A stretch of 64,000 nt of DNA from Flagellimonas sp. MMG031 (lineage in GTDB: Bacteria > Bacteroidota > Bacteroidia > Flavobacteriales > Flavobacteriaceae): positions 1,304,501-1,368,500 of the forward strand of contig NZ_CP157804.1 in NCBI RefSeq assembly GCF_040112705.1, given 5' to 3'. Both the position numbers and the translations under genes were made by a program. A model generated the notes under the pieces. It saw only the letters and a program-made list of their open reading frames with translations. It was not told the origin of the DNA and searched no databases. Of this stretch, positions 1 through 64,000 are shown piece after piece (the first letter of the stretch is position 1; each line of letters starts with the position of its first letter).

Positions 1-1650
1 ACCTTCACGGTGGTTTTGGACGCACAGCCGCTTACCGATGTTGTTTTTGATGTTTCTTCGGGAGATCCGGGGGAGGGCACGGTCGATTTGGCGACACTGA
101 CCTTTACCAATGCAAACTGGGATACCCCGCAGACGGTCACTGTCACTGGTGTGGACGATGCACTGGCGGATGGTAACCAGACCTACGATATAACGATAGG
201 CGTCGATGCGGCGAACAGCGATGATGCCTTTGATCTTTTGGCTGACCAAACGGTATCCGTAGACAATGTGGACGACGATACCGCTTCGCTAATCGTTGTT
301 GAAACAGACGAGAGCACCATAACGTCAGAAGACGCAACAACGGATACTTTTACCGTCGTTTTGGGAGCTCAACCGGCAAGTGATGTAGTGGTAAATATTG
401 TTTCCGGCGATTTGGGCGAGGGTACTGTCAATACAAGCCAGTTGACTTTTACCAATGCAAATTGGAATACCCCACAGATTGTTACGGTTACGGGAGTGGA
501 CGATAATCTTATTGATGGCAATCAACCGTTTACTGTCACTATTAGCGTGGTTGATGCATCAAGTGATGATGATTTTGATGGGTTGTCACAAGTTGTAAAT
601 GCACAAAACACGGACAACGATATAGCAGGTATTACTATTATAGTAACTGATGGGAATACTACTACATCAGAGGATGGCACAACAGATACCTTCAATGTGG
701 TTTTGGATGCCCAACCTGCAACGGATGTTGTTTTGAATGTCACATCTAACAATGTTGCTGAAGGCACGGTTTCACCAATAACCTTGACATTTACCACAGG
801 AAATTGGGATAGCCCTCAAGAAGTTACCGTTACCGGGGTCGATGATGCCGTGATTGACGGGAACCAGTCTTTCGATGTGAATGTAACCGTGAATGATGGT
901 GCTAGCGATGATGATTTTGACGGGCTTTTGGAAACCGTTCCGGTTACCAACAACGACAACGATTCTGCGAGCTTTACCATTGTGGAGACCGACGGGACTA
1001 CTAACACCTCGGAAGATGGGGCAACGGATACGTTTTCCGTGGTTTTGGATGTACAACCAACATCCAATGTAGTTTTTGATATTGTGTCCGGGGACACTGG
1101 CGAGGCTACCGTTTCACCTTCACTTCTAACGTTTACCCCGGCCAATTGGGATACCCCACAAATTATAACGGTGACTGGGGAGGATGATTTTGTTATAGAT
1201 GGTGCTCAAACTTTCGATATTGACATTACCGTAAATAATGGCGCCAGTGATAACGCTTTTGATAATTTAACCGATACAGTTTCGGTAACAAACTCGGATG
1301 ATGATGTGGCTGGATTTACCATTGTCGAATCTGATGGGGATACATCCACTTCTGAAGATGGTAGCACGGACACCTTTACCGTGGTGCTTAATCGTAGAAC
1401 CTTGATCAGTAATGTGGTTTTTAATATTACATCCAGTGATGTTACGGAGGGTACGGTTTCACCATCTACCTTAACATTTACCACAGCGAATTGGGATACA
1501 CCACAGACCGTAACGGTAACAGGTGTGGACGACGCCATTGTAGACGGTATTCAAGCTTATGATGTCGATGTGAGCGTAGCTTTGGGAAGCGCAATTTCAT
1601 ATTTGGGTGTTCCCGATCAAACCGTTTCTGTAGAGAATATTGATGATGAT
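1..1650 (+). repeat. Tandem adhesin domain repeats, 342-345 bp period
   Basis: The codons for the DTFTVVL motif recur near nt 1, 346, 688, 1030 and 1372, giving periods of 345, 342, 342 and 342 bp. The copies have diverged in DNA but keep the protein pattern. The fifth copy is unusual at its first turn, with NRRTLI where the others have a DAQPAT-like segment. The array probably continues upstream of the window. Confidence 0.88.
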
Positions 1651-4251
1651 AGCGCAGCAGTAACCATCTCCAATGCAAATGGTAACGAGGATGATGGACC
1701 CATAACTGTTTCGGCCACCTTAAACAATGAAGTTGCGGGCGGATTTACAGTAGACGTATTGTCATCCGATGGAACCGCCACGACGGCAAACTCCGATTAC
1801 ACGGTCCTTAATGAAACCTTGACGTTTTCTGGTACAGCCGGAGAAATTCAGACATTTGAAGTAACACCAACCCCAGATACGCTCATTGAAGGTAACGAAA
1901 CGCTTCAGGTTTCTATGGCCAATTTAGGAAATACGACATTGACCGTCGGTATCTCGGACACGGCAACGGTAACCATCAATAATGATGATGCTTGTGCAGC
2001 TGGCTCATCAGTACCCAGCCTCAATGATTCCGGTACTGAATTCTGTGTCGATTTATTTAGCGATTTTAGCAAAGATCTGGATGATTATGTGGATGTAACT
2101 GGACCAGCGGGAACCCAGTTGGTTTGGAGTACCAATCCCGATTCCGGTCAAACTGGGGATTATTTGGGGTCCAGTGTCATAACGGGTACACAAGTGGCCA
2201 ATCAGGATACCTACTATGGTTTTTATTACGATAGTTTGAATGATTGTGCCAGTCCAAATACAGTAACGGTAACATTGTCCGTAAACGAAGCCCCTAATGC
2301 GGGTACCACCACGGGAGGTAATGTGTGTAACACCACGGAAAGCGGGGGAAGTACGCTCATTGATTTGGATAATCGTATTACAGGACAGGATTCTGGATCT
2401 TGGGCGTTGACCAGTTCACAAACAGGGTCTTCCATCACCATTAATCCAGATAATACTATAAATTTTGATGGTCAGCCTTTGGGTAGCTATGTATTTACCT
2501 ATACCACAAATACCGCAGTAGCGCCTTGCGTAAATGATACCGTAGAGTTGACAATCACAGTAATCGATTGCTCCCTTCCCTGCAATGCAGGAGATACGGC
2601 ACCCGTGTTCAACGGAAGTGATACCACCATCGAATTCTGTGATGATGTCAATACCGATTTGGATACCTACGTTAGTGGTACGGCCCCAGCAGGCACGGAG
2701 CTCACGTGGAGTACTAGCGATGTTCCTTCGGAAACAGGGGCCCATTTGATTAGCAGCACTGTGGTGGAGCCTGGAACCTACTACGGATTTTATTATGATG
2801 AAACCAACGATTGCGGTAGTCCGGTATTGGCCATTACCTTGGTCCGCAACTTTACCCCGACCATCGATACCACCTCTGGAGATACCAGTTGTGGTTCGGC
2901 GGAGTTGACGCTATCGGCAACAGCTTCCGTTGCTGATGCCAGCACCATTACCTATACTTGGTACGATGCCCCAACTGGCGGCAATATTGTAGGAACCAGT
3001 GCTACCTACACTACCAATACACTATCGGAAACCACCTCTTTTTACGTCACAGCTAGGGCCAATGGTTGCGAATCGGAGCGTGTGGAAGTGGTGGCTACCA
3101 TAACCGACTCACCCAATGCAGGAACGCCTACAAATACAACTGCGTGCAATGTAGCTGGTAATGGAGGGCCGAATGTGATTGATTTGGACAACACCTTGAC
3201 GGGAGCCGACCCGGGAACATGGGCTTTGGTTACCGACCCATCCAACGGTACGCTCAGTATTGGGTCCGAAAACAATGTCGATTTTACGGGACTGCCCGTA
3301 GGCAACTATGTTTTTGAATACACAACAACTGCTGAAGCTCCGTGTACGCCTACTTCGGTACAAGTGACCATTTCGGTGAGCGATTGTACCGTGGATACCG
3401 ATGGCGATGGACTCACGGATGGTGAAGAAACGGAGCTCGGTACCAATCCTAATGATGCAGATACCGATGGCGATGGCCTAACCGATGGAGAGGAAGTTTT
3501 GGTCGTGGATGACCCGAGCACCGAGGCCGTTCCAGAAAACGCCACCGACCCTTTGGATGCTTGTGATCCTTTCTTGACACCCGATTGTAACCCAGTGGAT
3601 ATCGATTTGGCCATTACAAAGGAGGTCAATGGAAATGAAGTATTGCTGAATGCTGAAGTAATCTTTACCATTACTGTTCAGAATACAACTATGGACAGGG
3701 TGTTGGATATTGTAGTAAACGATATTTTGGTTGCCGGATTCGAATACCGTTCCAGTACACCTTCCAAAGGAAGTTATGACGAGAATACGGGCGAATGGAC
3801 GATTGACGAATTAACCGCAGAGGAGGAGGTTACGCTCGAAATCACAGTTAATACAGTGGAAGCCGGAAACTTGGAGAACACAGCCATATTGGCATCTTCG
3901 TTCCCTAATGACGGTGTCCCCGATAATAATTCAAGCACTGTATCGGTAACGGTGAACCGAAGTCAATGCGAGGACCCGGGAACCATCTGTAATATTTTTT
4001 CACCCAATGGTGATGGGGTAAACGATAGGTTGAAATTTGTCGACCCAGAAGGACTTTATCCCAATAATAAATTAGAAATTTTCGATCGCTACGGCAACAG
4101 TGTGTTCCAAATGGATGGTTACGATAGTTCGTGGGACGGAACAGGTAAGAACGGAGATTTGCCCAAAGGGACCTATTTCTATATCCTGGACCTCAATGGT
4201 GATGGTACCGATGTGGTGAAAGGATGGATTCAAATTGTAAGAGACAACTAA
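1..4251 (+). CDS. Giant repeat adhesin, T9SS type B sorted (5' partial)
   Basis: The reading frame is open from base 1, so the start lies upstream. About five tandem domains of 114-115 residues come first (nt 1-1650), each with a DTFTVVL strand, a TPQTVTVTGVDD-like strand and Asp-rich linkers. A Calx-beta-like domain follows (about nt 1651-1990), then Cys-containing Ig-like modules with a repeated YYGFYYD motif (nt 2212 and 2779), Ca-binding type 3 repeats (DTDGDGLTDGEE, nt 3391-3500), a DUF11 domain (about nt 3595-3960) and a C-terminal gliding-motility/CHU_C domain (from about nt 3985, starting FSPNGDGVNDR). That last domain is the type B signal for export by the type IX system, so the protein is inferred to sit on the cell surface as a Ca-dependent adhesin. 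The stop is one base from the SprF-like gene, supporting a shared transcript. Family assignment is strong; the ligand is unknown. Confidence 0.93.
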   Translation, partial: TFTVVLDAQPLTDVVFDVSSGDPGEGTVDLATLTFTNANWDTPQTVTVTGVDDALADGNQTYDITIGVDAANSDDAFDLLADQTVSVDNVDDDTASLIVVETDESTITSEDATTDTFTVVLGAQPASDVVVNIVSGDLGEGTVNTSQLTFTNANWNTPQIVTVTGVDDNLIDGNQPFTVTISVVDASSDDDFDGLSQVVNAQNTDNDIAGITIIVTDGNTTTSEDGTTDTFNVVLDAQPATDVVLNVTSNNVAEGTVSPITLTFTTGNWDSPQEVTVTGVDDAVIDGNQSFDVNVTVNDGASDDDFDGLLETVPVTNNDNDSASFTIVETDGTTNTSEDGATDTFSVVLDVQPTSNVVFDIVSGDTGEATVSPSLLTFTPANWDTPQIITVTGEDDFVIDGAQTFDIDITVNNGASDNAFDNLTDTVSVTNSDDDVAGFTIVESDGDTSTSEDGSTDTFTVVLNRRTLISNVVFNITSSDVTEGTVSPSTLTFTTANWDTPQTVTVTGVDDAIVDGIQAYDVDVSVALGSAISYLGVPDQTVSVENIDDDSAAVTISNANGNEDDGPITVSATLNNEVAGGFTVDVLSSDGTATTANSDYTVLNETLTFSGTAGEIQTFEVTPTPDTLIEGNETLQVSMANLGNTTLTVGISDTATVTINNDDACAAGSSVPSLNDSGTEFCVDLFSDFSKDLDDYVDVTGPAGTQLVWSTNPDSGQTGDYLGSSVITGTQVANQDTYYGFYYDSLNDCASPNTVTVTLSVNEAPNAGTTTGGNVCNTTESGGSTLIDLDNRITGQDSGSWALTSSQTGSSITINPDNTINFDGQPLGSYVFTYTTNTAVAPCVNDTVELTITVIDCSLPCNAGDTAPVFNGSDTTIEFCDDVNTDLDTYVSGTAPAGTELTWSTSDVPSETGAHLISSTVVEPGTYYGFYYDETNDCGSPVLAITLVRNFTPTIDTTSGDTSCGSAELTLSATASVADASTITYTWYDAPTGGNIVGTSATYTTNTLSETTSFYVTARANGCESERVEVVATITDSPNAGTPTNTTACNVAGNGGPNVIDLDNTLTGADPGTWALVTDPSNGTLSIGSENNVDFTGLPVGNYVFEYTTTAEAPCTPTSVQVTISVSDCTVDTDGDGLTDGEETELGTNPNDADTDGDGLTDGEEVLVVDDPSTEAVPENATDPLDACDPFLTPDCNPVDIDLAITKEVNGNEVLLNAEVIFTITVQNTTMDRVLDIVVNDILVAGFEYRSSTPSKGSYDENTGEWTIDELTAEEEVTLEITVNTVEAGNLENTAILASSFPNDGVPDNNSSTVSVTVNRSQCEDPGTICNIFSPNGDGVNDRLKFVDPEGLYPNNKLEIFDRYGNSVFQMDGYDSSWDGTGKNGDLPKGTYFYILDLNGDGTDVVKGWIQIVRDN

Positions 4252-4252
4252 A

Positions 4253-5242
4253 ATGCCAGATACAACAGCTTTGTCAAAATATATCATAGCTTTTGTGGCC
4301 TTTTGCATGGCCTTGGGTCAAACCTTTGCCCAAAAGGAACCACAGTATACCCAATACATGTACAATATTGGGAGTTTTAACCCGGCCTATGTGGGTACCG
4401 TGGAAAGTCCGGAGATTATCGGGCTCTATCGAGCGCAATGGGTGGATATTCCCGGTGCACCGACCACCATTCGAGGAGGCGCCAATATTCCTTTCAACAA
4501 CGAGAAGATGGGATTGGGCATCAATATCGTAAATGATCAGCTAGGACCTTCGACCCAGACTTTTTTTGATATTGCCTATTCCTATCAGATTCAATTGTCC
4601 GACGAGACCAAACTTTCGTTCGGACTGAACGCTGGAGGTTCCTCGCTCAACATAGATTATTCCAAAGGGACTTTTGAAAACCCTTCCGATGGGTCCATTT
4701 TGGGAGGGACTTTCAATAGCTTTTACCCAACGGTCGGTGCTGGACTTTTTATGTACCATGAAGAGGATTGGTACCTTGGGGTGTCCGTGCCCAACTTTTT
4801 GACCAATGCCCTTTACAATAACGAAGTGGCGACCATTGTAGAGGACAATATGCAGGTGAATGCCATTGGAGGCTATGTGTTCGAATTGGGTGAACAGACG
4901 AAGTTTAAACCCGCATTTTTGGTAAATTACCTCCAAGGTTCCCCGGTTACGGTAAACCTATCGGCCAATTTCCAATTTATCGATGCATTGACCATAGGTG
5001 CATCCTACCGAATTGACAATGCCGTGAGCGGTTTGGCCGGTTTCCAGATTTCCAACGGTATGTTTATCGGATATGCCTACGACTATAATACCAATAGCTT
5101 GGGCGAATTCAGTGGAGGTTCCCACGAGGCCATCCTAAAATTTTATATTGGAAGGGGCGGTTTTGGCTCCGGAAACAATAAATCAAAAAACAAGAACTCA
5201 AAAAATAAAGGAAAACAGATTGATTCCCCTAGATTCTTCTAA
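4253..5242 (+). CDS. PorP/SprF family type IX secretion membrane protein
   Basis: This is a 329-residue protein. A hydrophobic N-terminal signal ends at about residue 26 (TFAQ, cleavage likely after Gln). The mature part opens with the family hallmark QYTQYMYN..FNPAYVG, followed by alternating beta strands of an outer-membrane barrel with a basic Ser/Asn/Lys-rich tail. Such proteins are encoded next to the large adhesin they help to secrete or anchor; SprF beside SprB in Flavobacterium is the known example. Here it follows the type B adhesin with one base between stop and start, and the OmpA-like gene follows in the same way, so the three are inferred to be one operon. The specific partner role is inferred from context. 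Confidence 0.92.
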   Translation: MPDTTALSKYIIAFVAFCMALGQTFAQKEPQYTQYMYNIGSFNPAYVGTVESPEIIGLYRAQWVDIPGAPTTIRGGANIPFNNEKMGLGINIVNDQLGPSTQTFFDIAYSYQIQLSDETKLSFGLNAGGSSLNIDYSKGTFENPSDGSILGGTFNSFYPTVGAGLFMYHEEDWYLGVSVPNFLTNALYNNEVATIVEDNMQVNAIGGYVFELGEQTKFKPAFLVNYLQGSPVTVNLSANFQFIDALTIGASYRIDNAVSGLAGFQISNGMFIGYAYDYNTNSLGEFSGGSHEAILKFYIGRGGFGSGNNKSKNKNSKNKGKQIDSPRFF

Positions 5243-5243
5243 C

Positions 5244-7190
5244 ATGAACGCGGCAAAAAACATACGACTGACACTTTGGGCCTTTGTACTGGGCATGCTT
5301 TTCAGCTTCGGTCAAAAAAAGAAGTCCCAGGGCGATGTTTTCTTTTTTCAGTACGAGTACCAAAAGGCAGTAGCGGCCTACGAAAAGCAGTTATCCGAAG
5401 GAACGTTGACCGAACAACAGTTTCTCAATCTTGCCGATGCCTATTTTGAAACGAACAATTATCAGAAGGCTGCAAACGCCTACCAGTCCATTTATGAAAA
5501 GGACTCGGTGATGGATGCCCATCATTACAACAAAATGCTGCAAAGCCTTTCCAAAACTCCCGAAGCCGATGGAACCAAGGACTTTTTGAACCAGATTTCT
5601 TCGTCTTTCCCCAAAGAGCTGATGGAGAACATGGAGTTCAACAATCAACTGCTGCAAAATGGTTCCAACGAAGACCAATTGGACTACGAAATCTTCAATC
5701 TGGACGGTAATAGCCCCCAGACTGACTTTGCGCCAAGTTTCTTTTCGAATAAACTTTTGTTTTCCAGTGGTAGACAGGTCAACAAAAAGTTGCGCTACGA
5801 ACCCGGCAACGAGGGATATTTCAATATTTATGAATCCGAGATACAGCCAACGGGTCAAATCACTGGGGTTCAATCTTTTCAAGCGCTGCAAGAAACCGAC
5901 TATCACGAGGCCACACCGTCCTTTTCAGCGGAGCTGAACAGTGTGTTCTACGTACTGTCCAACACCCAAGATGGCGAACTCGCTTTTGATGCCAACGGGA
6001 AAAATGCCTTGGCCATCGCCAAGCAAAATATAGGGGGCTCCTACCAATTGCTACTGAAGGACCTGAGCACTTCGTTTTATTATCCATTTTATGATGATGC
6101 CAGTGGCCGACTCTTCTTTTCGGCGGATTTTGAAGATGGTTACGGAGGTACCGATATTTATTTTGTGTATACGAACAACGGACAGGTGATGTCGGCACCC
6201 ATCAATTTGGGACCGCGCATCAACTCTTCCGGCAACGAGATTGCACCCTATATTTTTGAGAACAGCTTTTATTTTGCCTCTGACGTTTTTTACGGACTAG
6301 GGGGGATGGACATCTACAAATCCAATATCGAGGGCGAAGGTTTCGGTATCCCCATCAATTTGGGAGAGCCCATCAATTCGGAGTTTGATGACTTTGGTAT
6401 GATCATTCGGAACGAAGGGGAAGGTCTCTTGGGCTATTTTGCATCCAATCGTCCGGGAGGGAAAGGAAAGGATGATATTTATGGCTTTAAGGTGGACGAG
6501 AAGCCGGGATTAAAGACCATAACATTTAAAGGTACGGTGGTAAGTTCCAGCAAAGAAGGTCAAGTGGTTCCCAATGCTTCGGTAAGTCTCTGGGATATGA
6601 ACGGGGAAATGTTGGCGGCAACCACCGCGGATGCAGAAGGGCAATATCGGTTGGAAATTCCATATGAGAGCGAATTGGTGATTGATGCATCCAGGGAACG
6701 CTATTCACGTTTTATCAAAAAATTCGGGGAAGAGGAGCTTGATGCTTTGGCCAATAATACTTTTGATGTTCCCCTTGCCTTTTATGATGATTTGGTGGAA
6801 GAACGGGAAGGCCAAAAAGTGGTGAAACTGGACAATTTCTACTTTAACACCAGTTCCACACAGTTGACGGATGAAATCAAAAACGAGCTTAATAAAGTGG
6901 TAGAATTTGTGGAAGCCTTTCCAGAGGCCCAGCTCCGGATTGAAACCTATACGGATAGTCGTGGCGGAAGCAGTACCAATTTTAGACTGACCCAGGCACG
7001 TTCGGATAACATCAAAAAATATCTGGTGGAACAGGGAGTTCCCGCATCGACCATTCTCTATTCGATAGGCTACGGAGAGGACAACATTTTGAACAATTGC
7101 ACCAATGGTGTGTTCTGTTTGGAATCCCTGCACAAAAAGAACCAACGTTCCCTTATCGTGGTCCTTAACGATAATGTATTGTTCGACTAG
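5244..7190 (+). CDS. OmpA family protein with TPR, PD40 and peptidoglycan-binding domains
   Basis: I place the start at the ATG one base after the sprF-like stop (648 residues). An in-frame start 96 nt earlier would lie inside sprF and would precede the signal segment. The order is: hydrophobic signal (residues 1-24), TPR-like helices (about 28-110), WD40-like PD40 beta-propeller blades (about 150-410, with repeated LFFSADFEDGYGGTDIY-type motifs), a CarboxypepD-reg-like domain (about 430-500) and an OmpA C-terminal domain (about 530-645) carrying the TDSRGG..N..L...R peptidoglycan-binding pattern. Proteins of this architecture accompany T9SS adhesin/SprF pairs and are thought to tie the outer-membrane complex to the cell wall. 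It ends 6 bp from the convergent transporter gene. Confidence 0.92.
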   Translation: MNAAKNIRLTLWAFVLGMLFSFGQKKKSQGDVFFFQYEYQKAVAAYEKQLSEGTLTEQQFLNLADAYFETNNYQKAANAYQSIYEKDSVMDAHHYNKMLQSLSKTPEADGTKDFLNQISSSFPKELMENMEFNNQLLQNGSNEDQLDYEIFNLDGNSPQTDFAPSFFSNKLLFSSGRQVNKKLRYEPGNEGYFNIYESEIQPTGQITGVQSFQALQETDYHEATPSFSAELNSVFYVLSNTQDGELAFDANGKNALAIAKQNIGGSYQLLLKDLSTSFYYPFYDDASGRLFFSADFEDGYGGTDIYFVYTNNGQVMSAPINLGPRINSSGNEIAPYIFENSFYFASDVFYGLGGMDIYKSNIEGEGFGIPINLGEPINSEFDDFGMIIRNEGEGLLGYFASNRPGGKGKDDIYGFKVDEKPGLKTITFKGTVVSSSKEGQVVPNASVSLWDMNGEMLAATTADAEGQYRLEIPYESELVIDASRERYSRFIKKFGEEELDALANNTFDVPLAFYDDLVEEREGQKVVKLDNFYFNTSSTQLTDEIKNELNKVVEFVEAFPEAQLRIETYTDSRGGSSTNFRLTQARSDNIKKYLVEQGVPASTILYSIGYGEDNILNNCTNGVFCLESLHKKNQRSLIVVLNDNVLFD

Positions 7191-7196
7191 GTAGGT

Positions 7197-8441
7197 TTAC
7201 ATCAAAAGCATCCAACAATAGTACAGCGCAAAAAGGGATAGGAAAATCATACCGCAGTAGGTGAGTACCCGTAGTCCCAATTTGGGTTTGTGTGCAATAG
7301 GCATATCTTTTCCGGTCACGGTTTTTAGGTTCATCCAACCGAGCAATGGCGCAAATACGAAGGATACAAAAGTGGCCAAGGCGACCAATTGGCCCATATT
7401 GGCACTGAACAGGCTAATAACGATCCAGTTGATCCACGCCATTACAAGCACCATAAGGGCAAACGCGTGTTTGGCATTGTATATGTTCTTTTGGGGATAT
7501 AATTTTTGGAGCACGTCCAAGCTAACTCTGGAAATGGCATCATGCGCCGTCATACAAGTGCTGAACATGGTCGCGAAGGCAGCAACGGCAATAAAGAAGT
7601 AGGCCCAATTCCCAATGTGGGTGGTAAACAGATTCACCAACTGATCGGCAAACACAACGGAATTATTGCTCAATTCCGTACCCGTACCATAAAGGGTCAT
7701 CCAACCAATGATCATAAAAAACACGGCCAAAACAGCGGTCAGGATATAACCTACGTTAAATTCTTGAAGGGCAAGTTTGAGCGAAGGCTTTCGTTTCATC
7801 GTTTTTAAGTTCTCCATGCCCCATAAGCTTACCCAGCCCGAAGCTTCCACGGCTGTGGGCATCCATCCCACAAGCCCTATCAAAAAGAGAATGCCCACTT
7901 CGTTGAAGATTTCTGGCCGTTGATAGGATTCGCTATTCGGTACCGGGCCCTTCTGCAAAACTAGGATGGTGGTGACCAGCAAGGCAATAAAAAGAATGGT
8001 AATGACCGCTTTGAGGGAATTTTCCAGAAAACGGTATTTCCCAATAATCAAAATCAAACTGATAAAAACGAACAGTCCCAACGAAATGGCCCCAGCGCCC
8101 ACTGAGGTCACATCAAATAGGTTCATGAATAGCCCAGCGGTAACCACATAAAGTGCTGCCAAAATGGTAAAGGTGGAAATCAAGGTGACAAAGGCATAGA
8201 TCCATAAATAGGTTTTGCCCAGATTGGCATAGCCCTCGATCAAACTTTTTTCCGTAACCGTGGTATACCGAATACCAAACTCAAAAAAAGGGTATTTGAG
8301 CAAATTAGCCAAGATGATGGGAATGATCATGACCCATCCGTATTGTGCGCCGGCTTTTGTAGACAATACCAAGTGGGAAGTACCTATGGCCATACTGGCG
8401 AACAGTAGACCAGGTCCAAGTGCTTTGAGCAATGCCTTCAT
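7197..8441 (-). CDS. Nramp (SLC11)-related transporter with atypical substrate site
   Basis: This is a 414-residue integral membrane protein with about eleven hydrophobic segments. The first helix begins GPGLLFASMAIGTSHLV (residues 9-25). The fold, length and GPG start match the Nramp/MntH family, but the TM1 metal-binding DPGN is replaced by AIGTSH, and the TM6 MPH motif is replaced by WMPTAVEAS (residues 193-201). The usual Asp, Asn and His are therefore absent, and Mn/Fe transport should not be assumed. A different substrate is my inference. The gene is convergent with the adhesin operon and divergent from the GMC oxidoreductase, with a 236 bp gap between the two starts in which I see no clear operator. 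Confidence 0.82.
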   Translation of the reverse strand: MKALLKALGPGLLFASMAIGTSHLVLSTKAGAQYGWVMIIPIILANLLKYPFFEFGIRYTTVTEKSLIEGYANLGKTYLWIYAFVTLISTFTILAALYVVTAGLFMNLFDVTSVGAGAISLGLFVFISLILIIGKYRFLENSLKAVITILFIALLVTTILVLQKGPVPNSESYQRPEIFNEVGILFLIGLVGWMPTAVEASGWVSLWGMENLKTMKRKPSLKLALQEFNVGYILTAVLAVFFMIIGWMTLYGTGTELSNNSVVFADQLVNLFTTHIGNWAYFFIAVAAFATMFSTCMTAHDAISRVSLDVLQKLYPQKNIYNAKHAFALMVLVMAWINWIVISLFSANMGQLVALATFVSFVFAPLLGWMNLKTVTGKDMPIAHKPKLGLRVLTYCGMIFLSLFALYYCWMLLM

Positions 8442-8677
8442 GCAGTTTGTTGGTTAATTTTTCAAAGCTGGAAGATATGTTTTTTTTACGAAAGTGTGCT
8501 GTTGTTTAATCAATTGCCACAAAGGGAACTGACCGGAAAATTCGAAAAAAGCCTGCTGTTTTATGTAGAGAAAAAGTATCTTTAAAACGAACTAGAAGAA
8601 ACCTGAATCAGATGGTCTCATTTCCTTTTTGGGCAATCATATGATTTACAGAAAATTAACTAAACCAAACAAAACCA

Positions 8678-10402
8678 ATGCAGATAATTGAGAATTCGAC
8701 GGTCTACGACGCCATTATTGTGGGGTCGGGTGCTGGTGGAGGAATGTCGGCCAAGGTACTCTCCGAGGCCGGTCTGAAAGTAGCTGTAGTTGAGGCAGGT
8801 CCTTTTTATGACCCTGCCATGCCCGAACATCAAACCCAATTGAAGTGGCCTTACGAAAGTCCTCGTCGAGGAAAAAGTACCCGTTTCCGTCCCTTTGGCG
8901 ATTTTGATGCCGCCTACGGTGGCTGGGACATTGAGGGCGAGCCTTACACGCAAAAGGATGGAACTAAATTTGAATGGTTCCGTTCGCGTATGCTCGGGGG
9001 CAGGACCAACCACTGGGGAAGGATTTCGCTGCGCTTTGGCCCACAGGATTTCAAACACAAGGATGTAGACGGGCACGGAGACAATTGGCCCATCAGCTAT
9101 GAGGACGTAAAGCCGTATTACGATAAAGTAGACAAGTTGATTGGGGTATTCGGCACCAACGAAGGACTTCCCAACGACCCGGATGGCTTCTTTTTGCCAC
9201 CCCCAAAACCAAGGTTGCATGAGCTGTTCTATATTAAGGGAGCTAGAAAAAGTAATATTCCTGTCTACCCTTCAAGAATGTCCATGCTCACCAAGAAAAT
9301 CAATAACGAACGCGGGGTATGCTTCTACTGCGGACAGTGTAACCGTGCTTGCCAAGTGTATGCCGACTTTTCTGCGGGAACTTGTCTCATCTTCCCGGCT
9401 CAGAAAAATGGTGGTCAAATAGACCTGTTTTTAAACTGCATGGTGCGGGAAGTGACCACCAACGAAGAGGGCAAGGCCACAGGTGTGTCCTACATCAACA
9501 AAGAAGATAGAAAAGAATATAAACTCAAAGGAAAAGTGGTTGTGCTAGGAGCGTCGGCCTGTAGTTCGGCCCGTATCCTTTTGAACTCCAAGAGCAAGCA
9601 GCATCCCAACGGACTGGGCAATAGCAGCGATATCGTGGGCAAGTACCTGCACGACTCTACGGGAGCGGATAGGGCAGCCTTTATTCCAGACCTGATGAAC
9701 CGCAAAGTGTCCTACAACGAAGATGGGGTAGGTGGTATGCACGTGTACTCGCCATGGTGGGGCGATAATTCCAAACTGGACTTCCCAAGAGGGTACCATA
9801 TCGAGGTATGGGGCGGTATGGGCATGCCTAGTTATGGTTTTGGCTTTAATGTAAACGAGTTCAATAAGTTCTTCGGGACCAAAGTAGGCGGTTATGGCGA
9901 TGTGCTGCGAAGTGATGCCAAAAAATACTACGGAGCGGTTGTGGGCATGGCAGGTCGTGGAGAATCCATTGCCAGAAAAGAGAATTACTGCGAAATCGAC
10001 CCTACCACAGTGGACGAGTTTGGTATCCCGGTGCTTCGCTTTCATTATAAATGGAGTCAGTACGAGATCAACCAAGCCAAACACATGCAGGACACCTTTG
10101 AGGAAATCTTGATCAATATGGGTGGGGAACCTCTGGGCAAGAAGCCCGGAAAGGATACCAATTATGGACTGCACAACCCGGGGAACATCATCCACGAGGT
10201 GGGAACGACCAGGATGGGGGACGATCCCAAGACTTCGGTGACGAACAAATACCAACAGCTGCACGATGTGGACAACGTCTTTATCGTAGATGCTGGGCCC
10301 TTTGTGTCGCAGGCAGACAAGAACTGTACCTGGACGATACTGGCACTCTCGATGCGTGCCTCGGAGTACATTGTGGAACAACTCAAACAACAAAATATCT
10401 AA
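8678..10402 (+). CDS. GMC family FAD-dependent oxidoreductase
   Basis: This is a 574-residue flavoprotein. The N-terminus has the Rossmann FAD-binding motif GSGAGGG (residues 16-22) with VVEAG closing the fold, then GGRTNHWGR, typical of GMC enzymes. The C-terminus has HEVGTTRMGDDP and a DAGPFVSQADKN segment, the FAD-binding and catalytic end. A Cys cluster at residues 215, 218, 221 and 225 (CFYCGQCNRAC) resembles the region that holds a 3Fe-4S cluster in the FAD-glucose dehydrogenase alpha subunit. The next gene, 4 bp away, encodes gluconate 2-dehydrogenase subunit 3, so the two probably form a periplasmic sugar or sugar-acid dehydrogenase. No Tat signal is visible here, so export may depend on the partner. 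The substrate is unknown. Confidence 0.9.
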   Translation: MQIIENSTVYDAIIVGSGAGGGMSAKVLSEAGLKVAVVEAGPFYDPAMPEHQTQLKWPYESPRRGKSTRFRPFGDFDAAYGGWDIEGEPYTQKDGTKFEWFRSRMLGGRTNHWGRISLRFGPQDFKHKDVDGHGDNWPISYEDVKPYYDKVDKLIGVFGTNEGLPNDPDGFFLPPPKPRLHELFYIKGARKSNIPVYPSRMSMLTKKINNERGVCFYCGQCNRACQVYADFSAGTCLIFPAQKNGGQIDLFLNCMVREVTTNEEGKATGVSYINKEDRKEYKLKGKVVVLGASACSSARILLNSKSKQHPNGLGNSSDIVGKYLHDSTGADRAAFIPDLMNRKVSYNEDGVGGMHVYSPWWGDNSKLDFPRGYHIEVWGGMGMPSYGFGFNVNEFNKFFGTKVGGYGDVLRSDAKKYYGAVVGMAGRGESIARKENYCEIDPTTVDEFGIPVLRFHYKWSQYEINQAKHMQDTFEEILINMGGEPLGKKPGKDTNYGLHNPGNIIHEVGTTRMGDDPKTSVTNKYQQLHDVDNVFIVDAGPFVSQADKNCTWTILALSMRASEYIVEQLKQQNI

Positions 10403-10406
10403 CGGA

Positions 10407-11117
10407 ATGGACAGAAGAAAGAGTTTAAAATCGATTGTATTGGGTTCTGTTGCCGGAGGATTGGCACTTCACGGATGCAAACCTTCCACGGAAGGAACAG
10501 AATTGGTAGAGGCACCTAAGATCACCTACCCGGGAAGGGTGCCGTTGGAGACCGAATTGATCCATGAACTGCAGGACGAGCAATTTTTGAATCCGCACGA
10601 GAAGGAAACGCTCACGATCCTTTGTGATTTGATACTGCCACCCTCGGATGAGTTTAAAGGTGCATCGGATGCGGATGTGGTGAGCTTTATCGAGTTTATG
10701 AGCAAGGACGAGGAGACCCTGCAACCCGACTTGAGGGGCGGAATCATGTGGCTGGACCACAAGAGCAACACCGAATATGGAACGGAGTTCAAAAGTGCTT
10801 TGGAAGCACAGCAAAAGGAAATTTTAGATGGAATTGCTTACTACGACCCTGAAATTCCCAGTAATGAGCGTCCTTTTGAGGTAAATTTTTTCTCCTTGGT
10901 GCGCAACCTGACCATGACAGGCTTTTATACAAGCAAAATTGGGATAGAGGAAATCGGGTACAAAGGCAACCAGCCCAATGTGTGGGACGGTGTGCCCCAG
11001 GATGTTTTGGACCAGCATGGGGTATCCTATGATGAGGAATGGTTGGCCAAGTGTGTGGACCAAAGCAAGCGCGGCATCATCGCCGAATGGGATGAAGACG
11101 GTAATTTGTTGACCTAG
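10407..11117 (+). CDS. Gluconate 2-dehydrogenase subunit 3 family lipoprotein
   Basis: The start is the ATG 4 bp after the oxidoreductase stop (236 residues). An upstream start inside the previous gene would bury the signal. The N-terminus combines a Tat-like twin arginine (DRRKSLKS) with a lipobox-like LALHGC, so a lipid-anchored, possibly Tat-exported protein is likely. The body has the family pattern around LNPHEKETLTILCDLILPPSD and a C-terminal NVWDGVPQDVLDQHGV. In known FAD-dependent dehydrogenases the small gamma subunit acts as a Tat-dependent chaperone or hitchhiker for the flavin subunit, which fits the pairing here. Confidence 0.87.
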   Translation: MDRRKSLKSIVLGSVAGGLALHGCKPSTEGTELVEAPKITYPGRVPLETELIHELQDEQFLNPHEKETLTILCDLILPPSDEFKGASDADVVSFIEFMSKDEETLQPDLRGGIMWLDHKSNTEYGTEFKSALEAQQKEILDGIAYYDPEIPSNERPFEVNFFSLVRNLTMTGFYTSKIGIEEIGYKGNQPNVWDGVPQDVLDQHGVSYDEEWLAKCVDQSKRGIIAEWDEDGNLLT

Positions 11118-11134
11118 ATTTTTAAGCTAAAAAC

Positions 11135-11273
11135 AAAGAGGCTGTTCCAAAAAGCAGTTTACATGTCAGTTCGAGCGCAGTCGAGAACTTTAGACACATT
11201 GATTAATCAATGGGTTTCGGCATCGATTAACCTGACAGAGTTCAAATGTTACAGCTTTTTAAACAGCCTCTTT
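11135..11273. repeat. Intergenic repeat with 12-bp terminal inverted repeats
   Basis: The ends are AAAGAGGCTGTT (11135-11146) and AACAGCCTCTTT (11262-11273), a perfect 12-bp inverted repeat that could also act as a terminator stem for the two convergent genes. Inside is the dispersed module GTCAGTTCGAGCGCAGTCGA from about 11166, seen again near 29865 and in shorter form near 22562. Confidence 0.7.
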
Positions 11274-11316
11274 TATAAATTGGTTAACTTAACTGGTTGC
11301 TTAGGCTAAAATGCGA

Positions 11317-12030
11317 TTAGGGTTGGATTGGCTCCAATAGGAACACATCCACATCACCTGAAACGGTAAGTTCATGATCTGAATTGTTATATTCAGCATC
11401 CACGGTAAATGAAAATGAAAAGGTAAGGTTGTTGGTTTCATCATTCCAGACCAAATCGGTTAGTTCTAAATCTGATATACCTGGTTGTCCGAACTGGAAA
11501 GTGTGATTTAAAGTAAAATACTTATTATCGTTCCCAACAACTGTGTAACGTATAATTACATTTGTTGTCGGTACATGGGTTTCGTTTTCGGTACCCAAAT
11601 TTTCCATATTTAAGTATATTCTGAAGAGGGATTGATTTACATCTTGGTCGGGAGAGGATAAAAATCGCCTCATTCTGAATTCATGGTACGTATTATCTCC
11701 TTCTTGATTTTCAATTATAGAATTTCCACCCACAAAATCTTCATTACTGGTAAACTTAAATGTATTGGTGTCTTCAAAAGCCTCACCATCTGGACGTGTT
11801 CCTTGAAGGGTTACGGTGATTTCTCCATATTTGGTGAGTTCATCAAAACCTTCACCATTGGCACCGTCTTGACCCGCTTCCCCTTGTGGTCCTTGTTCAC
11901 CTTGAGGCCCTTGAATTCCTTGTTCACCCTGTGGTCCAGGAAGACCGTCCTTTCCATCTTCAGGGGTGCAGGAGGTCAACGAAATGCATACGGCCAAAAG
12001 CCCCATGCTAAGTAATCTCATTGTTTTCAT
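11317..12030 (-). CDS. Collagen-like lipoprotein
   Basis: I place the start at the ATG at 12030 (237 residues), where a signal peptide with lipobox (SLTSC, Cys at about residue 20) begins. The frame stays open a further 45 codons upstream through the tandem-repeat region, but that part would precede the signal. After the lipid-anchored Cys come about a dozen Gly-X-Y triplets (GKDGLPGPQGEQGIQGPQGE and on), a short collagen-like rod, followed by a beta-rich domain of about 180 residues that I do not recognise. It is exported and anchored to a membrane; the function is unknown. A shorter relative with the same rod lies at 15473-15985. It is divergent from the AraC regulator. Confidence 0.85.
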   Translation of the reverse strand: MKTMRLLSMGLLAVCISLTSCTPEDGKDGLPGPQGEQGIQGPQGEQGPQGEAGQDGANGEGFDELTKYGEITVTLQGTRPDGEAFEDTNTFKFTSNEDFVGGNSIIENQEGDNTYHEFRMRRFLSSPDQDVNQSLFRIYLNMENLGTENETHVPTTNVIIRYTVVGNDNKYFTLNHTFQFGQPGISDLELTDLVWNDETNNLTFSFSFTVDAEYNNSDHELTVSGDVDVFLLEPIQP

Positions 12031-12096
12031 AAAATTATTTTTAAAGATTAAAGGGGTAAAGAAAGGTAAATACAGTATTTTTTTAGTGCGCCAATT

Positions 12097-12147
12097 GACG
12101 GATGCCCCTTCCGATCTGACGGATGCCCCTTCTGATCTGACGGATGC
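12097..12147. repeat. 21-bp tandem direct repeats upstream of AraC gene
   Basis: Two full copies and a partial third of GACGGATGCCCCTTCCGATC-type units start at 12097, 12118 and 12139, with one base differing between the two full copies. They lie in the 179-bp gap between the divergent collagen-like lipoprotein and the AraC-family gene. Iterated sites of two helical turns are common for regulator binding; that role is inferred. Confidence 0.72.
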
Positions 12148-12209
12148 ATTTTTTGGGTGTTGCAAATCGCATCAAATAGTCCGTATCTTACATGTTCAAA
12201 AACTAATCC

Positions 12210-13001
12210 TTGATTCTCTCCAATCATCATCCCCACCCCCCTTTGGATGCCCTTTTTAGGGAGAGCTACTACATCCATATGGCTGAAAGGTCGGGTCGGA
12301 TTCCGATCATCGATGATTGCTGTTATGATTTTGTGTTCTTCAAGGAGGCCGAGGGGCTTTTTTATCATGGACCGGACCAACACGTCCAGCCCATTGAGAG
12401 TAGCATTTTTACCATCCATCAGCTCCATCCGCCTTACCGAATTGAAGCAACCAACTCCCTAACCTTTTTTACCATTAAGCTGCAACCATGGGCGAATGCA
12501 CATTTCTTTTCCAATGTAGAACAAGTTGGGATTGTCGACGTTTCGCAGCTGCACAGTGGTTTGATACCGTTTCACTACGATATATTTAGCGCTAAGCAAG
12601 AAGAACGTTTTGAGATGGCCGAAGCTTTTATGCGAAATGCGTTGGAGCAGCTTACCCCGTCCATGGAACTGGTGCGTACCATTTGTGAAACTATTTATGA
12701 AAAAAGGGGAATGGTCACCGTGAACGAATTGAGCGATCAGTTTCAACGGTCTAGGCAGTATTTGGGCAAAATCTTTAAAAAAGAGGTGATGTACAGCCTC
12801 AAAAAGTTCATTATCACGGTTCGCATCTTGGATTTGGTAAAGTACAGGGCCAAGCATGCTGAGGTTTCATTTACTGAACTCAGTTATGATTATGGATATT
12901 TTGATCAGCCCCACTTTATCAACGATTTTAAAAAAGTGTGCGGCGTGGCTCCCTTGGAGTTTTTCAATAATTTGCCCGAGTTTTTGTTGCGCCATCAATA
13001 G
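12210..13001 (+). CDS. AraC family transcriptional regulator
   Basis: This protein of about 263 residues has an N-terminal sensing region resembling DUF6597 (HHPHPPLDALFRESYYIH.., then PPYRIEA..) and a C-terminal double helix-turn-helix (about residues 160-255) with VNELSDQFQRSRQYLGKIFK as the first HTH and the family SFTELSYDYGYFDQPHFINDFKK as the second. The start is uncertain. An in-frame stop at 12204-12206 limits the gene, TTG at 12210 keeps the whole N-terminal domain, and the first ATG is at 12279. It is divergent from the collagen-like lipoprotein, with 21-bp tandem repeats between them, so it may control that gene or itself. The ligand is unknown. Confidence 0.88.
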   Translation: MILSNHHPHPPLDALFRESYYIHMAERSGRIPIIDDCCYDFVFFKEAEGLFYHGPDQHVQPIESSIFTIHQLHPPYRIEATNSLTFFTIKLQPWANAHFFSNVEQVGIVDVSQLHSGLIPFHYDIFSAKQEERFEMAEAFMRNALEQLTPSMELVRTICETIYEKRGMVTVNELSDQFQRSRQYLGKIFKKEVMYSLKKFIITVRILDLVKYRAKHAEVSFTELSYDYGYFDQPHFINDFKKVCGVAPLEFFNNLPEFLLRHQ

Positions 13002-13061
13002 GTTTCCATTTTTACAATTTTTGAAAGCTGGTTTTTTGGTTCTTTGCCCAAAAGAAAAGTG

Positions 13062-14381
13062 ATGATGAGATATATTTTGATGCTTTTGGGAATCTTGGTG
13101 ATGGCTGCCTGCGGCGAGCACGCTGAGAAAGGCGAAGTGGTACTTTCTCCCCAAATGGAGCGAGTCCGTGATTCGGTGGATACCTATTTCACGAAGCTGA
13201 CGGAGCTGCAACAATTTAACGGTGTGCTGTTGGTGTACAAAAACGATACGCTTTTGCTGAACAAAGCCTACAATTTAAAGATGTCACCCAACAGTACTTC
13301 ATATGTTGCCCCGGATTACCAGTTCGATATCCATTCCATTTCCAAACTCATGGCCCATTACCTGCTGGCGCAATTGGAATTGGAGGGCAAGCTCTCCAAA
13401 AACCAGACCTTGAATCAGTTTATACCCGACTTTCCAAAAGGAGATGAGATTACGTTGAACATGTTGTTGGAGCATCGCTCTGGACTACCTAGGGAACTGG
13501 TAGGATTCGAGGGGCAAGAATACCAGTTGGAGCCAGAGGATATTGTTGAACTGTCAAAACAGCAAACCTTCTTGTTTGAGCCGGGTACCGATGCGCAGTA
13601 TTCCAATGTGGGGTACGAATTGATATGCCATATTATTTCCCAAACGTATGGCAAGCCCTTTGCGCAATGTTTGGTGGACGAAATCTTCAAGCCGTTGGGG
13701 ATGGATTCCAGTGGAGCACACTTTTTTGTTGAGGAGCATAACATCCATCAAATGGCACAGAACCACATGCTCAAGGACGGGGAATTGGTTACTGTGGACA
13801 ATATCCAAAAGGATGAATTTCGGACGGCACGCATCTTTTCGACGGCCGAAGATCTAAAGATCTTTCTGGATCATATCAAACAGGAACCTATAGCTTCTTT
13901 CTTAACCAATGAAGAAGGTGTTATTGCCAAGGATGGCGGTTCCAAAGGCATTCGGGCACAGGTGTACACCGATCTGAAAAACCATTTTGATTTTGTTTTG
14001 CTGGCCAATTATGACGAAATGCCTTTTTTTGACGCTATCGACGACATGGCTAAGATGCTCAAATCGCAGCCTGTTGCCTTTCCACAGGAAATCAACCGAA
14101 AAGCCATAGCAGTGGAGCCAGAAGTACTGGAACCTTATGCGGGTTTCTACACCTTTGCCGATTTTGATGGGTTGGTATTGGAGGTAAGGGTCGCTAATGG
14201 AAAGCTGGTATTATTTCAAGAGGGAGAACAAGTTGGGGAATTACAGGCGGAAAGCCCGACCGTTTTCTTTGAGGACCCAAAGGCGGCCGAATCTTTTGAA
14301 TTTGTCCCCAATGATTCGGGCAGCTATAATGCCCTGATGGGGTGGAAGGGAATCGTGGTGGAAGGAAAACGGAACCCTTAG
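13062..14381 (+). CDS. Serine hydrolase, beta-lactamase class C/PBP-like lipoprotein
   Basis: The start is at the first of two ATGs (439 residues), giving a signal with lipobox LVMAAC (Cys 17). The catalytic SxxK motif is SISK (residues 92-95) after QFDIH, and the Tyr-x-Asn motif is YSN (180-182). A conserved LLEHRSGLPRE lies between them. These define the beta-lactamase/D-alanyl-D-alanine carboxypeptidase-like fold of family S12, used by esterases and peptidases more often than by true lactamases. A C-terminal beta-rich extension (about residues 340-439) resembles the accessory domain found in such flavobacterial proteins. It sits 60 bp after the AraC gene. The substrate is unknown; resistance to beta-lactams should not be inferred. 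Confidence 0.88.
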   Translation: MMRYILMLLGILVMAACGEHAEKGEVVLSPQMERVRDSVDTYFTKLTELQQFNGVLLVYKNDTLLLNKAYNLKMSPNSTSYVAPDYQFDIHSISKLMAHYLLAQLELEGKLSKNQTLNQFIPDFPKGDEITLNMLLEHRSGLPRELVGFEGQEYQLEPEDIVELSKQQTFLFEPGTDAQYSNVGYELICHIISQTYGKPFAQCLVDEIFKPLGMDSSGAHFFVEEHNIHQMAQNHMLKDGELVTVDNIQKDEFRTARIFSTAEDLKIFLDHIKQEPIASFLTNEEGVIAKDGGSKGIRAQVYTDLKNHFDFVLLANYDEMPFFDAIDDMAKMLKSQPVAFPQEINRKAIAVEPEVLEPYAGFYTFADFDGLVLEVRVANGKLVLFQEGEQVGELQAESPTVFFEDPKAAESFEFVPNDSGSYNALMGWKGIVVEGKRNP

Positions 14382-14388
14382 CGTTGGT

Positions 14389-15291
14389 TTAAGGGTCCAA
14401 CTCGTTGTAGGGCTCAAAATAGATATGGTACTTTTTGGCATAGGTATAGGTAAACTGTGCCCCAAAAAAGAGAATAAGGCAGGAATAGGAAACCCATAAC
14501 AACACCAAAACTATGGTGCCAGCGGCTCCATAGGTAGAGCCAGGTTTCGCTTCGCCAAAGTAGAGCCCCATTAAAAACTTCCCGATAACAAATAGCACGG
14601 CGGTGATAAAGGCGCCGAACCAAACGGCCCGCCATTTGATCTTGGCATCGGGCAGGAATTTGAACATCAAGGCAAACATGACCGTAATAATGGCAATGGA
14701 CGAAAAAATATCGACAGTGTAAGCCAAATAAATGGCCGCTTCGCTGATCAAGCTTTTTAGATAATCGTTGAGAGCGGCAATGGCAGCGGTGACGATAAAA
14801 CTGATCAATAATAAAAAACCGATGACGAGGATAAAGGCAAAGCTTTTGGCCCGCTCGGTGACCAGTTTCCAAAAGTCGAATCCTTTGGATGTCCTGATGC
14901 GCCATATCTCGTTCAGCGAAATTTTCAATTGATAAAAGACCCCGGTGGCACCAAAAAGGAGGGTGGCAATACCGATAAGGGTAGAAATTAGATTCTTGTC
15001 CTTGTTTTGGGTGTCCTGTACAATTTCTTCAATGGTTTGGGCAGCGTTGGGCCCGAGCGCAACGGAAAACTCATCCGTCAATCGGCCCTGTACGATGTCC
15101 ACGCCCCAAATGGCACCCACAATGTTGATGATGATGACCAATAGCGCAGGCAACGAAAGCACCGCACAATAGGCCACTACTGCACTCAAACGCCACGGGC
15201 GGGCCTTGCTCCACGCGGTATAGGTATCCCAAAGTAGGTAAGGGAAATCTTTGAGTCGAAATCGGTTGGCGTATGTGTGTGTTTTGGACAA
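14389..15291 (-). CDS. YihY/BrkB family inner membrane protein
   Basis: This is a 300-residue protein with six hydrophobic helices. It carries the family pattern AVVAYCAVLSLPALLVIIIN near the N-terminus, LLFGATGVFYQLKISLNEIW in the middle and YGAAGTIVLVLLWVSYSCLI toward the end. The YihY family was once called ribonuclease BN by mistake; it is a membrane protein of unsettled function. No in-frame ATG exists before the conserved region, so the start is probably TTG at 15291. The frame is open upstream to a stop near 15357. It is convergent with the serine hydrolase, with stops 7 bp apart. Confidence 0.88.
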   Translation of the reverse strand: MSKTHTYANRFRLKDFPYLLWDTYTAWSKARPWRLSAVVAYCAVLSLPALLVIIINIVGAIWGVDIVQGRLTDEFSVALGPNAAQTIEEIVQDTQNKDKNLISTLIGIATLLFGATGVFYQLKISLNEIWRIRTSKGFDFWKLVTERAKSFAFILVIGFLLLISFIVTAAIAALNDYLKSLISEAAIYLAYTVDIFSSIAIITVMFALMFKFLPDAKIKWRAVWFGAFITAVLFVIGKFLMGLYFGEAKPGSTYGAAGTIVLVLLWVSYSCLILFFGAQFTYTYAKKYHIYFEPYNELDP

Positions 15292-15472
15292 AAGGAACCT
15301 CTTTGTACCTAAAGGTACGATTCGGTTTTTGAAACGGAATGGTTTGGATTGTTGTTATTGTAACCATTTGATTTACAATAAGGTAATAAATCGTCCTTGA
15401 AACCGTTGTAATTCAGACAGGTAGCGGTAGGTACAACCGGAACCTAAGAAGTAAACCATAAACCTCAACGAT

Positions 15473-15985
15473 ATGAAAATTTCAAGATTAGTATATGTGT
15501 GTATTGCCGCATTTGCCATTTATGCCTGTAGCGACGGGGAAGATGGGGCCATGGGGCCACAAGGAGAGCAAGGAATACAGGGCGAACCCGGTGAAGACGG
15601 GAATGCGAATGTGAGAAGTTACCTATTTGAAGATCAAGAGATCACACAAGGGTACCAAAGTTTTTCGGTTCCAGGGATTACTCAGGATATTTTGGATCAT
15701 GGGGTGGTTTTCGGATATTTTAAAAACGTAACGGTGCCTGTGGACACTTGGTTGACCATGCCTTATAACAACTCTACTAATATCTTGAATATTTCGAGGA
15801 TTGCCTTGGGTGAAGCGGTTTTGTTTTCCACTTTTGATACCACAGTGAACCTCAGGTTTGTGGTGGTCGAGGGCGAAGAAGGGGTGTCTTCAGAAGGTAT
15901 GACTGTGAAAGAGGAACTAAAAAAGGCGGGGGTGGATATTTCGGATTTTTATGAAGTTGCCGATTATTATGGGTTGGAGTATTAG
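15473..15985 (+). CDS. Short collagen-like lipoprotein
   Basis: This is a 170-residue protein. A signal peptide ends in lipobox AIYAC (Cys 19), followed by about eight Gly-X-Y triplets (GEDGAMGPQGEQGIQGEPGE) and a domain of about 130 residues with aromatic and Thr-rich strands that I do not recognise. The rod is nearly the same motif as in the protein at 11317-12030, so the two are probably related by duplication of the anchor/rod with different heads. It stands alone behind a 180-bp intergenic region. It is membrane anchored; the function is unknown. Confidence 0.85.
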   Translation: MKISRLVYVCIAAFAIYACSDGEDGAMGPQGEQGIQGEPGEDGNANVRSYLFEDQEITQGYQSFSVPGITQDILDHGVVFGYFKNVTVPVDTWLTMPYNNSTNILNISRIALGEAVLFSTFDTTVNLRFVVVEGEEGVSSEGMTVKEELKKAGVDISDFYEVADYYGLEY

Positions 15986-15991
15986 TGACTA

Positions 15992-16555
15992 TTAACTTTT
16001 GTAAACTACGCCATATTTTTTGTTTGTTCGTATCCAATCCTCACTCGTAAAGCCCAGTTCCTCATCTATTCGCACCGTTCCAATTTGTCTGAAATAGTCT
16101 TCAAAACCTGATGGTGAATAACCAAAAAGTAGTGTGACATCTTCTTTACCTGTATTCTTAAATCCATGCCAAGTATTTTTTGGAACATAAATGAGGTCTC
16201 CGTGTTCACCCGTTTGAATATCATCTCCCAATGTGATTTCTACAGTTCCTTTTTGAACAAATAAGAATTCATCTTCATTAAGATGTTTGTGGGTGGGTAT
16301 TCCATCTTCTGGAGTGATTAACTCGGTAAGTAAAGATATTTCAGGACTATAATCAGGTGTTTTTGAAACCTTAATGTTCACCTTGGCTTTACGGGTATTT
16401 CCTATATAGCGAACTTCCCCTTCATTGGCTTTTATGATCAGTCCATCGGTGTCTCTTATTGCATTATTTGCCCCCAATGAATTGTGCATTCCCGTAAGGC
16501 ATAGGGTCGAGAAAACGCCCAGTTTTTGAAGGAAGGTTCTACGGTTGTTCATCAT
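15992..16555 (-). CDS. Secreted cupin-domain protein
   Basis: The start is at the first of two ATGs at 16555 (187 residues), giving the N-terminus NNRRTFLQKLGVFSTLCL, a twin-arginine-like export signal. The cupin barrel covers about residues 80-170: TPEDGIPTHKHLNEDEFLFV carries the metal-binding His, His and Glu of cupin motif 1, and GDLIYVPKNTWHGFKN carries the motif 2 His. Single-domain cupins of this kind bind a metal and may act as isomerase, dioxygenase or sugar binder; which one cannot be read. Its base composition is visibly AT-richer than the genes to the left, as in the next gene. It is convergent with the short collagen-like lipoprotein (6 bp apart). Confidence 0.85.
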   Translation of the reverse strand: MMNNRRTFLQKLGVFSTLCLTGMHNSLGANNAIRDTDGLIIKANEGEVRYIGNTRKAKVNIKVSKTPDYSPEISLLTELITPEDGIPTHKHLNEDEFLFVQKGTVEITLGDDIQTGEHGDLIYVPKNTWHGFKNTGKEDVTLLFGYSPSGFEDYFRQIGTVRIDEELGFTSEDWIRTNKKYGVVYKS

Positions 16556-16717
16556 TGTATTGGTTTTGATAAATTGAGGTAATGGTAACGTATAAGAATA
16601 GTAGCGAATTTTATGCACTTACTTTACTGTTTGTTACTGTCGTTTGATTTATAAAATTCATTTTCGTTTTAGCGATTAAACCGCTATTATTTCTATATGT
16701 TTTTGGCCACCAGTTAT

Positions 16718-18838
16718 TTAATTCCAATGTAGTCTTTCATATTCGCTTTGTTCTGCTCTGTTTTTCGGAACTGATGAATTTCCAATCCTAACATAAAAGT
16801 TCTCATTTCCCTCGAAAGTCGCAAAGACAGGTTTCCCACTTTTTAGTATTTGAACTTTACAGATTGTCTTTTCATCAATAGTCGGAAAACTAACTTTCAG
16901 ATATTTCTCGAAGCTTGAACCTAAATATTTTGATATGATATTTCTTAAATGCAATTCAAAACCGTCAATGTCTTTCTTTGAAAGAGTTTCACAGTCTTTG
17001 TCAAGTCCCAAAGCATTTCCATCGTCGTCAACGCCAATGATTAAAATACCTCCTTCACTATTTAGAAAAGCTGAAATGGTTTTTGCAATTACAAACTCCA
17101 ATTTTTTATTGACTGTGTTTTCTCGTATATCGTAACGCAACGTTGATTTCAATTCCAACTTTTCGTTTTCGCCAATTAAGACTAATTCTTTTAATTCCGT
17201 ATCCTCTGCTGGGATTTCATTTTTAAGCTCGATACGGTTTTTTAAGGCTTTGAAAATCGAATTAGCTCTTTTTTCTAAAAATACAGAATAATCATCGCTG
17301 TAAATACCAAATTCGTCTATGTTGTCAATTAGGTGGGATTTTATGGATTTCCTCAAACCTTCATTCTCGTCCATAAAATCTTGAATGTAGATTGAAGGTG
17401 CTTTTGCTCTGATTTTTCTTTTGTTTAAATCCGCTCCAACTAAAGTGATATTAACAATACTGTTTTCATTTCCAATACCACGTTTTCGCAGATACGATTT
17501 AGGAAAGAAATGATGATAGTTCTTACTGTTTGCCATTTTGAGCCAAGAATTATCAAGAATGACTTTACCATTATCTCTAAAGTCTTTAGGCTCAAAGTAA
17601 GCTAAAAGACAAATAACAGCTTTACAATAACTATTTCCTGCACTAAACCCTGTGTCGATTAAATCTTTTGGTGAGTTTAAGAAGACTTTTATTTCATCGT
17701 AATTTGGTCTTTGCTCTTGAAGAATTTGGTCAATCCGCTTGATGTCTTGTGCAAGTTTAGACTCTGTTGAACTTGAATATCTGTATGATAGTGAAATACG
17801 CCAAAAGAATTCTTCCAAATACTTGATTTGTTTTCCTTTTGGTTTCTCTTTTTGGAAATAAAAGAAGTAACTAAATGGGACTAAAAGAGCATCATAAGGC
17901 AAAAGAGTGGAAACAGGAATTCTGTACACTGAGCGTAAATAATCAATGCTCTCTTTTAGTGCCGAAATAACATCATCCCAAATGTCTATTATGCTTTGTT
18001 TGTCCAGTTGTAAAACAACCTTTCTTTTACACTCTTTATTTTTGCTTAAAATCAAACTCAATACGTTAAGTATAACCGTACTTGAAATCGTATCGTATTT
18101 ACTTACCTCAAGTTCTTTAAGTAGTTTTTGGAATTTTGCCTGCATATCGAACTTCTGCTCTTCATCGTATGTCTTTGCAGACATAATTTCGAACAATGTA
18201 AGTGTTTGTCCACCTGTGTTTATTCGAGTAAAAACTTCTATAGCAGAATCTATATCCTCTTTGCGAAGTACGACTGTTGAAAAGTCGTATGTTGAAAATG
18301 TTTGAGAATATTGATGAATTTTTTTGAATTGTTCATCTGAAAAACGCTCTTTTATTTCAAGTAAATTATCGTTGAAATTAAGAACTTCATTCAAGGTTAT
18401 GAAAGTGCTTTCTGGTTGTTCTGAAACTATGATTTGTTCATCATTATTGTCAATGTCGCCCTCTAAATCAACAAAAATAGAACCATAGTTTGTAATTTTT
18501 TTCTCGCCTTCTTTTTGTATTGAAGCACCTAAAAATGCGGCATACAATGATGTAATTCTTTGTTGTCCGTCCAAAACGTATTGAACTTTAATATCGTCTG
18601 GAATTGGTGGCAATTCAAGATTCCCGATATTTTTAATATCATTAAGTCGTTCATTTGTTTCCCAAAGTATAAAAGTTCCAATTGGATAGCCTTTTAAGAT
18701 ACTATCTAATAATTTGGCTGTTTTATCAATGCTCCAGACAAAATCTCGCTGAAATTTCGGAATCTTAATTTGTCCTTTTTGTATTTCGGATATTAAGTCT
18801 GTGTATTTTTTCGAGTCTGGTTTTGGTTGTTTATTCAT
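16718..18838 (-). CDS. DUF262-HNH-AlbA_2 fusion protein, probable nucleic-acid defence factor
   Basis: This is a 706-residue protein in three parts. Residues 1-230 are a DUF262/ParB-like domain: IPKFQRDFVW (26-35), the nucleotide-binding hallmark DGQQR (90-94) and FTRINTGG (203-210). Residues 430-480 carry an HNH-like nuclease motif, HHFFPKS (442-448) with downstream Asn and Lys residues as in DUF1524. Residues 550-706 form an AlbA_2/Schlafen-like domain: ENEKLELKSTLR, GGILIIGVDDDG (596-607) and YVRIGNSSVPK. DUF262-HNH proteins include GmrSD-type restriction enzymes that cut modified phage DNA, and Schlafen AlbA_2 domains occur in nucleases and regulators. Joining all three in one chain suggests a stand-alone defence effector; this is inference. 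The gene is AT-richer than its surroundings and lies beside a structured element and tRNA genes, which suggests transfer. No methylase is adjacent. Confidence 0.88.
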   Translation of the reverse strand: MNKQPKPDSKKYTDLISEIQKGQIKIPKFQRDFVWSIDKTAKLLDSILKGYPIGTFILWETNERLNDIKNIGNLELPPIPDDIKVQYVLDGQQRITSLYAAFLGASIQKEGEKKITNYGSIFVDLEGDIDNNDEQIIVSEQPESTFITLNEVLNFNDNLLEIKERFSDEQFKKIHQYSQTFSTYDFSTVVLRKEDIDSAIEVFTRINTGGQTLTLFEIMSAKTYDEEQKFDMQAKFQKLLKELEVSKYDTISSTVILNVLSLILSKNKECKRKVVLQLDKQSIIDIWDDVISALKESIDYLRSVYRIPVSTLLPYDALLVPFSYFFYFQKEKPKGKQIKYLEEFFWRISLSYRYSSSTESKLAQDIKRIDQILQEQRPNYDEIKVFLNSPKDLIDTGFSAGNSYCKAVICLLAYFEPKDFRDNGKVILDNSWLKMANSKNYHHFFPKSYLRKRGIGNENSIVNITLVGADLNKRKIRAKAPSIYIQDFMDENEGLRKSIKSHLIDNIDEFGIYSDDYSVFLEKRANSIFKALKNRIELKNEIPAEDTELKELVLIGENEKLELKSTLRYDIRENTVNKKLEFVIAKTISAFLNSEGGILIIGVDDDGNALGLDKDCETLSKKDIDGFELHLRNIISKYLGSSFEKYLKVSFPTIDEKTICKVQILKSGKPVFATFEGNENFYVRIGNSSVPKNRAEQSEYERLHWN

Positions 18839-19209
18839 TCAATTTAATTCTTTTTTTTCTGTTCGTTTTAATTGGTGGTAACGGGCCTTGTTTATGGCGA
18901 GTGAGGCGTGCCTCACGGGGAGCCATCGTTTCGCCTCATTCGGTATAAGTGCAGTTGATGGCTTTGGCTTTTGCCTATTGCCCTAGTTAAAGATAGAAAA
19001 AACTTTCATGGGTCATGAGGTGGAATGTACAAGGCCCGTTGATGGCGATTACTCGAAGAGATATAGCCATCAACTGCAATGATTTACACCCGGTTTTCAG
19101 AACCCAACTTATTAAATGTTAGAAGTCCGTTGGATGACTAAAAATTTGGGACAGTACTGTTTTAAAAAACAAAAAACCCTGAAAATCAAAAGATTAACAG
19201 GGTTTCGAG
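18839..19209. other. Gene-free stretch holding an interleaved inverted-repeat element
   Basis: I find no gene here. Two perfect 12-bp inverted repeats interleave. AACGGGCCTTGT (18880-18891) pairs with ACAAGGCCCGTT (19029-19040), and GCAGTTGATGGC (18951-18962) pairs with GCCATCAACTGC (19066-19077). A tight local hairpin, GTGAGGC-GT-GCCTCAC, lies at 18901-18916. The order A-B-A'-B' is that of a pseudoknot or of two overlapping recombination-site-like folds. It lies directly upstream of the DUF262 fusion gene. The function is unknown. Confidence 0.75.
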
Positions 19210-19294
19210 TACTCGAGGCGGGACTTGAACCCGCACGGGCAAAATGCCCACAGGATTTTAAGTCCGGCGTGTCTACCAATTCCACCACTCGAGC
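19210..19294 (-). tRNA. tRNA-Leu (anticodon TAA)
   Basis: This is an 85-base class II tRNA. The acceptor stem GCTCGAG pairs with CTCGAGT with a G-T at position 1-72, the discriminator is A, the anticodon loop reads CTTAAAA, and a long variable arm (GGGCATTTTGCCC) is present. The T arm contains GGGTTCAAGTCCC. CCA is not encoded. The first dozen bases and the upstream flank are duplicated at 19638-19676. Confidence 0.95.
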
Positions 19295-19321
19295 TTGTCT
19301 GCCGTAGGCAAGACTGGACTT
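19283..19321. repeat. Direct repeat copy 1: tRNA-Leu 5' end plus flank
   Basis: This copy overlaps the 5' end of tRNA-Leu and runs to the stop codon of the GIY-YIG gene. Its first 28 bases, including CACTCGAGCTTGTCTGCCGT, are identical to 19638-19665. Over 39 bases the two copies differ at two positions. The copies are 355 bp apart and bracket the GIY-YIG gene. Confidence 0.85.
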
Positions 19322-19589
19322 AACGTTCAATATTTTCATCACTCTGGCTAAGAACCAAATTCTTTAAGAATTCCTTTCCATACCCAGATTTTAACTTCTT
19401 CTCTTCAACCCTGGCCTCCGACCTTGTTTTAAACTCTTTTTTAAAGATTAAAACAAAAGGCCTATAAGCCCTTGTTGTTTTATTTCTACCTGAGTTGTGT
19501 TCTTCCAGCCTTCTTTCCAAATCGGAAGTTATTCCGACATAAATATAGTTTCTTTTTACACTATTCAAAGCGTACGTATAGAACATCAC
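19320..19589 (-). CDS. Small GIY-YIG nuclease-domain protein (UPF0213-like)
   Basis: This is an 89-residue protein. The GIY-YIG core appears as FYTYAL (residues 3-8) and YIYVGIT (15-21), followed by SDLERRLEEHNSG with the conserved Arg and a SEARVEEKKLK helix carrying the Glu. Such single-domain proteins resemble the catalytic part of UvrC and of homing endonucleases; most have no demonstrated substrate. The gene lies between tRNA-Leu and a partial copy of the same tRNA and its flank, and its stop codon falls at the end of the direct repeat. Insertion as a unit next to the tRNA is therefore likely. The ATG at 19586 is an equally possible start. Confidence 0.88.
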   Translation of the reverse strand: MMFYTYALNSVKRNYIYVGITSDLERRLEEHNSGRNKTTRAYRPFVLIFKKEFKTRSEARVEEKKLKSGYGKEFLKNLVLSQSDENIER

Positions 19590-19603
19590 CCAATTTTCAA
19601 AAT

Positions 19604-19649
19604 CTGTCTACCAACCTGCCTGCCGGCAGGCAGGTTACACCACTCGAGC
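19604..19649 (-). pseudogene. Partial tRNA-Leu copy interrupted by a 20-bp palindrome
   Basis: On the minus strand this reads as the tRNA-Leu 5' part, GCTCGAGTGGTG, then a perfect palindrome (CCTGCCTGCC with its complement, 19616-19635), then TTGGTAGACAG, the D-arm bases of the same tRNA. The anticodon arm, variable arm and T arm are missing, so it cannot be functional. It is a remnant of a duplicated tRNA-Leu. The palindrome has the look of a dispersed repetitive element. Confidence 0.75.
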
Positions 19650-19676
19650 TTGTCTGCCGTAGGCATGACAGGACTT
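19638..19676. repeat. Direct repeat copy 2 of tRNA-Leu 5' end plus flank
   Basis: This is the second copy of the 39-base direct repeat that begins at 19283 (first 28 bases identical, two mismatches after that). Together with copy 1 it frames the GIY-YIG gene like left and right junctions of an insertion. Confidence 0.85.
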
Positions 19677-19726
19677 GTATGTAAAAAAAAAACTCCACCC
19701 GTGGTGACTGAGCGGAGTCGAAGTCG

Positions 19727-19799
19727 AGCGAAAAACGGGATTCGAACCCGCGACCTCCACCTTGGCAAGGTGATGCTCTACCAACTGAGCTATTTTCGC
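19727..19799 (-). tRNA. tRNA-Gly (anticodon GCC)
   Basis: This is a 73-base tRNA. The acceptor stem GCGAAAA pairs with TTTTCGC, the D arm has AGCTCAGTTGGTAGAGC, the anticodon loop is TTGCCAA, the T arm is GGGTTCGAATCCC, and the discriminator is T, as expected for glycine. CCA is not encoded. It lies about 80 bp from the partial tRNA-Leu copy. Confidence 0.96.
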
Positions 19800-19875
19800 A
19801 TTTTTAAAGAACGCTTCACTTTTCCCAAGCGCGGATGCAAATTTATAATATTTCTATTAAAATAAAAGAATTTTT

Positions 19876-22496
19876 TTAGGAAGATGCCTTTTTCTTTTTC
19901 CCCAACAATCGCTTGATCTCGTTCAGCTTCATCAATGCCTCCACAGGTGTCAGTGTATCAATGTCCAAGTGCAAAATTTCTTCCTTGATCTTTCCAGCAA
20001 AGGGTCGTCCAAATTGAAAAAACTCAGCTGCATCTCGTTTTGGGAGGCCTGTAGCTTGTCCGTCATCTCCTCACTGGAGTGCGATTTCTCCAGTTTTTTA
20101 AGGATTTTGTTCGCCTTTTGAATCACCTGTTGCGGCATTCCCGCCATTTTCGCTACATGGATTCCAAAACTGTGTTCGCTGCCCCCGGGTATCAATTTTC
20201 GGAGAAAGAGGACATTGTCTTCCAACTCTTTTACGGAAACATTATAGTTTTTGATGCGGGTAAACGTATTGGTCATTTCGTTGAGCTCGTGGTAATGCGT
20301 AGCGAATAGCGTTTTTGCCTTCGCGGGGTGCTCGTGCAAATACTCCGAAATGGCCCAAGCGATGGAAATACCGTCATAGGTACTGGTGCCACGACCAATT
20401 TCGTCCAAGAGCACCAAACTGCGCTCCGAGAGGTTGTTCAGAATGGAAGCGGTCTCGTTCATCTCTACCATAAAGGTCGATTCGCCCATCGAAATATTGT
20501 CACTGGCCCCGACCCGTGTAAAAATCTTGTCCACCACACCAAGGTGTGCCTCCGTAGCGGGCACAAAACTGCCCATCTGGGCCAAGAGCATGATCAATGC
20601 GGTTTGCCGTAACAAGGCAGATTTACCGCTCATGTTAGGCCCGGTAATCATGATGATTTGTTGCTCTTCGCGGTTGAGCAGTACATCGTTGGTCACATAA
20701 GCATCACCAATGGGCAATTGTTTTTCGATAACGGGGTGCCTTCCTTCCTTGATGTCAATCGTGGTCGAATCGTTTACCATCGGCTCCACATAGTGGTTCT
20801 CCTTGGCCAACTGGGCAAAGCCACAAAGACAATCCAATTGGGCGATCAGGTGGGCGTTGCGCTGCACTGGAGAAATATATTCCTGCATCCAGACCAGCAA
20901 CTGTTCAAAAAGCTGCTGTTCCAAATGGTAAATGCGTTCCTCGGCACCCAAGATTTTGGACTCGTATTCCTTGAGTTCTTCGGTGATGTAGCGTTCCGCA
21001 TTGACCAAGGTTTGTTTTCGAATCCAAGCTTCGGGAACCTTGTCCTTGTGGGTATTCCGAACTTCAATATAATATCCAAAAACGTTGTTGGAAGCGATTT
21101 TTAGGGAAGTGATACCAGTTTCCTTGGTTTCCCGTTCCAACATTTTATCCAGATAATCCTTGCTGGAAAAAGCCAGTCCCCTCAATTCGTCCAGTTCTTC
21201 CGAATAACCCTCGGCGATGGTGTTGCCTTTGGCAATGTTCACCGGGGCCTCCTCATTGAGTACCTCCTTTATTTTGGACCGAAGGGCTTCGCAATCGTCC
21301 AAACTTTCCCCGATATGTTGTAGGGAGGTGTTGGAGCTGTTGAGGGCCAATTGTTTGATGGGCACCACCGCTTCCAATGAGTTTTTGAGTTGGACCACTT
21401 CCTTGGGGTTGATTTTTCCCGTGGCCAATTTGGAGATCAAACGCTCCAGATCGCCCATCTGTTTAATGTGGCCCTGAATCCTGTTCAATTGGGACTCCTC
21501 GCTTTTTAGATGGGCGACCACTTCATGGCGTTGCCGGATCTTTTCCACATTTTTCAACGGAAGGGCCAACCATCTTTTTAACAGGCGTCCGCCCATGGGG
21601 GACAGCGTCTTGTCGATAATGTCCAACAAGGTCACCGCATTTTGATGGGAGGAATGATAAAGTTCCAGGTTACGGATGGTAAAGCGGTCCATCCACACAT
21701 ATTCCTCCTCTGCAATCCGCTGTATGTTGTTGATATGCTTGAGTTGGCTATGCTGGGTTTCGGAAAGATAGTGTAGCACCGCCCCCGAAGCAATAATGCC
21801 TTGGTTGAGGTGGTCGATGCCGAAACCCTTTAGGGTTTTGGTACCAAAATGTTGGTTCAAGCGCTCTTGGGCATAATCTTCCTGAAAAATCCAATCTTCC
21901 AAAAAGAAACTATGGAAATGCTTACCAAAACACTCCACAAAATCCTTTTTATGGTTTTTGGAGACCAAAATTTCGTTCGGCGAAAAGTTTTGGAGCAGTT
22001 TGTCCACCTGTTCCGCTGATCCTTGGGAACACAGATATTCCCCAGTGGAAATGTCCAAAAAGGAAACACCCATTTTATTCCGCCCAAAATGGACGGCACA
22101 CAAGAAGTTGTTGTTCTTGGCGGTGAGGATGTCATCGTTCAAGGCAACTCCGGGAGTCACCAATTCGGTGACGCCACGCTTTACAATGCTTTTGGTCTGT
22201 TTGGGGTCTTCCAACTGATCGCAGATGGCCACGCGCTGTCCCGCTTTCACCAATTTGGGCAAATAGGTGTTCAGGGAGTGGTGCGGAAACCCGGCCAGTT
22301 CGGTCTTGTCCCCCCCATTGTTCCTGTGGGTAAGGATAATGCCCAATATTTTCGCGGCCTTTACCGCGTCCTCCCCAAAGGTTTCATAAAAGTCACCTAC
22401 ACGGAACAGCAACAGCGCATCCGGGTGTTTTACCTTGATGGCATTGTACTGCTGCATTAACGGGGTAACCTTTGTATTCTTTTTCTTGGCTGCCAA
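19876..22496 (-). CDS. mutS: DNA mismatch repair protein MutS (frameshifted near 3' end)
   Basis: MutS recognises base mismatches and small loops and starts repair with MutL. The mismatch-binding motif GDFYETF has Phe36 and Glu38 at the same numbers as in E. coli. The ATPase has Walker A GPNMSGKS, Walker [17 protein letters not shown] and ATHYHEL. The continuous frame stops at 19950 after 848 residues and ends in an unfamiliar tail. Adding one base in the short A run at 19991-19993 (minus strand) restores a family-typical end, [20 protein letters not shown] and a Lys-rich tail, with TAA at 19876-19878 and about 873 residues in all. The lost part is the C-terminal helical region; the ATPase core is intact. 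It could be a real mutation or a sequencing error. Confidence 0.93.
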
Positions 22497-22555
22497 AGCG
22501 ATTTAATTCTGTTATTTTTGCCCTGCTTGGGAATTTATCATTATGGAATTCATTG

Positions 22556-22606
22556 TCACATCGAGCGCAGTCGAGATGTTTTTGTCAATCTTTCGACTTC
22601 ACTGAA
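22556..22606. repeat. Short copy of dispersed TCGAGCGCAGTCGAGA repeat
   Basis: GTCACATCGAGCGCAGTCGA begins at 22556 and is followed by CTTTCGACTTCACTGAAG. The core matches the modules near 11171 and 29868. It lies between the divergent mutS and methyltransferase genes. Confidence 0.65.
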
Positions 22607-22711
22607 GATGAAATCAAATAGGACCAAGCCATGTGTCTGCTGCAAACGAATATATAGTTTTCATCAGCCATCAAAAATTTTTGTTGATATTTTGACCCCA
22701 ATGTTTAAAAA

Positions 22712-23251
22712 ATGAGTCGAAAACTGGAAAATAGTGAGTTAGATCGGTTGGATGTGGATGGTTTCAAGGAAGCAAAAAAATCACCCATCATCATCATTTT
22801 GGACAATATCCGAAGTTTGAACAATATTGGCTCCGTATTCCGAACGGCCGATGCCTTTTTGGTCCAAAAGATCTATCTCTGCGGCATTACGGCGACCCCA
22901 CCGCACAAGGATATTCGCAAAACGGCCTTGGGCGCCACCGAAAGCGTGGATTGGGAATACCGAAAGGACACTGTGGAGGTGGTGCAGGAACTTAAACGGC
23001 AAGGAGTACAAACTGTTGCCGTGGAGCAGGCGGAGAATGCTGTTATGTTGAACGATTTTGAGGTTGGCGCGACGAAAACCATTGCTTTGATTTTTGGAAA
23101 TGAGGTGAAGGGGGTTTCACAGGAAGTGGTCAACGCTAGCGATACCGTTTTGGAAATTCCCCAGTTCGGGACCAAACATTCCCTGAATATTTCGGTAAGT
23201 GCCGGGGTGGTGGTATGGGATTTATGGTCCAAACAAAATGCCAAAAAATAA
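22712..23251 (+). CDS. TrmH/SpoU family RNA 2'-O-methyltransferase
   Basis: This is a 179-residue single-domain SPOUT methyltransferase. The three family motifs are present: NIRSLNNIGSVFRTADAF (motif 1, residues 32-49, with Asn and Arg), IALIFGNEVKGVS (motif 2, about 123-135) and IPQFGTKHSLNISVSAGVV (motif 3, S-adenosylmethionine-binding knot). It methylates a ribose 2'-OH in tRNA or rRNA; the target nucleotide cannot be told from sequence. It is divergent from mutS, with a 215-bp gap containing a repeat and a possible -7 element (TATTTTTG at 22513-22520) far upstream. Confidence 0.93.
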   Translation: MSRKLENSELDRLDVDGFKEAKKSPIIIILDNIRSLNNIGSVFRTADAFLVQKIYLCGITATPPHKDIRKTALGATESVDWEYRKDTVEVVQELKRQGVQTVAVEQAENAVMLNDFEVGATKTIALIFGNEVKGVSQEVVNASDTVLEIPQFGTKHSLNISVSAGVVVWDLWSKQNAKK

Positions 23252-23274
23252 AAAAGGCCCTGCAAAACAGGGCC
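23251..23274 (-). terminator. Rho-independent terminator for folK-dNK transcript
   Basis: GGCCCTG (23256-23262) pairs with CAGGGCC (23268-23274) around a five-base loop. Read on the minus strand it is followed by a run of T from the A tract at 23251-23255. It lies between two convergent genes. Confidence 0.8.
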
Positions 23275-23366
23275 CTATGTAAAGTCTGAGTTAGTTAGTT
23301 TCTCAATTTGAGGGTGCTAATAAAATAAAACCATTCGTTATATCCAAACATTTTCTAAAAATTCTC

Positions 23367-24512
23367 TTAAAAGTTTGAGGAAAGGATGTGGTCTTCCAGT
23401 TTTTGTATGATGAATTCGTAATCCTCGGGATGGCTAACAAAGTCGAGTTCGCCCACATCCAGAATAATACTGTTCTGTGTGGGGTTACTTTTGATAAAAT
23501 CCAAATACCCACGATTGATCTTCTCCAAATATTCAGGGGCAATGTTTTGTTCATAATCGCGCCCCCTTTTCTTGATATTGGCCAACAACCGTTCGGTATT
23601 TTGGTAGAGATAGAGATAAATTTCAGGCTTTTTTACCTCCTTGTACATAAAACTAAAAACCTTTCGGTATAGGTTGAACTCCTCTTTTTGCAGGGTGACC
23701 TTGGCGAAAATCAGCGATTTGAAAATATCGTAGTCGCTTACCATAAAATTCTTGAAAAGATCGAACTGGGAGGTGTCATCCATAAACTGTTGATACCTAT
23801 CCGCCAAAAAGGACATTTCCAAAGGAAAGGCATAGCGCGCTTGGTCCTCGTAGAATTTGGGCAAAAAGGGGTTGTCCGCAAAGCGTTCCAACACCAATTT
23901 GGCGTTGAAGTCATCCGAGATCATCTTGGACAAGGTGGTTTTTCCGGCACCAATGTTGCCTTCTATGGCGATGAGCTGTAGTTGTGAAAACAGCCCCGAC
24001 CTGTCCTTGAACAGTTTGTGCTTTGTTTTGGTGAATTGGCTTCGATCACTACATTCTTGCAATAGGTTCCGCGTATCCTTGGACAGCACGGGGTGGTAAA
24101 ATTGCGGGGCAATATCGGCCAAAGGTTTTAGAACAAAGTTCCGGTGCTGCATGTGGGGGTGGGGAACCACCAAATCTTCATGGTTAATGACCTCCGACCC
24201 GTAATAAACAATGTCAATATCCAGTGTGCGGGAGCGGTACCCACCGCCTTCATTTCGGATTCGACCGAAATCCCGTTCAATCTGTAAAATGGTATCCAGT
24301 AATTCCTTTGGTGGCAGGGGAGTCAAAACGGAAATGACAATGTTCAGGAAAGGTTCCCCATCGAATCCGACCGCCGGGTTTTCATAAACGGAGGAAATAT
24401 CCAAGATGGAACCTGCCTTTTGCTGAATGCGAAAAATGGCCTTTTGGAGGTTCGCATGCCGATTTCCCAAATTGCTTCCCAATGAAAGATATACCTTTTG
24501 CTTTCTGCCCAT
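23367..24512 (-). CDS. folK: Fused FolK (HPPK) and deoxynucleoside kinase
   Basis: This is a 381-residue fusion. Residues 1-150 are 6-hydroxymethyl-7,8-dihydropterin pyrophosphokinase of folate synthesis: VYLSLGSNLGNR at the start and the signature GGGYRSRTLDIDIVYYG at 89-105. Residues 175-381 are a deoxynucleoside kinase with the P-loop GNIGAGKTT (185-193), an ERFADNPFL lid segment and an RGRDYEQ arginine motif. One chain thus joins folate supply to nucleotide salvage, in line with thymidylate metabolism needing both. This fusion recurs in Bacteroidota. It is divergent from sppA, with starts 70 bp apart. Confidence 0.92.
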   Translation of the reverse strand: MGRKQKVYLSLGSNLGNRHANLQKAIFRIQQKAGSILDISSVYENPAVGFDGEPFLNIVISVLTPLPPKELLDTILQIERDFGRIRNEGGGYRSRTLDIDIVYYGSEVINHEDLVVPHPHMQHRNFVLKPLADIAPQFYHPVLSKDTRNLLQECSDRSQFTKTKHKLFKDRSGLFSQLQLIAIEGNIGAGKTTLSKMISDDFNAKLVLERFADNPFLPKFYEDQARYAFPLEMSFLADRYQQFMDDTSQFDLFKNFMVSDYDIFKSLIFAKVTLQKEEFNLYRKVFSFMYKEVKKPEIYLYLYQNTERLLANIKKRGRDYEQNIAPEYLEKINRGYLDFIKSNPTQNSIILDVGELDFVSHPEDYEFIIQKLEDHILSSNF

Positions 24513-24552
24513 AATCGAAGAAACAAAGTAAACAAAACATTCCTACATTGGT

Positions 24553-24560
24553 TATCTTTG
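24553..24560 (+). promoter_or_regulatory. Bacteroidota -7 promoter element for sppA
   Basis: TATCTTTG fits the TAnnTTTG consensus of the Bacteroidota housekeeping sigma factor and lies 22 bp before the sppA ATG. Confidence 0.6.
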
Positions 24561-24582
24561 ATACGTATTAAATTTTTATTGC

Positions 24583-26343
24583 ATGAAGTTTTTAAGAAAC
24601 CTACTTGCCTCAATTTTGGGGAGCTTAATGGCCTTTATGATCATTGTGGGCATGTTCTTTATTTTTATGGCCTTGGTGGGCAGTGCGGATGATGGTGTTG
24701 TGGTCAAACGCAACTCGGTATTGGAGATCAGTTTTATAACACCGATTTTGGACTACACGGGAAAGGATGCGAACGATCCCTTTGCCGAACTGTGGACAGC
24801 GGAGCTGGGATTGGATGAAATCCTACATGCCATAGAAGTGGCCAAAAACGATGACCATATTGAGGGTATAAGCATCACCACTGGATTTCTACAGGCAGGA
24901 ATGGCCCAAGCCCGTGAAATACGCAACGCCCTAATCGATTTTAAATCTTCCGGAAAGTTCGTTGTGGCACATGCCGATGTGTATGCACAGCGCGACTATT
25001 ACTTGGCCAGTGCGGCAGATGAGGTGTACATTAATCCGGTGGGTGCGATGGATTTTAAAGGATTGGCCACCGAAGTGCTTTTTTATAAGGAATTGCAGGA
25101 AAAATCGGGAATCAAAATGGAGGTCATACGCCATGGAAAGTACAAAAGTGCGGTGGAGCCCTTTTTGTCCGACACCATGAGCGAGGAAAACCGTGCCCAG
25201 ATAAAAGAGCTCATTTCTTCCATTTGGAACGTGATGGTCGACGATATTTCAGCATCCAGAAACCTTTCGCCCCAAGACCTGAACCAAATAGCCGATACCC
25301 TTGGAGGGCGGACCCCTGAATATGCCGTCGCTTCCGGTCTCGTGGACGGCGCATTGTATTTTGATGAATACGAAGACCTGATGAGGGAGAAAATCGGACT
25401 TTCCAAAGATGAGGACGTGGAATATGTTGGGTTGAGGGATTACATACAAAAGGCCAACAAACAGAAAATCCGTACAGGTTCCGATAAAATTGCCATTATT
25501 TATGCCCAGGGAGAAATTTTGGGAGGCGAAGGCGGAAAGGATTATGTTGGGCAAGGACTTATCGTGGATGCCCTCCACAAAGCAGTGGACAATGAGAGTG
25601 TAAAGGCGATTGTACTCCGTGTGGACTCTCCTGGTGGAAGTGCTCTCGTTTCCGATATCATTTGGAGAGAAATGCAATTGGCCAAACGAAAGAAGCCTGT
25701 GGTAGTCTCATTTGGAACCATTGCGGCCTCCGGAGGATATTATATTGGCGTAGGAGGGGACAAGATTTTTGCCGAGCCCACGACCATTACCGGATCTATA
25801 GGGGTTTTTGGAACCATTCCGAACGTCAACCAGCTGGCGGAAAACGTTGGTATCAATGCCGAGCAGGTAGGTACCAACAAAAATTCAGTGGATTATTCCT
25901 TTTTTGAGCCCATGACGGATACCTTTAGGCAGGTCCTTGAAGAAAGTATCGAAGAGACCTATCAAACCTTTTTAGATCGTGTGTCCAAAGGCCGAAATAT
26001 GACGGTGGAGCAAGTGGACCAAGTGGCACAGGGCAGGGTTTGGAGCGGAACGGATGCCAAGGCACTTGGCTTGGTGGATGAATTGGGAAGTTTGGACGAT
26101 GCGGTCAAAGCCGCGGCGGAAATGGCTGGTCTGGAATCCTACGGGCTGCGCAAGTATCCTAAATACAAATCCGATTTTGAGCTGTTCATGGAAGATTTTG
26201 GTTCGGCAAAGACCAAGATCGGGGAATCCATCATACAGGAAGAAATTGGAACCGAGGCCTACCAAGTTTTAAAGGAGTTCAAACAATTTACCAAACAAGA
26301 AGGCATTCAGGCCAAGATGCCCTTCAGTTTAAACATTAAGTAG
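24583..26343 (+). CDS. sppA: Signal peptide peptidase SppA, 67 kDa long form
   Basis: This is a 586-residue membrane-anchored serine protease that degrades cleaved signal peptides. An N-terminal transmembrane segment covers residues 8-32. Two ClpP-like halves follow. The catalytic Lys188 lies in KYKSAVEPF in the first half, and the catalytic Ser383 lies in AASGGYY in the second half, which also has RVDSPGGSALVS and TITGSIGVFG. This matches the Lys/Ser dyad split between domains in the E. coli enzyme. It is followed 37 bp later by the queuosine-precursor transporter on the same strand. Confidence 0.94.
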   Translation: MKFLRNLLASILGSLMAFMIIVGMFFIFMALVGSADDGVVVKRNSVLEISFITPILDYTGKDANDPFAELWTAELGLDEILHAIEVAKNDDHIEGISITTGFLQAGMAQAREIRNALIDFKSSGKFVVAHADVYAQRDYYLASAADEVYINPVGAMDFKGLATEVLFYKELQEKSGIKMEVIRHGKYKSAVEPFLSDTMSEENRAQIKELISSIWNVMVDDISASRNLSPQDLNQIADTLGGRTPEYAVASGLVDGALYFDEYEDLMREKIGLSKDEDVEYVGLRDYIQKANKQKIRTGSDKIAIIYAQGEILGGEGGKDYVGQGLIVDALHKAVDNESVKAIVLRVDSPGGSALVSDIIWREMQLAKRKKPVVVSFGTIAASGGYYIGVGGDKIFAEPTTITGSIGVFGTIPNVNQLAENVGINAEQVGTNKNSVDYSFFEPMTDTFRQVLEESIEETYQTFLDRVSKGRNMTVEQVDQVAQGRVWSGTDAKALGLVDELGSLDDAVKAAAEMAGLESYGLRKYPKYKSDFELFMEDFGSAKTKIGESIIQEEIGTEAYQVLKEFKQFTKQEGIQAKMPFSLNIK

Positions 26344-26380
26344 ATTTTCCAACCAAGGCTTAAGGGCTTTTCAACCACAT

Positions 26381-27088
26381 ATGACGCAAAAGGACAAGAA
26401 GTTAGCATTTTCCATATATCTGTATCTCGGGGCGTTGTTCATTACCTCACTGGTGGTGTCCAACCTTATTTTTCAAAAGTTTTTCTCGTGGAGCCCTTTT
26501 GGGGATGTGGAGGTATTTGGAGCTCCGCTTTTTGAACTTTCGGTGGGTATTTTGCCGTATCCCATTACCTTTTTGATCACCGATTTAATTTCCGAGATCT
26601 ACGGCCAAAAAAAGGCCAATCAGGTGGTGACCGCAGGTATTTTTGCCTCGTTCTTCTCTATGGCCATTATTTTGGTGGCCAACTATTCCTTGGCCATCCC
26701 ATCATCCCCGGTCGATGATACCACCTTTACCACGGTCTTTGGGTTGTCGCCATTGGGTGTTTTGGCTTCTATGCTGGCCTATTTGGGCGCACAGTATATC
26801 GATATTACCATTTATCACTTCTGGAAGCGACTTACCAATGGTCGCATGCTTTGGCTGCGGAACAACTTTTCTACATTTTCCTCCCAATTTATAGACACGT
26901 TCACGGTGGTTGGGCTGTTGTGCGTTTTTGGCGTGTTGCCGTGGGACAAGTTTTATGGACTGCTGATCAGTGGTTTTATTTTCAAGGTAATGATTGCCAT
27001 TCTCGACACCCCTTTGCTCTATTTTTTCGTATATCTGATGCGAAAAAGATTTAACTTAAATATAGGGGAAGAAATTTCTTTGGATTGA
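26381..27088 (+). CDS. Queuosine precursor transporter (YhhQ family)
   Basis: This is a 235-residue protein with about six transmembrane helices. Family motifs are PYPITFLITDLISEIYGQKKA early, then QYIDITIYHFWKR and NNFSTFSSQFIDT. Characterised members import queuine or preQ precursors (preQ0/preQ1) for tRNA wobble modification at GUN anticodons. The substrate form used by this protein cannot be told. It shares strand and close spacing with sppA upstream and the AsmA protein downstream. Confidence 0.9.
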   Translation: MTQKDKKLAFSIYLYLGALFITSLVVSNLIFQKFFSWSPFGDVEVFGAPLFELSVGILPYPITFLITDLISEIYGQKKANQVVTAGIFASFFSMAIILVANYSLAIPSSPVDDTTFTTVFGLSPLGVLASMLAYLGAQYIDITIYHFWKRLTNGRMLWLRNNFSTFSSQFIDTFTVVGLLCVFGVLPWDKFYGLLISGFIFKVMIAILDTPLLYFFVYLMRKRFNLNIGEEISLD

Positions 27089-27123
27089 TACTTCTCCTTT
27101 AATTTGTTGTGAAACACCGAAGT

Positions 27124-29832
27124 ATGAAGAAAAAAGTCCTAAAGATTACCTCCATAACCCTACTTGTCCTACTAGCGATCGTTATCGCCGTACCCCTGTT
27201 TCTTCAAGGCAAAATTGAGGAGATCATCAAAACAAAAGTCAACAATAGCATCAACGCCACTTTTGATTTTGAGGATGCTGATTTGAGTTTGCTCCGAAGC
27301 TTTCCGGACGCGAATGTAAAGCTCACCAATTTATCATTTGTCAACAAGGCTCCGTTTGAGGGCGATACCTTGTTTGCCTCATCGGAAATAGCACTTTCCA
27401 TGTCCATCAAGGAGCTGTTCAAATCTGCGGAAGAACCTATTGAGATCAAAACACTGAACATCGATGGCGCAAAATTGCTCATCAAAGCAGATAAGGAAGG
27501 CAATGCCAATTATGATATTGCCAAGGAAAGCGGAGGGTCCACCACGGCTACCACAGAAGATTCCGGTGATAATTTTACGTTGAACCTGAACTCCTATGCC
27601 ATTACCAATTCGGAAATCGTCTACTGGGATATGGCCAGCGGGATGCGATTGGATATTTTGGAGATGAACCACTCGGGAACGGGGGACCTCTCTTTGGAGC
27701 AATCGGAGCTTAAAACTCTTACTGATGCTTTGGTGTCCTTTGAAATGGACAGTACCCAATACTTGAACAGGAACAAAATCAATTTGGACGCCTTGATCGG
27801 TATCGATCTCACCGAAAACAAGTATACTTTTTTGGAGAACAAGGCCTTGGTAAACCAGTTGCCCTTGGTATTCGAGGGCTTTGTAAAGGTCAACGAAGAC
27901 AATCAGGAGGTGGACATTACTTTTGAAACACCTTCTTTCGACTTTAAGAACTTTTTGGCGGTGATTCCTGAGGCCTACGCTGCGAACATCGAAACCGTGC
28001 AGACGACAGGTAATTTTGAGGTGAACGGCCAATTTAAAGGGGTAGTGGACGATGCGCATATCCCAACCTTCAAAATTGCCATCAATTCGGAGAATGCATC
28101 CTTCAAATATCCCGATTTGCCCAAATCGGTTCGCAATGTGTACATCGATACGGAAATCAATAACGAAACAGGGATCACGGAAGATACGTATGTGGATATT
28201 AACCGCCTGTCTTTCCTGATAGACGAGGACAAATTCAATTTGAATGCCAATATCCGCGAGTTGTTGGGCAACACGAAAGTGAACGCCCACATGGACGGAA
28301 GAATCAATTTGGCCAATATTTCAAAGGCCTATCCCGTACCCGAAGATTTCAATTTAAAGGGCATTCTGAATGCGGATATTACCACGGCTTTCGATATGGC
28401 CTCTTTGGAGAACAAGCAATACCAGAATACCAGAACAATGGGAAAGGCGTCCCTTTCCGGATTTGAATATGCGTCAGAGGAACTTAAAAACCCTGTGACC
28501 ATTAACACCGCGGCCGTTTCCTTTAATCCGGACAAGGTCTCCTTGGATTCCTTTACAGGTAAAACGGGCAGCACTGATTTTGAGGCCAAGGGAACATTGA
28601 CCAATTTATTGGGCTTTATGTTCAATGATGAGAATGTGGAAGGAAACTTTACCTTGAACTCCAATAGGTTTGCCTTGAACGATTTTATGATGGAGGAAAC
28701 CGCGGTTGATACGGAACCTGAAAACGGTGAAAAGGAGACGGGTTCAACCACAACAGGGGAGGAGCGCATCAAAATACCGTCGTTTTTGGATTGTACCATC
28801 GATGCCGCTGCGAACACCGTGGTTTATGATAACCTGAATCTAAAGAACGTCAAAGGAACCTTGATCATCAAGGATGAGACGGCAACGGTAAAAAACTTGA
28901 CTTCCGATTTGTTCGGGGGTACCTTGGGTCTTTCAGGGTCCGTTTCCACCAAACAAGAAACCGCTACCTTTGATATGAACCTGGGCATGAACAACTTTAA
29001 CATTGGGGAGTCCTTTGCAGGGTTGGAATTATTGAAAACCTTGACTCCTTTGGCCACGGCAATTCAGGGTAAATTAAACTCGGATATTAAGATTTCGGGG
29101 AACTTGAAGGAAGACTTTACGCCAAACTTGGCCACCATATCAGGTAATTTGCTGGCAGAACTGCTTTCCCCAAAATTGGATGCCGAAAAGGCACCCTTGG
29201 TTTCGGCATTGGACAGTAAACTCAACTTTTTGGACACCAAGGAAATCAATTTAGATGGACTAAAAACGGCATTGACCTTTGATAATGGAACGGTTAAAGT
29301 GAAGCCTTTCACCCTTACGTATAAGGACATTGCCATCGATGTGAACGGTAGCCACTCCTTTGACAAGCAAATGGATTATGCCGCAACCCTGAACGTGCCT
29401 GCCAAATATTTGGGCTCGGAGGTAAATAAGCTCATCGCACAATTGAACGACCAGAGTTTGGGAGAGGTCACCGTTCCCGTAACAGCGAACATCGGAGGGA
29501 ACTTCACCAATCCATCCGTGAGCACGGACCTGTCATCCAGTGTAAAAACCTTGACTACCAAATTGGTGGAGATGCAAAAGCAGAAATTGATAGGTCAGGG
29601 TAAGGAAAAAGCCAAAGACCTATTGTCCGATGTCTTTAAAAAGGACGAATCCGATACCACCAACACTAAAAACGATGGGGTAAAGGATGTCATCGGCAAT
29701 ATTTTAGGCGGAAAAAAGGACACCACCACAACGGATTCTACAAAAGCCAAACAGGGTGATGAGGTAAAGGATGCTGCCAAATCGATTTTGGGCGGACTCC
29801 TCAAGAAAAAGAAAAAGGATACGGTTAATTAA
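27124..29832 (+). CDS. AsmA family membrane-anchored protein
   Basis: I place the start at the ATG at 27124 (902 residues); a GTG five codons earlier also exists. One N-terminal transmembrane helix (about residues 4-26) anchors a long, mostly beta-stranded periplasmic part. It begins with a chorein-like segment (NSINATFDFEDADLSLLRSFP) and ends with an AsmA C-terminal module (VKGTLIIKDETATVKNLTSDLFGGTLGLSG). AsmA-like proteins are bridge-shaped and are linked to phospholipid transport between membranes. The last 100 residues are low complexity, rich in Lys, Asp and Thr, with two related KDVIGNILGG / KDAAKSILGG segments, and probably extended. The lipid-transfer role is inferred from the family. 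Confidence 0.88.
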   Translation: MKKKVLKITSITLLVLLAIVIAVPLFLQGKIEEIIKTKVNNSINATFDFEDADLSLLRSFPDANVKLTNLSFVNKAPFEGDTLFASSEIALSMSIKELFKSAEEPIEIKTLNIDGAKLLIKADKEGNANYDIAKESGGSTTATTEDSGDNFTLNLNSYAITNSEIVYWDMASGMRLDILEMNHSGTGDLSLEQSELKTLTDALVSFEMDSTQYLNRNKINLDALIGIDLTENKYTFLENKALVNQLPLVFEGFVKVNEDNQEVDITFETPSFDFKNFLAVIPEAYAANIETVQTTGNFEVNGQFKGVVDDAHIPTFKIAINSENASFKYPDLPKSVRNVYIDTEINNETGITEDTYVDINRLSFLIDEDKFNLNANIRELLGNTKVNAHMDGRINLANISKAYPVPEDFNLKGILNADITTAFDMASLENKQYQNTRTMGKASLSGFEYASEELKNPVTINTAAVSFNPDKVSLDSFTGKTGSTDFEAKGTLTNLLGFMFNDENVEGNFTLNSNRFALNDFMMEETAVDTEPENGEKETGSTTTGEERIKIPSFLDCTIDAAANTVVYDNLNLKNVKGTLIIKDETATVKNLTSDLFGGTLGLSGSVSTKQETATFDMNLGMNNFNIGESFAGLELLKTLTPLATAIQGKLNSDIKISGNLKEDFTPNLATISGNLLAELLSPKLDAEKAPLVSALDSKLNFLDTKEINLDGLKTALTFDNGTVKVKPFTLTYKDIAIDVNGSHSFDKQMDYAATLNVPAKYLGSEVNKLIAQLNDQSLGEVTVPVTANIGGNFTNPSVSTDLSSSVKTLTTKLVEMQKQKLIGQGKEKAKDLLSDVFKKDESDTTNTKNDGVKDVIGNILGGKKDTTTTDSTKAKQGDEVKDAAKSILGGLLKKKKKDTVN

Positions 29833-29861
29833 AGCAAGTAGGCCATCTAAAAGCGGATTAA

Positions 29862-29968
29862 ATGTCAGTTCGAGCGCAGTCGAGAACTTAGCATATACGG
29901 GTAATCAATGGGTTTCGCCTGCCTCTCTGCCACAGGCGGACGCTCAACCTGACAAAATTCAGACATTG
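29862..29968. repeat. Dispersed intergenic repeat, second long copy
   Basis: The order of blocks matches the element at 11163-11250: ATGTCAGTTCGAGCGCAGTC, then TAATCAATGGGTTTCG, then AACCTGACA. This copy has about 25 extra bases (CCTGCCTCTCTGCCACAGGC) before the last block. It lies between the AsmA gene and the DUF6090 gene. Confidence 0.75.
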
Positions 29969-29988
29969 CCGATTTTTAGCCAGCTTTT

Positions 29989-30756
29989 TTATGGGTTGAT
30001 TTCGCTATCAATGGTTTTCAAAATCTCATCTATGCTTTGCATCAAAGGATTGTAATGCACGGTTTCCGTTTTGATACTGGTGAGGATGAACATGAGCATA
30101 TTGTTCTCAAATTCTTTTGACATTAGCAGGTTCCGGTTGCTTGTCCGGTCCGAACTTTGGGGAATCCCCAATTCATCGGAGACCCCAGTGAGGTCATACA
30201 GCGTTTTGATGCTGTTTTCTTCGCTGCGGAACATATCGAGTATCTTGTCCCGTTCATTGGCCAGCATCATTTCTTGTTTGGATATGTCCTCGATGTTGGA
30301 AATCCAATTGGTCAAGAGGATGCGCAGGCGCGGATTGGCAATATCCTTTAAACTTCCCGAATTGATCATTTCCATCAAAAGGGAATTGTTGGGGTTGAAC
30401 GAAATATCGAAGGCCAAGGCATTGTATAGCAAATTGGCGAGCTCTTGCTCATTGGGCAGGTTCTCCGGGTCGACCATATAGACCAAGATTTTCTTCGAAT
30501 CCTCATAGCTTTGCCTGTTGAAGGATATCAGTTCTTTTAATTTGGTCTGACTGGTCTCGAACTCATCTCGTAGTCCCATGAGATAAATTTGCTCCTTTTC
30601 CCGTTTGATGCTTTGTTCGTTGGCATTGTCGATGGCCAGTGCGATCAAAATTCCGATGACGACCAACACGATTTCGCCAATGGCATACAGCAAGTAGTTG
30701 CTGACTTTTTTATCTGCAATGGATTTCTTTCGTATTCTTCTAAAGACTTTGAGCAT
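29989..30756 (-). CDS. DUF6090 family membrane protein
   Basis: This is a 255-residue protein. The N-terminus has a basic stretch and one transmembrane helix within YLLYAIGEIVLVVIGILIAL, followed by an Asn-rich ANEQ, the hallmark of DUF6090. The remaining 200 residues are predicted helical and carry alternating Leu and charged residues. The family is abundant in Flavobacteriia and has no assigned function. It ends close to the dispersed repeat and follows the YfcC-like transporter (43 bp gap, same strand). Confidence 0.82.
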   Translation of the reverse strand: MLKVFRRIRKKSIADKKVSNYLLYAIGEIVLVVIGILIALAIDNANEQSIKREKEQIYLMGLRDEFETSQTKLKELISFNRQSYEDSKKILVYMVDPENLPNEQELANLLYNALAFDISFNPNNSLLMEMINSGSLKDIANPRLRILLTNWISNIEDISKQEMMLANERDKILDMFRSEENSIKTLYDLTGVSDELGIPQSSDRTSNRNLLMSKEFENNMLMFILTSIKTETVHYNPLMQSIDEILKTIDSEINP

Positions 30757-30799
30757 GATCTGGTAAAAAACAGTGTCTAATCTACAAAAATGATGGTTA

Positions 30800-32134
30800 T
30801 TAGTGATATCCTAAAAAAACGGCAGCAACAATGGCAATGGCACCGATGAGGAGTACTAACAGCATGGGTTTTATGGCAAATTTGAACCATGTATTATAGG
30901 GTATTTTTGCTATTGCGATTACGGCCATCAGTGCTCCATTGGTAGGAACGATCATATCGCCCATTATAGCGCCATATTGAAAGGCCAAAACACATATCTG
31001 TCTGGAAAGCCCGACCAAGTCCGATAGCGGGACCAAAATGGGCAAGGTCAAAATGGCCTGCCCAGAATAGCTGGGCACTGGAAAATGCAAAAGGACATGT
31101 GAAATCATCATTAGTACTCCCGAGACAGCGGGAGAGAAACCCTGCAAGGGACCAAATAGGACTTTAACAATAGTATCCATGATCATTCCTTGCGTCAATA
31201 AAATTGAAATACTGTTGGCCAAACCAAGTATGATGCAGGCAAATACCATTTCTTTCATTCCTTCAATATAGGTTTCACCCGTTTTGTTCCATCCCATTTT
31301 TGCAATGAGGCCGGAGAGGATGCCAAGGGCAAAAAAACAGGCGGACATCTCACTAAACCCCCAATCAAACTGAACTATGCCAATAATTACAATCGAAAAC
31401 GTAAGACCCAATAACAGCAGTATTGCTTTATTACGACCACCCATGGTTTTGTTGTGGGTTGGCATTTGTATTTTTTCAATCCTATGTTTTTTGGCATAAT
31501 AAAGAAGATATAAAATCCAAGCCAAGGATGCACCTAAAAGTACGACCAGTCTAAAGGAACTGCCCGAAAGTAAGGGCAAGGCAGCTTCTTTTTGTGCCAA
31601 AAGAACCCCAAAAGGATTGGATGGACTAAATGAACTGCCCACTACGGATGAGCCGTAACTGGCAAAAATCATGGTGAATGAATTGTACCCCAAACTTTTG
31701 CCGAACAACAAAAGTATAGGGGTCATAGCAACGACTTCTTCCTGTAGCCCAATAGTGACGCCACCCGTGATGAATAGGATGGCTACGGTCAAAAGTGCCA
31801 AATCCTCCCTTCCTTTTAAGGAAGAAACCAATTTTACCAAACTATGGTTAAAGGTTTCCGTTTTTTCAATGAGGTAAAAACAGCCACCTATCAACAGGAT
31901 AAGAACGATGAGTTCAGCTCTTTCGGCAATACCTTTGGGAATGGAGACCAGAAAATCAAGAAAGGAAGGGCTACTGGAGTCGATTTGCGTGTAGGAGTCG
32001 CTTACTACCCGAATCATCCCAGTTTCAGCGTCGACAATTCTCTCATAACTTCCTTGGGGAATTAAATAGGTAAATACCCAACTTAAAAGTATTACACCCA
32101 ATAGAATGACAAATGCATTTGGGAATTTTCTCAT
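30800..32134 (-). CDS. YfcC family amino-acid/dicarboxylate-type antiporter
   Basis: This is a 444-residue protein with 11-12 transmembrane helices. The N-terminus FPNAFVILLGVILLSWVFTYLIPQGSYER matches the YfcC/DcuC-like group of the ion transporter superfamily, and the motifs GSSFSPSNPFGV and HFPVPSYSGQAILTLPIL are also typical. Relatives include putative arginine/ornithine antiporters and C4-dicarboxylate carriers, so the substrate is open. It lies downstream of an APC-family amino-acid permease on the same strand (94 bp gap), which makes an amino-acid substrate slightly more likely. Confidence 0.85.
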   Translation of the reverse strand: MRKFPNAFVILLGVILLSWVFTYLIPQGSYERIVDAETGMIRVVSDSYTQIDSSSPSFLDFLVSIPKGIAERAELIVLILLIGGCFYLIEKTETFNHSLVKLVSSLKGREDLALLTVAILFITGGVTIGLQEEVVAMTPILLLFGKSLGYNSFTMIFASYGSSVVGSSFSPSNPFGVLLAQKEAALPLLSGSSFRLVVLLGASLAWILYLLYYAKKHRIEKIQMPTHNKTMGGRNKAILLLLGLTFSIVIIGIVQFDWGFSEMSACFFALGILSGLIAKMGWNKTGETYIEGMKEMVFACIILGLANSISILLTQGMIMDTIVKVLFGPLQGFSPAVSGVLMMISHVLLHFPVPSYSGQAILTLPILVPLSDLVGLSRQICVLAFQYGAIMGDMIVPTNGALMAVIAIAKIPYNTWFKFAIKPMLLVLLIGAIAIVAAVFLGYH

Positions 32135-32228
32135 TTAAGCTGGTTTTTGGTTTGGTGGTAATGGATAAAGTACTGAAAATAAGCTTTTTTGTCGAGTTTT
32201 GGCAGAAATATACGTTTTGGAACAAATT

Positions 32229-33500
32229 TTATTCCTCGTTCATTTTATAGAAATACTCAATCAAAAAGCAGCCACCAATGATAGAGAGAGCGACGATGAC
32301 CCCCATTTTGTTGCTTTCAAATTGCTGTTGAAGCAGGACAACCATCGCAATAAGACATAAGATGAACCCGGTCAATGGGATGCCCTTCCGGCTTGCGGTA
32401 TGTTTTGATAGCTTAAAGCCCACATAGTTTACCATAGCAAATACGAAAAGAAAACCAACGCTCCCCGCAGTAGAAATGCTTTCCAATTCTAAGGTGTTTG
32501 TGAGCAACAAGGTAAGACCTGCGGTAATCAATAATCCAATGGGTTGGTTCCAAAGTTGGTAGGTGAATTGATGTGGGAGCTCATCTTCCTCGGCAATTTC
32601 ATAACTCACCCGACTTCCTCCATAGATTGAGGCGTTGATTGCAGAGAAGGTGGAAATCATGGCGGCAATGGTAATGATGGTGAATCCGGTCTGCCCCAGC
32701 ATAGGCTTGGCAGCTTCTGCCAAAACATAGTCCTCGGCCGTTTTGATTTGATCAAAAGGCAGCGAACCTACTGTGACCACTGCAATAATGATATAGAGTA
32801 ATACCACAAAAATAATTGCGATATAATAAGCTCGTGGAATATTTTTATCCGGGTTTTCAATGTCGGGGGCAGAGTTGGCAATCAATTCAAAACCTTCATA
32901 GGCCACAAATATAACCATACCTCCGGTAAGCAATTGCAGCGGTGCCTCCCAATTCTCCGGTGACAATTGGTCCAGATTGGGGTTTCCCATCAGACCGTAC
33001 AGTCCAATGCTGATGAAGGCAATAAGAATCACCAGTTTAATGATAACTGCATAGGATTCAATCATGCCAACAACCTTAATGCTGTAATAATTGATAATGG
33101 CCGCCAATAGGATGATACCACTGGCGTAAAGGTGGAAATCCAGTTCGCCTCCCGTGATGGGGAGCAGATTTGGCGCATAAGATCCAAATGCCGATGCATA
33201 AAGCGAGAGCATAATGATATAGCTTACCCATAAAAGGTTGTTAATGCCCCCGCTGAATATCGTCTTCCCAAAACCTTGGGTGATAAACTTTACCGTTCCG
33301 CCCCTGTCCGCATATTTTTTGGAAAGCTGCACATAACTATAGGATGTGATGAGGGCCAAAATCCCCGCGAAGAGAAAGGCCAAGGGGGTGCCACCTTTGG
33401 ACAAATCCACTGCCAAACCCAAAACCGCAAAAATTCCACCACCCACCATACCACCTATTCCAATGGAAATCGCTTCGGTTAGTTTGATTTTTTGGCTCAT
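32229..33500 (-). CDS. APC family amino acid permease
   Basis: This is a 423-residue protein with 11-12 transmembrane helices. TM1 carries the unwound substrate-binding motif GIGGMVGGGIFAVLG (residues 13-27), and TM6 has FVAYEGFELIANSAPDIENPDKN, both diagnostic of the APC superfamily. It imports or exchanges amino acids across the inner membrane, driven by protons or by antiport; the specific amino acid is unknown. It follows the DUF2797 gene by 22 bp on the same strand and is probably co-transcribed with it. Confidence 0.88.
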   Translation of the reverse strand: MSQKIKLTEAISIGIGGMVGGGIFAVLGLAVDLSKGGTPLAFLFAGILALITSYSYVQLSKKYADRGGTVKFITQGFGKTIFSGGINNLLWVSYIIMLSLYASAFGSYAPNLLPITGGELDFHLYASGIILLAAIINYYSIKVVGMIESYAVIIKLVILIAFISIGLYGLMGNPNLDQLSPENWEAPLQLLTGGMVIFVAYEGFELIANSAPDIENPDKNIPRAYYIAIIFVVLLYIIIAVVTVGSLPFDQIKTAEDYVLAEAAKPMLGQTGFTIITIAAMISTFSAINASIYGGSRVSYEIAEEDELPHQFTYQLWNQPIGLLITAGLTLLLTNTLELESISTAGSVGFLFVFAMVNYVGFKLSKHTASRKGIPLTGFILCLIAMVVLLQQQFESNKMGVIVALSIIGGCFLIEYFYKMNEE

Positions 33501-33522
33501 TTTCTGTGGTTATGACCCAGTT

Positions 33523-34317
33523 TTATTTAAAATCTATCCCCACGTAGTATCCTTCACTTCCGCGCACATTAAAGACGGTGTTGTCCTCAAAAATAAGGTA
33601 CTGTCCTTTAATGCCTTTGAGCACGCCTTTGTAACTTGGGGTTTTGTCCAAATTGAGGCTATTCACCTTTTCAGGATATTTTAGTACAGGAAATTCCATA
33701 TGGGTTTCTTTCCTGTCATTTAAGAAATAATCCATGGCTTCGTCAGGTATACTGGACTTTAGTTTGTTGCGCCATTCCACGAGGTCTACATCCTCAATAT
33801 CGTTTTGCAACATCTTTCTCCAGCTCGTCTTGTCGCTCACATGGTCTTTGAGCGCCACCTCCGTAATCCCCGCCAAGTATCGATTGGGAACCTCTACAAT
33901 TTCGATAGCTTCGTGGGCCCCTTGGTCGATCCATCGGGTGGGTACCTGTGATTTACGGGTCACCCCCACCTTAATGCTACTCGAGTTGGCCAAATACACG
34001 ATGTGCGGTTGAAGCTGCATTTTTTTCTCGTACTCCAAATCACGGTCTTCTTCGCCCAAGTGGGCCTTGCTCAGTTCGGGCTTCATTATCCAATCCCCGG
34101 CTCTGGGCGTTTCAAAAAAGCAAGACTTACAGAAACCTTGCCGGTAGATGGGCCTGTCCTCCCCACAGTTCAAACATTGGAATTTGATGAAATCGATCTG
34201 CAGCTCCCTATCGAGCGCTTGGTTCATGTTGATAAAGTCGTTCTCAAAGACCAAAAAATATTGGATCGGGCTTCCCATTTCGGTTCGCATCTTTCGCAAG
34301 ACTCCCTCGTATAGCAT
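33523..34317 (-). CDS. DUF2797 protein with zinc ribbon and GIY-YIG-like core
   Basis: This is a 264-residue protein. A four-Cys zinc-binding motif, CLNCGEDRPIYRQGFCKSC, lies at about residues 48-66. The segment VYLANSSSIKVGVTRKSQVP (about 107-126) followed by Arg-Trp resembles the beta-hairpin and helix of GIY-YIG nucleases (Tyr, Val-Gly-Val-Thr, Arg). DUF2797 has no proven activity that I know of; a nucleic-acid-processing role is an inference from these two features. It is divergent from the GH3 gene, with starts 98 bp apart. Confidence 0.85.
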   Translation of the reverse strand: MLYEGVLRKMRTEMGSPIQYFLVFENDFINMNQALDRELQIDFIKFQCLNCGEDRPIYRQGFCKSCFFETPRAGDWIMKPELSKAHLGEEDRDLEYEKKMQLQPHIVYLANSSSIKVGVTRKSQVPTRWIDQGAHEAIEIVEVPNRYLAGITEVALKDHVSDKTSWRKMLQNDIEDVDLVEWRNKLKSSIPDEAMDYFLNDRKETHMEFPVLKYPEKVNSLNLDKTPSYKGVLKGIKGQYLIFEDNTVFNVRGSEGYYVGIDFK

Positions 34318-34414
34318 AGTAAAGTGAATGTGTTTATCTTATTTGAAAATCTATGTTAGAAAAGCTATTTTAGCAGTTGCACCAACCTTGTTTCTTTGGT
34401 TAAAGATACCTAAA

Positions 34415-35929
34415 ATGCCAATACCATTATTCAATTCCATTGCTTCTTGGCTATTACGGAAGCGCTACCACCAAATAGAGCTTTTTTTAAAGTATCCATT
34501 GGATGTTCAGGATGAGGTATTACGTCAATTGTTGGACTTTTCCAAAGACACCATGATCGGTAAGCAATATGGTTACCAAGACCTGCCCAAGTACGAAGAG
34601 TTTAGGAACAGGGTGCCTATCGTAACCTATGAGGACATCGCTCCGCTCATCGAACGTACGCGTAGGGGAGAGCAGAACCTATTTTGGCCCACCTCCATCA
34701 AGTGGTTTGCGAAGAGCAGCGGTACCACCAATGCCAAGAGCAAGTTTATCCCGGTAAGTACAGAAGCGTTGGAGGACTGTCATTACAAATCCAGCAAGGA
34801 TTTACTTTGCCTGTATCTGAACAACAATGAAAACTCCCAATTGTTTACCGGCAAGAGTTTGCGTCTGGGCGGGAGCAAGGAACTGTACGAGGATAATGGG
34901 ACTTTCTTTGGCGACCTTTCGGCAATCTTAATCGATAATATGCCCCTTTGGGCCGAATACAGCAGTACTCCCAGCAACAAGGTCTCGTTGATGACCGAAT
35001 GGGAAACCAAATTGGAGGCGATTATAGAGGAAAGCATACGGGAGAACGTGACCAGTTTGGCAGGAGTGCCTTCTTGGATGCTGGTGCTTTTGAATCAAGT
35101 ACTTGAAAAAACAGGGAAAAACCATCTTTTTGAAGTTTGGGAAAACTTGGAAGTATACTTTCATGGAGGGGTGAGTTTTACGCCCTACAAGAACCAATAC
35201 AAAAAGTTGTTGCCCCGCAAAAGGTTCAACTTTTATGAGACTTACAATGCCTCAGAAGGGTTTTTCGGGATTCAGGACCAGAACAATTCAGATGAATTAT
35301 TATTGATGTTGGACTATGGTATTTTTTATGAATTCATCCCCATGGGCCCCACAGGCGAAGGAGACCAGGCCATTCCATTGTGGGAGGTGGAGCTGGGGGT
35401 CAATTATGCCATGGTGATTACCACCAACGCCGGATTGTGGCGTTATAAAATTGGCGATACCATTCGGTTCACTTCCAAAAATCCGTACCGTATCAAAATA
35501 ACGGGACGGACCAAGCACCATATCAATGTATTTGGTGAAGAACTGATCATTGAAAATGCAGAGGAAGCCTTAAAGCAGGTGTGTCTTAAAACCGAAGCGG
35601 AAATTATGGATTACACCGCAGCACCTATTTTTATGACAGATAAGGAAAAAGGCGCCCATGAATGGATCATCGAGTTCAGAAAACCACCTGCCGACATGGG
35701 GTATTTTACCGAAATGTTGGACAATGCACTCAAGGCACTAAACTCCGACTACGAGGCCAAACGTTACAACAACATCACCTTAAAGATGCCAACCGTGCAT
35801 GTGGCGCGGGAAAACCTGTTCCATCACTGGCTTAAATCGCACAACAAACTGGGTGGGCAACACAAAATACCCAGACTTTCCAATGAGCGTGGTTGTATCG
35901 AAGAGTTGCTTCGAATGAACGTGCAATAG
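34415..35929 (+). CDS. Bacterial GH3 family acyl-adenylating enzyme
   Basis: I place the start at the ATG at 34415 (504 residues). An in-frame start at 34328 would add 29 residues not typical of the family. GH3 motifs are present: the adenylate-binding SSGTTNAKSKFIPVS, the central ETYNASEGFFGIQD and the hinge YRIKITGRTKHHINVFGEEL. Plant GH3 enzymes join amino acids to jasmonate or auxin through an acyl-adenylate; the bacterial substrates are unknown. The adenylation chemistry is an inference from the conserved ATP-binding motifs. No partner gene for a pathway is visible; downstream is a small hydrolase under its own promoter. Confidence 0.9.
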   Translation: MPIPLFNSIASWLLRKRYHQIELFLKYPLDVQDEVLRQLLDFSKDTMIGKQYGYQDLPKYEEFRNRVPIVTYEDIAPLIERTRRGEQNLFWPTSIKWFAKSSGTTNAKSKFIPVSTEALEDCHYKSSKDLLCLYLNNNENSQLFTGKSLRLGGSKELYEDNGTFFGDLSAILIDNMPLWAEYSSTPSNKVSLMTEWETKLEAIIEESIRENVTSLAGVPSWMLVLLNQVLEKTGKNHLFEVWENLEVYFHGGVSFTPYKNQYKKLLPRKRFNFYETYNASEGFFGIQDQNNSDELLLMLDYGIFYEFIPMGPTGEGDQAIPLWEVELGVNYAMVITTNAGLWRYKIGDTIRFTSKNPYRIKITGRTKHHINVFGEELIIENAEEALKQVCLKTEAEIMDYTAAPIFMTDKEKGAHEWIIEFRKPPADMGYFTEMLDNALKALNSDYEAKRYNNITLKMPTVHVARENLFHHWLKSHNKLGGQHKIPRLSNERGCIEELLRMNVQ

Positions 35930-35964
35930 GTCACTCATCCAAGAAAAATGACATTCGTCCACAG

Positions 35965-35986
35965 TTTACGAAAACGTTTTCGTAAA
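35965..35986. promoter_or_regulatory. 22-bp perfect palindrome, candidate repressor operator
   Basis: The half-site TTTACGAAAAC is followed by its exact complement. The central CG with AAAACGTTTT around it is the pattern used by LacI-family repressors. It overlaps the -7 element of the downstream hydrolase gene, which fits repression. No LacI-type gene is in the window. Confidence 0.6.
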
Positions 35987-35990
35987 TTTG
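35983..35990 (+). promoter_or_regulatory. Bacteroidota -7 promoter element for hydrolase gene
   Basis: TAAATTTG fits TAnnTTTG. Its first four bases lie inside the palindrome at 35965-35986. The untranslated leader would be about 105 bases. Confidence 0.5.
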
Positions 35991-36101
35991 GCCCGTTCGT
36001 CGTGGAAAGGTTTCTTTTGAACAAATAAAAGCGGATTTACTGCGTTATTTGATGAAATTCCCACCAACAAATCAATTTGTAAACACAAAACCATTAGAAT
36101 C

Positions 36102-36641
36102 ATGGCAGAAAAACTTGTTATTATTTCGGACATGTGGGGCGCTAAGAAGGGCCTCTGGATTACTTCTTATTTTGGCTACCTGCAACAGTATTACAACATT
36201 GAATTTTACGATTGCCAACAGTTGGGCAACATCGATGTGGTCATTTCTTCCGAAGAAAATGTGCACAGGGCATTTGTTGATGGGGGTATAGATACTGCCG
36301 TTAGAAATTTATTGCGCAAGGAAAAGACGCCTGCGCATTACTTGGCATTTAGTATGGGTGGAACCATTGCTTACAAAGCCGCATTGAAAGGCTTGCCAGT
36401 AAAATCCTTAACAGCTATTTCTTCCACCAGAATCAGGTTTGAGGATCAGAAGCCCAATACGGATTTGAATTTAATATTTGGAGAACGCGATGAGTTTAGG
36501 CCAGATGAAGATTGGATGAATGCTGTTGGGGCGGACATCAATGTAATCCCTAATTTTGGGCATCATCTGTATTCTGATGAAAAAATAATCTCCGACGTTT
36601 GTTTGGAGTTGTTGGAAAAAGTAACAAAAAAAGCAGTCTAG
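36102..36641 (+). CDS. Small alpha/beta hydrolase
   Basis: This is a 179-residue minimal alpha/beta hydrolase. The nucleophile elbow is AFSMGG, with Ser at about residue 84 and Ala in place of the first Gly of GxSxG. The acid is probably the Asp in FGERDEF (about 130), and the His lies in NFGHHLY (about 151). The short length lacks a lid domain. An esterase or thioesterase activity is plausible; the substrate is unknown. Its stop codon TAG overlaps the clpX stop on the other strand within the shared sequence CTAG, inside a terminator hairpin. Its promoter carries a candidate operator at 35965-35986. Confidence 0.8.
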
Positions 36642-36653
36642 GAGACTGCTTTT
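36629..36653. terminator. Bidirectional terminator spanning two overlapping stop codons
   Basis: AAAAGCAGTCT (36629-36639) pairs with AGACTGCTTTT (36643-36653) around a three-base loop, with A and T runs on both sides. The hairpin contains the last codons of the hydrolase and of clpX, so it serves both convergent transcripts. Confidence 0.8.
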
Positions 36654-37873
36654 AGTTTTTTCACGGTTTCGTAGGAGAGTTTTTTCTCGGCATATCCCTT
36701 GGTCACTTTGAACTCTGTTTCATCGCTGCTGGGCAGGGTGAACATGGCGTCGGTAAAGATGGCTTCGCACAGCGAGCGCAATCCTCGGGCTCCCAATTTG
36801 TATTCCACGGCCTTTTCTACGATGTAGTCCAGTGCTTGGTCCGTTATCGAAAACTCGATATCGTCCATGGCAAACAACTTTTCGTACTGTTTGATGATGG
36901 CGTTCTTGGGCTCCGTTAAAATGGCGCGCAATGTTTTGGCATCCAAAGGATTCATATGGGTCAGTACAGGCAACCTCCCTATGATTTCAGGGATGAGGCC
37001 GAACTCTTTCAGGTCCTTCGGGATAATGTATTGCAGGATATTTTCCTGGTCGAGATTTTCCTCGGCTTTGGAAGCGCTGTAGCCCACTGCTTGCATGTTC
37101 AAGCGTTTGGTGATGATGCGCTCGATGCCATCAAAGGCACCCCCAGCCACGAAAAGGATATTCTCGGTATTGACTTCAATGAATTTTTGGTCCGGGTGCT
37201 TGCGCCCTCCTTTTGGCGGTACGTTCACCGTGGTGCCTTCCAAAAGCTTCAACAGACCTTGCTGTACCCCTTCACCGGATACATCTCGGGTAATGGAAGG
37301 GTTGTCGCTTTTTCGTGCAATCTTATCGATCTCATCAATGAAAACGATACCACGCTCCGCCTTCTCTAAATTGTAATCCGCGGCCTGCAACAGTCGGGTA
37401 AGAATACTTTCCACATCTTCGCCCACATAACCGGCCTCGGTCAAAACGGTCGCATCCACAATGGCCAAGGGAACGTTCAGCATCTTAGCGATGGTTTTGG
37501 CGATAAGGGTCTTCCCCGTACCGGTCTGCCCAACCATAATGATGTTGCTCTTTTGGATTTCGATATCCTCATCCTTGCCTTTGGGCTGTAACAATCGCTT
37601 GTAGTGGTTGTACACCGCTACGGACATTACTTTTTTGGTTCGTTCCTGTCCAATCACAAAGGTGTCCAAGAAATCGTGTATCTCGATAGGTTTTTTTAAG
37701 ACCAGTTCGGAAGAGAGATCTTGGTTTTTGGATTGTTTGGACTCTTCGGCTACAATGCTATGGGCCTGTTCTATGCATCTATCGCAAATATGCGCATCAA
37801 GGCCGGCAATCAATAAATTGGTTTCCGGCTTTTTTCTACCACAAAAAGAACATTCCAAGTTTTCTTTTGCCAT
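36638..37873 (-). CDS. clpX: ClpX, ATP-dependent unfoldase of the ClpXP protease
   Basis: This is a 411-residue AAA+ unfoldase that selects tagged proteins and threads them into ClpP. The N-terminal zinc domain has Cys 8, 11, 30 and 33. Walker A is GQTGTGKT (115-122), Walker B is [10 protein letters not shown], the substrate-gripping pore loop is AGYVGEDV, and a sensor-2 region [10 protein letters not shown] lies near the end. It lies 85 bp downstream of clpP on the same strand, in the order tig, clpP, clpX that is also found in Proteobacteria. Its stop codon overlaps that of the convergent hydrolase. Confidence 0.97.
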
Positions 37874-37958
37874 ATATTCTAATCTTCAACCAACAATAAC
37901 GCAAAAAAAAAGGATTTGTTCTGCCTTAAGTGGTTGTTTTTTAATCAATTGGTTTTAC

Positions 37959-38639
37959 TTATGACTTTTCCCTGACCAAAATTTCGTCGATCATGCCATA
38001 TTCCTTGGCCTCTGGTGCCTTCATCCAGTAATCACGGTCACTGTCTTCATATACTTTGTCAAACGACTGTCCTGAGTGCTTGGAAATGATCTCGTAAAGC
38101 TCATTTTTGATTTTAAGCACCTCTTGTGCCGCAATTTCAATATCGCTTGCCTGGCCTTGGGCCCCGGAAAGTGGCTGATGGATCATGACCCTGGAATGGG
38201 GCAATCCACTTCGCTTTCCTTCCTGTCCCGCACATAAAAGCACAGCGGCCATCGAGGCGGCAATACCTGTACAAATGGTGGCGACGTCGGGTTTAATGAA
38301 CTGCATGGTGTCGTAAATGCCCAAACCGGCATACACGCTTCCACCTGGAGAGTTGATGTAGATTTGAATGTCCTTGGAGGCATCGGCGCTTTCCAAGAAA
38401 AGCAACTGCGCCTGGACAATATTTGCTACCTGATCGTTGATTCCTGTACCCATAAAAATGATGCGGTCCATCATCAATCTGGAGAAAACGTCCATTGCCA
38501 CGGCGTTCAACTGTCGCTCTTCAATGATGTTGGGCGTCATGTTCATGGGATACATGGTGCTCAAGAGCTTATCATAGTACATGCTGTTGATACCATGATG
38601 TTGGGTAGCGTATTTTTTGAATTCTTTTCCGTAATCCAT
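37959..38639 (-). CDS. clpP: ClpP, protease subunit of ClpXP
   Basis: This is a 226-residue serine peptidase that forms the 14-subunit degradation chamber. The catalytic Ser129 lies in GIAASMAAVLL, His154 in MIHQP and probably Asp203 in DRDYWM. The oligomer-contact and oxyanion motif INSPGGSVYAGLGIYD is present (95-110). The N-terminus is about 30 residues longer than the processed E. coli form, so a propeptide may be removed. It is flanked by clpX downstream and a terminator plus tig upstream. Confidence 0.97.
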   Translation of the reverse strand: MDYGKEFKKYATQHHGINSMYYDKLLSTMYPMNMTPNIIEERQLNAVAMDVFSRLMMDRIIFMGTGINDQVANIVQAQLLFLESADASKDIQIYINSPGGSVYAGLGIYDTMQFIKPDVATICTGIAASMAAVLLCAGQEGKRSGLPHSRVMIHQPLSGAQGQASDIEIAAQEVLKIKNELYEIISKHSGQSFDKVYEDSDRDYWMKAPEAKEYGMIDEILVREKS

Positions 38640-38661
38640 AGGATTTGATTCGATTTATCTT

Positions 38662-38697
38662 AAAAAAAAGGTGCCGAAAAACTGGCTTTCCGGCACC
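38662..38697 (-). terminator. Rho-independent terminator after tig
   Basis: GGTGCCG (38670-38676) pairs with CGGCACC (38691-38697), with further AAA/TTT pairing inside. On the minus strand the stem is followed by eight T. It separates tig from clpP, although read-through is possible. Confidence 0.8.
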
Positions 38698-38729
38698 GTA
38701 AAGATACTTAATTTTCTTTTAGCGAAGCC

Positions 38730-40052
38730 TTAGCTGTATGCTTCCTTGATGAAGTCGTCATAAGAGACTTCCTTCACCTTTAGGTTGGCCTTTTCCTTAT
38801 AAAGGTCCAAAAGCTTTTGGCTCATCAACTGCTCCGAAAGACGTTTTACCTCGTCTTGGTTGCTCATCACCCTTGCTGCCACGCTCTCCAATTCCTCTTC
38901 TTTCGGGTCCATGTGGCCGTATTGTGCCATTTGGGATTTGATGAATCCTTTGGCAAATTCCTTCAATTCGTCAAACTGTACCTGAAGCTCGTTTTCTTGA
39001 ATGATCTTCCCTTCGATCAATTGGTAACGAAGTCCTTGTTCGGATTTTTCAAACTCTTCTTTGGCCTCGTCCTCTGTCAATGGGTTTTCGCCACTGATCT
39101 GGATCCATTTCTTCAAAAATTCTGCGGGAAGGTCAAACTTGGTTTCCTCGATGAGTTTTTCCGTAATGTCGTTCAACAATTTTTGATCGGACTGCTGCTC
39201 AAATTGTTTTTCGGAATCCTCTTTGATCTTGTCCTTCAATTCTTTTTCTGAGGTAACCTTGCCTTCACCGAACAATTTATCGAAAAGTTCTTGGTTCAAG
39301 GCTGCTGGTTCCCTCTCGTTGATTTCTTCGATGGTGAAGCTAACATCCACTTTTAGGCCATCTGCCTTGTCACGGGCAATGCCCAATGCGCTGGATAATA
39401 GGTAGTCTTCCTTAAAAAGTCCTTTCGTGGAAAGTGTTATAGTATCTCCTACTTTTTTACCGGTAAGGGCATCAATGGCTTTTTTGCTTTTGATTTTGCC
39501 CATTTCGATAGTGGTCTTGTGGTCAATTTCCGCTTCCTCATTGGCAAAGAAGCCGGTGATTTCATCGTTTTTGCCCACCTCTGTTTTGGAGATCAACTTA
39601 CCGTATTGCTTTTGGATGCGCTCTACTTGCTCCTCGATCATTTTTTTGTCGGCTACGATCTTGTATTGGACCACTGGTTTTTTGGTCTTAAGATTGACCT
39701 CGAAACTTGGAGCCAATCCCAATTCGAATTCAAAATCCAAATTGTCCTTGTCCCAATCAAAATTATCCTGTTGCTTGGGCAGGGGATTGCCCAAAACATC
39801 CAATTTTTCCTCTGTGAGATATTTGTTCAGATTGTCTTGTAGCAATTTGTTCACTTCGTCCACCAAAACAGCTTTGCCGTATTGCTTTTTGATGAGACCC
39901 ATGGGAACCTGTCCTTTTCTGAAGCCAGGTATGTTGGCCTGTTTTCTATAATCCTTTAGGATTTTTTCTACTTTGTCCTGATAGTCTTCTTTGCTTATGG
40001 CAACCTTTACTACTGCATTAAGATCGTCAATCTGCTCTTTGGTTATATTCAT
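38730..40052 (-). CDS. tig: Trigger factor, ribosome-bound chaperone
   Basis: This is a 440-residue protein that binds nascent chains at the ribosome exit. The N-terminal ribosome-binding signature GFRKGQVP lies at about residues 39-46. The middle region is short and diverged from the E. coli peptidyl-prolyl isomerase domain (residues 155-235, FFANEEAEIDHKTT..), as is usual in Bacteroidota. A long Lys/Glu-rich helical C-terminal chaperone domain follows. It heads the tig-clpP-clpX cluster and has a -7 element 33 bp upstream. Confidence 0.94.
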   Translation of the reverse strand: MNITKEQIDDLNAVVKVAISKEDYQDKVEKILKDYRKQANIPGFRKGQVPMGLIKKQYGKAVLVDEVNKLLQDNLNKYLTEEKLDVLGNPLPKQQDNFDWDKDNLDFEFELGLAPSFEVNLKTKKPVVQYKIVADKKMIEEQVERIQKQYGKLISKTEVGKNDEITGFFANEEAEIDHKTTIEMGKIKSKKAIDALTGKKVGDTITLSTKGLFKEDYLLSSALGIARDKADGLKVDVSFTIEEINEREPAALNQELFDKLFGEGKVTSEKELKDKIKEDSEKQFEQQSDQKLLNDITEKLIEETKFDLPAEFLKKWIQISGENPLTEDEAKEEFEKSEQGLRYQLIEGKIIQENELQVQFDELKEFAKGFIKSQMAQYGHMDPKEEELESVAARVMSNQDEVKRLSEQLMSQKLLDLYKEKANLKVKEVSYDDFIKEAYS

Positions 40053-40085
40053 TTCCTACCTAATTTGCTTTCTAAAAATGGGATG

Positions 40086-40093
40086 CAAAAGTA
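40086..40093 (-). promoter_or_regulatory. Bacteroidota -7 promoter element for tig
   Basis: Read on the minus strand it is TACTTTTG, a match to TAnnTTTG, 33 bp before the tig start. Confidence 0.55.
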
Positions 40094-40151
40094 ACTCTTT
40101 TTTGTGTTGCTGCCAAGTTTTTAAACCACTGACTTTCAAACCGTACGAATT

Positions 40152-40496
40152 CTATTGGTCTTCTTTTAAAATCGAGTGCAAAATTGCCTGCAAAACGGCT
40201 AGCAAAAGGCTGAAGATGACCGCCCACCAGAAGCTCACAACCTGAAAGCCATCGATAAGATTGGCCGTCAGTAAAATGATAATGGCGTTGATGACCAAAA
40301 GAAAGAGCCCTAGGGTAAGTATGGTTATGGGCAAGGTGAGGATGACCAATATGGGCTTGACCAAAAAATTGAGGAGGCTGAGCACCACGGCCACAATGAT
40401 GGCGGTGAACATGGAATCCACTCCGACCCCGGGCAATACATAACTGAGTATGACTACGGCCAAGGCATTTAACAAAAGGCGTAAAATGAGTTTCAT
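40152..40496 (-). CDS. Phage holin family 4 / Mistic-like small membrane protein
   Basis: This is a 114-residue protein with four hydrophobic helices. The N-terminus (LILRLLLNALAVVILSYVLP) and the pattern FLVKPILVILTLPITILTLG are typical of the Phage_holin_4_2 family, which is widespread on bacterial chromosomes away from prophages. No lysis genes are nearby, so a phage role is not supported. The function is unknown. It lies between terminators on the minus strand. Confidence 0.85.
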   Translation of the reverse strand: MKLILRLLLNALAVVILSYVLPGVGVDSMFTAIIVAVVLSLLNFLVKPILVILTLPITILTLGLFLLVINAIIILLTANLIDGFQVVSFWWAVIFSLLLAVLQAILHSILKEDQ

Positions 40497-40520
40497 AGGT
40501 TTGTTTTAGGTTGTTGCAAT

Positions 40521-40547
40521 AAAAAAGGCACCGTGCTTTACGGTGCC
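40521..40547 (-). terminator. Rho-independent terminator after SGNH lipoprotein gene
   Basis: GGCACCG (40527-40533) pairs with CGGTGCC (40541-40547) around a seven-base loop. On the minus strand six T follow. Confidence 0.82.
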
Positions 40548-40573
40548 TTTAAGATAAAGAAAATTATGTTTGT

Positions 40574-42076
40574 TTAGTCAATATATAGTCCAGTGTAGTC
40601 CAATGGATTAACACCGGGCAAGTTCGAATTGTACTTGGTGTTGATCGCTTCAATAAACGCATTGGCAATAATGGCATACCCGCGTGGTGCAGGGTGCACA
40701 CCGTCCAATGAGAATCCTCCTCCTGTTGCAAAGGTGGCATCCACTACGCTTCCGTCCGCTTGTTGGAAGCCGTCGGTTTTAAGTTGGTTTAAAAGTGCAT
40801 TGGCATCCACAAAGGCCAAATCGTATGCAGCGGCCAAACCGGCTATGGTCTGGTTGTACGAGTTCAAGGCGGTTTCCACGGTGGCTTGTTCCTCCGGCGT
40901 CAATACCCACTGGTCTGCCAAGGGCACTGCCACACCATTGATGGAGGTTGGATTGTTGGGATCGGCCAAGGTTCCGATAAAACTTCTTGAGGTAAGGACC
41001 ATAAGGTCTTCTTCGGTCGCTTGTCTCATATTGATCAATGCTGGGTTGAATGCTGTCAAGTCCGTTAAATCCTCATCGATAATCACTACAGCGTTTCCTT
41101 CACCAGCGGCAAAGGTGATCGTTCTTTTTTCCAGTTCCTCTTGTGTGATCAGGTTCAATTGTTGCAATTGAGCCAAACCTGCATTGTATGCGCCATAAGC
41201 TTCCGCGCTGTTCAAAAAGGCTGCGGTTGCAGCATCCAAAGGAATTGGGTTGTGTGGCACTGTGGTGAAATAAGGAATGTCGGTTACATCCGGTAAATTG
41301 GCGATGGCGCCGCCCGCTCCGTTAGCGGTCATGGCCTGAAGCATGGCGTCCAGTGATCCTGCAAATACGTTGGGGTCGGTAATATCGTTTCGGGAATAGG
41401 TGCTTGGGTCAAGATTTCCGGCTTGGTCCACACCTGTTCCTCCGCCTGTGGCGTAAATCAAAATGTCATTAGCTCCTGCCCAAAGGGTGAAAAAGGTAGC
41501 TCCTTGAGCTGCCGCATCACCGATTACAGTGGCGGTTTCAGAGGAAGAAAATCGAGCGAAGTATGGATTTGCAGTTCCCATGGCTACGCCTGATACACTA
41601 CCGTATCCTGGTGCGAGCAGTTCGTAGCTTTTTGCACCTGGCACTCCCATATTATTGTATGAGCCGGATAGTTTGTTTGAAATTTCAGTGGAGCCTTGGC
41701 CTTCAACGGGCACAGGGCTTGGGCTTGCACCCAAAAAGGATAAAATCAATCTGTTTCCTGCCACTTGATTTCCACCTAGCGTCATTCCTCCTAGGTTGTC
41801 GGCCATAAATGGAATATCAAAGCTTCCTCCGCCTGCCAAGGCAAAATTGGAGGCCAGCATATTAGGAAAGGATGCTGTTTGACCATCAATAAAAAGGGCA
41901 TTGTCGGAGAATCCAGCTGTGAGGGAGTTTCCTATGGCTACGTAGTTGGAGAAATCCGCAGTTCCTGATGTGTATTCCACTGGATCGGGACCAGCCGGTT
42001 CTGGCACTACGGTGTCCTCTTCACATGCTATCAAGAATAAGCCTAGAAATGGGAGAAAGGCATAAAACTTTTTCAT
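40574..42076 (-). CDS. SGNH/GDSL-type hydrolase lipoprotein
   Basis: This is a 500-residue protein. A signal with lipobox LFLIAC (Cys 18) means membrane anchoring. SGNH blocks are visible: block I is YVAIGNSLTAGFSDN, block III is LWAGANDILIYAT, and block V is GFSLDGVHPAPRGYAIIANA with the catalytic Asp and His. A long insertion lies between blocks III and V. Such enzymes are esterases or lipases acting on acyl groups of lipids or polysaccharides; the substrate is unknown. Upstream are a -7 element (42134-42141) and a palindrome (42181-42196) that also occurs at the etfB promoter. Confidence 0.88.
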   Translation of the reverse strand: MKKFYAFLPFLGLFLIACEEDTVVPEPAGPDPVEYTSGTADFSNYVAIGNSLTAGFSDNALFIDGQTASFPNMLASNFALAGGGSFDIPFMADNLGGMTLGGNQVAGNRLILSFLGASPSPVPVEGQGSTEISNKLSGSYNNMGVPGAKSYELLAPGYGSVSGVAMGTANPYFARFSSSETATVIGDAAAQGATFFTLWAGANDILIYATGGGTGVDQAGNLDPSTYSRNDITDPNVFAGSLDAMLQAMTANGAGGAIANLPDVTDIPYFTTVPHNPIPLDAATAAFLNSAEAYGAYNAGLAQLQQLNLITQEELEKRTITFAAGEGNAVVIIDEDLTDLTAFNPALINMRQATEEDLMVLTSRSFIGTLADPNNPTSINGVAVPLADQWVLTPEEQATVETALNSYNQTIAGLAAAYDLAFVDANALLNQLKTDGFQQADGSVVDATFATGGGFSLDGVHPAPRGYAIIANAFIEAINTKYNSNLPGVNPLDYTGLYID

Positions 42077-42133
42077 ATCAAAAAATCTGTTACAGTTAGT
42101 TTATGTTAATTTTTGGTGAGAACCAGAATTAAC

Positions 42134-42141
42134 CAAATCTA
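42134..42141 (-). promoter_or_regulatory. Bacteroidota -7 promoter element for SGNH lipoprotein
   Basis: Minus strand TAGATTTG matches TAnnTTTG, 57 bp before the gene start. Confidence 0.45.
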
Positions 42142-42180
42142 TATCAAATTTGTCATTCAGACAATTAAATGAATGAAAAA

Positions 42181-42196
42181 ATTATGCATGCATAAT
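42181..42196. promoter_or_regulatory. 16-bp palindrome ATTATGCATGCATAAT, candidate operator
   Basis: This is a perfect palindrome in the gap upstream of the SGNH lipoprotein gene and about 40 bp upstream of its -7 element. A 19-base match (ATTATGCATGCATAATAAA) recurs at 61415-61433, inside a longer palindrome at the etfB promoter. Confidence 0.6.
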
Positions 42197-42211
42197 AAAA
42201 ACGGGTGGATT

Positions 42212-42985
42212 TTAGGAATTCAGAAAAGTAAAACTCTTTTCGTAAAACTGCCTGGGGTTTTCTGCATGCAGCCAATGCCCCGCTTTGTCAATGGTTTCAA
42301 TGGTTGCTTTTGGAAAGTGCCTTTTGATCTCGGCAAAGTCCTTTGGCTGGATATATTCGGAGCGATCACCTCGCAAAAATAGGGCAGGGCCATCATATAC
42401 TGCGCTACCAGATATGTTCTCGCCGATTTCCTCCATTCGGTCTTTGAGGACTTCAAAATTGAAACGAAAACCAAGCTTATCTTTTTCCACCCAATACAGG
42501 TTTTTGAGGAGGAATTGCCGTATGCCCTTTTCCTTGATATGTTTCGATAGTTCATCATCGGCCTCCCTGCGATCGGAGATGTTATCGAAATCCAGATGGG
42601 AGAGTCCGTTAAAGATGAAGTCGTGATGTGGTGGGTAGAATTTTGGGGCAATATCGGCTACAATCAATTTTTTTACCCTATCCGGATTCGAAGTGGCAAG
42701 CTGCATGGCGGTTTTTCCTCCCATGGAATGGCCAAGGACGTAGGCTGATGTGATGTTGTGTTGTTCCATGTAATGTACAACATCATCACTTAATACATCA
42801 TAATTGAACTCGTCCGAGTGAAAGCTTTTTCCATGGTTTCGTTGGTCAATCAAATGTACCTCAAAGCCATTTTCGGAATATTGGGTGCCCAAGGTTTTCC
42901 AATTGTCGGACATGCCCAAAAAACCATGTAGAATAAGCAATGGCTGTCCCTCTCCTAGTATGTTTGAATGTAATAGTTCGCTCAT
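42212..42985 (-). CDS. Alpha/beta hydrolase (YbfF-like esterase)
   Basis: This is a 257-residue esterase-like protein. The family start LLILHGFLGMSDNWKTLG holds the oxyanion residues, RNHGKS is conserved, and the nucleophile elbow is GHSMGG with Ser at about residue 95. The acid follows FLRGDRSEYI and the His lies in KAGHWLHAENP. YbfF of E. coli hydrolyses acyl-CoA and short esters; the substrate here is unproven. It is 46 bp downstream of pdxJ on the same strand, probably one transcript. Confidence 0.9.
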   Translation of the reverse strand: MSELLHSNILGEGQPLLILHGFLGMSDNWKTLGTQYSENGFEVHLIDQRNHGKSFHSDEFNYDVLSDDVVHYMEQHNITSAYVLGHSMGGKTAMQLATSNPDRVKKLIVADIAPKFYPPHHDFIFNGLSHLDFDNISDRREADDELSKHIKEKGIRQFLLKNLYWVEKDKLGFRFNFEVLKDRMEEIGENISGSAVYDGPALFLRGDRSEYIQPKDFAEIKRHFPKATIETIDKAGHWLHAENPRQFYEKSFTFLNS

Positions 42986-43031
42986 GTAGTGTTTTTTTGT
43001 GTTTGAACCGATGCGTTTTTGGGTAGTTCCC

Positions 43032-43748
43032 TTATTTCAGTCGGTGCAAATACATATTGATGACATTTTCTAAGCCCAGATAAATGGATTCGCAGATCAA
43101 GGCATGCCCAATGGAAACCTCCAACAATTGTGGAATGTGGTGCTTGAAGAACTGAATGTTGTCCAAGTTGAGGTCATGCCCCGCATTGAGTCCCAGTCCT
43201 ACCTTATGTGCCATTTCGGCTGCCCTTACAAAAGGTGCTATGCCGTTTTCCTTGTTGCCTTTGGCAAATTCGTGGGCAAAGCTTTCGGTATAAAGTTCCA
43301 CCCGGTCCGTCCCGGTGGCTGCGGCAGCTTCCACCATTTTTTCGTCGGGGTCCACAAAAATGGAGGTCCGAATGCCATTTGATTTGAACGTTTGGATAAC
43401 ATCAACCAAAAATTCTTTGTGCTTTATCGTGTCCCAACCCGCATTGGAAGTGATGGCGTCTTCGGCATCGGGCACTAAGGTGACTTGTGTGGGTTTCACT
43501 TCGAGCACCAAATCGATAAATTTGGGAATGGGATTTCCTTCAATATTGAATTCCGTAGTGACCACCTCCTTCAAATCTCGTGAATCTTGGTAGCGGATAT
43601 GGCGTTCGTCCGGTCGTGGATGAACAGTGATGCCCTGAGCTCCAAACGATTCTATATCCTTGGTGGAAGTAATCAGATTGGGGACATTGCCGCCCCTTGA
43701 GTTCCTTAAAGTAGCCAGTTTATTTATGTTGACGCTCAACTTTGTCAT
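43032..43748 (-). CDS. pdxJ: Pyridoxine 5'-phosphate synthase PdxJ
   Basis: I place the start at the ATG at 43748 (238 residues); 24 more open codons upstream lack family similarity. PdxJ condenses 1-deoxyxylulose 5-phosphate with 3-amino-2-oxopropyl phosphate to pyridoxine 5'-phosphate, the last ring-forming step of vitamin B6 synthesis in the DXP-dependent route. Family motifs: SVNINKLATLRNSRGG at the N-terminus, GITVHPRPDERHI (His and Arg of the phosphate site), TLVPDAEDAITSNAGW and GLNAGHDLNLDN. A -7 element lies 20 bp upstream. It is divergent from the CBS-domain gene. Confidence 0.95.
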   Translation of the reverse strand: MTKLSVNINKLATLRNSRGGNVPNLITSTKDIESFGAQGITVHPRPDERHIRYQDSRDLKEVVTTEFNIEGNPIPKFIDLVLEVKPTQVTLVPDAEDAITSNAGWDTIKHKEFLVDVIQTFKSNGIRTSIFVDPDEKMVEAAAATGTDRVELYTESFAHEFAKGNKENGIAPFVRAAEMAHKVGLGLNAGHDLNLDNIQFFKHHIPQLLEVSIGHALICESIYLGLENVINMYLHRLK

Positions 43749-43768
43749 GTAGTTCTCTTTTAGATGGT

Positions 43769-43776
43769 CAAAAATA
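43769..43776 (-). promoter_or_regulatory. Bacteroidota -7 promoter element for pdxJ
   Basis: Minus strand TATTTTTG matches TAnnTTTG, 20 bp before the pdxJ ATG. This supports the chosen start. Confidence 0.55.
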
Positions 43777-43834
43777 AGAATTCGGCATGCCTTTTGCCAT
43801 TTTAAATTAGTATTTTGCACCTAATACAACGGTT

Positions 43835-44491
43835 ATGCAGATTCAAGACAGAATAATCAACACAGTCCCGATTTTTGAGGTCGGGGAAACCTTAAAGGAT
43901 GTCATTGCCTTTTTTGAGGAGACCACCTATTCCCATGTTGGAGTTACGGAAAACGGTATCTTTTTGGGTTTGCTGTCGGAAAACGACCTGGCCTGTTTTG
44001 AGCCCGACAAGAAGATAGACGATTTCAGGTTTGAACTGGAGCACTTTTTTGTGACCAAGGAAACCGCTTGGCTGGACGTGTTGGAAATGTTTTCGCGAAA
44101 TGAAGCCAATATTCTACCTGTTTTGGATGAAGATCAATTGATTTCCGGATACTACGATTTGGAGGATGTGGTCGATGTGTTTATCGATACCCCGTTTTTT
44201 AAGGAACCAGGGGCCATTTTGGTCGTTTCCATAGGAATCAAGGACTATTCTTTCAGTGAGATAGCGCAAATTGTAGAGGGCAACAACGCCCGTTTGTTGG
44301 GCGCGTTTATCACAGACTCTCAAAACGATATCGTCGAAATCACCTTAAAAGTGGGCACCCAGAGCTTGAATGAGGTGGCCCAAACCTTTAGGCGGTACAA
44401 CTACACCATAGTATTTGGGAACAGCGATGATCAATTTATGGAAGATTTGAAGCAGCGTTCCGACTATCTAGAGAAATATCTTAACGTTTAG
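43835..44491 (+). CDS. CBS domain-pair protein
   Basis: This is a 218-residue protein. Two CBS motifs make up residues 1-125 (first: YSHVGVTENGIFLGLLSEND; second: ANILPVLDEDQLISGYYDLED), a pair that usually binds adenosyl nucleotides. A C-terminal ACT-like half follows (GAILVVSIGIKDYSFSEIAQ). It probably senses energy state or a ligand; the partner is unknown. Two bases separate its stop from the nadK start, so a link with NAD kinase expression or activity is likely. This pair is a stable neighbour set in flavobacteria. Confidence 0.88.
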   Translation: MQIQDRIINTVPIFEVGETLKDVIAFFEETTYSHVGVTENGIFLGLLSENDLACFEPDKKIDDFRFELEHFFVTKETAWLDVLEMFSRNEANILPVLDEDQLISGYYDLEDVVDVFIDTPFFKEPGAILVVSIGIKDYSFSEIAQIVEGNNARLLGAFITDSQNDIVEITLKVGTQSLNEVAQTFRRYNYTIVFGNSDDQFMEDLKQRSDYLEKYLNV

Positions 44492-44493
44492 TA

Positions 44494-45375
44494 ATGAAGG
44501 TAGCCATTTATGGACAGTCCTTTCAACCTGAGGACCAGCAGTGCGTAGAAGAGCTTTTGGATGAGCTGAAAAAGTCCAGTGCCTCCATTTATGTGGAAGA
44601 GAATTTTAACAAACTTGTGGGCAATATCCTCAAAGAGGAAGTGAAGGGGACCTTTACGCAATCCGAAGGATTGGACCCTTCGTTCGATATGTTCGTGAGT
44701 TTTGGCGGTGATGGTACCATGCTTCGGGCGGTAACCTATATAAAGGACTACGGTATTCCCATTGTAGGGGTCAATACCGGCCGCTTGGGATTTTTGTCCA
44801 CCTTTAAAAAAGCCAATGTCCGCAAATTGGTGACCGAGTTTGAAGCGGGGCATTACAAGATTGAGGAGCGTACTTTGGTAGAGGTGGAACTCAACACGGA
44901 CCTTAATGAATTCAACGGGCTTAATTTCGCCTTGAACGAAATCACGGTAAGCCGGAAGGATACGACCTCCATGATTACGGTGGAAACTTGGTTGGACGAT
45001 GAATATTTGACCTCCTATTGGTCCGATGGGCTTATCGTCTCCACGCCAACAGGCTCCACAGGGTATTCGTTGAGCTGCGGTGGTCCCGTAATCGCTCCCA
45101 CGGCACAGTCGTTGGTGCTGACGCCCATCGCGCCCCACAATCTCAATGCCCGTCCTTTGGTCATTTCGGACAATACCCAGATTCGGTTGAAGGTCTCGGG
45201 AAGGGAAAAGACCCATTTGGTGTCTTTGGATTCCCGAATTGCCGATATCCCCAACGGCAAGGAAATCCGAATCAAAAAAGCGGATTTCACCATAAAAATG
45301 ATAGAGTATAAATCGGAAAGTTTCCTTAAAACCTTACGGAACAAATTACTTTGGGGCGAAGATCGCCGCAATTGA
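44494..45375 (+). CDS. nadK: NAD kinase
   Basis: This is a 293-residue protein that phosphorylates NAD to NADP with ATP. The catalytic motif GGDGT is at residues 71-75, GVNTGRLGFLS is at about 92-102, and the second signature, STPTGSTGYSLSCGGP, carries the NAD-binding residues. It starts two bases after the CBS gene stop and is followed by the DUF6089-uppS-bamA group after a 112-bp gap. Confidence 0.96.
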   Translation: MKVAIYGQSFQPEDQQCVEELLDELKKSSASIYVEENFNKLVGNILKEEVKGTFTQSEGLDPSFDMFVSFGGDGTMLRAVTYIKDYGIPIVGVNTGRLGFLSTFKKANVRKLVTEFEAGHYKIEERTLVEVELNTDLNEFNGLNFALNEITVSRKDTTSMITVETWLDDEYLTSYWSDGLIVSTPTGSTGYSLSCGGPVIAPTAQSLVLTPIAPHNLNARPLVISDNTQIRLKVSGREKTHLVSLDSRIADIPNGKEIRIKKADFTIKMIEYKSESFLKTLRNKLLWGEDRRN

Positions 45376-45487
45376 TGGTTCGGCAAACAATAAAAGGGGC
45401 GAAAAGCTGTTTTACAAAGGAGAACAATTTTAATTACGAATCTATTGACCTTCCTTTACTCTAAACTCTAGTAACTTTTTGGATAGT

Positions 45488-46171
45488 ATGCGGATAGTTT
45501 TGGCTGTTTTTCTATGCTGTGTGATCAAGGTGAGTTCACAAACCTACGAAATAGGGGTGTTTGCCGGAGGCGCCAACATGATAGGCGATGTGGGAAGGAC
45601 CAATTATATTCTGCCCTCGGGGCCAGCTTTTGGCGGTATCTTTAAATGGAACAAGGGAAAACGCTATGCATGGCGCGCAAGTGTGCTCTACGGAGAGGTC
45701 ACTGCCGACGATTCCAAATCGCACATGCCATCGCGCCAACAAAGAGGGTATATGGTGGATAATTCCATTTTGGAGTTCTCCGCAGGATTGGAAATCAACT
45801 TTGTGGAATACAACCTCCATAAGCTCGGACCTGCCTTCACGCCTTACTTGTACACCGGTATTACCTACTTCAGATACGATTTTAATTATATTGATGCCCT
45901 TCAAATGCAGGATATTAACCAAAAAGAAGGTAGTTTTGCAATTCCAATGACGGTTGGGGCTAAGTATCGTTTAAATCAATTCTTGATTCTTGGTGCCGAA
46001 ATTGGGGCCAGGTATACGTTCACGGACAATTTGGACGCAAGCAACCCAGAAGGTTCCAATTTTGAGCAATTCCGATTCGGGAATATATTGAGCGACGACT
46101 GGTACGTTTTTACAGGTATAACATTGACCTATACCTTTGGACGTAAGCCCTGCCAGGATTGTTTTCAATAA
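45488..46171 (+). CDS. DUF6089 family outer-membrane beta-barrel protein
   Basis: The start is at the ATG at 45488 (227 residues); a TTG three codons earlier is also possible. A signal peptide ends near residue 20 (KVSSQ). The mature part begins EIGVFAGGANMIGDVGRTNY and continues in amphipathic strands with repeated YR/RYTF ends, consistent with an eight-stranded barrel. The family has no assigned function. One base separates its stop from uppS, and bamA follows, so a role in envelope building is suggested by context only. Confidence 0.86.
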   Translation: MRIVLAVFLCCVIKVSSQTYEIGVFAGGANMIGDVGRTNYILPSGPAFGGIFKWNKGKRYAWRASVLYGEVTADDSKSHMPSRQQRGYMVDNSILEFSAGLEINFVEYNLHKLGPAFTPYLYTGITYFRYDFNYIDALQMQDINQKEGSFAIPMTVGAKYRLNQFLILGAEIGARYTFTDNLDASNPEGSNFEQFRFGNILSDDWYVFTGITLTYTFGRKPCQDCFQ

Positions 46172-46172
46172 G

Positions 46173-46913
46173 ATGCACACACTAGAGGACGTAGACAAAG
46201 AAAGACTGCCGCAGCACGTGGCCATCATTATGGATGGTAATGGAAGATGGGCAAAACAGCGGGGCAAGATCCGTATGTTCGGCCATGAGAACGGTGTGGA
46301 GTCCGTTAACCAGACCGTGGAAAGTTGTGCCAAGCTCCAGATTCCTTTTTTGACTCTTTATGCTTTTTCTACCGAAAACTGGAACCGTCCCAAAACCGAA
46401 ATCGATACCTTGATGAAACTCTTGGTCAACGCCCTTAAAAGGGAGCTCAAGACCTTGAACAAACATAATATTCGATTACGTGCCATTGGGAAAATAGAAA
46501 CATTGCCCTCCAAGGTGCACAAAGAACTCACCGAGGTAATGCAGAAAACCGAAAACAATTCGGGGATGACGCTCACCCTCGCACTGAGCTATGGCTCACG
46601 GGAAGAGATAAAAACAGCGGTTCAAGAGATTGCGACCAAAGTTAAAAATAACATAATTTCCCCCGAAAATATTGATGAAACAGTAATAAATACACATCTT
46701 TACGCGCACTTTTTGCCTGATGTAGACCTACTTATACGCACCAGTGGCGAATGTAGGATAAGTAATTTTTTACTTTGGCAGATTGCATACGCCGAATTAT
46801 ATTTTATTGATGTATTTTGGCCCGATTTTAGAGAAAACCATTTGGTAGAGGCCATACTAAGTTACCAAAATAGAGAACGACGATTTGGAAAAACGAGCGA
46901 ACAACTTAACTAA
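46173..46913 (+). CDS. uppS: Isoprenyl transferase (undecaprenyl diphosphate synthase)
   Basis: The start is at the ATG one base after the DUF6089 stop (246 residues). The enzyme adds isopentenyl diphosphate units to farnesyl diphosphate to make the C55 lipid carrier for peptidoglycan and other wall polymers. Signatures: HVAIIMDGNGRWAKQRG with catalytic Asp21, TLYAFSTENWNRP, and RTSGECRISNFLLWQIAYAE near the C-terminus. The last 29 bases overlap the bamA start. Confidence 0.95.
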   Translation: MHTLEDVDKERLPQHVAIIMDGNGRWAKQRGKIRMFGHENGVESVNQTVESCAKLQIPFLTLYAFSTENWNRPKTEIDTLMKLLVNALKRELKTLNKHNIRLRAIGKIETLPSKVHKELTEVMQKTENNSGMTLTLALSYGSREEIKTAVQEIATKVKNNIISPENIDETVINTHLYAHFLPDVDLLIRTSGECRISNFLLWQIAYAELYFIDVFWPDFRENHLVEAILSYQNRERRFGKTSEQLN

Positions 46914-49548
46914 GGGTATCACAAACTACATACTTTCGGCCCTTTTTATCCCCTTATTCTTATTCACATTTCAGGGTATTGCCCAAGAAACCGACTTCGA
47001 GAACGGCAAGCAATACATTCTGGGGGGGCTAACGGTTACCGGACTGCAGAGCTACAATGAGCAAACGGTAAAGAGCTATACCGGTCTTCGTGTAGGGCAG
47101 CCCATCAAGGTGCCCGGCGATGAGATCAGTGCAGTGATCAAAAAGTTGTGGAACCTGGACCTCTTCAGCAATGTGGAAATGTACTATACCAAAATCGAGG
47201 ATGATCGCATCTTTCTGGAACTGAACATTACCGAGCGACCCACTTTGAACAGCGTGACCGTGTACGGCGTCAAAAAGCGTAAAGTGGAGGATATTATCGA
47301 AGACACTGACCTGAAAAAAGGGAAAAAAATCACCGAGAGCTTAATTGCCAACACAAAGAACTACCTTCAGAATAAATATAAAAAGCAGGGATACCTTAAT
47401 GCTAAAGTGAACATCGCCACTTCTGTGGATACCTCGGGAACCAATGTGGAGAACATGGTCATCAATGTGAGCAAGGGCGATAAGGTCAAAATAAGGAAAA
47501 TCAACTTTGTGGGCAACGAAAAACTGTCCAACAAACGCTTGAGAAAATCACTGAAGAACACCAAGAAGAAGAAGTTTTACCGTTTCTGGAAGAAATCCAA
47601 ATACATTGCGGCGGACTTTGAGGAAGATTTGGATAACTTGGTCGATACCTATGCCGAACGTGGCTACCGGGATGCAAGGGTGCTTTCGGATACCTTTGTA
47701 AAGCTGGATGACAAAAACATTGAGCTTACCATTGAAGTAGAGGAAGGTGATAAGTATTATTTCGGGGATATCGACTTTGTGGGCAACTCCGTGTACACGG
47801 ATAGACAGTTGAGTCAAGTGCTAGGTATCAAAAAAGGGGATACCTATAATGGTGTTTTGCTCAAGGAACGCATTGCCGACGATTCCGACCCAGATGCAGT
47901 GGACCTCACCAACCTTTACCAAAACAATGGATACTTATTTTCGACCATTAACCCGGTTGAGGTTTCTGCGGTCAATGACACCATCGATTTTGAAATACGT
48001 ATCATTGAAGGTAAAGAAACATTTTTGGATCATGTGACCGTTTCGGGGAATGATAAGACCAACGACCATGTGATTTACAGGGAAATCAGGACGCGTCCCG
48101 GTCAAAAATATAGCAAATCCAATATTGTAAGGACCATTCGCGAATTGGGCCAATTGGGATTCTTTGATGCTGAGCAAATTGTACCCGACATCCAAAACCC
48201 GAACCCAAATGAAGGTACTGTGGATATCAATTATAGCTTGGTGGAAGCAGGATCTAGTCAAATCGAGCTCCAAGGAGGTTTTGGGGGCGGTGGTTTCATT
48301 GGAACCTTGGGACTTTCCTTCAATAACTTTTCTATCAAAAATATCTTTAATAAGGAAGCCTATAAGCCGGTTCCCATGGGTGACGGTCAAACTTTTGCTT
48401 TGCGACTGCAGGCCAGTAGGACATTCCGCGTGTACAGTTTGAATTTCTCTGAACCCTGGTTGGGAGGAAAAAAACCCGTTAGGTTCAATTTCTCACTATC
48501 ACGTACACAACAATTTGCCACCCAGTTCAATCCTAATGGTAGATTTGATATTGACAAGTCTAGGGGATTCGCCATTACAGGAATCACTGCCGGTTTGGCA
48601 AAACGGGTACAGTGGCCTGACGATTTCTTTACGTTATCGCACTCTGTGAGCTACCAATTGTACGATTTCAACGATTTTGCTAGTGGACTTTTCAATTTTG
48701 GTAACGGAAGTTCCAATGCCTTGACTTATACCTTCGGTTTGTCAAGAAGCTCGCAAGGGCCCAGTAGAATTTTCCCGACCTCAGGTTCCAACTTTGAATT
48801 GACGGCCAAGTTTACACCACCCTACTCATTGTTCGGCGGAAAAGATTTTGCAGCCTTAAGGGATGATGTGGACGAGGTCAATCGAAGAATCCGAGAAATT
48901 GGTGAACCTGCCAATACCGAAGAGCAATTGGAATTGAATAGGCTTCGGGACAACTTGGAGTTGTTGGAAGAAGAAAGATTTAAACTACTGGAGTACTACA
49001 AAATCAAATTTAGAGGAGATTGGTATACTTCTATTGTGGGTAAACTGGTGTTGCGCACCAATGCCGAGTTCGGTTTCTTAGGTGCCTATAACCAAGATAT
49101 TGGAGATGTACCCTTCGAGCGTTTTTACGTAGGGGGAGATGGTCTCGGAAACTTTACCTTGGACGGTAGGGATGTAGTACAGTTAAGAGGTTACGATAAC
49201 CAATCCCTTACCCCATATATCACCAACCCGATTACCAATCGATTGGAACAGGAAGGGGGTACCATTTACAACAAATACTCTTTGGAACTTCGCTATCCGC
49301 TAACATTGAAACCATCGGCATCCATTTACGCACTGTCATTTTTGGAAGCAGGTAACGCCTTCAACAATTTTAGCAACTATAATCCGTTTGAATTAAAAAG
49401 ATCTGCCGGAGTGGGGCTACGTATTTTTATGCCGGCATTCGGACTCTTGGGGATTGATTTTGGTTACGGCTTCGATACCGATGCCCGACCAGGATCGGTA
49501 GGACCAAGCGGCTGGCAAACGCACTTCATCATCGGGCAGCAGTTTTAA
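46885..49548 (+). CDS. bamA: BamA, outer-membrane protein assembly factor
   Basis: This is an 887-residue barrel insertase. A hydrophobic signal ends at GIAQ (about residue 34). Five POTRA domains span about 42-440, recognisable by G-l-(T/V)-V-(T/V)-G repeats such as LGGLTVTGLQSYNEQTVKSY and IDFVGNSVYTDRQLSQVLGI. The barrel follows, beginning IELQGGFGGGGFIGTLGLSFNN, and ends FIIGQQF with a terminal Phe as the sorting signal. The only start before the signal is TTG at 46885, inside uppS, so translational coupling is likely. A charged helical insertion of about 55 residues (DDVDEVNRRIREIGEPANTE and on, nt 48860-49000) lies in a barrel loop. Confidence 0.95.
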   Translation: MEKRANNLTKGITNYILSALFIPLFLFTFQGIAQETDFENGKQYILGGLTVTGLQSYNEQTVKSYTGLRVGQPIKVPGDEISAVIKKLWNLDLFSNVEMYYTKIEDDRIFLELNITERPTLNSVTVYGVKKRKVEDIIEDTDLKKGKKITESLIANTKNYLQNKYKKQGYLNAKVNIATSVDTSGTNVENMVINVSKGDKVKIRKINFVGNEKLSNKRLRKSLKNTKKKKFYRFWKKSKYIAADFEEDLDNLVDTYAERGYRDARVLSDTFVKLDDKNIELTIEVEEGDKYYFGDIDFVGNSVYTDRQLSQVLGIKKGDTYNGVLLKERIADDSDPDAVDLTNLYQNNGYLFSTINPVEVSAVNDTIDFEIRIIEGKETFLDHVTVSGNDKTNDHVIYREIRTRPGQKYSKSNIVRTIRELGQLGFFDAEQIVPDIQNPNPNEGTVDINYSLVEAGSSQIELQGGFGGGGFIGTLGLSFNNFSIKNIFNKEAYKPVPMGDGQTFALRLQASRTFRVYSLNFSEPWLGGKKPVRFNFSLSRTQQFATQFNPNGRFDIDKSRGFAITGITAGLAKRVQWPDDFFTLSHSVSYQLYDFNDFASGLFNFGNGSSNALTYTFGLSRSSQGPSRIFPTSGSNFELTAKFTPPYSLFGGKDFAALRDDVDEVNRRIREIGEPANTEEQLELNRLRDNLELLEEERFKLLEYYKIKFRGDWYTSIVGKLVLRTNAEFGFLGAYNQDIGDVPFERFYVGGDGLGNFTLDGRDVVQLRGYDNQSLTPYITNPITNRLEQEGGTIYNKYSLELRYPLTLKPSASIYALSFLEAGNAFNNFSNYNPFELKRSAGVGLRIFMPAFGLLGIDFGYGFDTDARPGSVGPSGWQTHFIIGQQF

Positions 49549-49603
49549 TACATGGAAATACGTGTCGTACTAATTGTTAAATAGCTTATTTTTAATTAAT
49601 TAG

Positions 49604-49611
49604 TAATTTTG
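49604..49611 (+). promoter_or_regulatory. Bacteroidota -7 promoter element for ompH genes
   Basis: TAATTTTG matches TAnnTTTG and lies 35 bp before the first OmpH start, in the gap after bamA. Confidence 0.5.
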
Positions 49612-49646
49612 GCACGATATTTTCTATAACAAACGCGGAATCAAAG

Positions 49647-50468
49647 ATGAATACCAAAGTTCTTTTATCAGCAGTAGTTCTAATGACTTCCCTTTACGGG
49701 TTCGCCCAGCGTGGTGTCCGTATCGGATATGTGGATATGGAATATATCCTCGAAAATGTGGAAGAGTACAGGGACGCTACCGAACAATTGAATGCCAAAG
49801 CACAAAAGTGGAAGCAGGAAATAGAGCTGAAGCAAAGTGTTGTTGAGCAGATGAAGAAAGATTTGATGGCCGAAAAGGTGCTATTGACGGACGAGCTAAT
49901 TTTGGAGCGAGAAGAGGAAATCCAGTTATTGGAAAAGGAAATGCTCGATTATCAACAAGACCGATTTGGGCCGCAAGGGGATTTGGTGCTGCAAAAGCAG
50001 CTTTTGATACAGCCCATACAGGACCAAGTGTTCAATGAAGTACAAAAAATCGGAGCCAATAAAAGATACGATTTTATTTTTGATAAATCCGCAGATGTTG
50101 TAATGTTGTACTCCGAAAAAAGGCACGATATCAGTGACTTGGTTTTAAGGGAGATAGGACGCACCAGAAAAATAAGTGCCTCCAATAAAAAACAAGAGCA
50201 GCAAAATCGATTGGAGCAGTTCCAAGAAGAGGAAGACGAGATAAGTGACGCCCTTAGGGAACGCCAAGAACAAGCTGCCGAAGCCCTTGAAGAACGGGAA
50301 AAAGCTGCGGAGGCAACAAGGGCCCAAAAGCTGCAAGAGCGCGAAGAGCGTAAAAAAGCATACGAAGAACGAAGAAGAAAACTTTTGGAAGAGCGTGAGG
50401 CCAAGAGGAAGGAAAAATTGGAAGAACGAAAAAAAGCGCAGGAACAACAAAAGGATTCAATAGGATAG
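49647..50468 (+). CDS. OmpH/Skp-family periplasmic chaperone, long form
   Basis: This is a 273-residue protein. A signal peptide ends at GFAQ (about residue 20). The Skp head begins RIGYVDMEYILENVEEY, and the body is a long coiled coil. Beyond the usual 170 residues, about 85 more of Arg/Glu/Lys/Ala-rich helix follow (residues 180-273, with repeated EERE and LEER patterns). Skp traps unfolded outer-membrane proteins and hands them to BamA, which is encoded just upstream. The extended charged tail is unusual for Skp and may form a long single helix. Confidence 0.9.
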   Translation: MNTKVLLSAVVLMTSLYGFAQRGVRIGYVDMEYILENVEEYRDATEQLNAKAQKWKQEIELKQSVVEQMKKDLMAEKVLLTDELILEREEEIQLLEKEMLDYQQDRFGPQGDLVLQKQLLIQPIQDQVFNEVQKIGANKRYDFIFDKSADVVMLYSEKRHDISDLVLREIGRTRKISASNKKQEQQNRLEQFQEEEDEISDALRERQEQAAEALEEREKAAEATRAQKLQEREERKKAYEERRRKLLEEREAKRKEKLEERKKAQEQQKDSIG

Positions 50469-50517
50469 TTTATATTGAAACACTAAATTTAAAGTCAAAA
50501 AAGTAACGTTGAGAATC

Positions 50518-51027
50518 ATGAAAAATGTAAAAAGAATTGCGGTAGCCCTCGTATTGTTTGTAGCGGCTACGGGTTTTGTAAATGCACAGAGCAAGGTTGC
50601 ACACATTAATGTACAGCAACTATTGTCTGAAATGCCGGAGATGAAGGCTGCACAAGCCGAATTGAAGAAATTACAGGAAACCTACAGAGCAGACATCCAA
50701 AGCTCCATGACCGAGCTTCAAAACAAGTATACCCAATACCAAAACGAAGCTACTTCCAAAACAAGGGAAGAAAACGAGCAAAGAGCCGTAGAGCTTCAAG
50801 GTTTTGAGCAGAACATTCAGGAAGCAGAGCAAGCTGCCATGCAGGAAATGCAGAAAAAGCAGCAGGAACTCTTCGCTCCCATCTCGGAAAAGGCAAAAGC
50901 GGCCATCGAAAAAGTAGCTGCTGCACAAGGTTACGACTACGTAATCGATGCCAGCCCAGGATTGGGACTTCTAGTTTCCAAAGGAAAAGACCTTTTGCCA
51001 GCAGTAAAGCAGGAACTAGGTTTCTAA
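50518..51027 (+). CDS. OmpH/Skp-family periplasmic chaperone
   Basis: The start is at ATG 50518 (169 residues); an in-frame codon three residues earlier is less likely. A signal peptide ends at VNAQ (about residue 24), followed by KVAHINVQQLLSEMPEMK and a Gln/Glu-rich coiled coil, ending YDYVIDASPGLGLLVSKGKD, the normal Skp C-terminal strand. It is the standard-length paralogue of the preceding gene and forms the bamA-ompH-ompH group typical of flavobacteria. A strong terminator follows. Confidence 0.93.
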   Translation: MKNVKRIAVALVLFVAATGFVNAQSKVAHINVQQLLSEMPEMKAAQAELKKLQETYRADIQSSMTELQNKYTQYQNEATSKTREENEQRAVELQGFEQNIQEAEQAAMQEMQKKQQELFAPISEKAKAAIEKVAAAQGYDYVIDASPGLGLLVSKGKDLLPAVKQELGF

Positions 51028-51046
51028 TTGAGAAGGGACATAAAAT

Positions 51047-51077
51047 AAAAAACCGCTTTTTAAAAGCGGTTTTTTTA
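51047..51077 (+). terminator. Rho-independent terminator after second ompH
   Basis: AAAACCGCTTTT pairs with AAAAGCGGTTTT around position 51060, followed by a T run to 51076. It ends the bamA-ompH transcript before murI. Confidence 0.88.
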
Positions 51078-51109
51078 TGCCGTAAAAAGTGAAGCACCTA
51101 TTTTTAGGC

Positions 51110-51889
51110 ATGGAAAATCCAATAGGCATTTTTGATTCTGGGGTGGGAGGTACCTCCATTTGGAAGGAGGTCGCCAAAATGTTGCCCCACGAGAGCACCA
51201 TTTATTTGGCCGATAGTGCCAATGCCCCTTATGGCGAAAAGTCGAAGGAAGAGATTGTAAGGCTCAGTATCAAAAATACCGAGTACTTGCTCAAAAGAAA
51301 CTGTAAGATCATTGTGGTGGCCTGCAATACCGCCACCACCAACGCTATTGATTACTTACGCTCCCATTACAACGTCCCTTTTATCGGAATTGAACCAGCC
51401 ATTAAACCGGCTGCATTACAAACCAAAACCAAAAAAGTAGGAGTGTTGGCCACCAAGGGCACCCTTTCCAGTAGTCTGTTCCATAACACTTCCAAACTTT
51501 TTGCCGAAGGAATTACCGTATTGGAGCAGGAAGGAAAAGGGTTGGTGGAACTCATTGAGGCCGGTAAAATCGAATCACAGGAAATGAGAACCCTCCTCCT
51601 CGAGTTTCTATGGCCCATGCTCAATCAAGATATCGATTGTTTGGTGTTGGGCTGCACCCACTATCCCTATTTGATACCCGTGTTGAAGGAGATACTGCCA
51701 GAACACATCAATATCATCGATTCCGGAGAAGCGGTGGCACGGCAGACCAGAGCCGTTTTGGAGCAACACCAACTGCTTTCCAATGCAAAACAGCACCCAG
51801 AGCATATCTTTTACAGCAATGCCGATATTGAAGTCCTTAAAACATTGGTAAATACGCCATCAGCAAAGGTTTCCTATCTCGATTTCTAA
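51110..51889 (+). CDS. murI: Glutamate racemase
   Basis: The start is at ATG 51110 (259 residues); GTG seven codons earlier would overlap the region just after the terminator. The enzyme makes D-glutamate for peptidoglycan by two-base proton exchange. The two catalytic Cys are Cys72 in ACNTATTNA and Cys182 in LGCTHYPYL. The start GIFDSGVGGTSIW and ADSANAPYGEKS are also diagnostic. It is convergent with folA, separated by 42 bp with only a weak hairpin (TTCCC/GGGAA). Confidence 0.95.
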   Translation: MENPIGIFDSGVGGTSIWKEVAKMLPHESTIYLADSANAPYGEKSKEEIVRLSIKNTEYLLKRNCKIIVVACNTATTNAIDYLRSHYNVPFIGIEPAIKPAALQTKTKKVGVLATKGTLSSSLFHNTSKLFAEGITVLEQEGKGLVELIEAGKIESQEMRTLLLEFLWPMLNQDIDCLVLGCTHYPYLIPVLKEILPEHINIIDSGEAVARQTRAVLEQHQLLSNAKQHPEHIFYSNADIEVLKTLVNTPSAKVSYLDF

Positions 51890-51931
51890 TCCAATCAAAC
51901 AGTTTTCCCCAAAAAAAGGGAATCTTGACGT

Positions 51932-52423
51932 TTATTTTCTTTTGTAGGTGAGGTACGTAAAACTGTATTGGTGCCTATCATCCTTTGGATGATGTTCCTC
52001 TTTCACCAGTTCCCATTGGTCGGTATCAATTTCAGGGAAAAATGCATCCGCTTCGAACGATCCATGGACCCTTGTCAGTTCAATATCCGTAGCGCGGTCC
52101 ATGGATTGTTTATAGATTTCCCCTCCACCAATAATAAAAGCAGTTTCATTATCGTCCACCAAAGCAATGGCATCCGCCAAGGAATGTACTATGGTGCATG
52201 GAAATTTGGGTTGATAGTCCTCATCACGGGTAATGGCAATGTGCGTGCGGTTGGGCAGTGGCTTTGGGAAACTCTCCAGGGTTTTTCTGCCCATAATTAT
52301 TTTATGCCCCGAGGTAATCGTTTTAAATCGTTTGAAATCGTCCGGTAAATGCCAGACCAGGTCGTTGTCCTTGCCCAAGGCATTGTTTTCGGCCGCGGCC
52401 GCAATAATGACCAATCTCCTCAC
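51932..52423 (-). CDS. folA: Dihydrofolate reductase
   Basis: This is a 163-residue enzyme that reduces dihydrofolate to tetrahydrofolate with NADPH. Motifs: IAAAAENNALGKDNDLVWHLPDDFKRFK, with the active-site Trp and Asp, then HKIIMGRKTLESFPKPLPNR and FIIGGGEIYKQSM. The start is GTG, overlapping the TGA stop of the 2TM gene upstream by four bases (GTGA), so the two are translationally coupled. thyA, the other half of the thymidylate cycle, lies 3.5 kb away on the same strand. Confidence 0.95.
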   Translation of the reverse strand: MRRLVIIAAAAENNALGKDNDLVWHLPDDFKRFKTITSGHKIIMGRKTLESFPKPLPNRTHIAITRDEDYQPKFPCTIVHSLADAIALVDDNETAFIIGGGEIYKQSMDRATDIELTRVHGSFEADAFFPEIDTDQWELVKEEHHPKDDRHQYSFTYLTYKRK

Positions 52424-52812
52424 TGATCTTTTTTTTTATTTATTTTGGAAAGCGGAAAGTCCGTTTCTATTTCCTTTTGGATCTCACCGATGCGTTTTTT
52501 CTGAAGGTCGACCAAGCGCTCGCGTTGCTCGCGCTCCCATTGTTGTCCCATAAACTTGCTGGTCACAAACACATTAAAGGCGTGCAGGGCAAACAGGAAC
52601 GCCCAGAAAAGCACGATCCAAATGGACCAATCATAGGACTCCCCGTACTTGAAGACCTTGTTGGCCAGAATCAGGAAAATGCTACCGATCAAAAAGATGA
52701 CAAAATGGGAAAACAGCCTTTTCTTTTGTTTGATGCGTTGGTGCGCATGCTCCAAAAGCTCGTGCTGTTCCAAATCTATTTCCGCTTTCTTCTTTTTACC
52801 AAATGACAACAT
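52420..52812 (-). CDS. 2TM domain protein
   Basis: I place the start at ATG 52812 (130 residues); the frame is open far upstream but only through the opposite aminotransferase gene. The N-terminus is a charged helix (AEIDLEQHELLEHAHQRIKQ), followed by two transmembrane helices (about residues 31-50 and 61-82) and a charged C-terminal helix containing GQQWEREQRERLVDLQKKR. This matches the 2TM domain family, which is common in Bacteroidota, often attached to histidine kinases, and of unknown role when free. It is coupled to folA. A -7 element (52833-52840) supports the start. Confidence 0.86.
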   Translation of the reverse strand: MLSFGKKKKAEIDLEQHELLEHAHQRIKQKKRLFSHFVIFLIGSIFLILANKVFKYGESYDWSIWIVLFWAFLFALHAFNVFVTSKFMGQQWEREQRERLVDLQKKRIGEIQKEIETDFPLSKINKKKDQ

Positions 52813-52832
52813 GGAATGGCTATCTTTATGAA

Positions 52833-52840
52833 CAAAGATA
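52833..52840 (-). promoter_or_regulatory. -7 promoter element for the 2TM-folA operon
   Basis: Minus strand TATCTTTG matches TAnnTTTG, 20 bp before the 2TM start. On the plus strand a mirror-like TATCTTTA lies at 52821-52828, so the two divergent promoters form an inverted repeat. Confidence 0.55.
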
Positions 52841-52866
52841 ACCGAATTACAGACAAAATTCCCGAC

Positions 52867-53961
52867 ATGCAGAACCTTAGAAAAAAATTCCCCGTGCTCA
52901 ACCAATGCGTTTATGCCAATACTGCCTCGGCAGGTCTTTTGAGCGAAGACCTGATGGAATGGCGACAGGGGCACGACTTGGATTTCCTGATTGGCGGCAG
53001 CGAAATGAAAAACAAAGGGTTTGCACATATGCCAGAAATTAAAAAGACTGTAGGTAGATTTTTTAATTGCAAACCCGAGAACGTGGCCTTGGTTCCCAAC
53101 TTTAGTTTGGGGTTCAATTTATTGCTCGAAGGCTTACCGAAGGATAAAAAGGTCCTTTTGGTCAATAAAGATTACCCAAGCGTCAACTGGCCCTTTGAGA
53201 CGCGGAATTTTGAGCGCGATTATTTGGATGCCGATGAACATATGGAAGAAAATATCCACACCAAGGTAAAGAGCGGTAATTTCGACGTTTTGGCGCTCAG
53301 TTTGGTGCAATGGGTTAATGGGGTACGAATAGATCTTGAATTTTTAAAAAACCTGAAAAGGGAGTTTCCCAATTTGATCATCATTGCCGATGGCACCCAA
53401 TTCTGTGGCATGGAACCCTTCGATTTTGAGGATTCCGGAATCGATATTCTGGGTGCGAGTGCCTACAAATGGATGTTGGCCGGCTATGGCAACGGATTCT
53501 ATTTGGTAAAGGAGGCGGTGATGGACCAGTTTGAATTGCGTGGTATTGGGAACGGTTCTGTGGACAACGATGCCTCCAAGCGAAACAGCATCACCTTCTG
53601 CAAATACATGGAGCCCGGCCATTTGGATTCCCTAAATTTCGGAAGTTTGGAATTTGCCGTTACCTTTTTGGACGAGATTGGGCAGGAAAATGTACAGGCG
53701 CAATTACAAAAGCTGTCCCAGCATGCGTTGCAGGCGTTCTCCGAACTCGACCTTTTGGAGCCTGCTGTGGTCAAACGCAAGCAACATAGCACCATTTTTA
53801 GTGTCAAGGGAGATGAGCAGCTGTTCCAAAAATTGACCAATGAGAATGTGGTGGCCTCACTTCGGGGCGATGGCATCCGGCTAAGCTTTCATTTTTACAA
53901 TACCGTGGAGGAAATAGATGTTGTGGCAACACTTTTAAAACGTTGGACATCAACCTCGTAA
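52867..53961 (+). CDS. Class V aminotransferase (PLP-dependent)
   Basis: I place the start at ATG 52867 (364 residues). Starts at 52816 and 52828 are in frame, but they would overlap the divergent promoter of the 2TM gene. Fold type I PLP enzyme: LRKKFPVLNQCVYANTASAG at the N-terminus, IIADGTQFCGMEPFDF with the PLP-pairing Asp, and the Schiff-base Lys in GASAYKWMLAGYG. The C-terminus SLRGDGIRLSFHFYNT is typical. Relatives include cysteine desulfurases and kynureninase-like enzymes. No sulfur-transfer genes are adjacent, so the substrate is open. Confidence 0.88.
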   Translation: MQNLRKKFPVLNQCVYANTASAGLLSEDLMEWRQGHDLDFLIGGSEMKNKGFAHMPEIKKTVGRFFNCKPENVALVPNFSLGFNLLLEGLPKDKKVLLVNKDYPSVNWPFETRNFERDYLDADEHMEENIHTKVKSGNFDVLALSLVQWVNGVRIDLEFLKNLKREFPNLIIIADGTQFCGMEPFDFEDSGIDILGASAYKWMLAGYGNGFYLVKEAVMDQFELRGIGNGSVDNDASKRNSITFCKYMEPGHLDSLNFGSLEFAVTFLDEIGQENVQAQLQKLSQHALQAFSELDLLEPAVVKRKQHSTIFSVKGDEQLFQKLTNENVVASLRGDGIRLSFHFYNTVEEIDVVATLLKRWTSTS

Positions 53962-54102
53962 TCGGCAAAAAACCAATAGCTAATTTGATAAAAGTAATCA
54001 TCGGGTTAGCTGGATTTTATCAAATTGATAAATCGATTGTAACTAATTGTAAATAAATGGTTTTATGCATTGCTTTGTACCGGAATTAAAATTTTTGGTA
54101 CC

Positions 54103-54399
54103 ATGGCAATTAAGAAACAATACCTAAAAAGTAAGCCTGTTTGCAAAGTAACATTTACCGTTCCTGCAGATGAGGCAAAAACAGTTGCAGTAGTCGGGGA
54201 TTTCAACAAATGGAACCCTAAAAAGAGCACTTTGAAGAAATTAAAGAACGGCACCTTTAAAGGAACGTTCGAACTGCCTGTCGAGAACAGCTACGAGTTC
54301 AGATATTTGATCGACGGTGCTTATGAGAACGATGGTGAGGCCGATCGTTTCCAATGGAACGATTATGCCGGAGCCGAGAACGCCGTTCTAGAAGTCTAA
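54103..54399 (+). CDS. Isoamylase early-set (CBM48-like) domain protein
   Basis: The start is at ATG 54103 (98 residues). The whole protein is one beta-sandwich of the glycogen-binding/E-set type: CKVTFTVPADEAKTVAVVGD, then FNKWNPKKSTLKKLKNGTF, then YEFRYLIDGAYENDGEADRF. Such domains bind alpha-glucans, as in glycogen-branching enzymes and AMPK. Free-standing copies occur in Bacteroidota and their role is unknown. A strong terminator follows. Confidence 0.88.
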   Translation: MAIKKQYLKSKPVCKVTFTVPADEAKTVAVVGDFNKWNPKKSTLKKLKNGTFKGTFELPVENSYEFRYLIDGAYENDGEADRFQWNDYAGAENAVLEV

Positions 54400-54410
54400 A
54401 AACACAGTTT

Positions 54411-54453
54411 CCGCCATTGGTTCGCCCCAAAACCAATGGCGGTTCTTTTTTTT
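54411..54453 (+). terminator. Rho-independent terminator after CBM48 gene
   Basis: CCGCCATTGGTT (54411-54422) pairs perfectly with AACCAATGGCGG (54431-54442), followed by a T-rich run (TTCTTTTTTTT). Confidence 0.9.
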
Positions 54454-54576
54454 CGAAAACTCTCTTCATCACCCAGAACTTGTTTCAGGATCTCATGAAT
54501 TTTCGTGTAATCTGGCGATAGGCTGAAACTTATCTTGCGAAGAGGTAAGTTATTTCGGTATGATGTACCAAAACAA

Positions 54577-55002
54577 TCACTTCGCCCAGTAATCCACGAC
54601 CAGCACATCGGCAATGTGTGGGCCGGCAAGTTCAGTAAAGGCCACATGGTCCGGATGGGTAAGGTAGGTATCGCGGTCCTTTTCACTTTCAAAGGTCAGC
54701 AAAAAGCAATGGGTAAGTTCCTTGTTCAGGTTCTCGGGGCTGTTGTTGAGCCCTTTTTCGTAAGCCTTGATTTCTGATATCTTGGACGGCAATGCATCGA
54801 AGGCAGCTTCTACCTGGGCTATCTCTTCAGCCGACGAAGTCTCGTTGAATTTAAACAATACCACATGCCTTAATTGGGGTGCTGCGGTTTCTTCTTTAGT
54901 TTCCACGGTAATTTCCTGTGTTTCGGTTTTTTCTTTTTTCGGCTGCTCGCCACAACTGGCCAGTAGCAAGGCGGCAAATAGGGTGATAATGGTGGGTTTC
55001 AT
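54577..55002 (-). CDS. Dabb (stress-responsive alpha/beta barrel) lipoprotein
   Basis: This is a 141-residue protein. A signal with lipobox LLLASC (Cys 17) is followed by a Lys/Glu/Thr linker of about 25 residues and the Dabb domain (residues 44-141): LRHVVLFKFNETSSAEEIAQ, the conserved HCFLLTFESEKDRDTYLTHP and DVLVVDYW at the end. The domain forms dimeric ferredoxin-like barrels. Some plant members are polyketide cyclases; the bacterial function is mostly unknown. Anchoring to a membrane is predicted from the lipobox. Confidence 0.88.
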   Translation of the reverse strand: MKPTIITLFAALLLASCGEQPKKEKTETQEITVETKEETAAPQLRHVVLFKFNETSSAEEIAQVEAAFDALPSKISEIKAYEKGLNNSPENLNKELTHCFLLTFESEKDRDTYLTHPDHVAFTELAGPHIADVLVVDYWAK

Positions 55003-55018
55003 ATTGGACGGTTTTATG

Positions 55019-55834
55019 TTATAGTCGAAAGTGCATTGGAATAGAATAAGGGACTTTTACGGGCTCACCATTGACGGTCCCAGGAGACATATCTGGTAGT
55101 AGTTTGATTATTCTCATAGCCTCTTCCTTTAAAATATATTCCCCGCTTAATCTGATGTTTTCAATTTTTCCCTCCCGATTGATGTCAAAAATGATGTAAA
55201 CCGTTCCAGAAATGCCTTTTTCCCTGGCCAATTTTGGATAATTAAAATTGGTTTTGATGTGATTCTGCATTTTTTCTTGGAAACAGGCTCGGGCCTGCTG
55301 CTCGGTCAACGCTTCGCAACCGGGGAACCTTGGAATCTCATGCACCTCTCCACCGGAATAGACATTTTTATTTTTGATATGCTTGTAAGCTATGGTCTCT
55401 CCATTTTTATCGATCAAGAAATCAAAAGAAAATGCATGTATTGTGGCAAGTGGCTTTCTGTTTTGGATTTGATCTATATTAATGGTATAAAAAAGATCTT
55501 TGAGGTCCTTGTTGTATTTCTTACCCAGTTTTTTGTCCTGAATGGCGACAAAACTTTTTTCAGAAATAATGTCGTTGTTGAGTCCGTATACCAAGCGTGC
55601 GCCTACTTTTAAGGTATCTTTATCGTATTTAAGGAATTGTTTTGATCTCTTTTTATCTGTAATAAAGGTTACGACTTGTTCTTTTAAATACTCATAAACG
55701 CATTCACTTTTATTGGGATTACTTTCGCATGCCGAAATTATTATCTGTTCTTGGGGAAAGTATTTAAAATCAACTTGCGAAAACACGCTCCCAAAAGTGA
55801 GGAAGGTGCATATGATAAAAATAGTTCTCGGCAT
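55019..55834 (-). CDS. TonB C-terminal domain protein
   Basis: This is a 271-residue protein. A signal peptide ends near residue 20 (GSVFSQ). The N-terminal 150 residues are not recognised. The C-terminal domain (about 165-271) is TonB-like: FPGCEALTEQQARACFQEKM, then FNYPKLAREKGISGTVYIIF and VKVPYSIPMHFRL. In Bacteroidota this domain with a Gly-Cys motif and no N-terminal anchor often occurs in secreted proteins that do not energise transport, so a transport role is unproven. It is 17 bp upstream of the Dabb gene and 20 bp downstream of thyA on the same strand. Confidence 0.87.
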   Translation of the reverse strand: MPRTIFIICTFLTFGSVFSQVDFKYFPQEQIIISACESNPNKSECVYEYLKEQVVTFITDKKRSKQFLKYDKDTLKVGARLVYGLNNDIISEKSFVAIQDKKLGKKYNKDLKDLFYTINIDQIQNRKPLATIHAFSFDFLIDKNGETIAYKHIKNKNVYSGGEVHEIPRFPGCEALTEQQARACFQEKMQNHIKTNFNYPKLAREKGISGTVYIIFDINREGKIENIRLSGEYILKEEAMRIIKLLPDMSPGTVNGEPVKVPYSIPMHFRL

Positions 55835-55854
55835 AGCTAAATAATATCTAAACC

Positions 55855-56679
55855 TTAGACGGCAACCACCCCCTTAATATGCGGATGTGGGTCATAGTTC
55901 AAGAGCTCAAAATCATCAAAGGTAAAATCAAAAATGTCCTTCACCTCAGGGTTCAATTTCATGGTGGGCAAGGGTCGTGGATCACGGCTCAATTGTAGTT
56001 CCACCTGCTCCATGTGGTTGTTGTAAATATGGGCATCACCAAAGGTGTGGATAAACTCTCCGGGTTGGTAGCCACATACTTGGGCCATCATTAAGGTAAA
56101 TAGGGCATAGGATGCAATATTGAACGGAACGCCCAAAAAAATGTCCGCACTGCGTTGATACAATTGACATGAAAGCTTGCCATCGGCCACATAAAATTGG
56201 AAAAAAGCATGGCATGGCGGGAGCGCGGCCTTTCCGTTGGCCACATTTTCTGCAAAAGATACCGAAGTGTCCGGTAACACACTGGGATTCCAAGCCGAAA
56301 CCAACATTCTTCTGCTGTTCGGATTGTTTTTTAAGGTGTCGATCACTTCTTTGATCTGATCGATTTCCTCACTGTTCCAATTGCGCCATTGGTGTCCGTA
56401 CACGGGCCCTAAATCACCGTTTTCATCGGCCCACTCATTCCAGATGCGCACCCCATTTTCCTGTAAATAGGCAATGTTGGTATCGCCTTTTAAAAACCAC
56501 AACAATTCATGGATAATGGATTTAAGGTGCAGTTTTTTGGTGGTTACCATGGGAAAGCCCTCGGCAAGGTCGAACCGCATTTGATAGCCAAAAACACTCA
56601 AGGTCCCTGTTCCGGTGCGGTCCCCTTTTTGGTTGCCGTGCTCCAATACGTGTTTCAGAAGGTCGTGGTACTGTTTCAT
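55855..56679 (-). CDS. thyA: Thymidylate synthase
   Basis: This is a 274-residue enzyme that methylates dUMP to dTMP with methylene-tetrahydrofolate. Motifs: [18 protein letters not shown] (phosphate-binding Arg), the catalytic Cys156 in [12 protein letters not shown], and [18 protein letters not shown]. The Cys is ten positions later than in E. coli because of an extra loop (residues about 135-150, [17 protein letters not shown]). The C-terminus [12 protein letters not shown] is intact. It works with folA, found at 51932-52423. Confidence 0.96.
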
Positions 56680-56697
56680 GCTGTTTGTTCCGTTACA

Positions 56698-56816
56698 ATG
56701 TCATTTCGAGTGGTTTTCCGAGAGCGGAAAATGGTATCGAGAAATCTTTTCCGATTAAATTTAGGCCATCTCGACGCCCCTTTGATTTCGCTCAGGGCAA
56801 TAGCTCTGATGTGACA
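56698..56816. repeat. Degenerate dispersed intergenic repeat
   Basis: This lies in the 244-bp gap after the thyA start. It holds TGTCATTTCGAGTGG, later ATCGAGAAATCTTTT, then CCATCTCGACGCCCCTTTGA and GCTCAGGGCAATAGCTCTGA. The blocks are of the same TCGAG type as at 11163, 22556 and 29862 but have diverged. I see no gene in the gap. Confidence 0.5.
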
Positions 56817-56923
56817 AAAAATCAATCCCTCGAAATTAATCCAATAGGTAGATTCTTGAAACAGAAATGGGCAAGACTTATAAAGAGTTTATTAACTGGG
56901 CAGAAGGGATATGGGTGAAAGGG

Positions 56924-57283
56924 TCAATGGTTTGATTTGATATGTTTGATGAGTGCTACGATTTTCCTTTGTAAGACTTGAATTTCTCCAATAATCCTTT
57001 GCACTATTTCGGGAGAAAGAAATTCCAAATCTTCACATAAAATAAAGTGTGTTTCCAATTCGTAGGCGGACCCAAGGCTAATTTGAAGGAACCGGATAAA
57101 ATCCTTCTCTGAATCTTTTCCACAACCTTCGGCAATATTCGCTGGAATGGATATGGCACTTCTTTGAATTTGAGCAATCAATCCAAATCTTTCGGAATCA
57201 GGTAATAAATGGGTGAGTTTGTAAACTTCTTTCACTAAAATTCGGCCATCTTTCCAGACGGTCAACTCTCGAAAATTTCTCAT
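56924..57283 (-). CDS. Four-helix-bundle protein (S23/IVS family)
   Basis: This is a 119-residue all-helical protein: FRELTVWKDGRILVKEVYKL, then RFGLIAQIQRSAISIPANIA, then EGCGKDSEKDFIRFLQISLG. This family was first seen in intervening sequences of 23S rRNA genes and is now known as free-standing genes scattered over Bacteroidota genomes, usually between unrelated genes as here. No rRNA lies nearby. The function is unknown; pentameric, nucleic-acid-linked roles have been proposed. Confidence 0.9.
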   Translation of the reverse strand: MRNFRELTVWKDGRILVKEVYKLTHLLPDSERFGLIAQIQRSAISIPANIAEGCGKDSEKDFIRFLQISLGSAYELETHFILCEDLEFLSPEIVQRIIGEIQVLQRKIVALIKHIKSNH

Positions 57284-57381
57284 AATTTGATAGTTTTAAA
57301 ATTCCGAGGTTGAATTTTATGTTCTGATTTTTAAAAAAGACCATTAGCCTTTTACCCTTTACCCTTTATCCTAGTACCTGC

Positions 57382-58842
57382 CTACCCCAAAATCATCCCA
57401 GCAATGGTGGCGGATAATAGGGATGCCAAGGAGCCGCCCAAAACAGCTTTCATCCCAAAGGAAGACAGTACTTTTCGCTGGCCGGGCGCCAAGGAACCAA
57501 TACCGCCAATTTGGATACCGATGGAGGCAAAGTTGGCAAAACCACAGAGCATGTAAGTAGCCATGATCACGGATTTGTTGTAAGTAAAGTGTACCCCGCT
57601 GGAAACATTTTTAAGGTCTGCCAGCTGAATGTATCCCACAAACTCACTTGCTGCCAATTTTATCCCGAGCAGCTGTCCCATCAGCATTATATCCTCGTTG
57701 GCTACGCCAATGAGCCACATTAGTGGAGCGAAAACCGTTCCTAGAATGGACTCCAAGGAAAATTCTGAGTATGGCGAATTGGCCGCAATCCAGCTGTTGA
57801 AAGTGGTGAAATCACCGATCCACCCCAAAATACCATTGATCATGGCAATGAACGCTACGAACACCAAAAGCATGGCCCCAACATTCAAGGCGAGTTTTAA
57901 CCCTTCGGTAGTTCCGTTGGCAATGGCATCCAAGATGTTGTCCCCAATTTTTTCAGAGGATACCTCTACATCGGTATTGACTTCTTCGGTCTGGGGATAC
58001 AATATTTTTGAAATAACGATGGCTCCGGGGGCTGCCATTACAGATGCGGCCAACAGATGCTTGGCAAAGACAAGGCGCAACTCTGGGTCGTCCCCACCCA
58101 AAAATCCAATGTATGCGGCCAAAACGGCTCCTGCTACGGTAGCCATACCACCTATCATCACCAATAGGATTTCGGATTTGTTCATTTTTTCCAGATAGGC
58201 CTTGATGAGCAATGGGGCTTCGGTCTGGCCCAAAAAGATATTCCCGGCTACCGAAAGACTTTCAGCTCCCGATATGCCCAAACTTTTGGAAAGCAGCCAG
58301 GCCATCCATCTTACCACCACTTGGATCACGCCCAAATAGTATAGAACGGAGGTCAAGGCAGAGAAAAATATGATGGTAGGCAGTACCTGAAAGGCAAATA
58401 TGTATCCAAAAGTATCCATATCGACCACCAATCCTTCAAAGAGGAACTGACTACCCGCCCGGGTAAACTCCAAAATATTTACAAAGAGGTTTCCGACTTG
58501 ATCAAAGATGTATTGCACAAAAGGGACCTTGAGTACCCCTATGGCAATCAAAACTTGTAATGAGAGACCTATTCCAACAGTCTTCCATTTAATCGCTTTT
58601 CGATTGGAGCTGAACAGGAAGGATATCAAAATAAGCACCGCCATACCCAAGGCACCACGCAAAAGTGTGTTTAGGGTAAAACCTTGGTTGGGAACAATCT
58701 GGGATGTTTCCTCAACGGGAATATCCTGGGTGATAGTAGTACCGATGGCAAGGTTAAGTGAATCTGCGGGCAGTGTATTTTGGCCAAAAGCGACCGAACA
58801 TAGGAATAACAGTAACAGTAAACTTTGGGTCTTCTTCGCCAT
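57382..58842 (-). CDS. NupC/CNT family concentrative nucleoside transporter
   Basis: The start is at ATG 58842 (486 residues). An N-terminal signal-like segment (LLLLLFLCSVAFGQ) and about 40 periplasmic residues precede the CNT core, an extension common in Bacteroidota. Motifs: VLPTIIFFSALTSVLYYLGV, then LSVAGNIFLGQTEAPLLI (G-Q-T-E-A-P, nucleoside binding) and CGFANFASIGIQIGGIGSLA at the end. It imports nucleosides with sodium or protons and would feed salvage through the FolK-fused deoxynucleoside kinase at 23367-24512. It is 13 bp after the bifunctional nuclease gene, on the same strand. Confidence 0.92.
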   Translation of the reverse strand: MAKKTQSLLLLLFLCSVAFGQNTLPADSLNLAIGTTITQDIPVEETSQIVPNQGFTLNTLLRGALGMAVLILISFLFSSNRKAIKWKTVGIGLSLQVLIAIGVLKVPFVQYIFDQVGNLFVNILEFTRAGSQFLFEGLVVDMDTFGYIFAFQVLPTIIFFSALTSVLYYLGVIQVVVRWMAWLLSKSLGISGAESLSVAGNIFLGQTEAPLLIKAYLEKMNKSEILLVMIGGMATVAGAVLAAYIGFLGGDDPELRLVFAKHLLAASVMAAPGAIVISKILYPQTEEVNTDVEVSSEKIGDNILDAIANGTTEGLKLALNVGAMLLVFVAFIAMINGILGWIGDFTTFNSWIAANSPYSEFSLESILGTVFAPLMWLIGVANEDIMLMGQLLGIKLAASEFVGYIQLADLKNVSSGVHFTYNKSVIMATYMLCGFANFASIGIQIGGIGSLAPGQRKVLSSFGMKAVLGGSLASLLSATIAGMILG

Positions 58843-58855
58843 GTAGGGTGATTGT

Positions 58856-59485
58856 TTATTTACGCTTGGAAATTTCATCCCTTAACTTGGCGGCTTTTTC
58901 GTAGTCTTCGCTTGCAACGGCCTTGTCCAATTCGGCATGTAGTTCTTGAAGGGACATTTCGCGGTATCCATGGGTATCTGCGCCTGATTCTATCTCAACG
59001 GCCTCACCTTCTTGAAGGATCTCGTCCACCATGATGCTGTCATCCTCGTCCTCTTCTTTTTCTTTGGAAGAGAATTTAAGGAAGATGCCTGCTTTGTCCA
59101 AAATGGTTTTGTAGGTAAAAATCGGAGCATTGAAGCGTAGGGCAAGGGCAATGGCATCGCTGGTGCGCGCATCGATGATTTCCTCATCATTGTCACGCTC
59201 ACAGATAATGCTGGAATAGAACACCCCGTCCACCAGTTTGTGGATAATGACCTGTTTGACCACAATCTTGAACCGGTCCGCAAAGTTTTTGAAAAGATCG
59301 TGCGTTAAGGGTCTGGGCGGTTTGATTTCCTTTTCCAATGCTATGGCAATGGATTGGGCCTCAAAAGCACCTATGACAATGGGAAGTTTACGGTCGCCCT
59401 CCTCTTCATTTAAAATAAGGGCATACGCGCCATTTTGCGTTTGGCTGTAGGATATTCCCTTTATTTTTAATCGTACTAAACTCAT
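58856..59485 (-). CDS. Bifunctional nuclease (BFN/DUF151) with UVR motif
   Basis: The start is at ATG 59485 (209 residues). Residues 1-135 are the BFN domain: LVRLKIKGISYSQTQNGAYA, then LPIVIGAFEAQSIAIALE, DGVFYSSI and ARTSDAIALALRFNAPIF. An acidic linker (EKEEDEDD) leads to a C-terminal UVR motif (LHAELDKAVASEDYEKAAKLRDEI) like that of UvrB/UvrC. Plant and Thermotoga relatives show or suggest RNase and DNase activity. It lies between etfA and the nucleoside transporter, supporting a link to nucleotide scavenging, which is an inference. Confidence 0.92.
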   Translation of the reverse strand: MSLVRLKIKGISYSQTQNGAYALILNEEEGDRKLPIVIGAFEAQSIAIALEKEIKPPRPLTHDLFKNFADRFKIVVKQVIIHKLVDGVFYSSIICERDNDEEIIDARTSDAIALALRFNAPIFTYKTILDKAGIFLKFSSKEKEEDEDDSIMVDEILQEGEAVEIESGADTHGYREMSLQELHAELDKAVASEDYEKAAKLRDEISKRK

Positions 59486-59507
59486 ATATCTCCTCCTAAA
59501 GCAAAAG

Positions 59508-59549
59508 GGCTGTTCAAATAAGCGGCTTAGCCAGTTATCCGAACAGCCC
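59508..59549 (-). terminator. Inverted repeat between etfA and BFN gene
   Basis: GGGCTGTTC (59508-59516) pairs perfectly with GAACAGCCC (59541-59549), with an inner loop of 24 bases. On the minus strand TTTTGC follows the stem. It probably ends or attenuates the etfBA transcript. Confidence 0.55.
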
Positions 59550-59574
59550 CTTGCAATGGGCAAATTAACAAAAT

Positions 59575-60543
59575 TTAAGCGTTTTGGGCTTTAAATTCTT
59601 TTAATTTTTCGATGAGTTCCGGTACTACCTCAAAGGCATCCCCAACAATTCCGTAGTCGGCCGCCTTAAAGAAAGGTGCTTCTGGGTCGTTATTAATGAC
59701 CACTTTAACCTTGGAAGCGTTGATTCCTGCCAAATGCTGTATGGCCCCGGAGATTCCTATGGCAATATAAAGGTTACTGGCAACCGGCTTTCCGGTTTGT
59801 CCTACGTGCTCGCTGTGTGGGCGCCATCCCATATCGGAAACAGGTTTGGAGCAGGCAGTTGCCGCTCCCAAAACGTCGGCCAGTTCTTCCACCATGTTCC
59901 AGTTTTCAGGACCTTTGAGTCCACGTCCACCAGAAACCACAATGTCGGCATCGGCAATGGTCGCTTTTCCGACTACGCGGTCCACTTCCACCGATTTGAC
60001 CGTAAAGGCATTGTCGTCCAAAGAGGGAGCAAAATCCTCTACGGAAGCGGATGTGCTGTTTTCCATTACACCAAAGGCATTGCTGGAAACCCCGATAATC
60101 TTTACATCGGATGATATTTCTGTCATGGCAAATCCTTTGTTACTGAAGGCGGTCCGCTTCACTACAAAAGGAGAAGTGCTCTCGGGCGCAGCAACCACAT
60201 TGGGCACATAGCCACCGGACAATTTGGCCGTAAGGATAGGTGCCAAAAACTTGCTGTCCGCACTGGAACTCAACACAATTACCTTAGCATCGGCGGCTTT
60301 GGCGGCCTGTGCCAACACCTCGGCATAAGCTTTGGCATTAAAGGTGGTCAAAGAGTCATCCGAAACCTTTAGCACCTTGGAAACCCCATAGGTTCCCAAA
60401 GAGGCATCATCCTCTGCATTGAAGGTCACCGCAGTAACGGTAGTGCCCATATCTTGGGCCACTTTGTACGCATAGGAGGCCACTTCGAAGGCATTTTTCT
60501 TGAATTTTCCCTTTAAGGATTCTGTATATACTAATACTGACAT
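59575..60543 (-). CDS. etfA: Electron transfer flavoprotein subunit alpha
   Basis: This is a 322-residue protein. Together with EtfB it carries electrons from acyl-CoA and other dehydrogenases to the quinone pool. The C-terminal FAD domain has SGGRGLKGPENW, CSKPVSDMGWRPHSEHVGQT and IAIGISGAIQHLAG, with the NNDPEAPFFKAADYGIVGD end. The N-terminal part has LVYTESLKGKFKKNAFEVAS. It follows etfB on the same strand with a 76-bp spacer that contains a short AT-rich inverted-repeat-like filler. Confidence 0.96.
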   Translation of the reverse strand: MSVLVYTESLKGKFKKNAFEVASYAYKVAQDMGTTVTAVTFNAEDDASLGTYGVSKVLKVSDDSLTTFNAKAYAEVLAQAAKAADAKVIVLSSSADSKFLAPILTAKLSGGYVPNVVAAPESTSPFVVKRTAFSNKGFAMTEISSDVKIIGVSSNAFGVMENSTSASVEDFAPSLDDNAFTVKSVEVDRVVGKATIADADIVVSGGRGLKGPENWNMVEELADVLGAATACSKPVSDMGWRPHSEHVGQTGKPVASNLYIAIGISGAIQHLAGINASKVKVVINNDPEAPFFKAADYGIVGDAFEVVPELIEKLKEFKAQNA

Positions 60544-60619
60544 ATTTTTTTAAATTTCAATTTTTCAAATCCCAAATTCCAAATGCTGGTATTTGGTGGT
60601 TTGAATTTGAGTTTTGATT

Positions 60620-61365
60620 TTAAATCACTTTCGCTTCGTTGTGCAATAGTTCTACCAATTCGCCAACGTTTCCTGCATCGACCAGCTTAACTGGCCCCTT
60701 GGCTGCGGGTTTTTCGAATTTTTGGTCTTGCGTGGGTTGTGCGGCATCAACGGGCTCAACTACGGTCAACGCTTTTTTGCGCGCCATCATAATACCTCTC
60801 ATGTTGGGAATGCGGAGGTCGCTTTCCTCTACCAATCCTTTTTGGCCCCCAATGACCAATGGAAGTGTAGTGCTAATCTTTTCTTTTCCACCATCAATCT
60901 CGCGAACTGCGGTAGCTGTATTGCCATCAATGTCTAGGCTGATGCACGTATTTACAAAGTTCATGTCCAATAAAGTGGCCAAAATGCCGGGACCATACCA
61001 CCGTTATAGTCGATGGATTCCCTTCCGGCGATGATCAGATCGTACTCCCCTTTTTTGACGACTTCGGCCAGTTGTTGTGCCACAAAAAAGCCGTCGGTAG
61101 GTTCGGCATTCACACGAATGGCCTCATCGGCCCCAATGGCCAGCGCCTTTCTTATGGTTGGTTCGGTCTGGGGACCGCCCACAGTGACCACATGAACGGC
61201 CGCACCTTGTTTTTCCTTGAACCACATAGCGCGGGTAAGGCCAAATTCATCATTGGGATTAATCACAAATTGAACCCCGTTTGTGTCAAACTTGGTATCG
61301 CCTTCCGTAAAGTTGATTTTGGAAGTGGTATCCGGTACGTTGCTTATGCAAACTAAGATCTTCAT
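60620..61365 (-). CDS. etfB: Electron transfer flavoprotein subunit beta (internal frameshift)
   Basis: Two overlapping frames cover one gene. The first (61365 down to 60961) encodes the N-terminal half: MKILVCISNVPDTTSKINFT to RESIDYNGGMVP. It then runs out of frame into PAFWPLYWT and a stop. The second (from about 60988 to 60620) carries LATLLDMNFVNTCISLDIDG and the normal C-terminal half. Adding one base between 60988 and 60989 joins them as MVPGILATLLDM and gives about 248 residues, the usual EtfB length. It is either a one-base sequencing deletion in a CCCGG run or a real loss of function. An intact etfA downstream and the conserved sequence in both halves favour an error or a very recent mutation. 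Confidence 0.93.
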
Positions 61366-61387
61366 ATATACTTTAGGTTTTGGTCCC

Positions 61388-61395
61388 CAAATATA
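61388..61395 (-). promoter_or_regulatory. Bacteroidota -7 promoter element for etfB
   Basis: Minus strand TATATTTG matches TAnnTTTG, 22 bp before the etfB ATG. The palindrome at 61409-61436 covers the region where the -33 element would sit. Confidence 0.6.
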
Positions 61396-61408
61396 ATTAT
61401 AAAATCCG

Positions 61409-61436
61409 AAATTTATTATGCATGCATAATAAATTT
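61409..61436. promoter_or_regulatory. 28-bp perfect palindrome at etfB promoter, candidate operator
   Basis: The half-site AAATTTATTATGCA is followed by its exact complement. The 19-base core ATTATGCATGCATAATAAA is also found at 42181-42199. Its position over the -33 region of etfB suggests a repressor site. It also lies 48 bp upstream of the -7 element of pdhB. Confidence 0.68.
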
Positions 61437-61483
61437 TGTTCTTTTTTTGGATTTTGTCCCGGTAAGTTTCGGCTAGTTTTTCC

Positions 61484-61491
61484 TATTTTTG
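61484..61491 (+). promoter_or_regulatory. Bacteroidota -7 promoter element for pdhB
   Basis: TATTTTTG matches TAnnTTTG and lies 41 bp before the pdhB ATG. Confidence 0.5.
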
Positions 61492-61532
61492 CTTGCGTTT
61501 TTAAGCAGACTATAACTATTTAGTACGATTCA

Positions 61533-62513
61533 ATGAAAACATTACAGTTTAGGGAGGCGATAGCGGAGGCTATGTCCGAAGAAATGCGAAGGGATGATAC
61601 CATTTATTTGATGGGCGAGGAGGTAGCCGAGTACAACGGTGCTTATAAGGCTTCCAAAGGGATGCTGGATGAGTTCGGCCCAGAGCGCGTTATCGATACC
61701 CCAATTTCGGAGCTTGGTTTTGCCGGTATCGGCGTAGGCTCTGCCATGAACGGAAACAGACCGATCATCGAATTTATGACCTTCAATTTCTCCTTGGTGG
61801 GGATTGATCAAATTATAAACAATGCTGCCAAGATCCGTCAGATGTCGGGCGGGCAGTTCAATTGTCCAATCGTTTTTAGGGGCCCTACGGCTTCTGCGGG
61901 ACAGTTGGCCGCAACCCACTCCCAGGCATTTGAGAGTTGGTTTGCCAACACCCCTGGCCTAAAGGTGGTGGTTCCTTCGAACCCAGCCGATGCCAAGGGA
62001 TTGTTGAAATCCGCTATCCGTGACGATGACCCCGTGATTTTTATGGAATCGGAACAGATGTATGGTGACAAAGGTGAAGTGCCCGAAGGGGAATACACCA
62101 TTCCATTGGGAGTTGCGGACATTAAAAGGGAAGGAACCGATGTGACTATCGTATCCTTCGGAAAAATAATCAAAGAGGCCTACAAAGCTGCCGAAGAATT
62201 GGAGAAGGAGGGCATCAGTTGTGAGATCATCGATTTGCGCACGGTCCGTCCGATGGATCATGAAACCATACTTGCTTCCGTTAAGAAAACCAATAGAATG
62301 GTCATTTTGGAAGAGGCTTGGCCTTTTGGCAACGTGGCCACCGAAATCATCTACCATGTTCAGGACAAGGCTTTCGATTATTTGGATGCTCCAATCGTTA
62401 AATTGAACACCGCAGATACACCTGCACCTTATTCTCCAGTACTTTTGGCCGAGTGGTTGCCCAACCATGAAGATGTTATCAAGGCTGTTAAGAAAGTGTT
62501 ATATAAGCTTTAG
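61533..62513 (+). CDS. pdhB: Pyruvate dehydrogenase E1 component subunit beta
   Basis: This is a 326-residue thiamine-diphosphate-dependent E1 beta subunit. Motifs: LMGEEVAEYNGAYKASKGML at the N-terminus with the cofactor-contacting Glu, then FRGPTASAGQLAATHSQAFE, VVPSNPADAKGLLKSAIRDD and ILEEAWPFGNVATEI, ending near ADTPAPYSP. It pairs with an E1 alpha subunit encoded elsewhere, and the complex makes acetyl-CoA from pyruvate. Sequence near the C-terminus fits pyruvate rather than branched-chain E1, but this is not certain. It is divergent from etfB. A clear terminator follows. Confidence 0.93.
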   Translation: MKTLQFREAIAEAMSEEMRRDDTIYLMGEEVAEYNGAYKASKGMLDEFGPERVIDTPISELGFAGIGVGSAMNGNRPIIEFMTFNFSLVGIDQIINNAAKIRQMSGGQFNCPIVFRGPTASAGQLAATHSQAFESWFANTPGLKVVVPSNPADAKGLLKSAIRDDDPVIFMESEQMYGDKGEVPEGEYTIPLGVADIKREGTDVTIVSFGKIIKEAYKAAEELEKEGISCEIIDLRTVRPMDHETILASVKKTNRMVILEEAWPFGNVATEIIYHVQDKAFDYLDAPIVKLNTADTPAPYSPVLLAEWLPNHEDVIKAVKKVLYKL

Positions 62514-62535
62514 AATCATATTTGTACGGTATATT

Positions 62536-62570
62536 AGCCCTGTCAACTTTGTTGACGGGGCTTTTTTTTA
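62536..62570 (+). terminator. Rho-independent terminator after pdhB
   Basis: AGCCCTGTCAAC (62536-62547) pairs with GTTGACGGGGCT (62551-62562), with one G-T pair, followed by eight T. Confidence 0.9.
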
Positions 62571-62671
62571 GGGAATATTGTTTTGATTACAAATTAGTTT
62601 GAACCAAATTTGACCTAAAGTTGGATGAGACAAACCTATGTCGCTTACCATCATGTCCCTTATTCTTGTCT

Positions 62672-64000
62672 ATGAAAAGAATCCTTTCCGCTTTTTTTCT
62701 ACTATTTATTACCTGCCTTAGCGCACAGACCAAAATCGAAGGTGTGGTTACGGATGAGACCGGTGAACCCATTGCGTTTGCCAATATTATTTTTGTGAAC
62801 TCTTCCGAAGGTACCATCACCAACGACAATGGACGCTTTTATTTGGAGTCTGATGAGACCTACGATACCATCAAAGTATCTTTTATAGGGTATGAAACCA
62901 AAGAAGTGGTTTTGGAGCAGAAGATAAACTACGGAATGGAAATCATACTGGTGGAATCTGCAGAACAGCTTCAGGAAGTAGTGATCTATACCGGGAAACA
63001 ATCCAAAAAGAACAACCCTGCCATCGATATTTTACGGAAAATTTGGGCGAAAAAACGAGAGAACGGGGTGCGTAAGTTCAACCAATACCAATATGATAAG
63101 TACGAAAAAATAGAGTTCGACCTCAATACTATCGATAGTGCACTGATTAAGAGCAAATTGTTCAAGGGACTGGAGTTTATGTTCGAGGATTTGGATACCT
63201 CTCGAATCACGGGAAAAACATATCTGCCCATCTTTTTGAATGAAACCTTTTCCAAAGTATACGGTGACAATCTCATGGAACGAGAGAAGGAAGATGTACT
63301 GGGGAACAAAAATTCGGGTTTTAGCGGCAATCAGGCCATTACCGCTTTTGTGGAAGACCTCTATTCCGATTATAACATCTATGACAACTACCTTAAATTT
63401 TTCGACAAGAGTTTTACGAGTCCCTTGTCCAAAACGGGAATTGATGTCTACAATTATGTCCTTTCGGATAGTACCTTCATCGATAATAAATGGTGCTATA
63501 ACATCATCTATTATCCCAGAAGAAAGAACGAGCTCACCTTTAAAGGGGACTTTTGGGTGAACGATACCACCTTTGCCATCAAAAAAATCAATATGCAGGT
63601 CACCAAAAGTGCCAACATTAACTGGGTGAAGGAGATTTATATTGAACAGGATTTTGAGGTGGTGAGCGATTCCGTCTTTTTGCTGAAGCGGGATTATATG
63701 CTGAGCGATTTTAGCTTTTCCAAAAAGGAAGAGTCCAGAGGGGTGTACGGAAAACGTACCACTGTTTTTGACAATTATACTTTTAATAATCCCCGTCCCG
63801 AAGCATTTTATAAGGCGGTTGCCGACCCCTACGGCCCGAGGGTATTCTCGCAGGACAGTGTTTTTTGGCAAAATGCGCGCTTGGAAAGTCTCAACGACGA
63901 TGAATCGGGAATCTTTAAGCTATTGGATACCCTTAAGACCGTACCCAAGTTCCGCACCTATTACGACATTGTGAGCATTTTGGGGTCGGGCTATGTCGAA
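62672..64000 (+). CDS. DUF5686 / carboxypeptidase-regulatory-like outer-membrane protein (3' partial)
   Basis: The frame begins at ATG 62672 and is still open at the window end (443 codons seen). A signal peptide ends at LSAQ (about residue 19). A CarboxypepD_reg-like beta-sandwich follows (TKIEGVVTDETGEPIAFANI to about residue 105, ending LQEVVI). Then comes the DUF5686 region, starting NPAIDILRKIWAKKRENG, with KFNQYQYDKYEKIEFDLNTI and the repeated WCYNIIYYPRRKNELTFKGD type. Full members are about 800 residues and end in a barrel, which would lie beyond the window. The function is unknown; it is related in layout to SusC-type receptors but has no plug domain. Confidence 0.9.
   Translation, partial: MKRILSAFFLLFITCLSAQTKIEGVVTDETGEPIAFANIIFVNSSEGTITNDNGRFYLESDETYDTIKVSFIGYETKEVVLEQKINYGMEIILVESAEQLQEVVIYTGKQSKKNNPAIDILRKIWAKKRENGVRKFNQYQYDKYEKIEFDLNTIDSALIKSKLFKGLEFMFEDLDTSRITGKTYLPIFLNETFSKVYGDNLMEREKEDVLGNKNSGFSGNQAITAFVEDLYSDYNIYDNYLKFFDKSFTSPLSKTGIDVYNYVLSDSTFIDNKWCYNIIYYPRRKNELTFKGDFWVNDTTFAIKKINMQVTKSANINWVKEIYIEQDFEVVSDSVFLLKRDYMLSDFSFSKKEESRGVYGKRTTVFDNYTFNNPRPEAFYKAVADPYGPRVFSQDSVFWQNARLESLNDDESGIFKLLDTLKTVPKFRTYYDIVSILGSGYVE

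Follow-up and report, generated by a model that had tools for sequence, protein, structure and literature searches.

We propose that a locus in Flagellimonas sp. MMG031 is a minimal, free-standing, homing-type GIY-YIG gene that has invaded a tRNA-Leu gene, bringing a second leader and a second 5' part of the tRNA with it and leaving one tRNA intact; judging from sequence comparison, we put the probability of this reading at roughly 0.65. The same arrangement recurs at many other tRNAs across the Bacteroidota, which suggests that minimal selfish genes aimed at tRNA genes form a class of their own that has attracted little notice. Here, "the window" is the whole 64-kb stretch of DNA that was analyzed, and coordinates refer to it unless the genome is named.

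The locus is framed by a direct repeat. Positions 19283-19321 and 19638-19676 (39 bp) are identical at 37 of 39 positions, the initial 28 all matching, and the extended repeat measures 42 bp at 93% identity. The runner-up match to the 39-mer in the whole window, on both strands, reaches 22/39, and the 21-bp core of the repeat occurs at two sites and no others in the 3.76-Mb genome (up to two mismatches allowed). The 5' end of tRNA-Leu(UAA) lies at 19294 on the minus strand, so that the proximal repeat overlaps the tRNA by 12 bases. The distal copy runs through the 5'-most 15 nt of tRNA-Leu (one change), a perfect palindrome, and the following 10 nt of the tRNA. A sequence-only reading of this DNA had reported the repeat with its two mismatches, a GIY-YIG gene as the only gene between its copies, and a distal copy continuing into a D-arm piece broken by a perfect 20-bp palindrome. 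Recomputation returned the same coordinates, the D-arm piece and palindrome are where they were said to be, and an 88-aa ORF matching PF01541 is the sole recognizable gene between the repeats.

Going along the minus strand, one meets tRNA-Gly(GCC) first, then a leader, tRNA-Leu nt 1-15, the palindrome, the next 10 nt of tRNA-Leu, the GIY-YIG gene, another leader, and finally tRNA-Leu(UAA) in its intact form. In window coordinates, the features are:

19209..19294, minus strand: intact tRNA-Leu(UAA), the working copy (ARAGORN; Rfam RF00005, 55.6 bits)
19295..19321, minus strand: second leader copy (AAGTCC..., with imperfect palindrome), joined to the working tRNA and supplying the GIY-YIG ORF with its stop codon, TAA (repeat comparison)
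19320..19586, minus strand: GIY-YIG nuclease gene, 88 aa, catalytic domain only (Pfam PF01541; AlphaFold2; dN/dS)
19605..19614, minus strand: tRNA-Leu remnant, D-arm piece TTGGTAGACA (sequence comparison)
19615..19634, no strand: perfect 20-bp palindrome CCTGCCTGCCGGCAGGCAGG, placed in the remnant's D loop (10/10 orthologs have a palindrome here, 8 of them a perfect one)
19635..19649, minus strand: tRNA-Leu remnant, 5'-terminal 15 nt, one change against the intact copy (sequence comparison)
19650..19676, minus strand: outer leader copy, AAGTCCT plus imperfect palindrome, which is the distal direct-repeat copy (repeat comparison)
19726..19799, minus strand: tRNA-Gly(GCC), outer neighbor of the insertion site (tRNA search)

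With its AA...TT flanks the palindrome CCTGCCTGCCGGCAGGCAGG spans 24 bp. It breaks the tRNA-Leu remnant, yet an intact tRNA-Leu persists at the occupied locus.

Some features of the surroundings deserve mention in their own right. The imperfect palindrome between leader and tRNA start (19650-19676 and 19295-19321) is present in both copies in L001, L018, and L019, in the left copy alone in L020, and in the right copy alone in L024 and L026; it is absent from L021, L022, L023, and L025. The leader AAGTCC (19316-19321) is complementary to GGACTT of the tRNA-Leu anticodon arm, and some genomes combine an AGTCCAA leader with GTTGGACTT in the anticodon arm (L068 and L071; not L069 or L072). This complementarity possibly reflects pairing in the pre-tRNA, or chance. 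Adjoining the locus, at 16718-18838 on the minus strand, a GmrSD N-terminal domain is fused to a Schlafen AlbA_2 domain, perhaps a defense gene.

The 88-aa protein matches PF01541 in Pfam with E = 3.6e-17 and 62.9 bits (frame read from 19589). Residues Y5, Y16, R26, H30, and E62 are invariant across 17 divergent members, which places it in the GIY-YIG superfamily; the conserved Tyr, Tyr, Arg, and Glu of this domain we take to be the catalytic residues. The AlphaFold2 model (mean pLDDT 91.6) is that of a bare catalytic domain. UPF0213 and Slx1, a nuclease of branched DNA, are the nearest solved sequences and folds, followed weakly by the catalytic domain of I-TevI (E 0.2). Searched with this protein, a phage collection returned no match at E 1e-5, and plasmid records returned none. 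Among 10 orthologs the median dN/dS is 0.095 (from 40 of 45 pairs, with dS close to saturation at a median of 1.43), and the protein is under purifying selection.

Those orthologs come from 10 of the 71 genomes of the genus, MMG031 counted, the nine others being 69-83% identical to the MMG031 protein. The same pair of tRNAs flanks every one of the ten, and each has a remnant whose D loop holds a palindrome at one and the same point (perfect in eight, with one change in L022 and shortened in L020); in all ten the 3' half of tRNA-Leu is missing from the spare copy. For the empty state we inspected 30 of the 61 genus genomes without a close ortholog. The tRNA pair is kept in all 30, and the tRNA-Leu 5' end occurs once only in 29 of them. 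L073 alone differs, with a decayed remnant that contains a different palindrome and with no GIY-YIG gene; in L068, one of the 29, a palindrome stands directly before the tRNA. Compared with G041, which is labelled as the same species, there is one large difference, a 375-bp indel in an otherwise collinear region whose flanks are 91% and 88% identical. Occupied and empty alleles thus occur at one site, as homing genes have them. The sequence-only reading had inferred that the nuclease gene entered at or near tRNA-Leu as a unit and left a partial tRNA behind, and had proposed looking for the repeats in genomes lacking the gene; the single 5' ends and the indel support it.

Conservation within the ten loci is uneven. 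Averaged over pairs, the two pieces of the remnant are 98.7% and 100% identical and the palindrome 95.1%, against 55.9% for the spacer ahead of the ORF, 78.3% within the ORF, and 47.4% for the stretch after it. High remnant identity beside a variable spacer, together with the low dN/dS, means that remnant and protein are both conserved. Gene conversion from the intact tRNA could account for the conservation of the remnant, but not for that of the palindrome.

Host and element histories agree only in part. L018 and L022 have hosts 6.6% apart with elements 19.2% apart, and L019 and L021 have hosts 19.4% apart with elements 4.6% apart. These discordances, in opposite directions, show that the element has moved horizontally, at least in some lineages, and it is such spread independent of host lineage that characterizes a homing gene. 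This holds despite an overall positive correlation between host and element distances (Spearman 0.67 over 29 comparable pairs), from which it follows that vertical inheritance also has a part. Occupied and empty rows are mixed on a tree of the flanks, with 8 changes against 9.1 for shuffled labels, although this tree is weak and has very long branches. Those branches probably stem from another gene beside the tRNA pair in some rows, and we prefer the pairwise distances; the flank gene is probably mutS, from reading its ORF.

The arrangement extends well beyond the genus. A family search of 149 genomes with the 17-member alignment gave 109 distinct loci examined among the matches listed (array matches merged; own-genome rows and the eight lowest listed rows left out). 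A tRNA on the same strand lies within 400 bp in 65 of these 109 listed loci and an opposite-strand tRNA in none, leaving 44 of the listed loci with no tRNA within that distance. The link fades away from the model, from 24 of the first 29 loci to 5 of the last 20. Part of the same tRNA, taken as at least 15 of its bases in collinear exact blocks, is found on the far side of the gene in 45 of the 65 tRNA-linked loci, as against 50 of 3632 comparisons with other isotypes. Two mirror-image types occur: either a 5' remnant lies upstream of the gene and the intact tRNA downstream, or the intact tRNA lies upstream and a 3' remnant downstream, in which case the tRNA terminator is sometimes duplicated (L213, L220, and L227).

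At the level of the phylum, with up to 14 candidates scored per genome, matches at E 1e-15 occur in at least 155 of 395 genomes. This search gave 28 further loci; a same-strand tRNA stands within 400 bp of 23 of them, and 20 of those 23 have a remnant of at least 15 bases. In one of the 23 (L225), a tRNA-Met on the opposite strand lies 260 bp upstream as well. When named genomes were scanned with the Leu(UAA) orthologs, all ten serving as queries, 54 loci came up, nine of them from the genus of MMG031 and some of them short matches. A same-strand tRNA lies within 400 bp in 49 of the 54, and in 48 of the 49 it is tRNA-Leu; without the loci of the genus itself, 40 of 45 are tRNA-linked and 39 of the 40 tRNAs are tRNA-Leu. 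Where at least 100 nt of flank was available (45 of the 49 tRNA-linked loci), a remnant is present in 40. These loci include Chitinophagaceae, Saprospiraceae, and Cytophagales. An Ignavibacteriales MAG (L241, 68% identity) has two copies in which the D loop again bears this same palindrome, and in a Paceibacterota MAG (L257) the remnant matches that MAG's own tRNA; contamination is possible in both MAGs. The family, phylum, and named-genome counts all fit the further suggestion of the sequence-only reading that many small GIY-YIG genes of flavobacteria spread in this way. Genes with partial tRNAs beside them, which it had proposed searching for, are among these loci; the palindrome, which it had also named for that search, is not specific to the element.

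Tandem arrays are common, with, for example, at least five copies of a 450-bp unit in G448. The MMG031 genome itself has three tandem GIY-YIG genes of another lineage (L002, L004, and L005) at genome positions 510148-511105, in units of about 363 bp. After each unit comes a tRNA-Ala-like 3' remnant in which palindromes, as read by eye, take the place of the anticodon arm and the T loop; ARAGORN finds no tRNA in this interval.

Some loci depart from the tRNA pattern. When 40 of the 44 loci without a tRNA were run through Rfam, five had a same-strand tmRNA upstream, and in these (L150, L171, L173, L174, and L178) the GIY-YIG gene lies 197-421 bp downstream of it. We considered tmRNA as a further target, and a clear remnant is present in 0/5, so it is excluded from the count. 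In L104, the GIY-YIG gene is flanked by a 28-bp repeat (locus positions 1397-1424 and 1762-1789) of the 5' part of an epimerase-like gene; perhaps a NAD-dependent epimerase gene (identified by eye) has here been invaded by the same trick, in a protein gene. In L101, a small gene of the four-helix, 23S intervening sequence type appears, by eye, to be interrupted by a GIY-YIG gene.

Target choice is notably faithful to lineage. When the isoacceptor of the neighboring tRNA (18 kinds) is mapped on a tree of 117 proteins, 36 changes are needed; the minimum possible is 17, the mean for shuffled labels is 88.4, and 0 of 200 shuffles is as low. The tree covers those loci whose tRNA is no more than 400 bp away, with L002 and L044 added, and the labels of L002, L040, L043, and L044 were assigned by hand; an ARAGORN call of tRNA-Cys in L043 was rejected, the sequence being a tRNA-Arg copy that carries a palindrome. 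Protein lineages are thus seen to follow, as far as such a tree can tell, the tRNA beside them, the tree having 78 columns and many unresolved forks and its clustering coming partly from vertical inheritance of loci.

Palindromes are concentrated in the remnants. Under a strict definition (perfect arms of at least 7, loop of at most 8, arm GC of at least 55%), 53 of 113 loci show one or more in the remnant zone, as compared with 0/113 for the outer zones, 1/113 for the ORFs, and 6/113 for the intact tRNAs. The 53 include the ten Leu(UAA) orthologs, and at least two (L151 and L227) resemble terminators; the remnant zones of the other 60 loci have no strict palindrome, and many of these have imperfect ones. 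A looser hairpin test (arms of 7, one mismatch, loop of at most 14) was abandoned as non-discriminating, with hits in 79/84 remnant zones, 52/84 controls, and 55/84 intact tRNAs. The palindromes of the remnants vary in sequence (CCTGCCTGCCGGCAGGCAGG, TCCCGATAGCTATCGGGA, and others), and in L161 (Val), L144 (Arg), and L137 and L140 (both Pro) a whole arm of the spare tRNA is swapped for a hairpin of similar length. Set against tRNA secondary structure, a purely descriptive tally in which at least three of the 41 sites are chain artefacts, there are 79 events at 41 distinct sites, about 9.7 within stems. The exact 20-mer of MMG031 has 37 sites in 18 of the 71 genus genomes. Nine are at GIY-tRNA remnants and 28 lie away from recognized GIY-tRNA loci; the two of these 28 that were read are intergenic and without a tRNA.

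On the homing reading, the nuclease would cut an empty tRNA gene, perhaps close to its anticodon loop. A donor would then serve as template for repair, remnant and intact tRNA acting as the homology arms, and the gene would be copied into the empty site. The same repair within one genome would give rise to tandem arrays. The palindromes most likely disarm the spare copy: they would keep it from competing in tRNA folding and processing and from recombining the element away. There is a problem with this reading, in that the intact tRNA of an occupied genome should stay cleavable unless recognition exceeds the 7-nt leader. The remnants also stop at varying points (at nt 25 in MMG031, within the anticodon loop in L081 and L241, at nt 46 in L087, at nt 51 in L132; L244 has the entire tRNA), so that there is no single insertion point, which also counts against it, as do the positive host/element correlation, the negative phage and plasmid searches, and the listed family loci that have no tRNA.

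The order of events could have been the reverse, with a tandem duplication of the tRNA, the GIY-YIG gene lying between the copies, and later disabling of the redundant copy and its erosion on the gene-facing side. Near full-length spare Pro copies with arms replaced by palindromes (L133, L137, and L140) speak for this order, as does L244, where the spare Leu keeps all 83 nt and a palindrome is inserted after nt 32. The tandem arrays of many genomes, the three units in MMG031 among them, agree with it, and the phage nuclease SegB amplifies tRNA loci by microhomology, according to excerpts of PMC13096335. In the ten Leu(UAA) orthologs, however, the spare copy is conserved rather than decaying (98.7-100% beside a 55.9% spacer), its 3' half is absent throughout, and occupied and empty sites differ by one step, the 375-bp indel. 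We consider duplication first the main rival, unlikely if by no means negligible.

A more speculative proposal, for which we would claim rather little, makes nuclease, spare tRNA, and palindromes a single system. An Slx1-like minimal structure-specific nuclease would recognize the cloverleaf of a tRNA gene in extruded or single-stranded DNA, cut at loops and stem ends, and provoke the insertion of palindromic hairpins or the swapping of arms. The palindromes would be non-autonomous passengers, and the spare tRNA with its hairpins would be a working part of target choice, possibly also as RNA.

It is very improbable that this is a vertically inherited host gene of tRNA operons, with a function such as tRNA-gene maintenance, that has repeatedly been lost through repeat recombination. 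Purifying selection and the correlation over 29 pairs would suit such a gene, and direct repeats would permit its exact loss, but close hosts have distant elements and distant hosts near-identical ones, and occupied and empty rows are mixed on the (weak) flank tree. Least credible of all is that short mobile palindromes entered the tRNA, template switching duplicated it, and the GIY-YIG gene came along as a passenger: enrichment in remnant zones (53/113 vs 0/113), the 28 of 37 genus sites elsewhere, the gene-less remnant and palindrome of L073, and the lone palindrome of L068 speak for it, but 60 of 113 zones have no strict palindrome (though many have imperfect ones) and protein lineages appear to follow the tRNA.

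If the homing reading is right, one of the smallest protein-coding selfish elements, a single catalytic domain of about 85 residues, would have come to adjoin the genes for 18 or more tRNA isoacceptors within one phylum, with the tRNAs staying intact. This would account for many small GIY-YIG genes and the tRNA fragments adjoining them. It also raises the questions of how so small a nuclease distinguishes tRNA-Leu from tRNA-Arg genes, and whether nucleases of this kind are what moves short palindromes about in these genomes. Among the open-access papers listed in our searches, we found no earlier description of GIY-YIG gene, tRNA remnant, and palindrome in this arrangement.

Several known systems share one part or another of it. 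Genomic islands with tyrosine recombinases insert in tRNA genes and keep the tRNA intact by means of a partial copy that they carry; the intact tRNA is common to both, whereas the 375-bp segment of MMG031 has no integrase, and the GIY-YIG ORF alone is recognized in it. Group I introns with homing nucleases occur in tRNA-Leu(UAA), the same target gene, but in MMG031 the tRNA is restored as DNA and not by splicing. A search of 18600-20200 with Rfam (E up to 1) found no group I intron RNA, giving the two tRNAs and five weak, unrelated hits below the gathering score. Rickettsia palindromic elements are short palindromes inserted in genes; here, in-gene palindromes are likewise seen, but concentrated in the spare tRNA copy beside a nuclease gene. 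UPF0213 and Slx1 are the closest in solved sequence and fold, although Slx1 chains are longer, and the six remaining GIY-YIG paralogs of the MMG031 genome (the tandem three excluded) differ from the element in that none has a tRNA within 1.5 kb.

The closest known case is SegB of T-even phages, which excerpts of two papers (PMC2988022, PMC13096335) describe as a free-standing homing endonuclease of the GIY-YIG type, encoded within a cluster of tRNA genes. According to the excerpts of the second, cutting by SegB leads to tandem amplification of the tRNA-segB segment, with microhomology linking the 5' region of the tRNA to the 3' region of segB. From these descriptions, the two systems have in common a tRNA-linked GIY-YIG nuclease that is inherited with tRNAs, and tandem amplification through tRNA 5'/gene 3' microhomology. 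There are differences too: SegB is a phage protein whose listed target in these excerpts is a tRNA intergenic region, whereas elements of the MMG031 type encode 80-90 aa, are chromosomal and Bacteroidota-wide, and carry a partial tRNA copy with palindromes.
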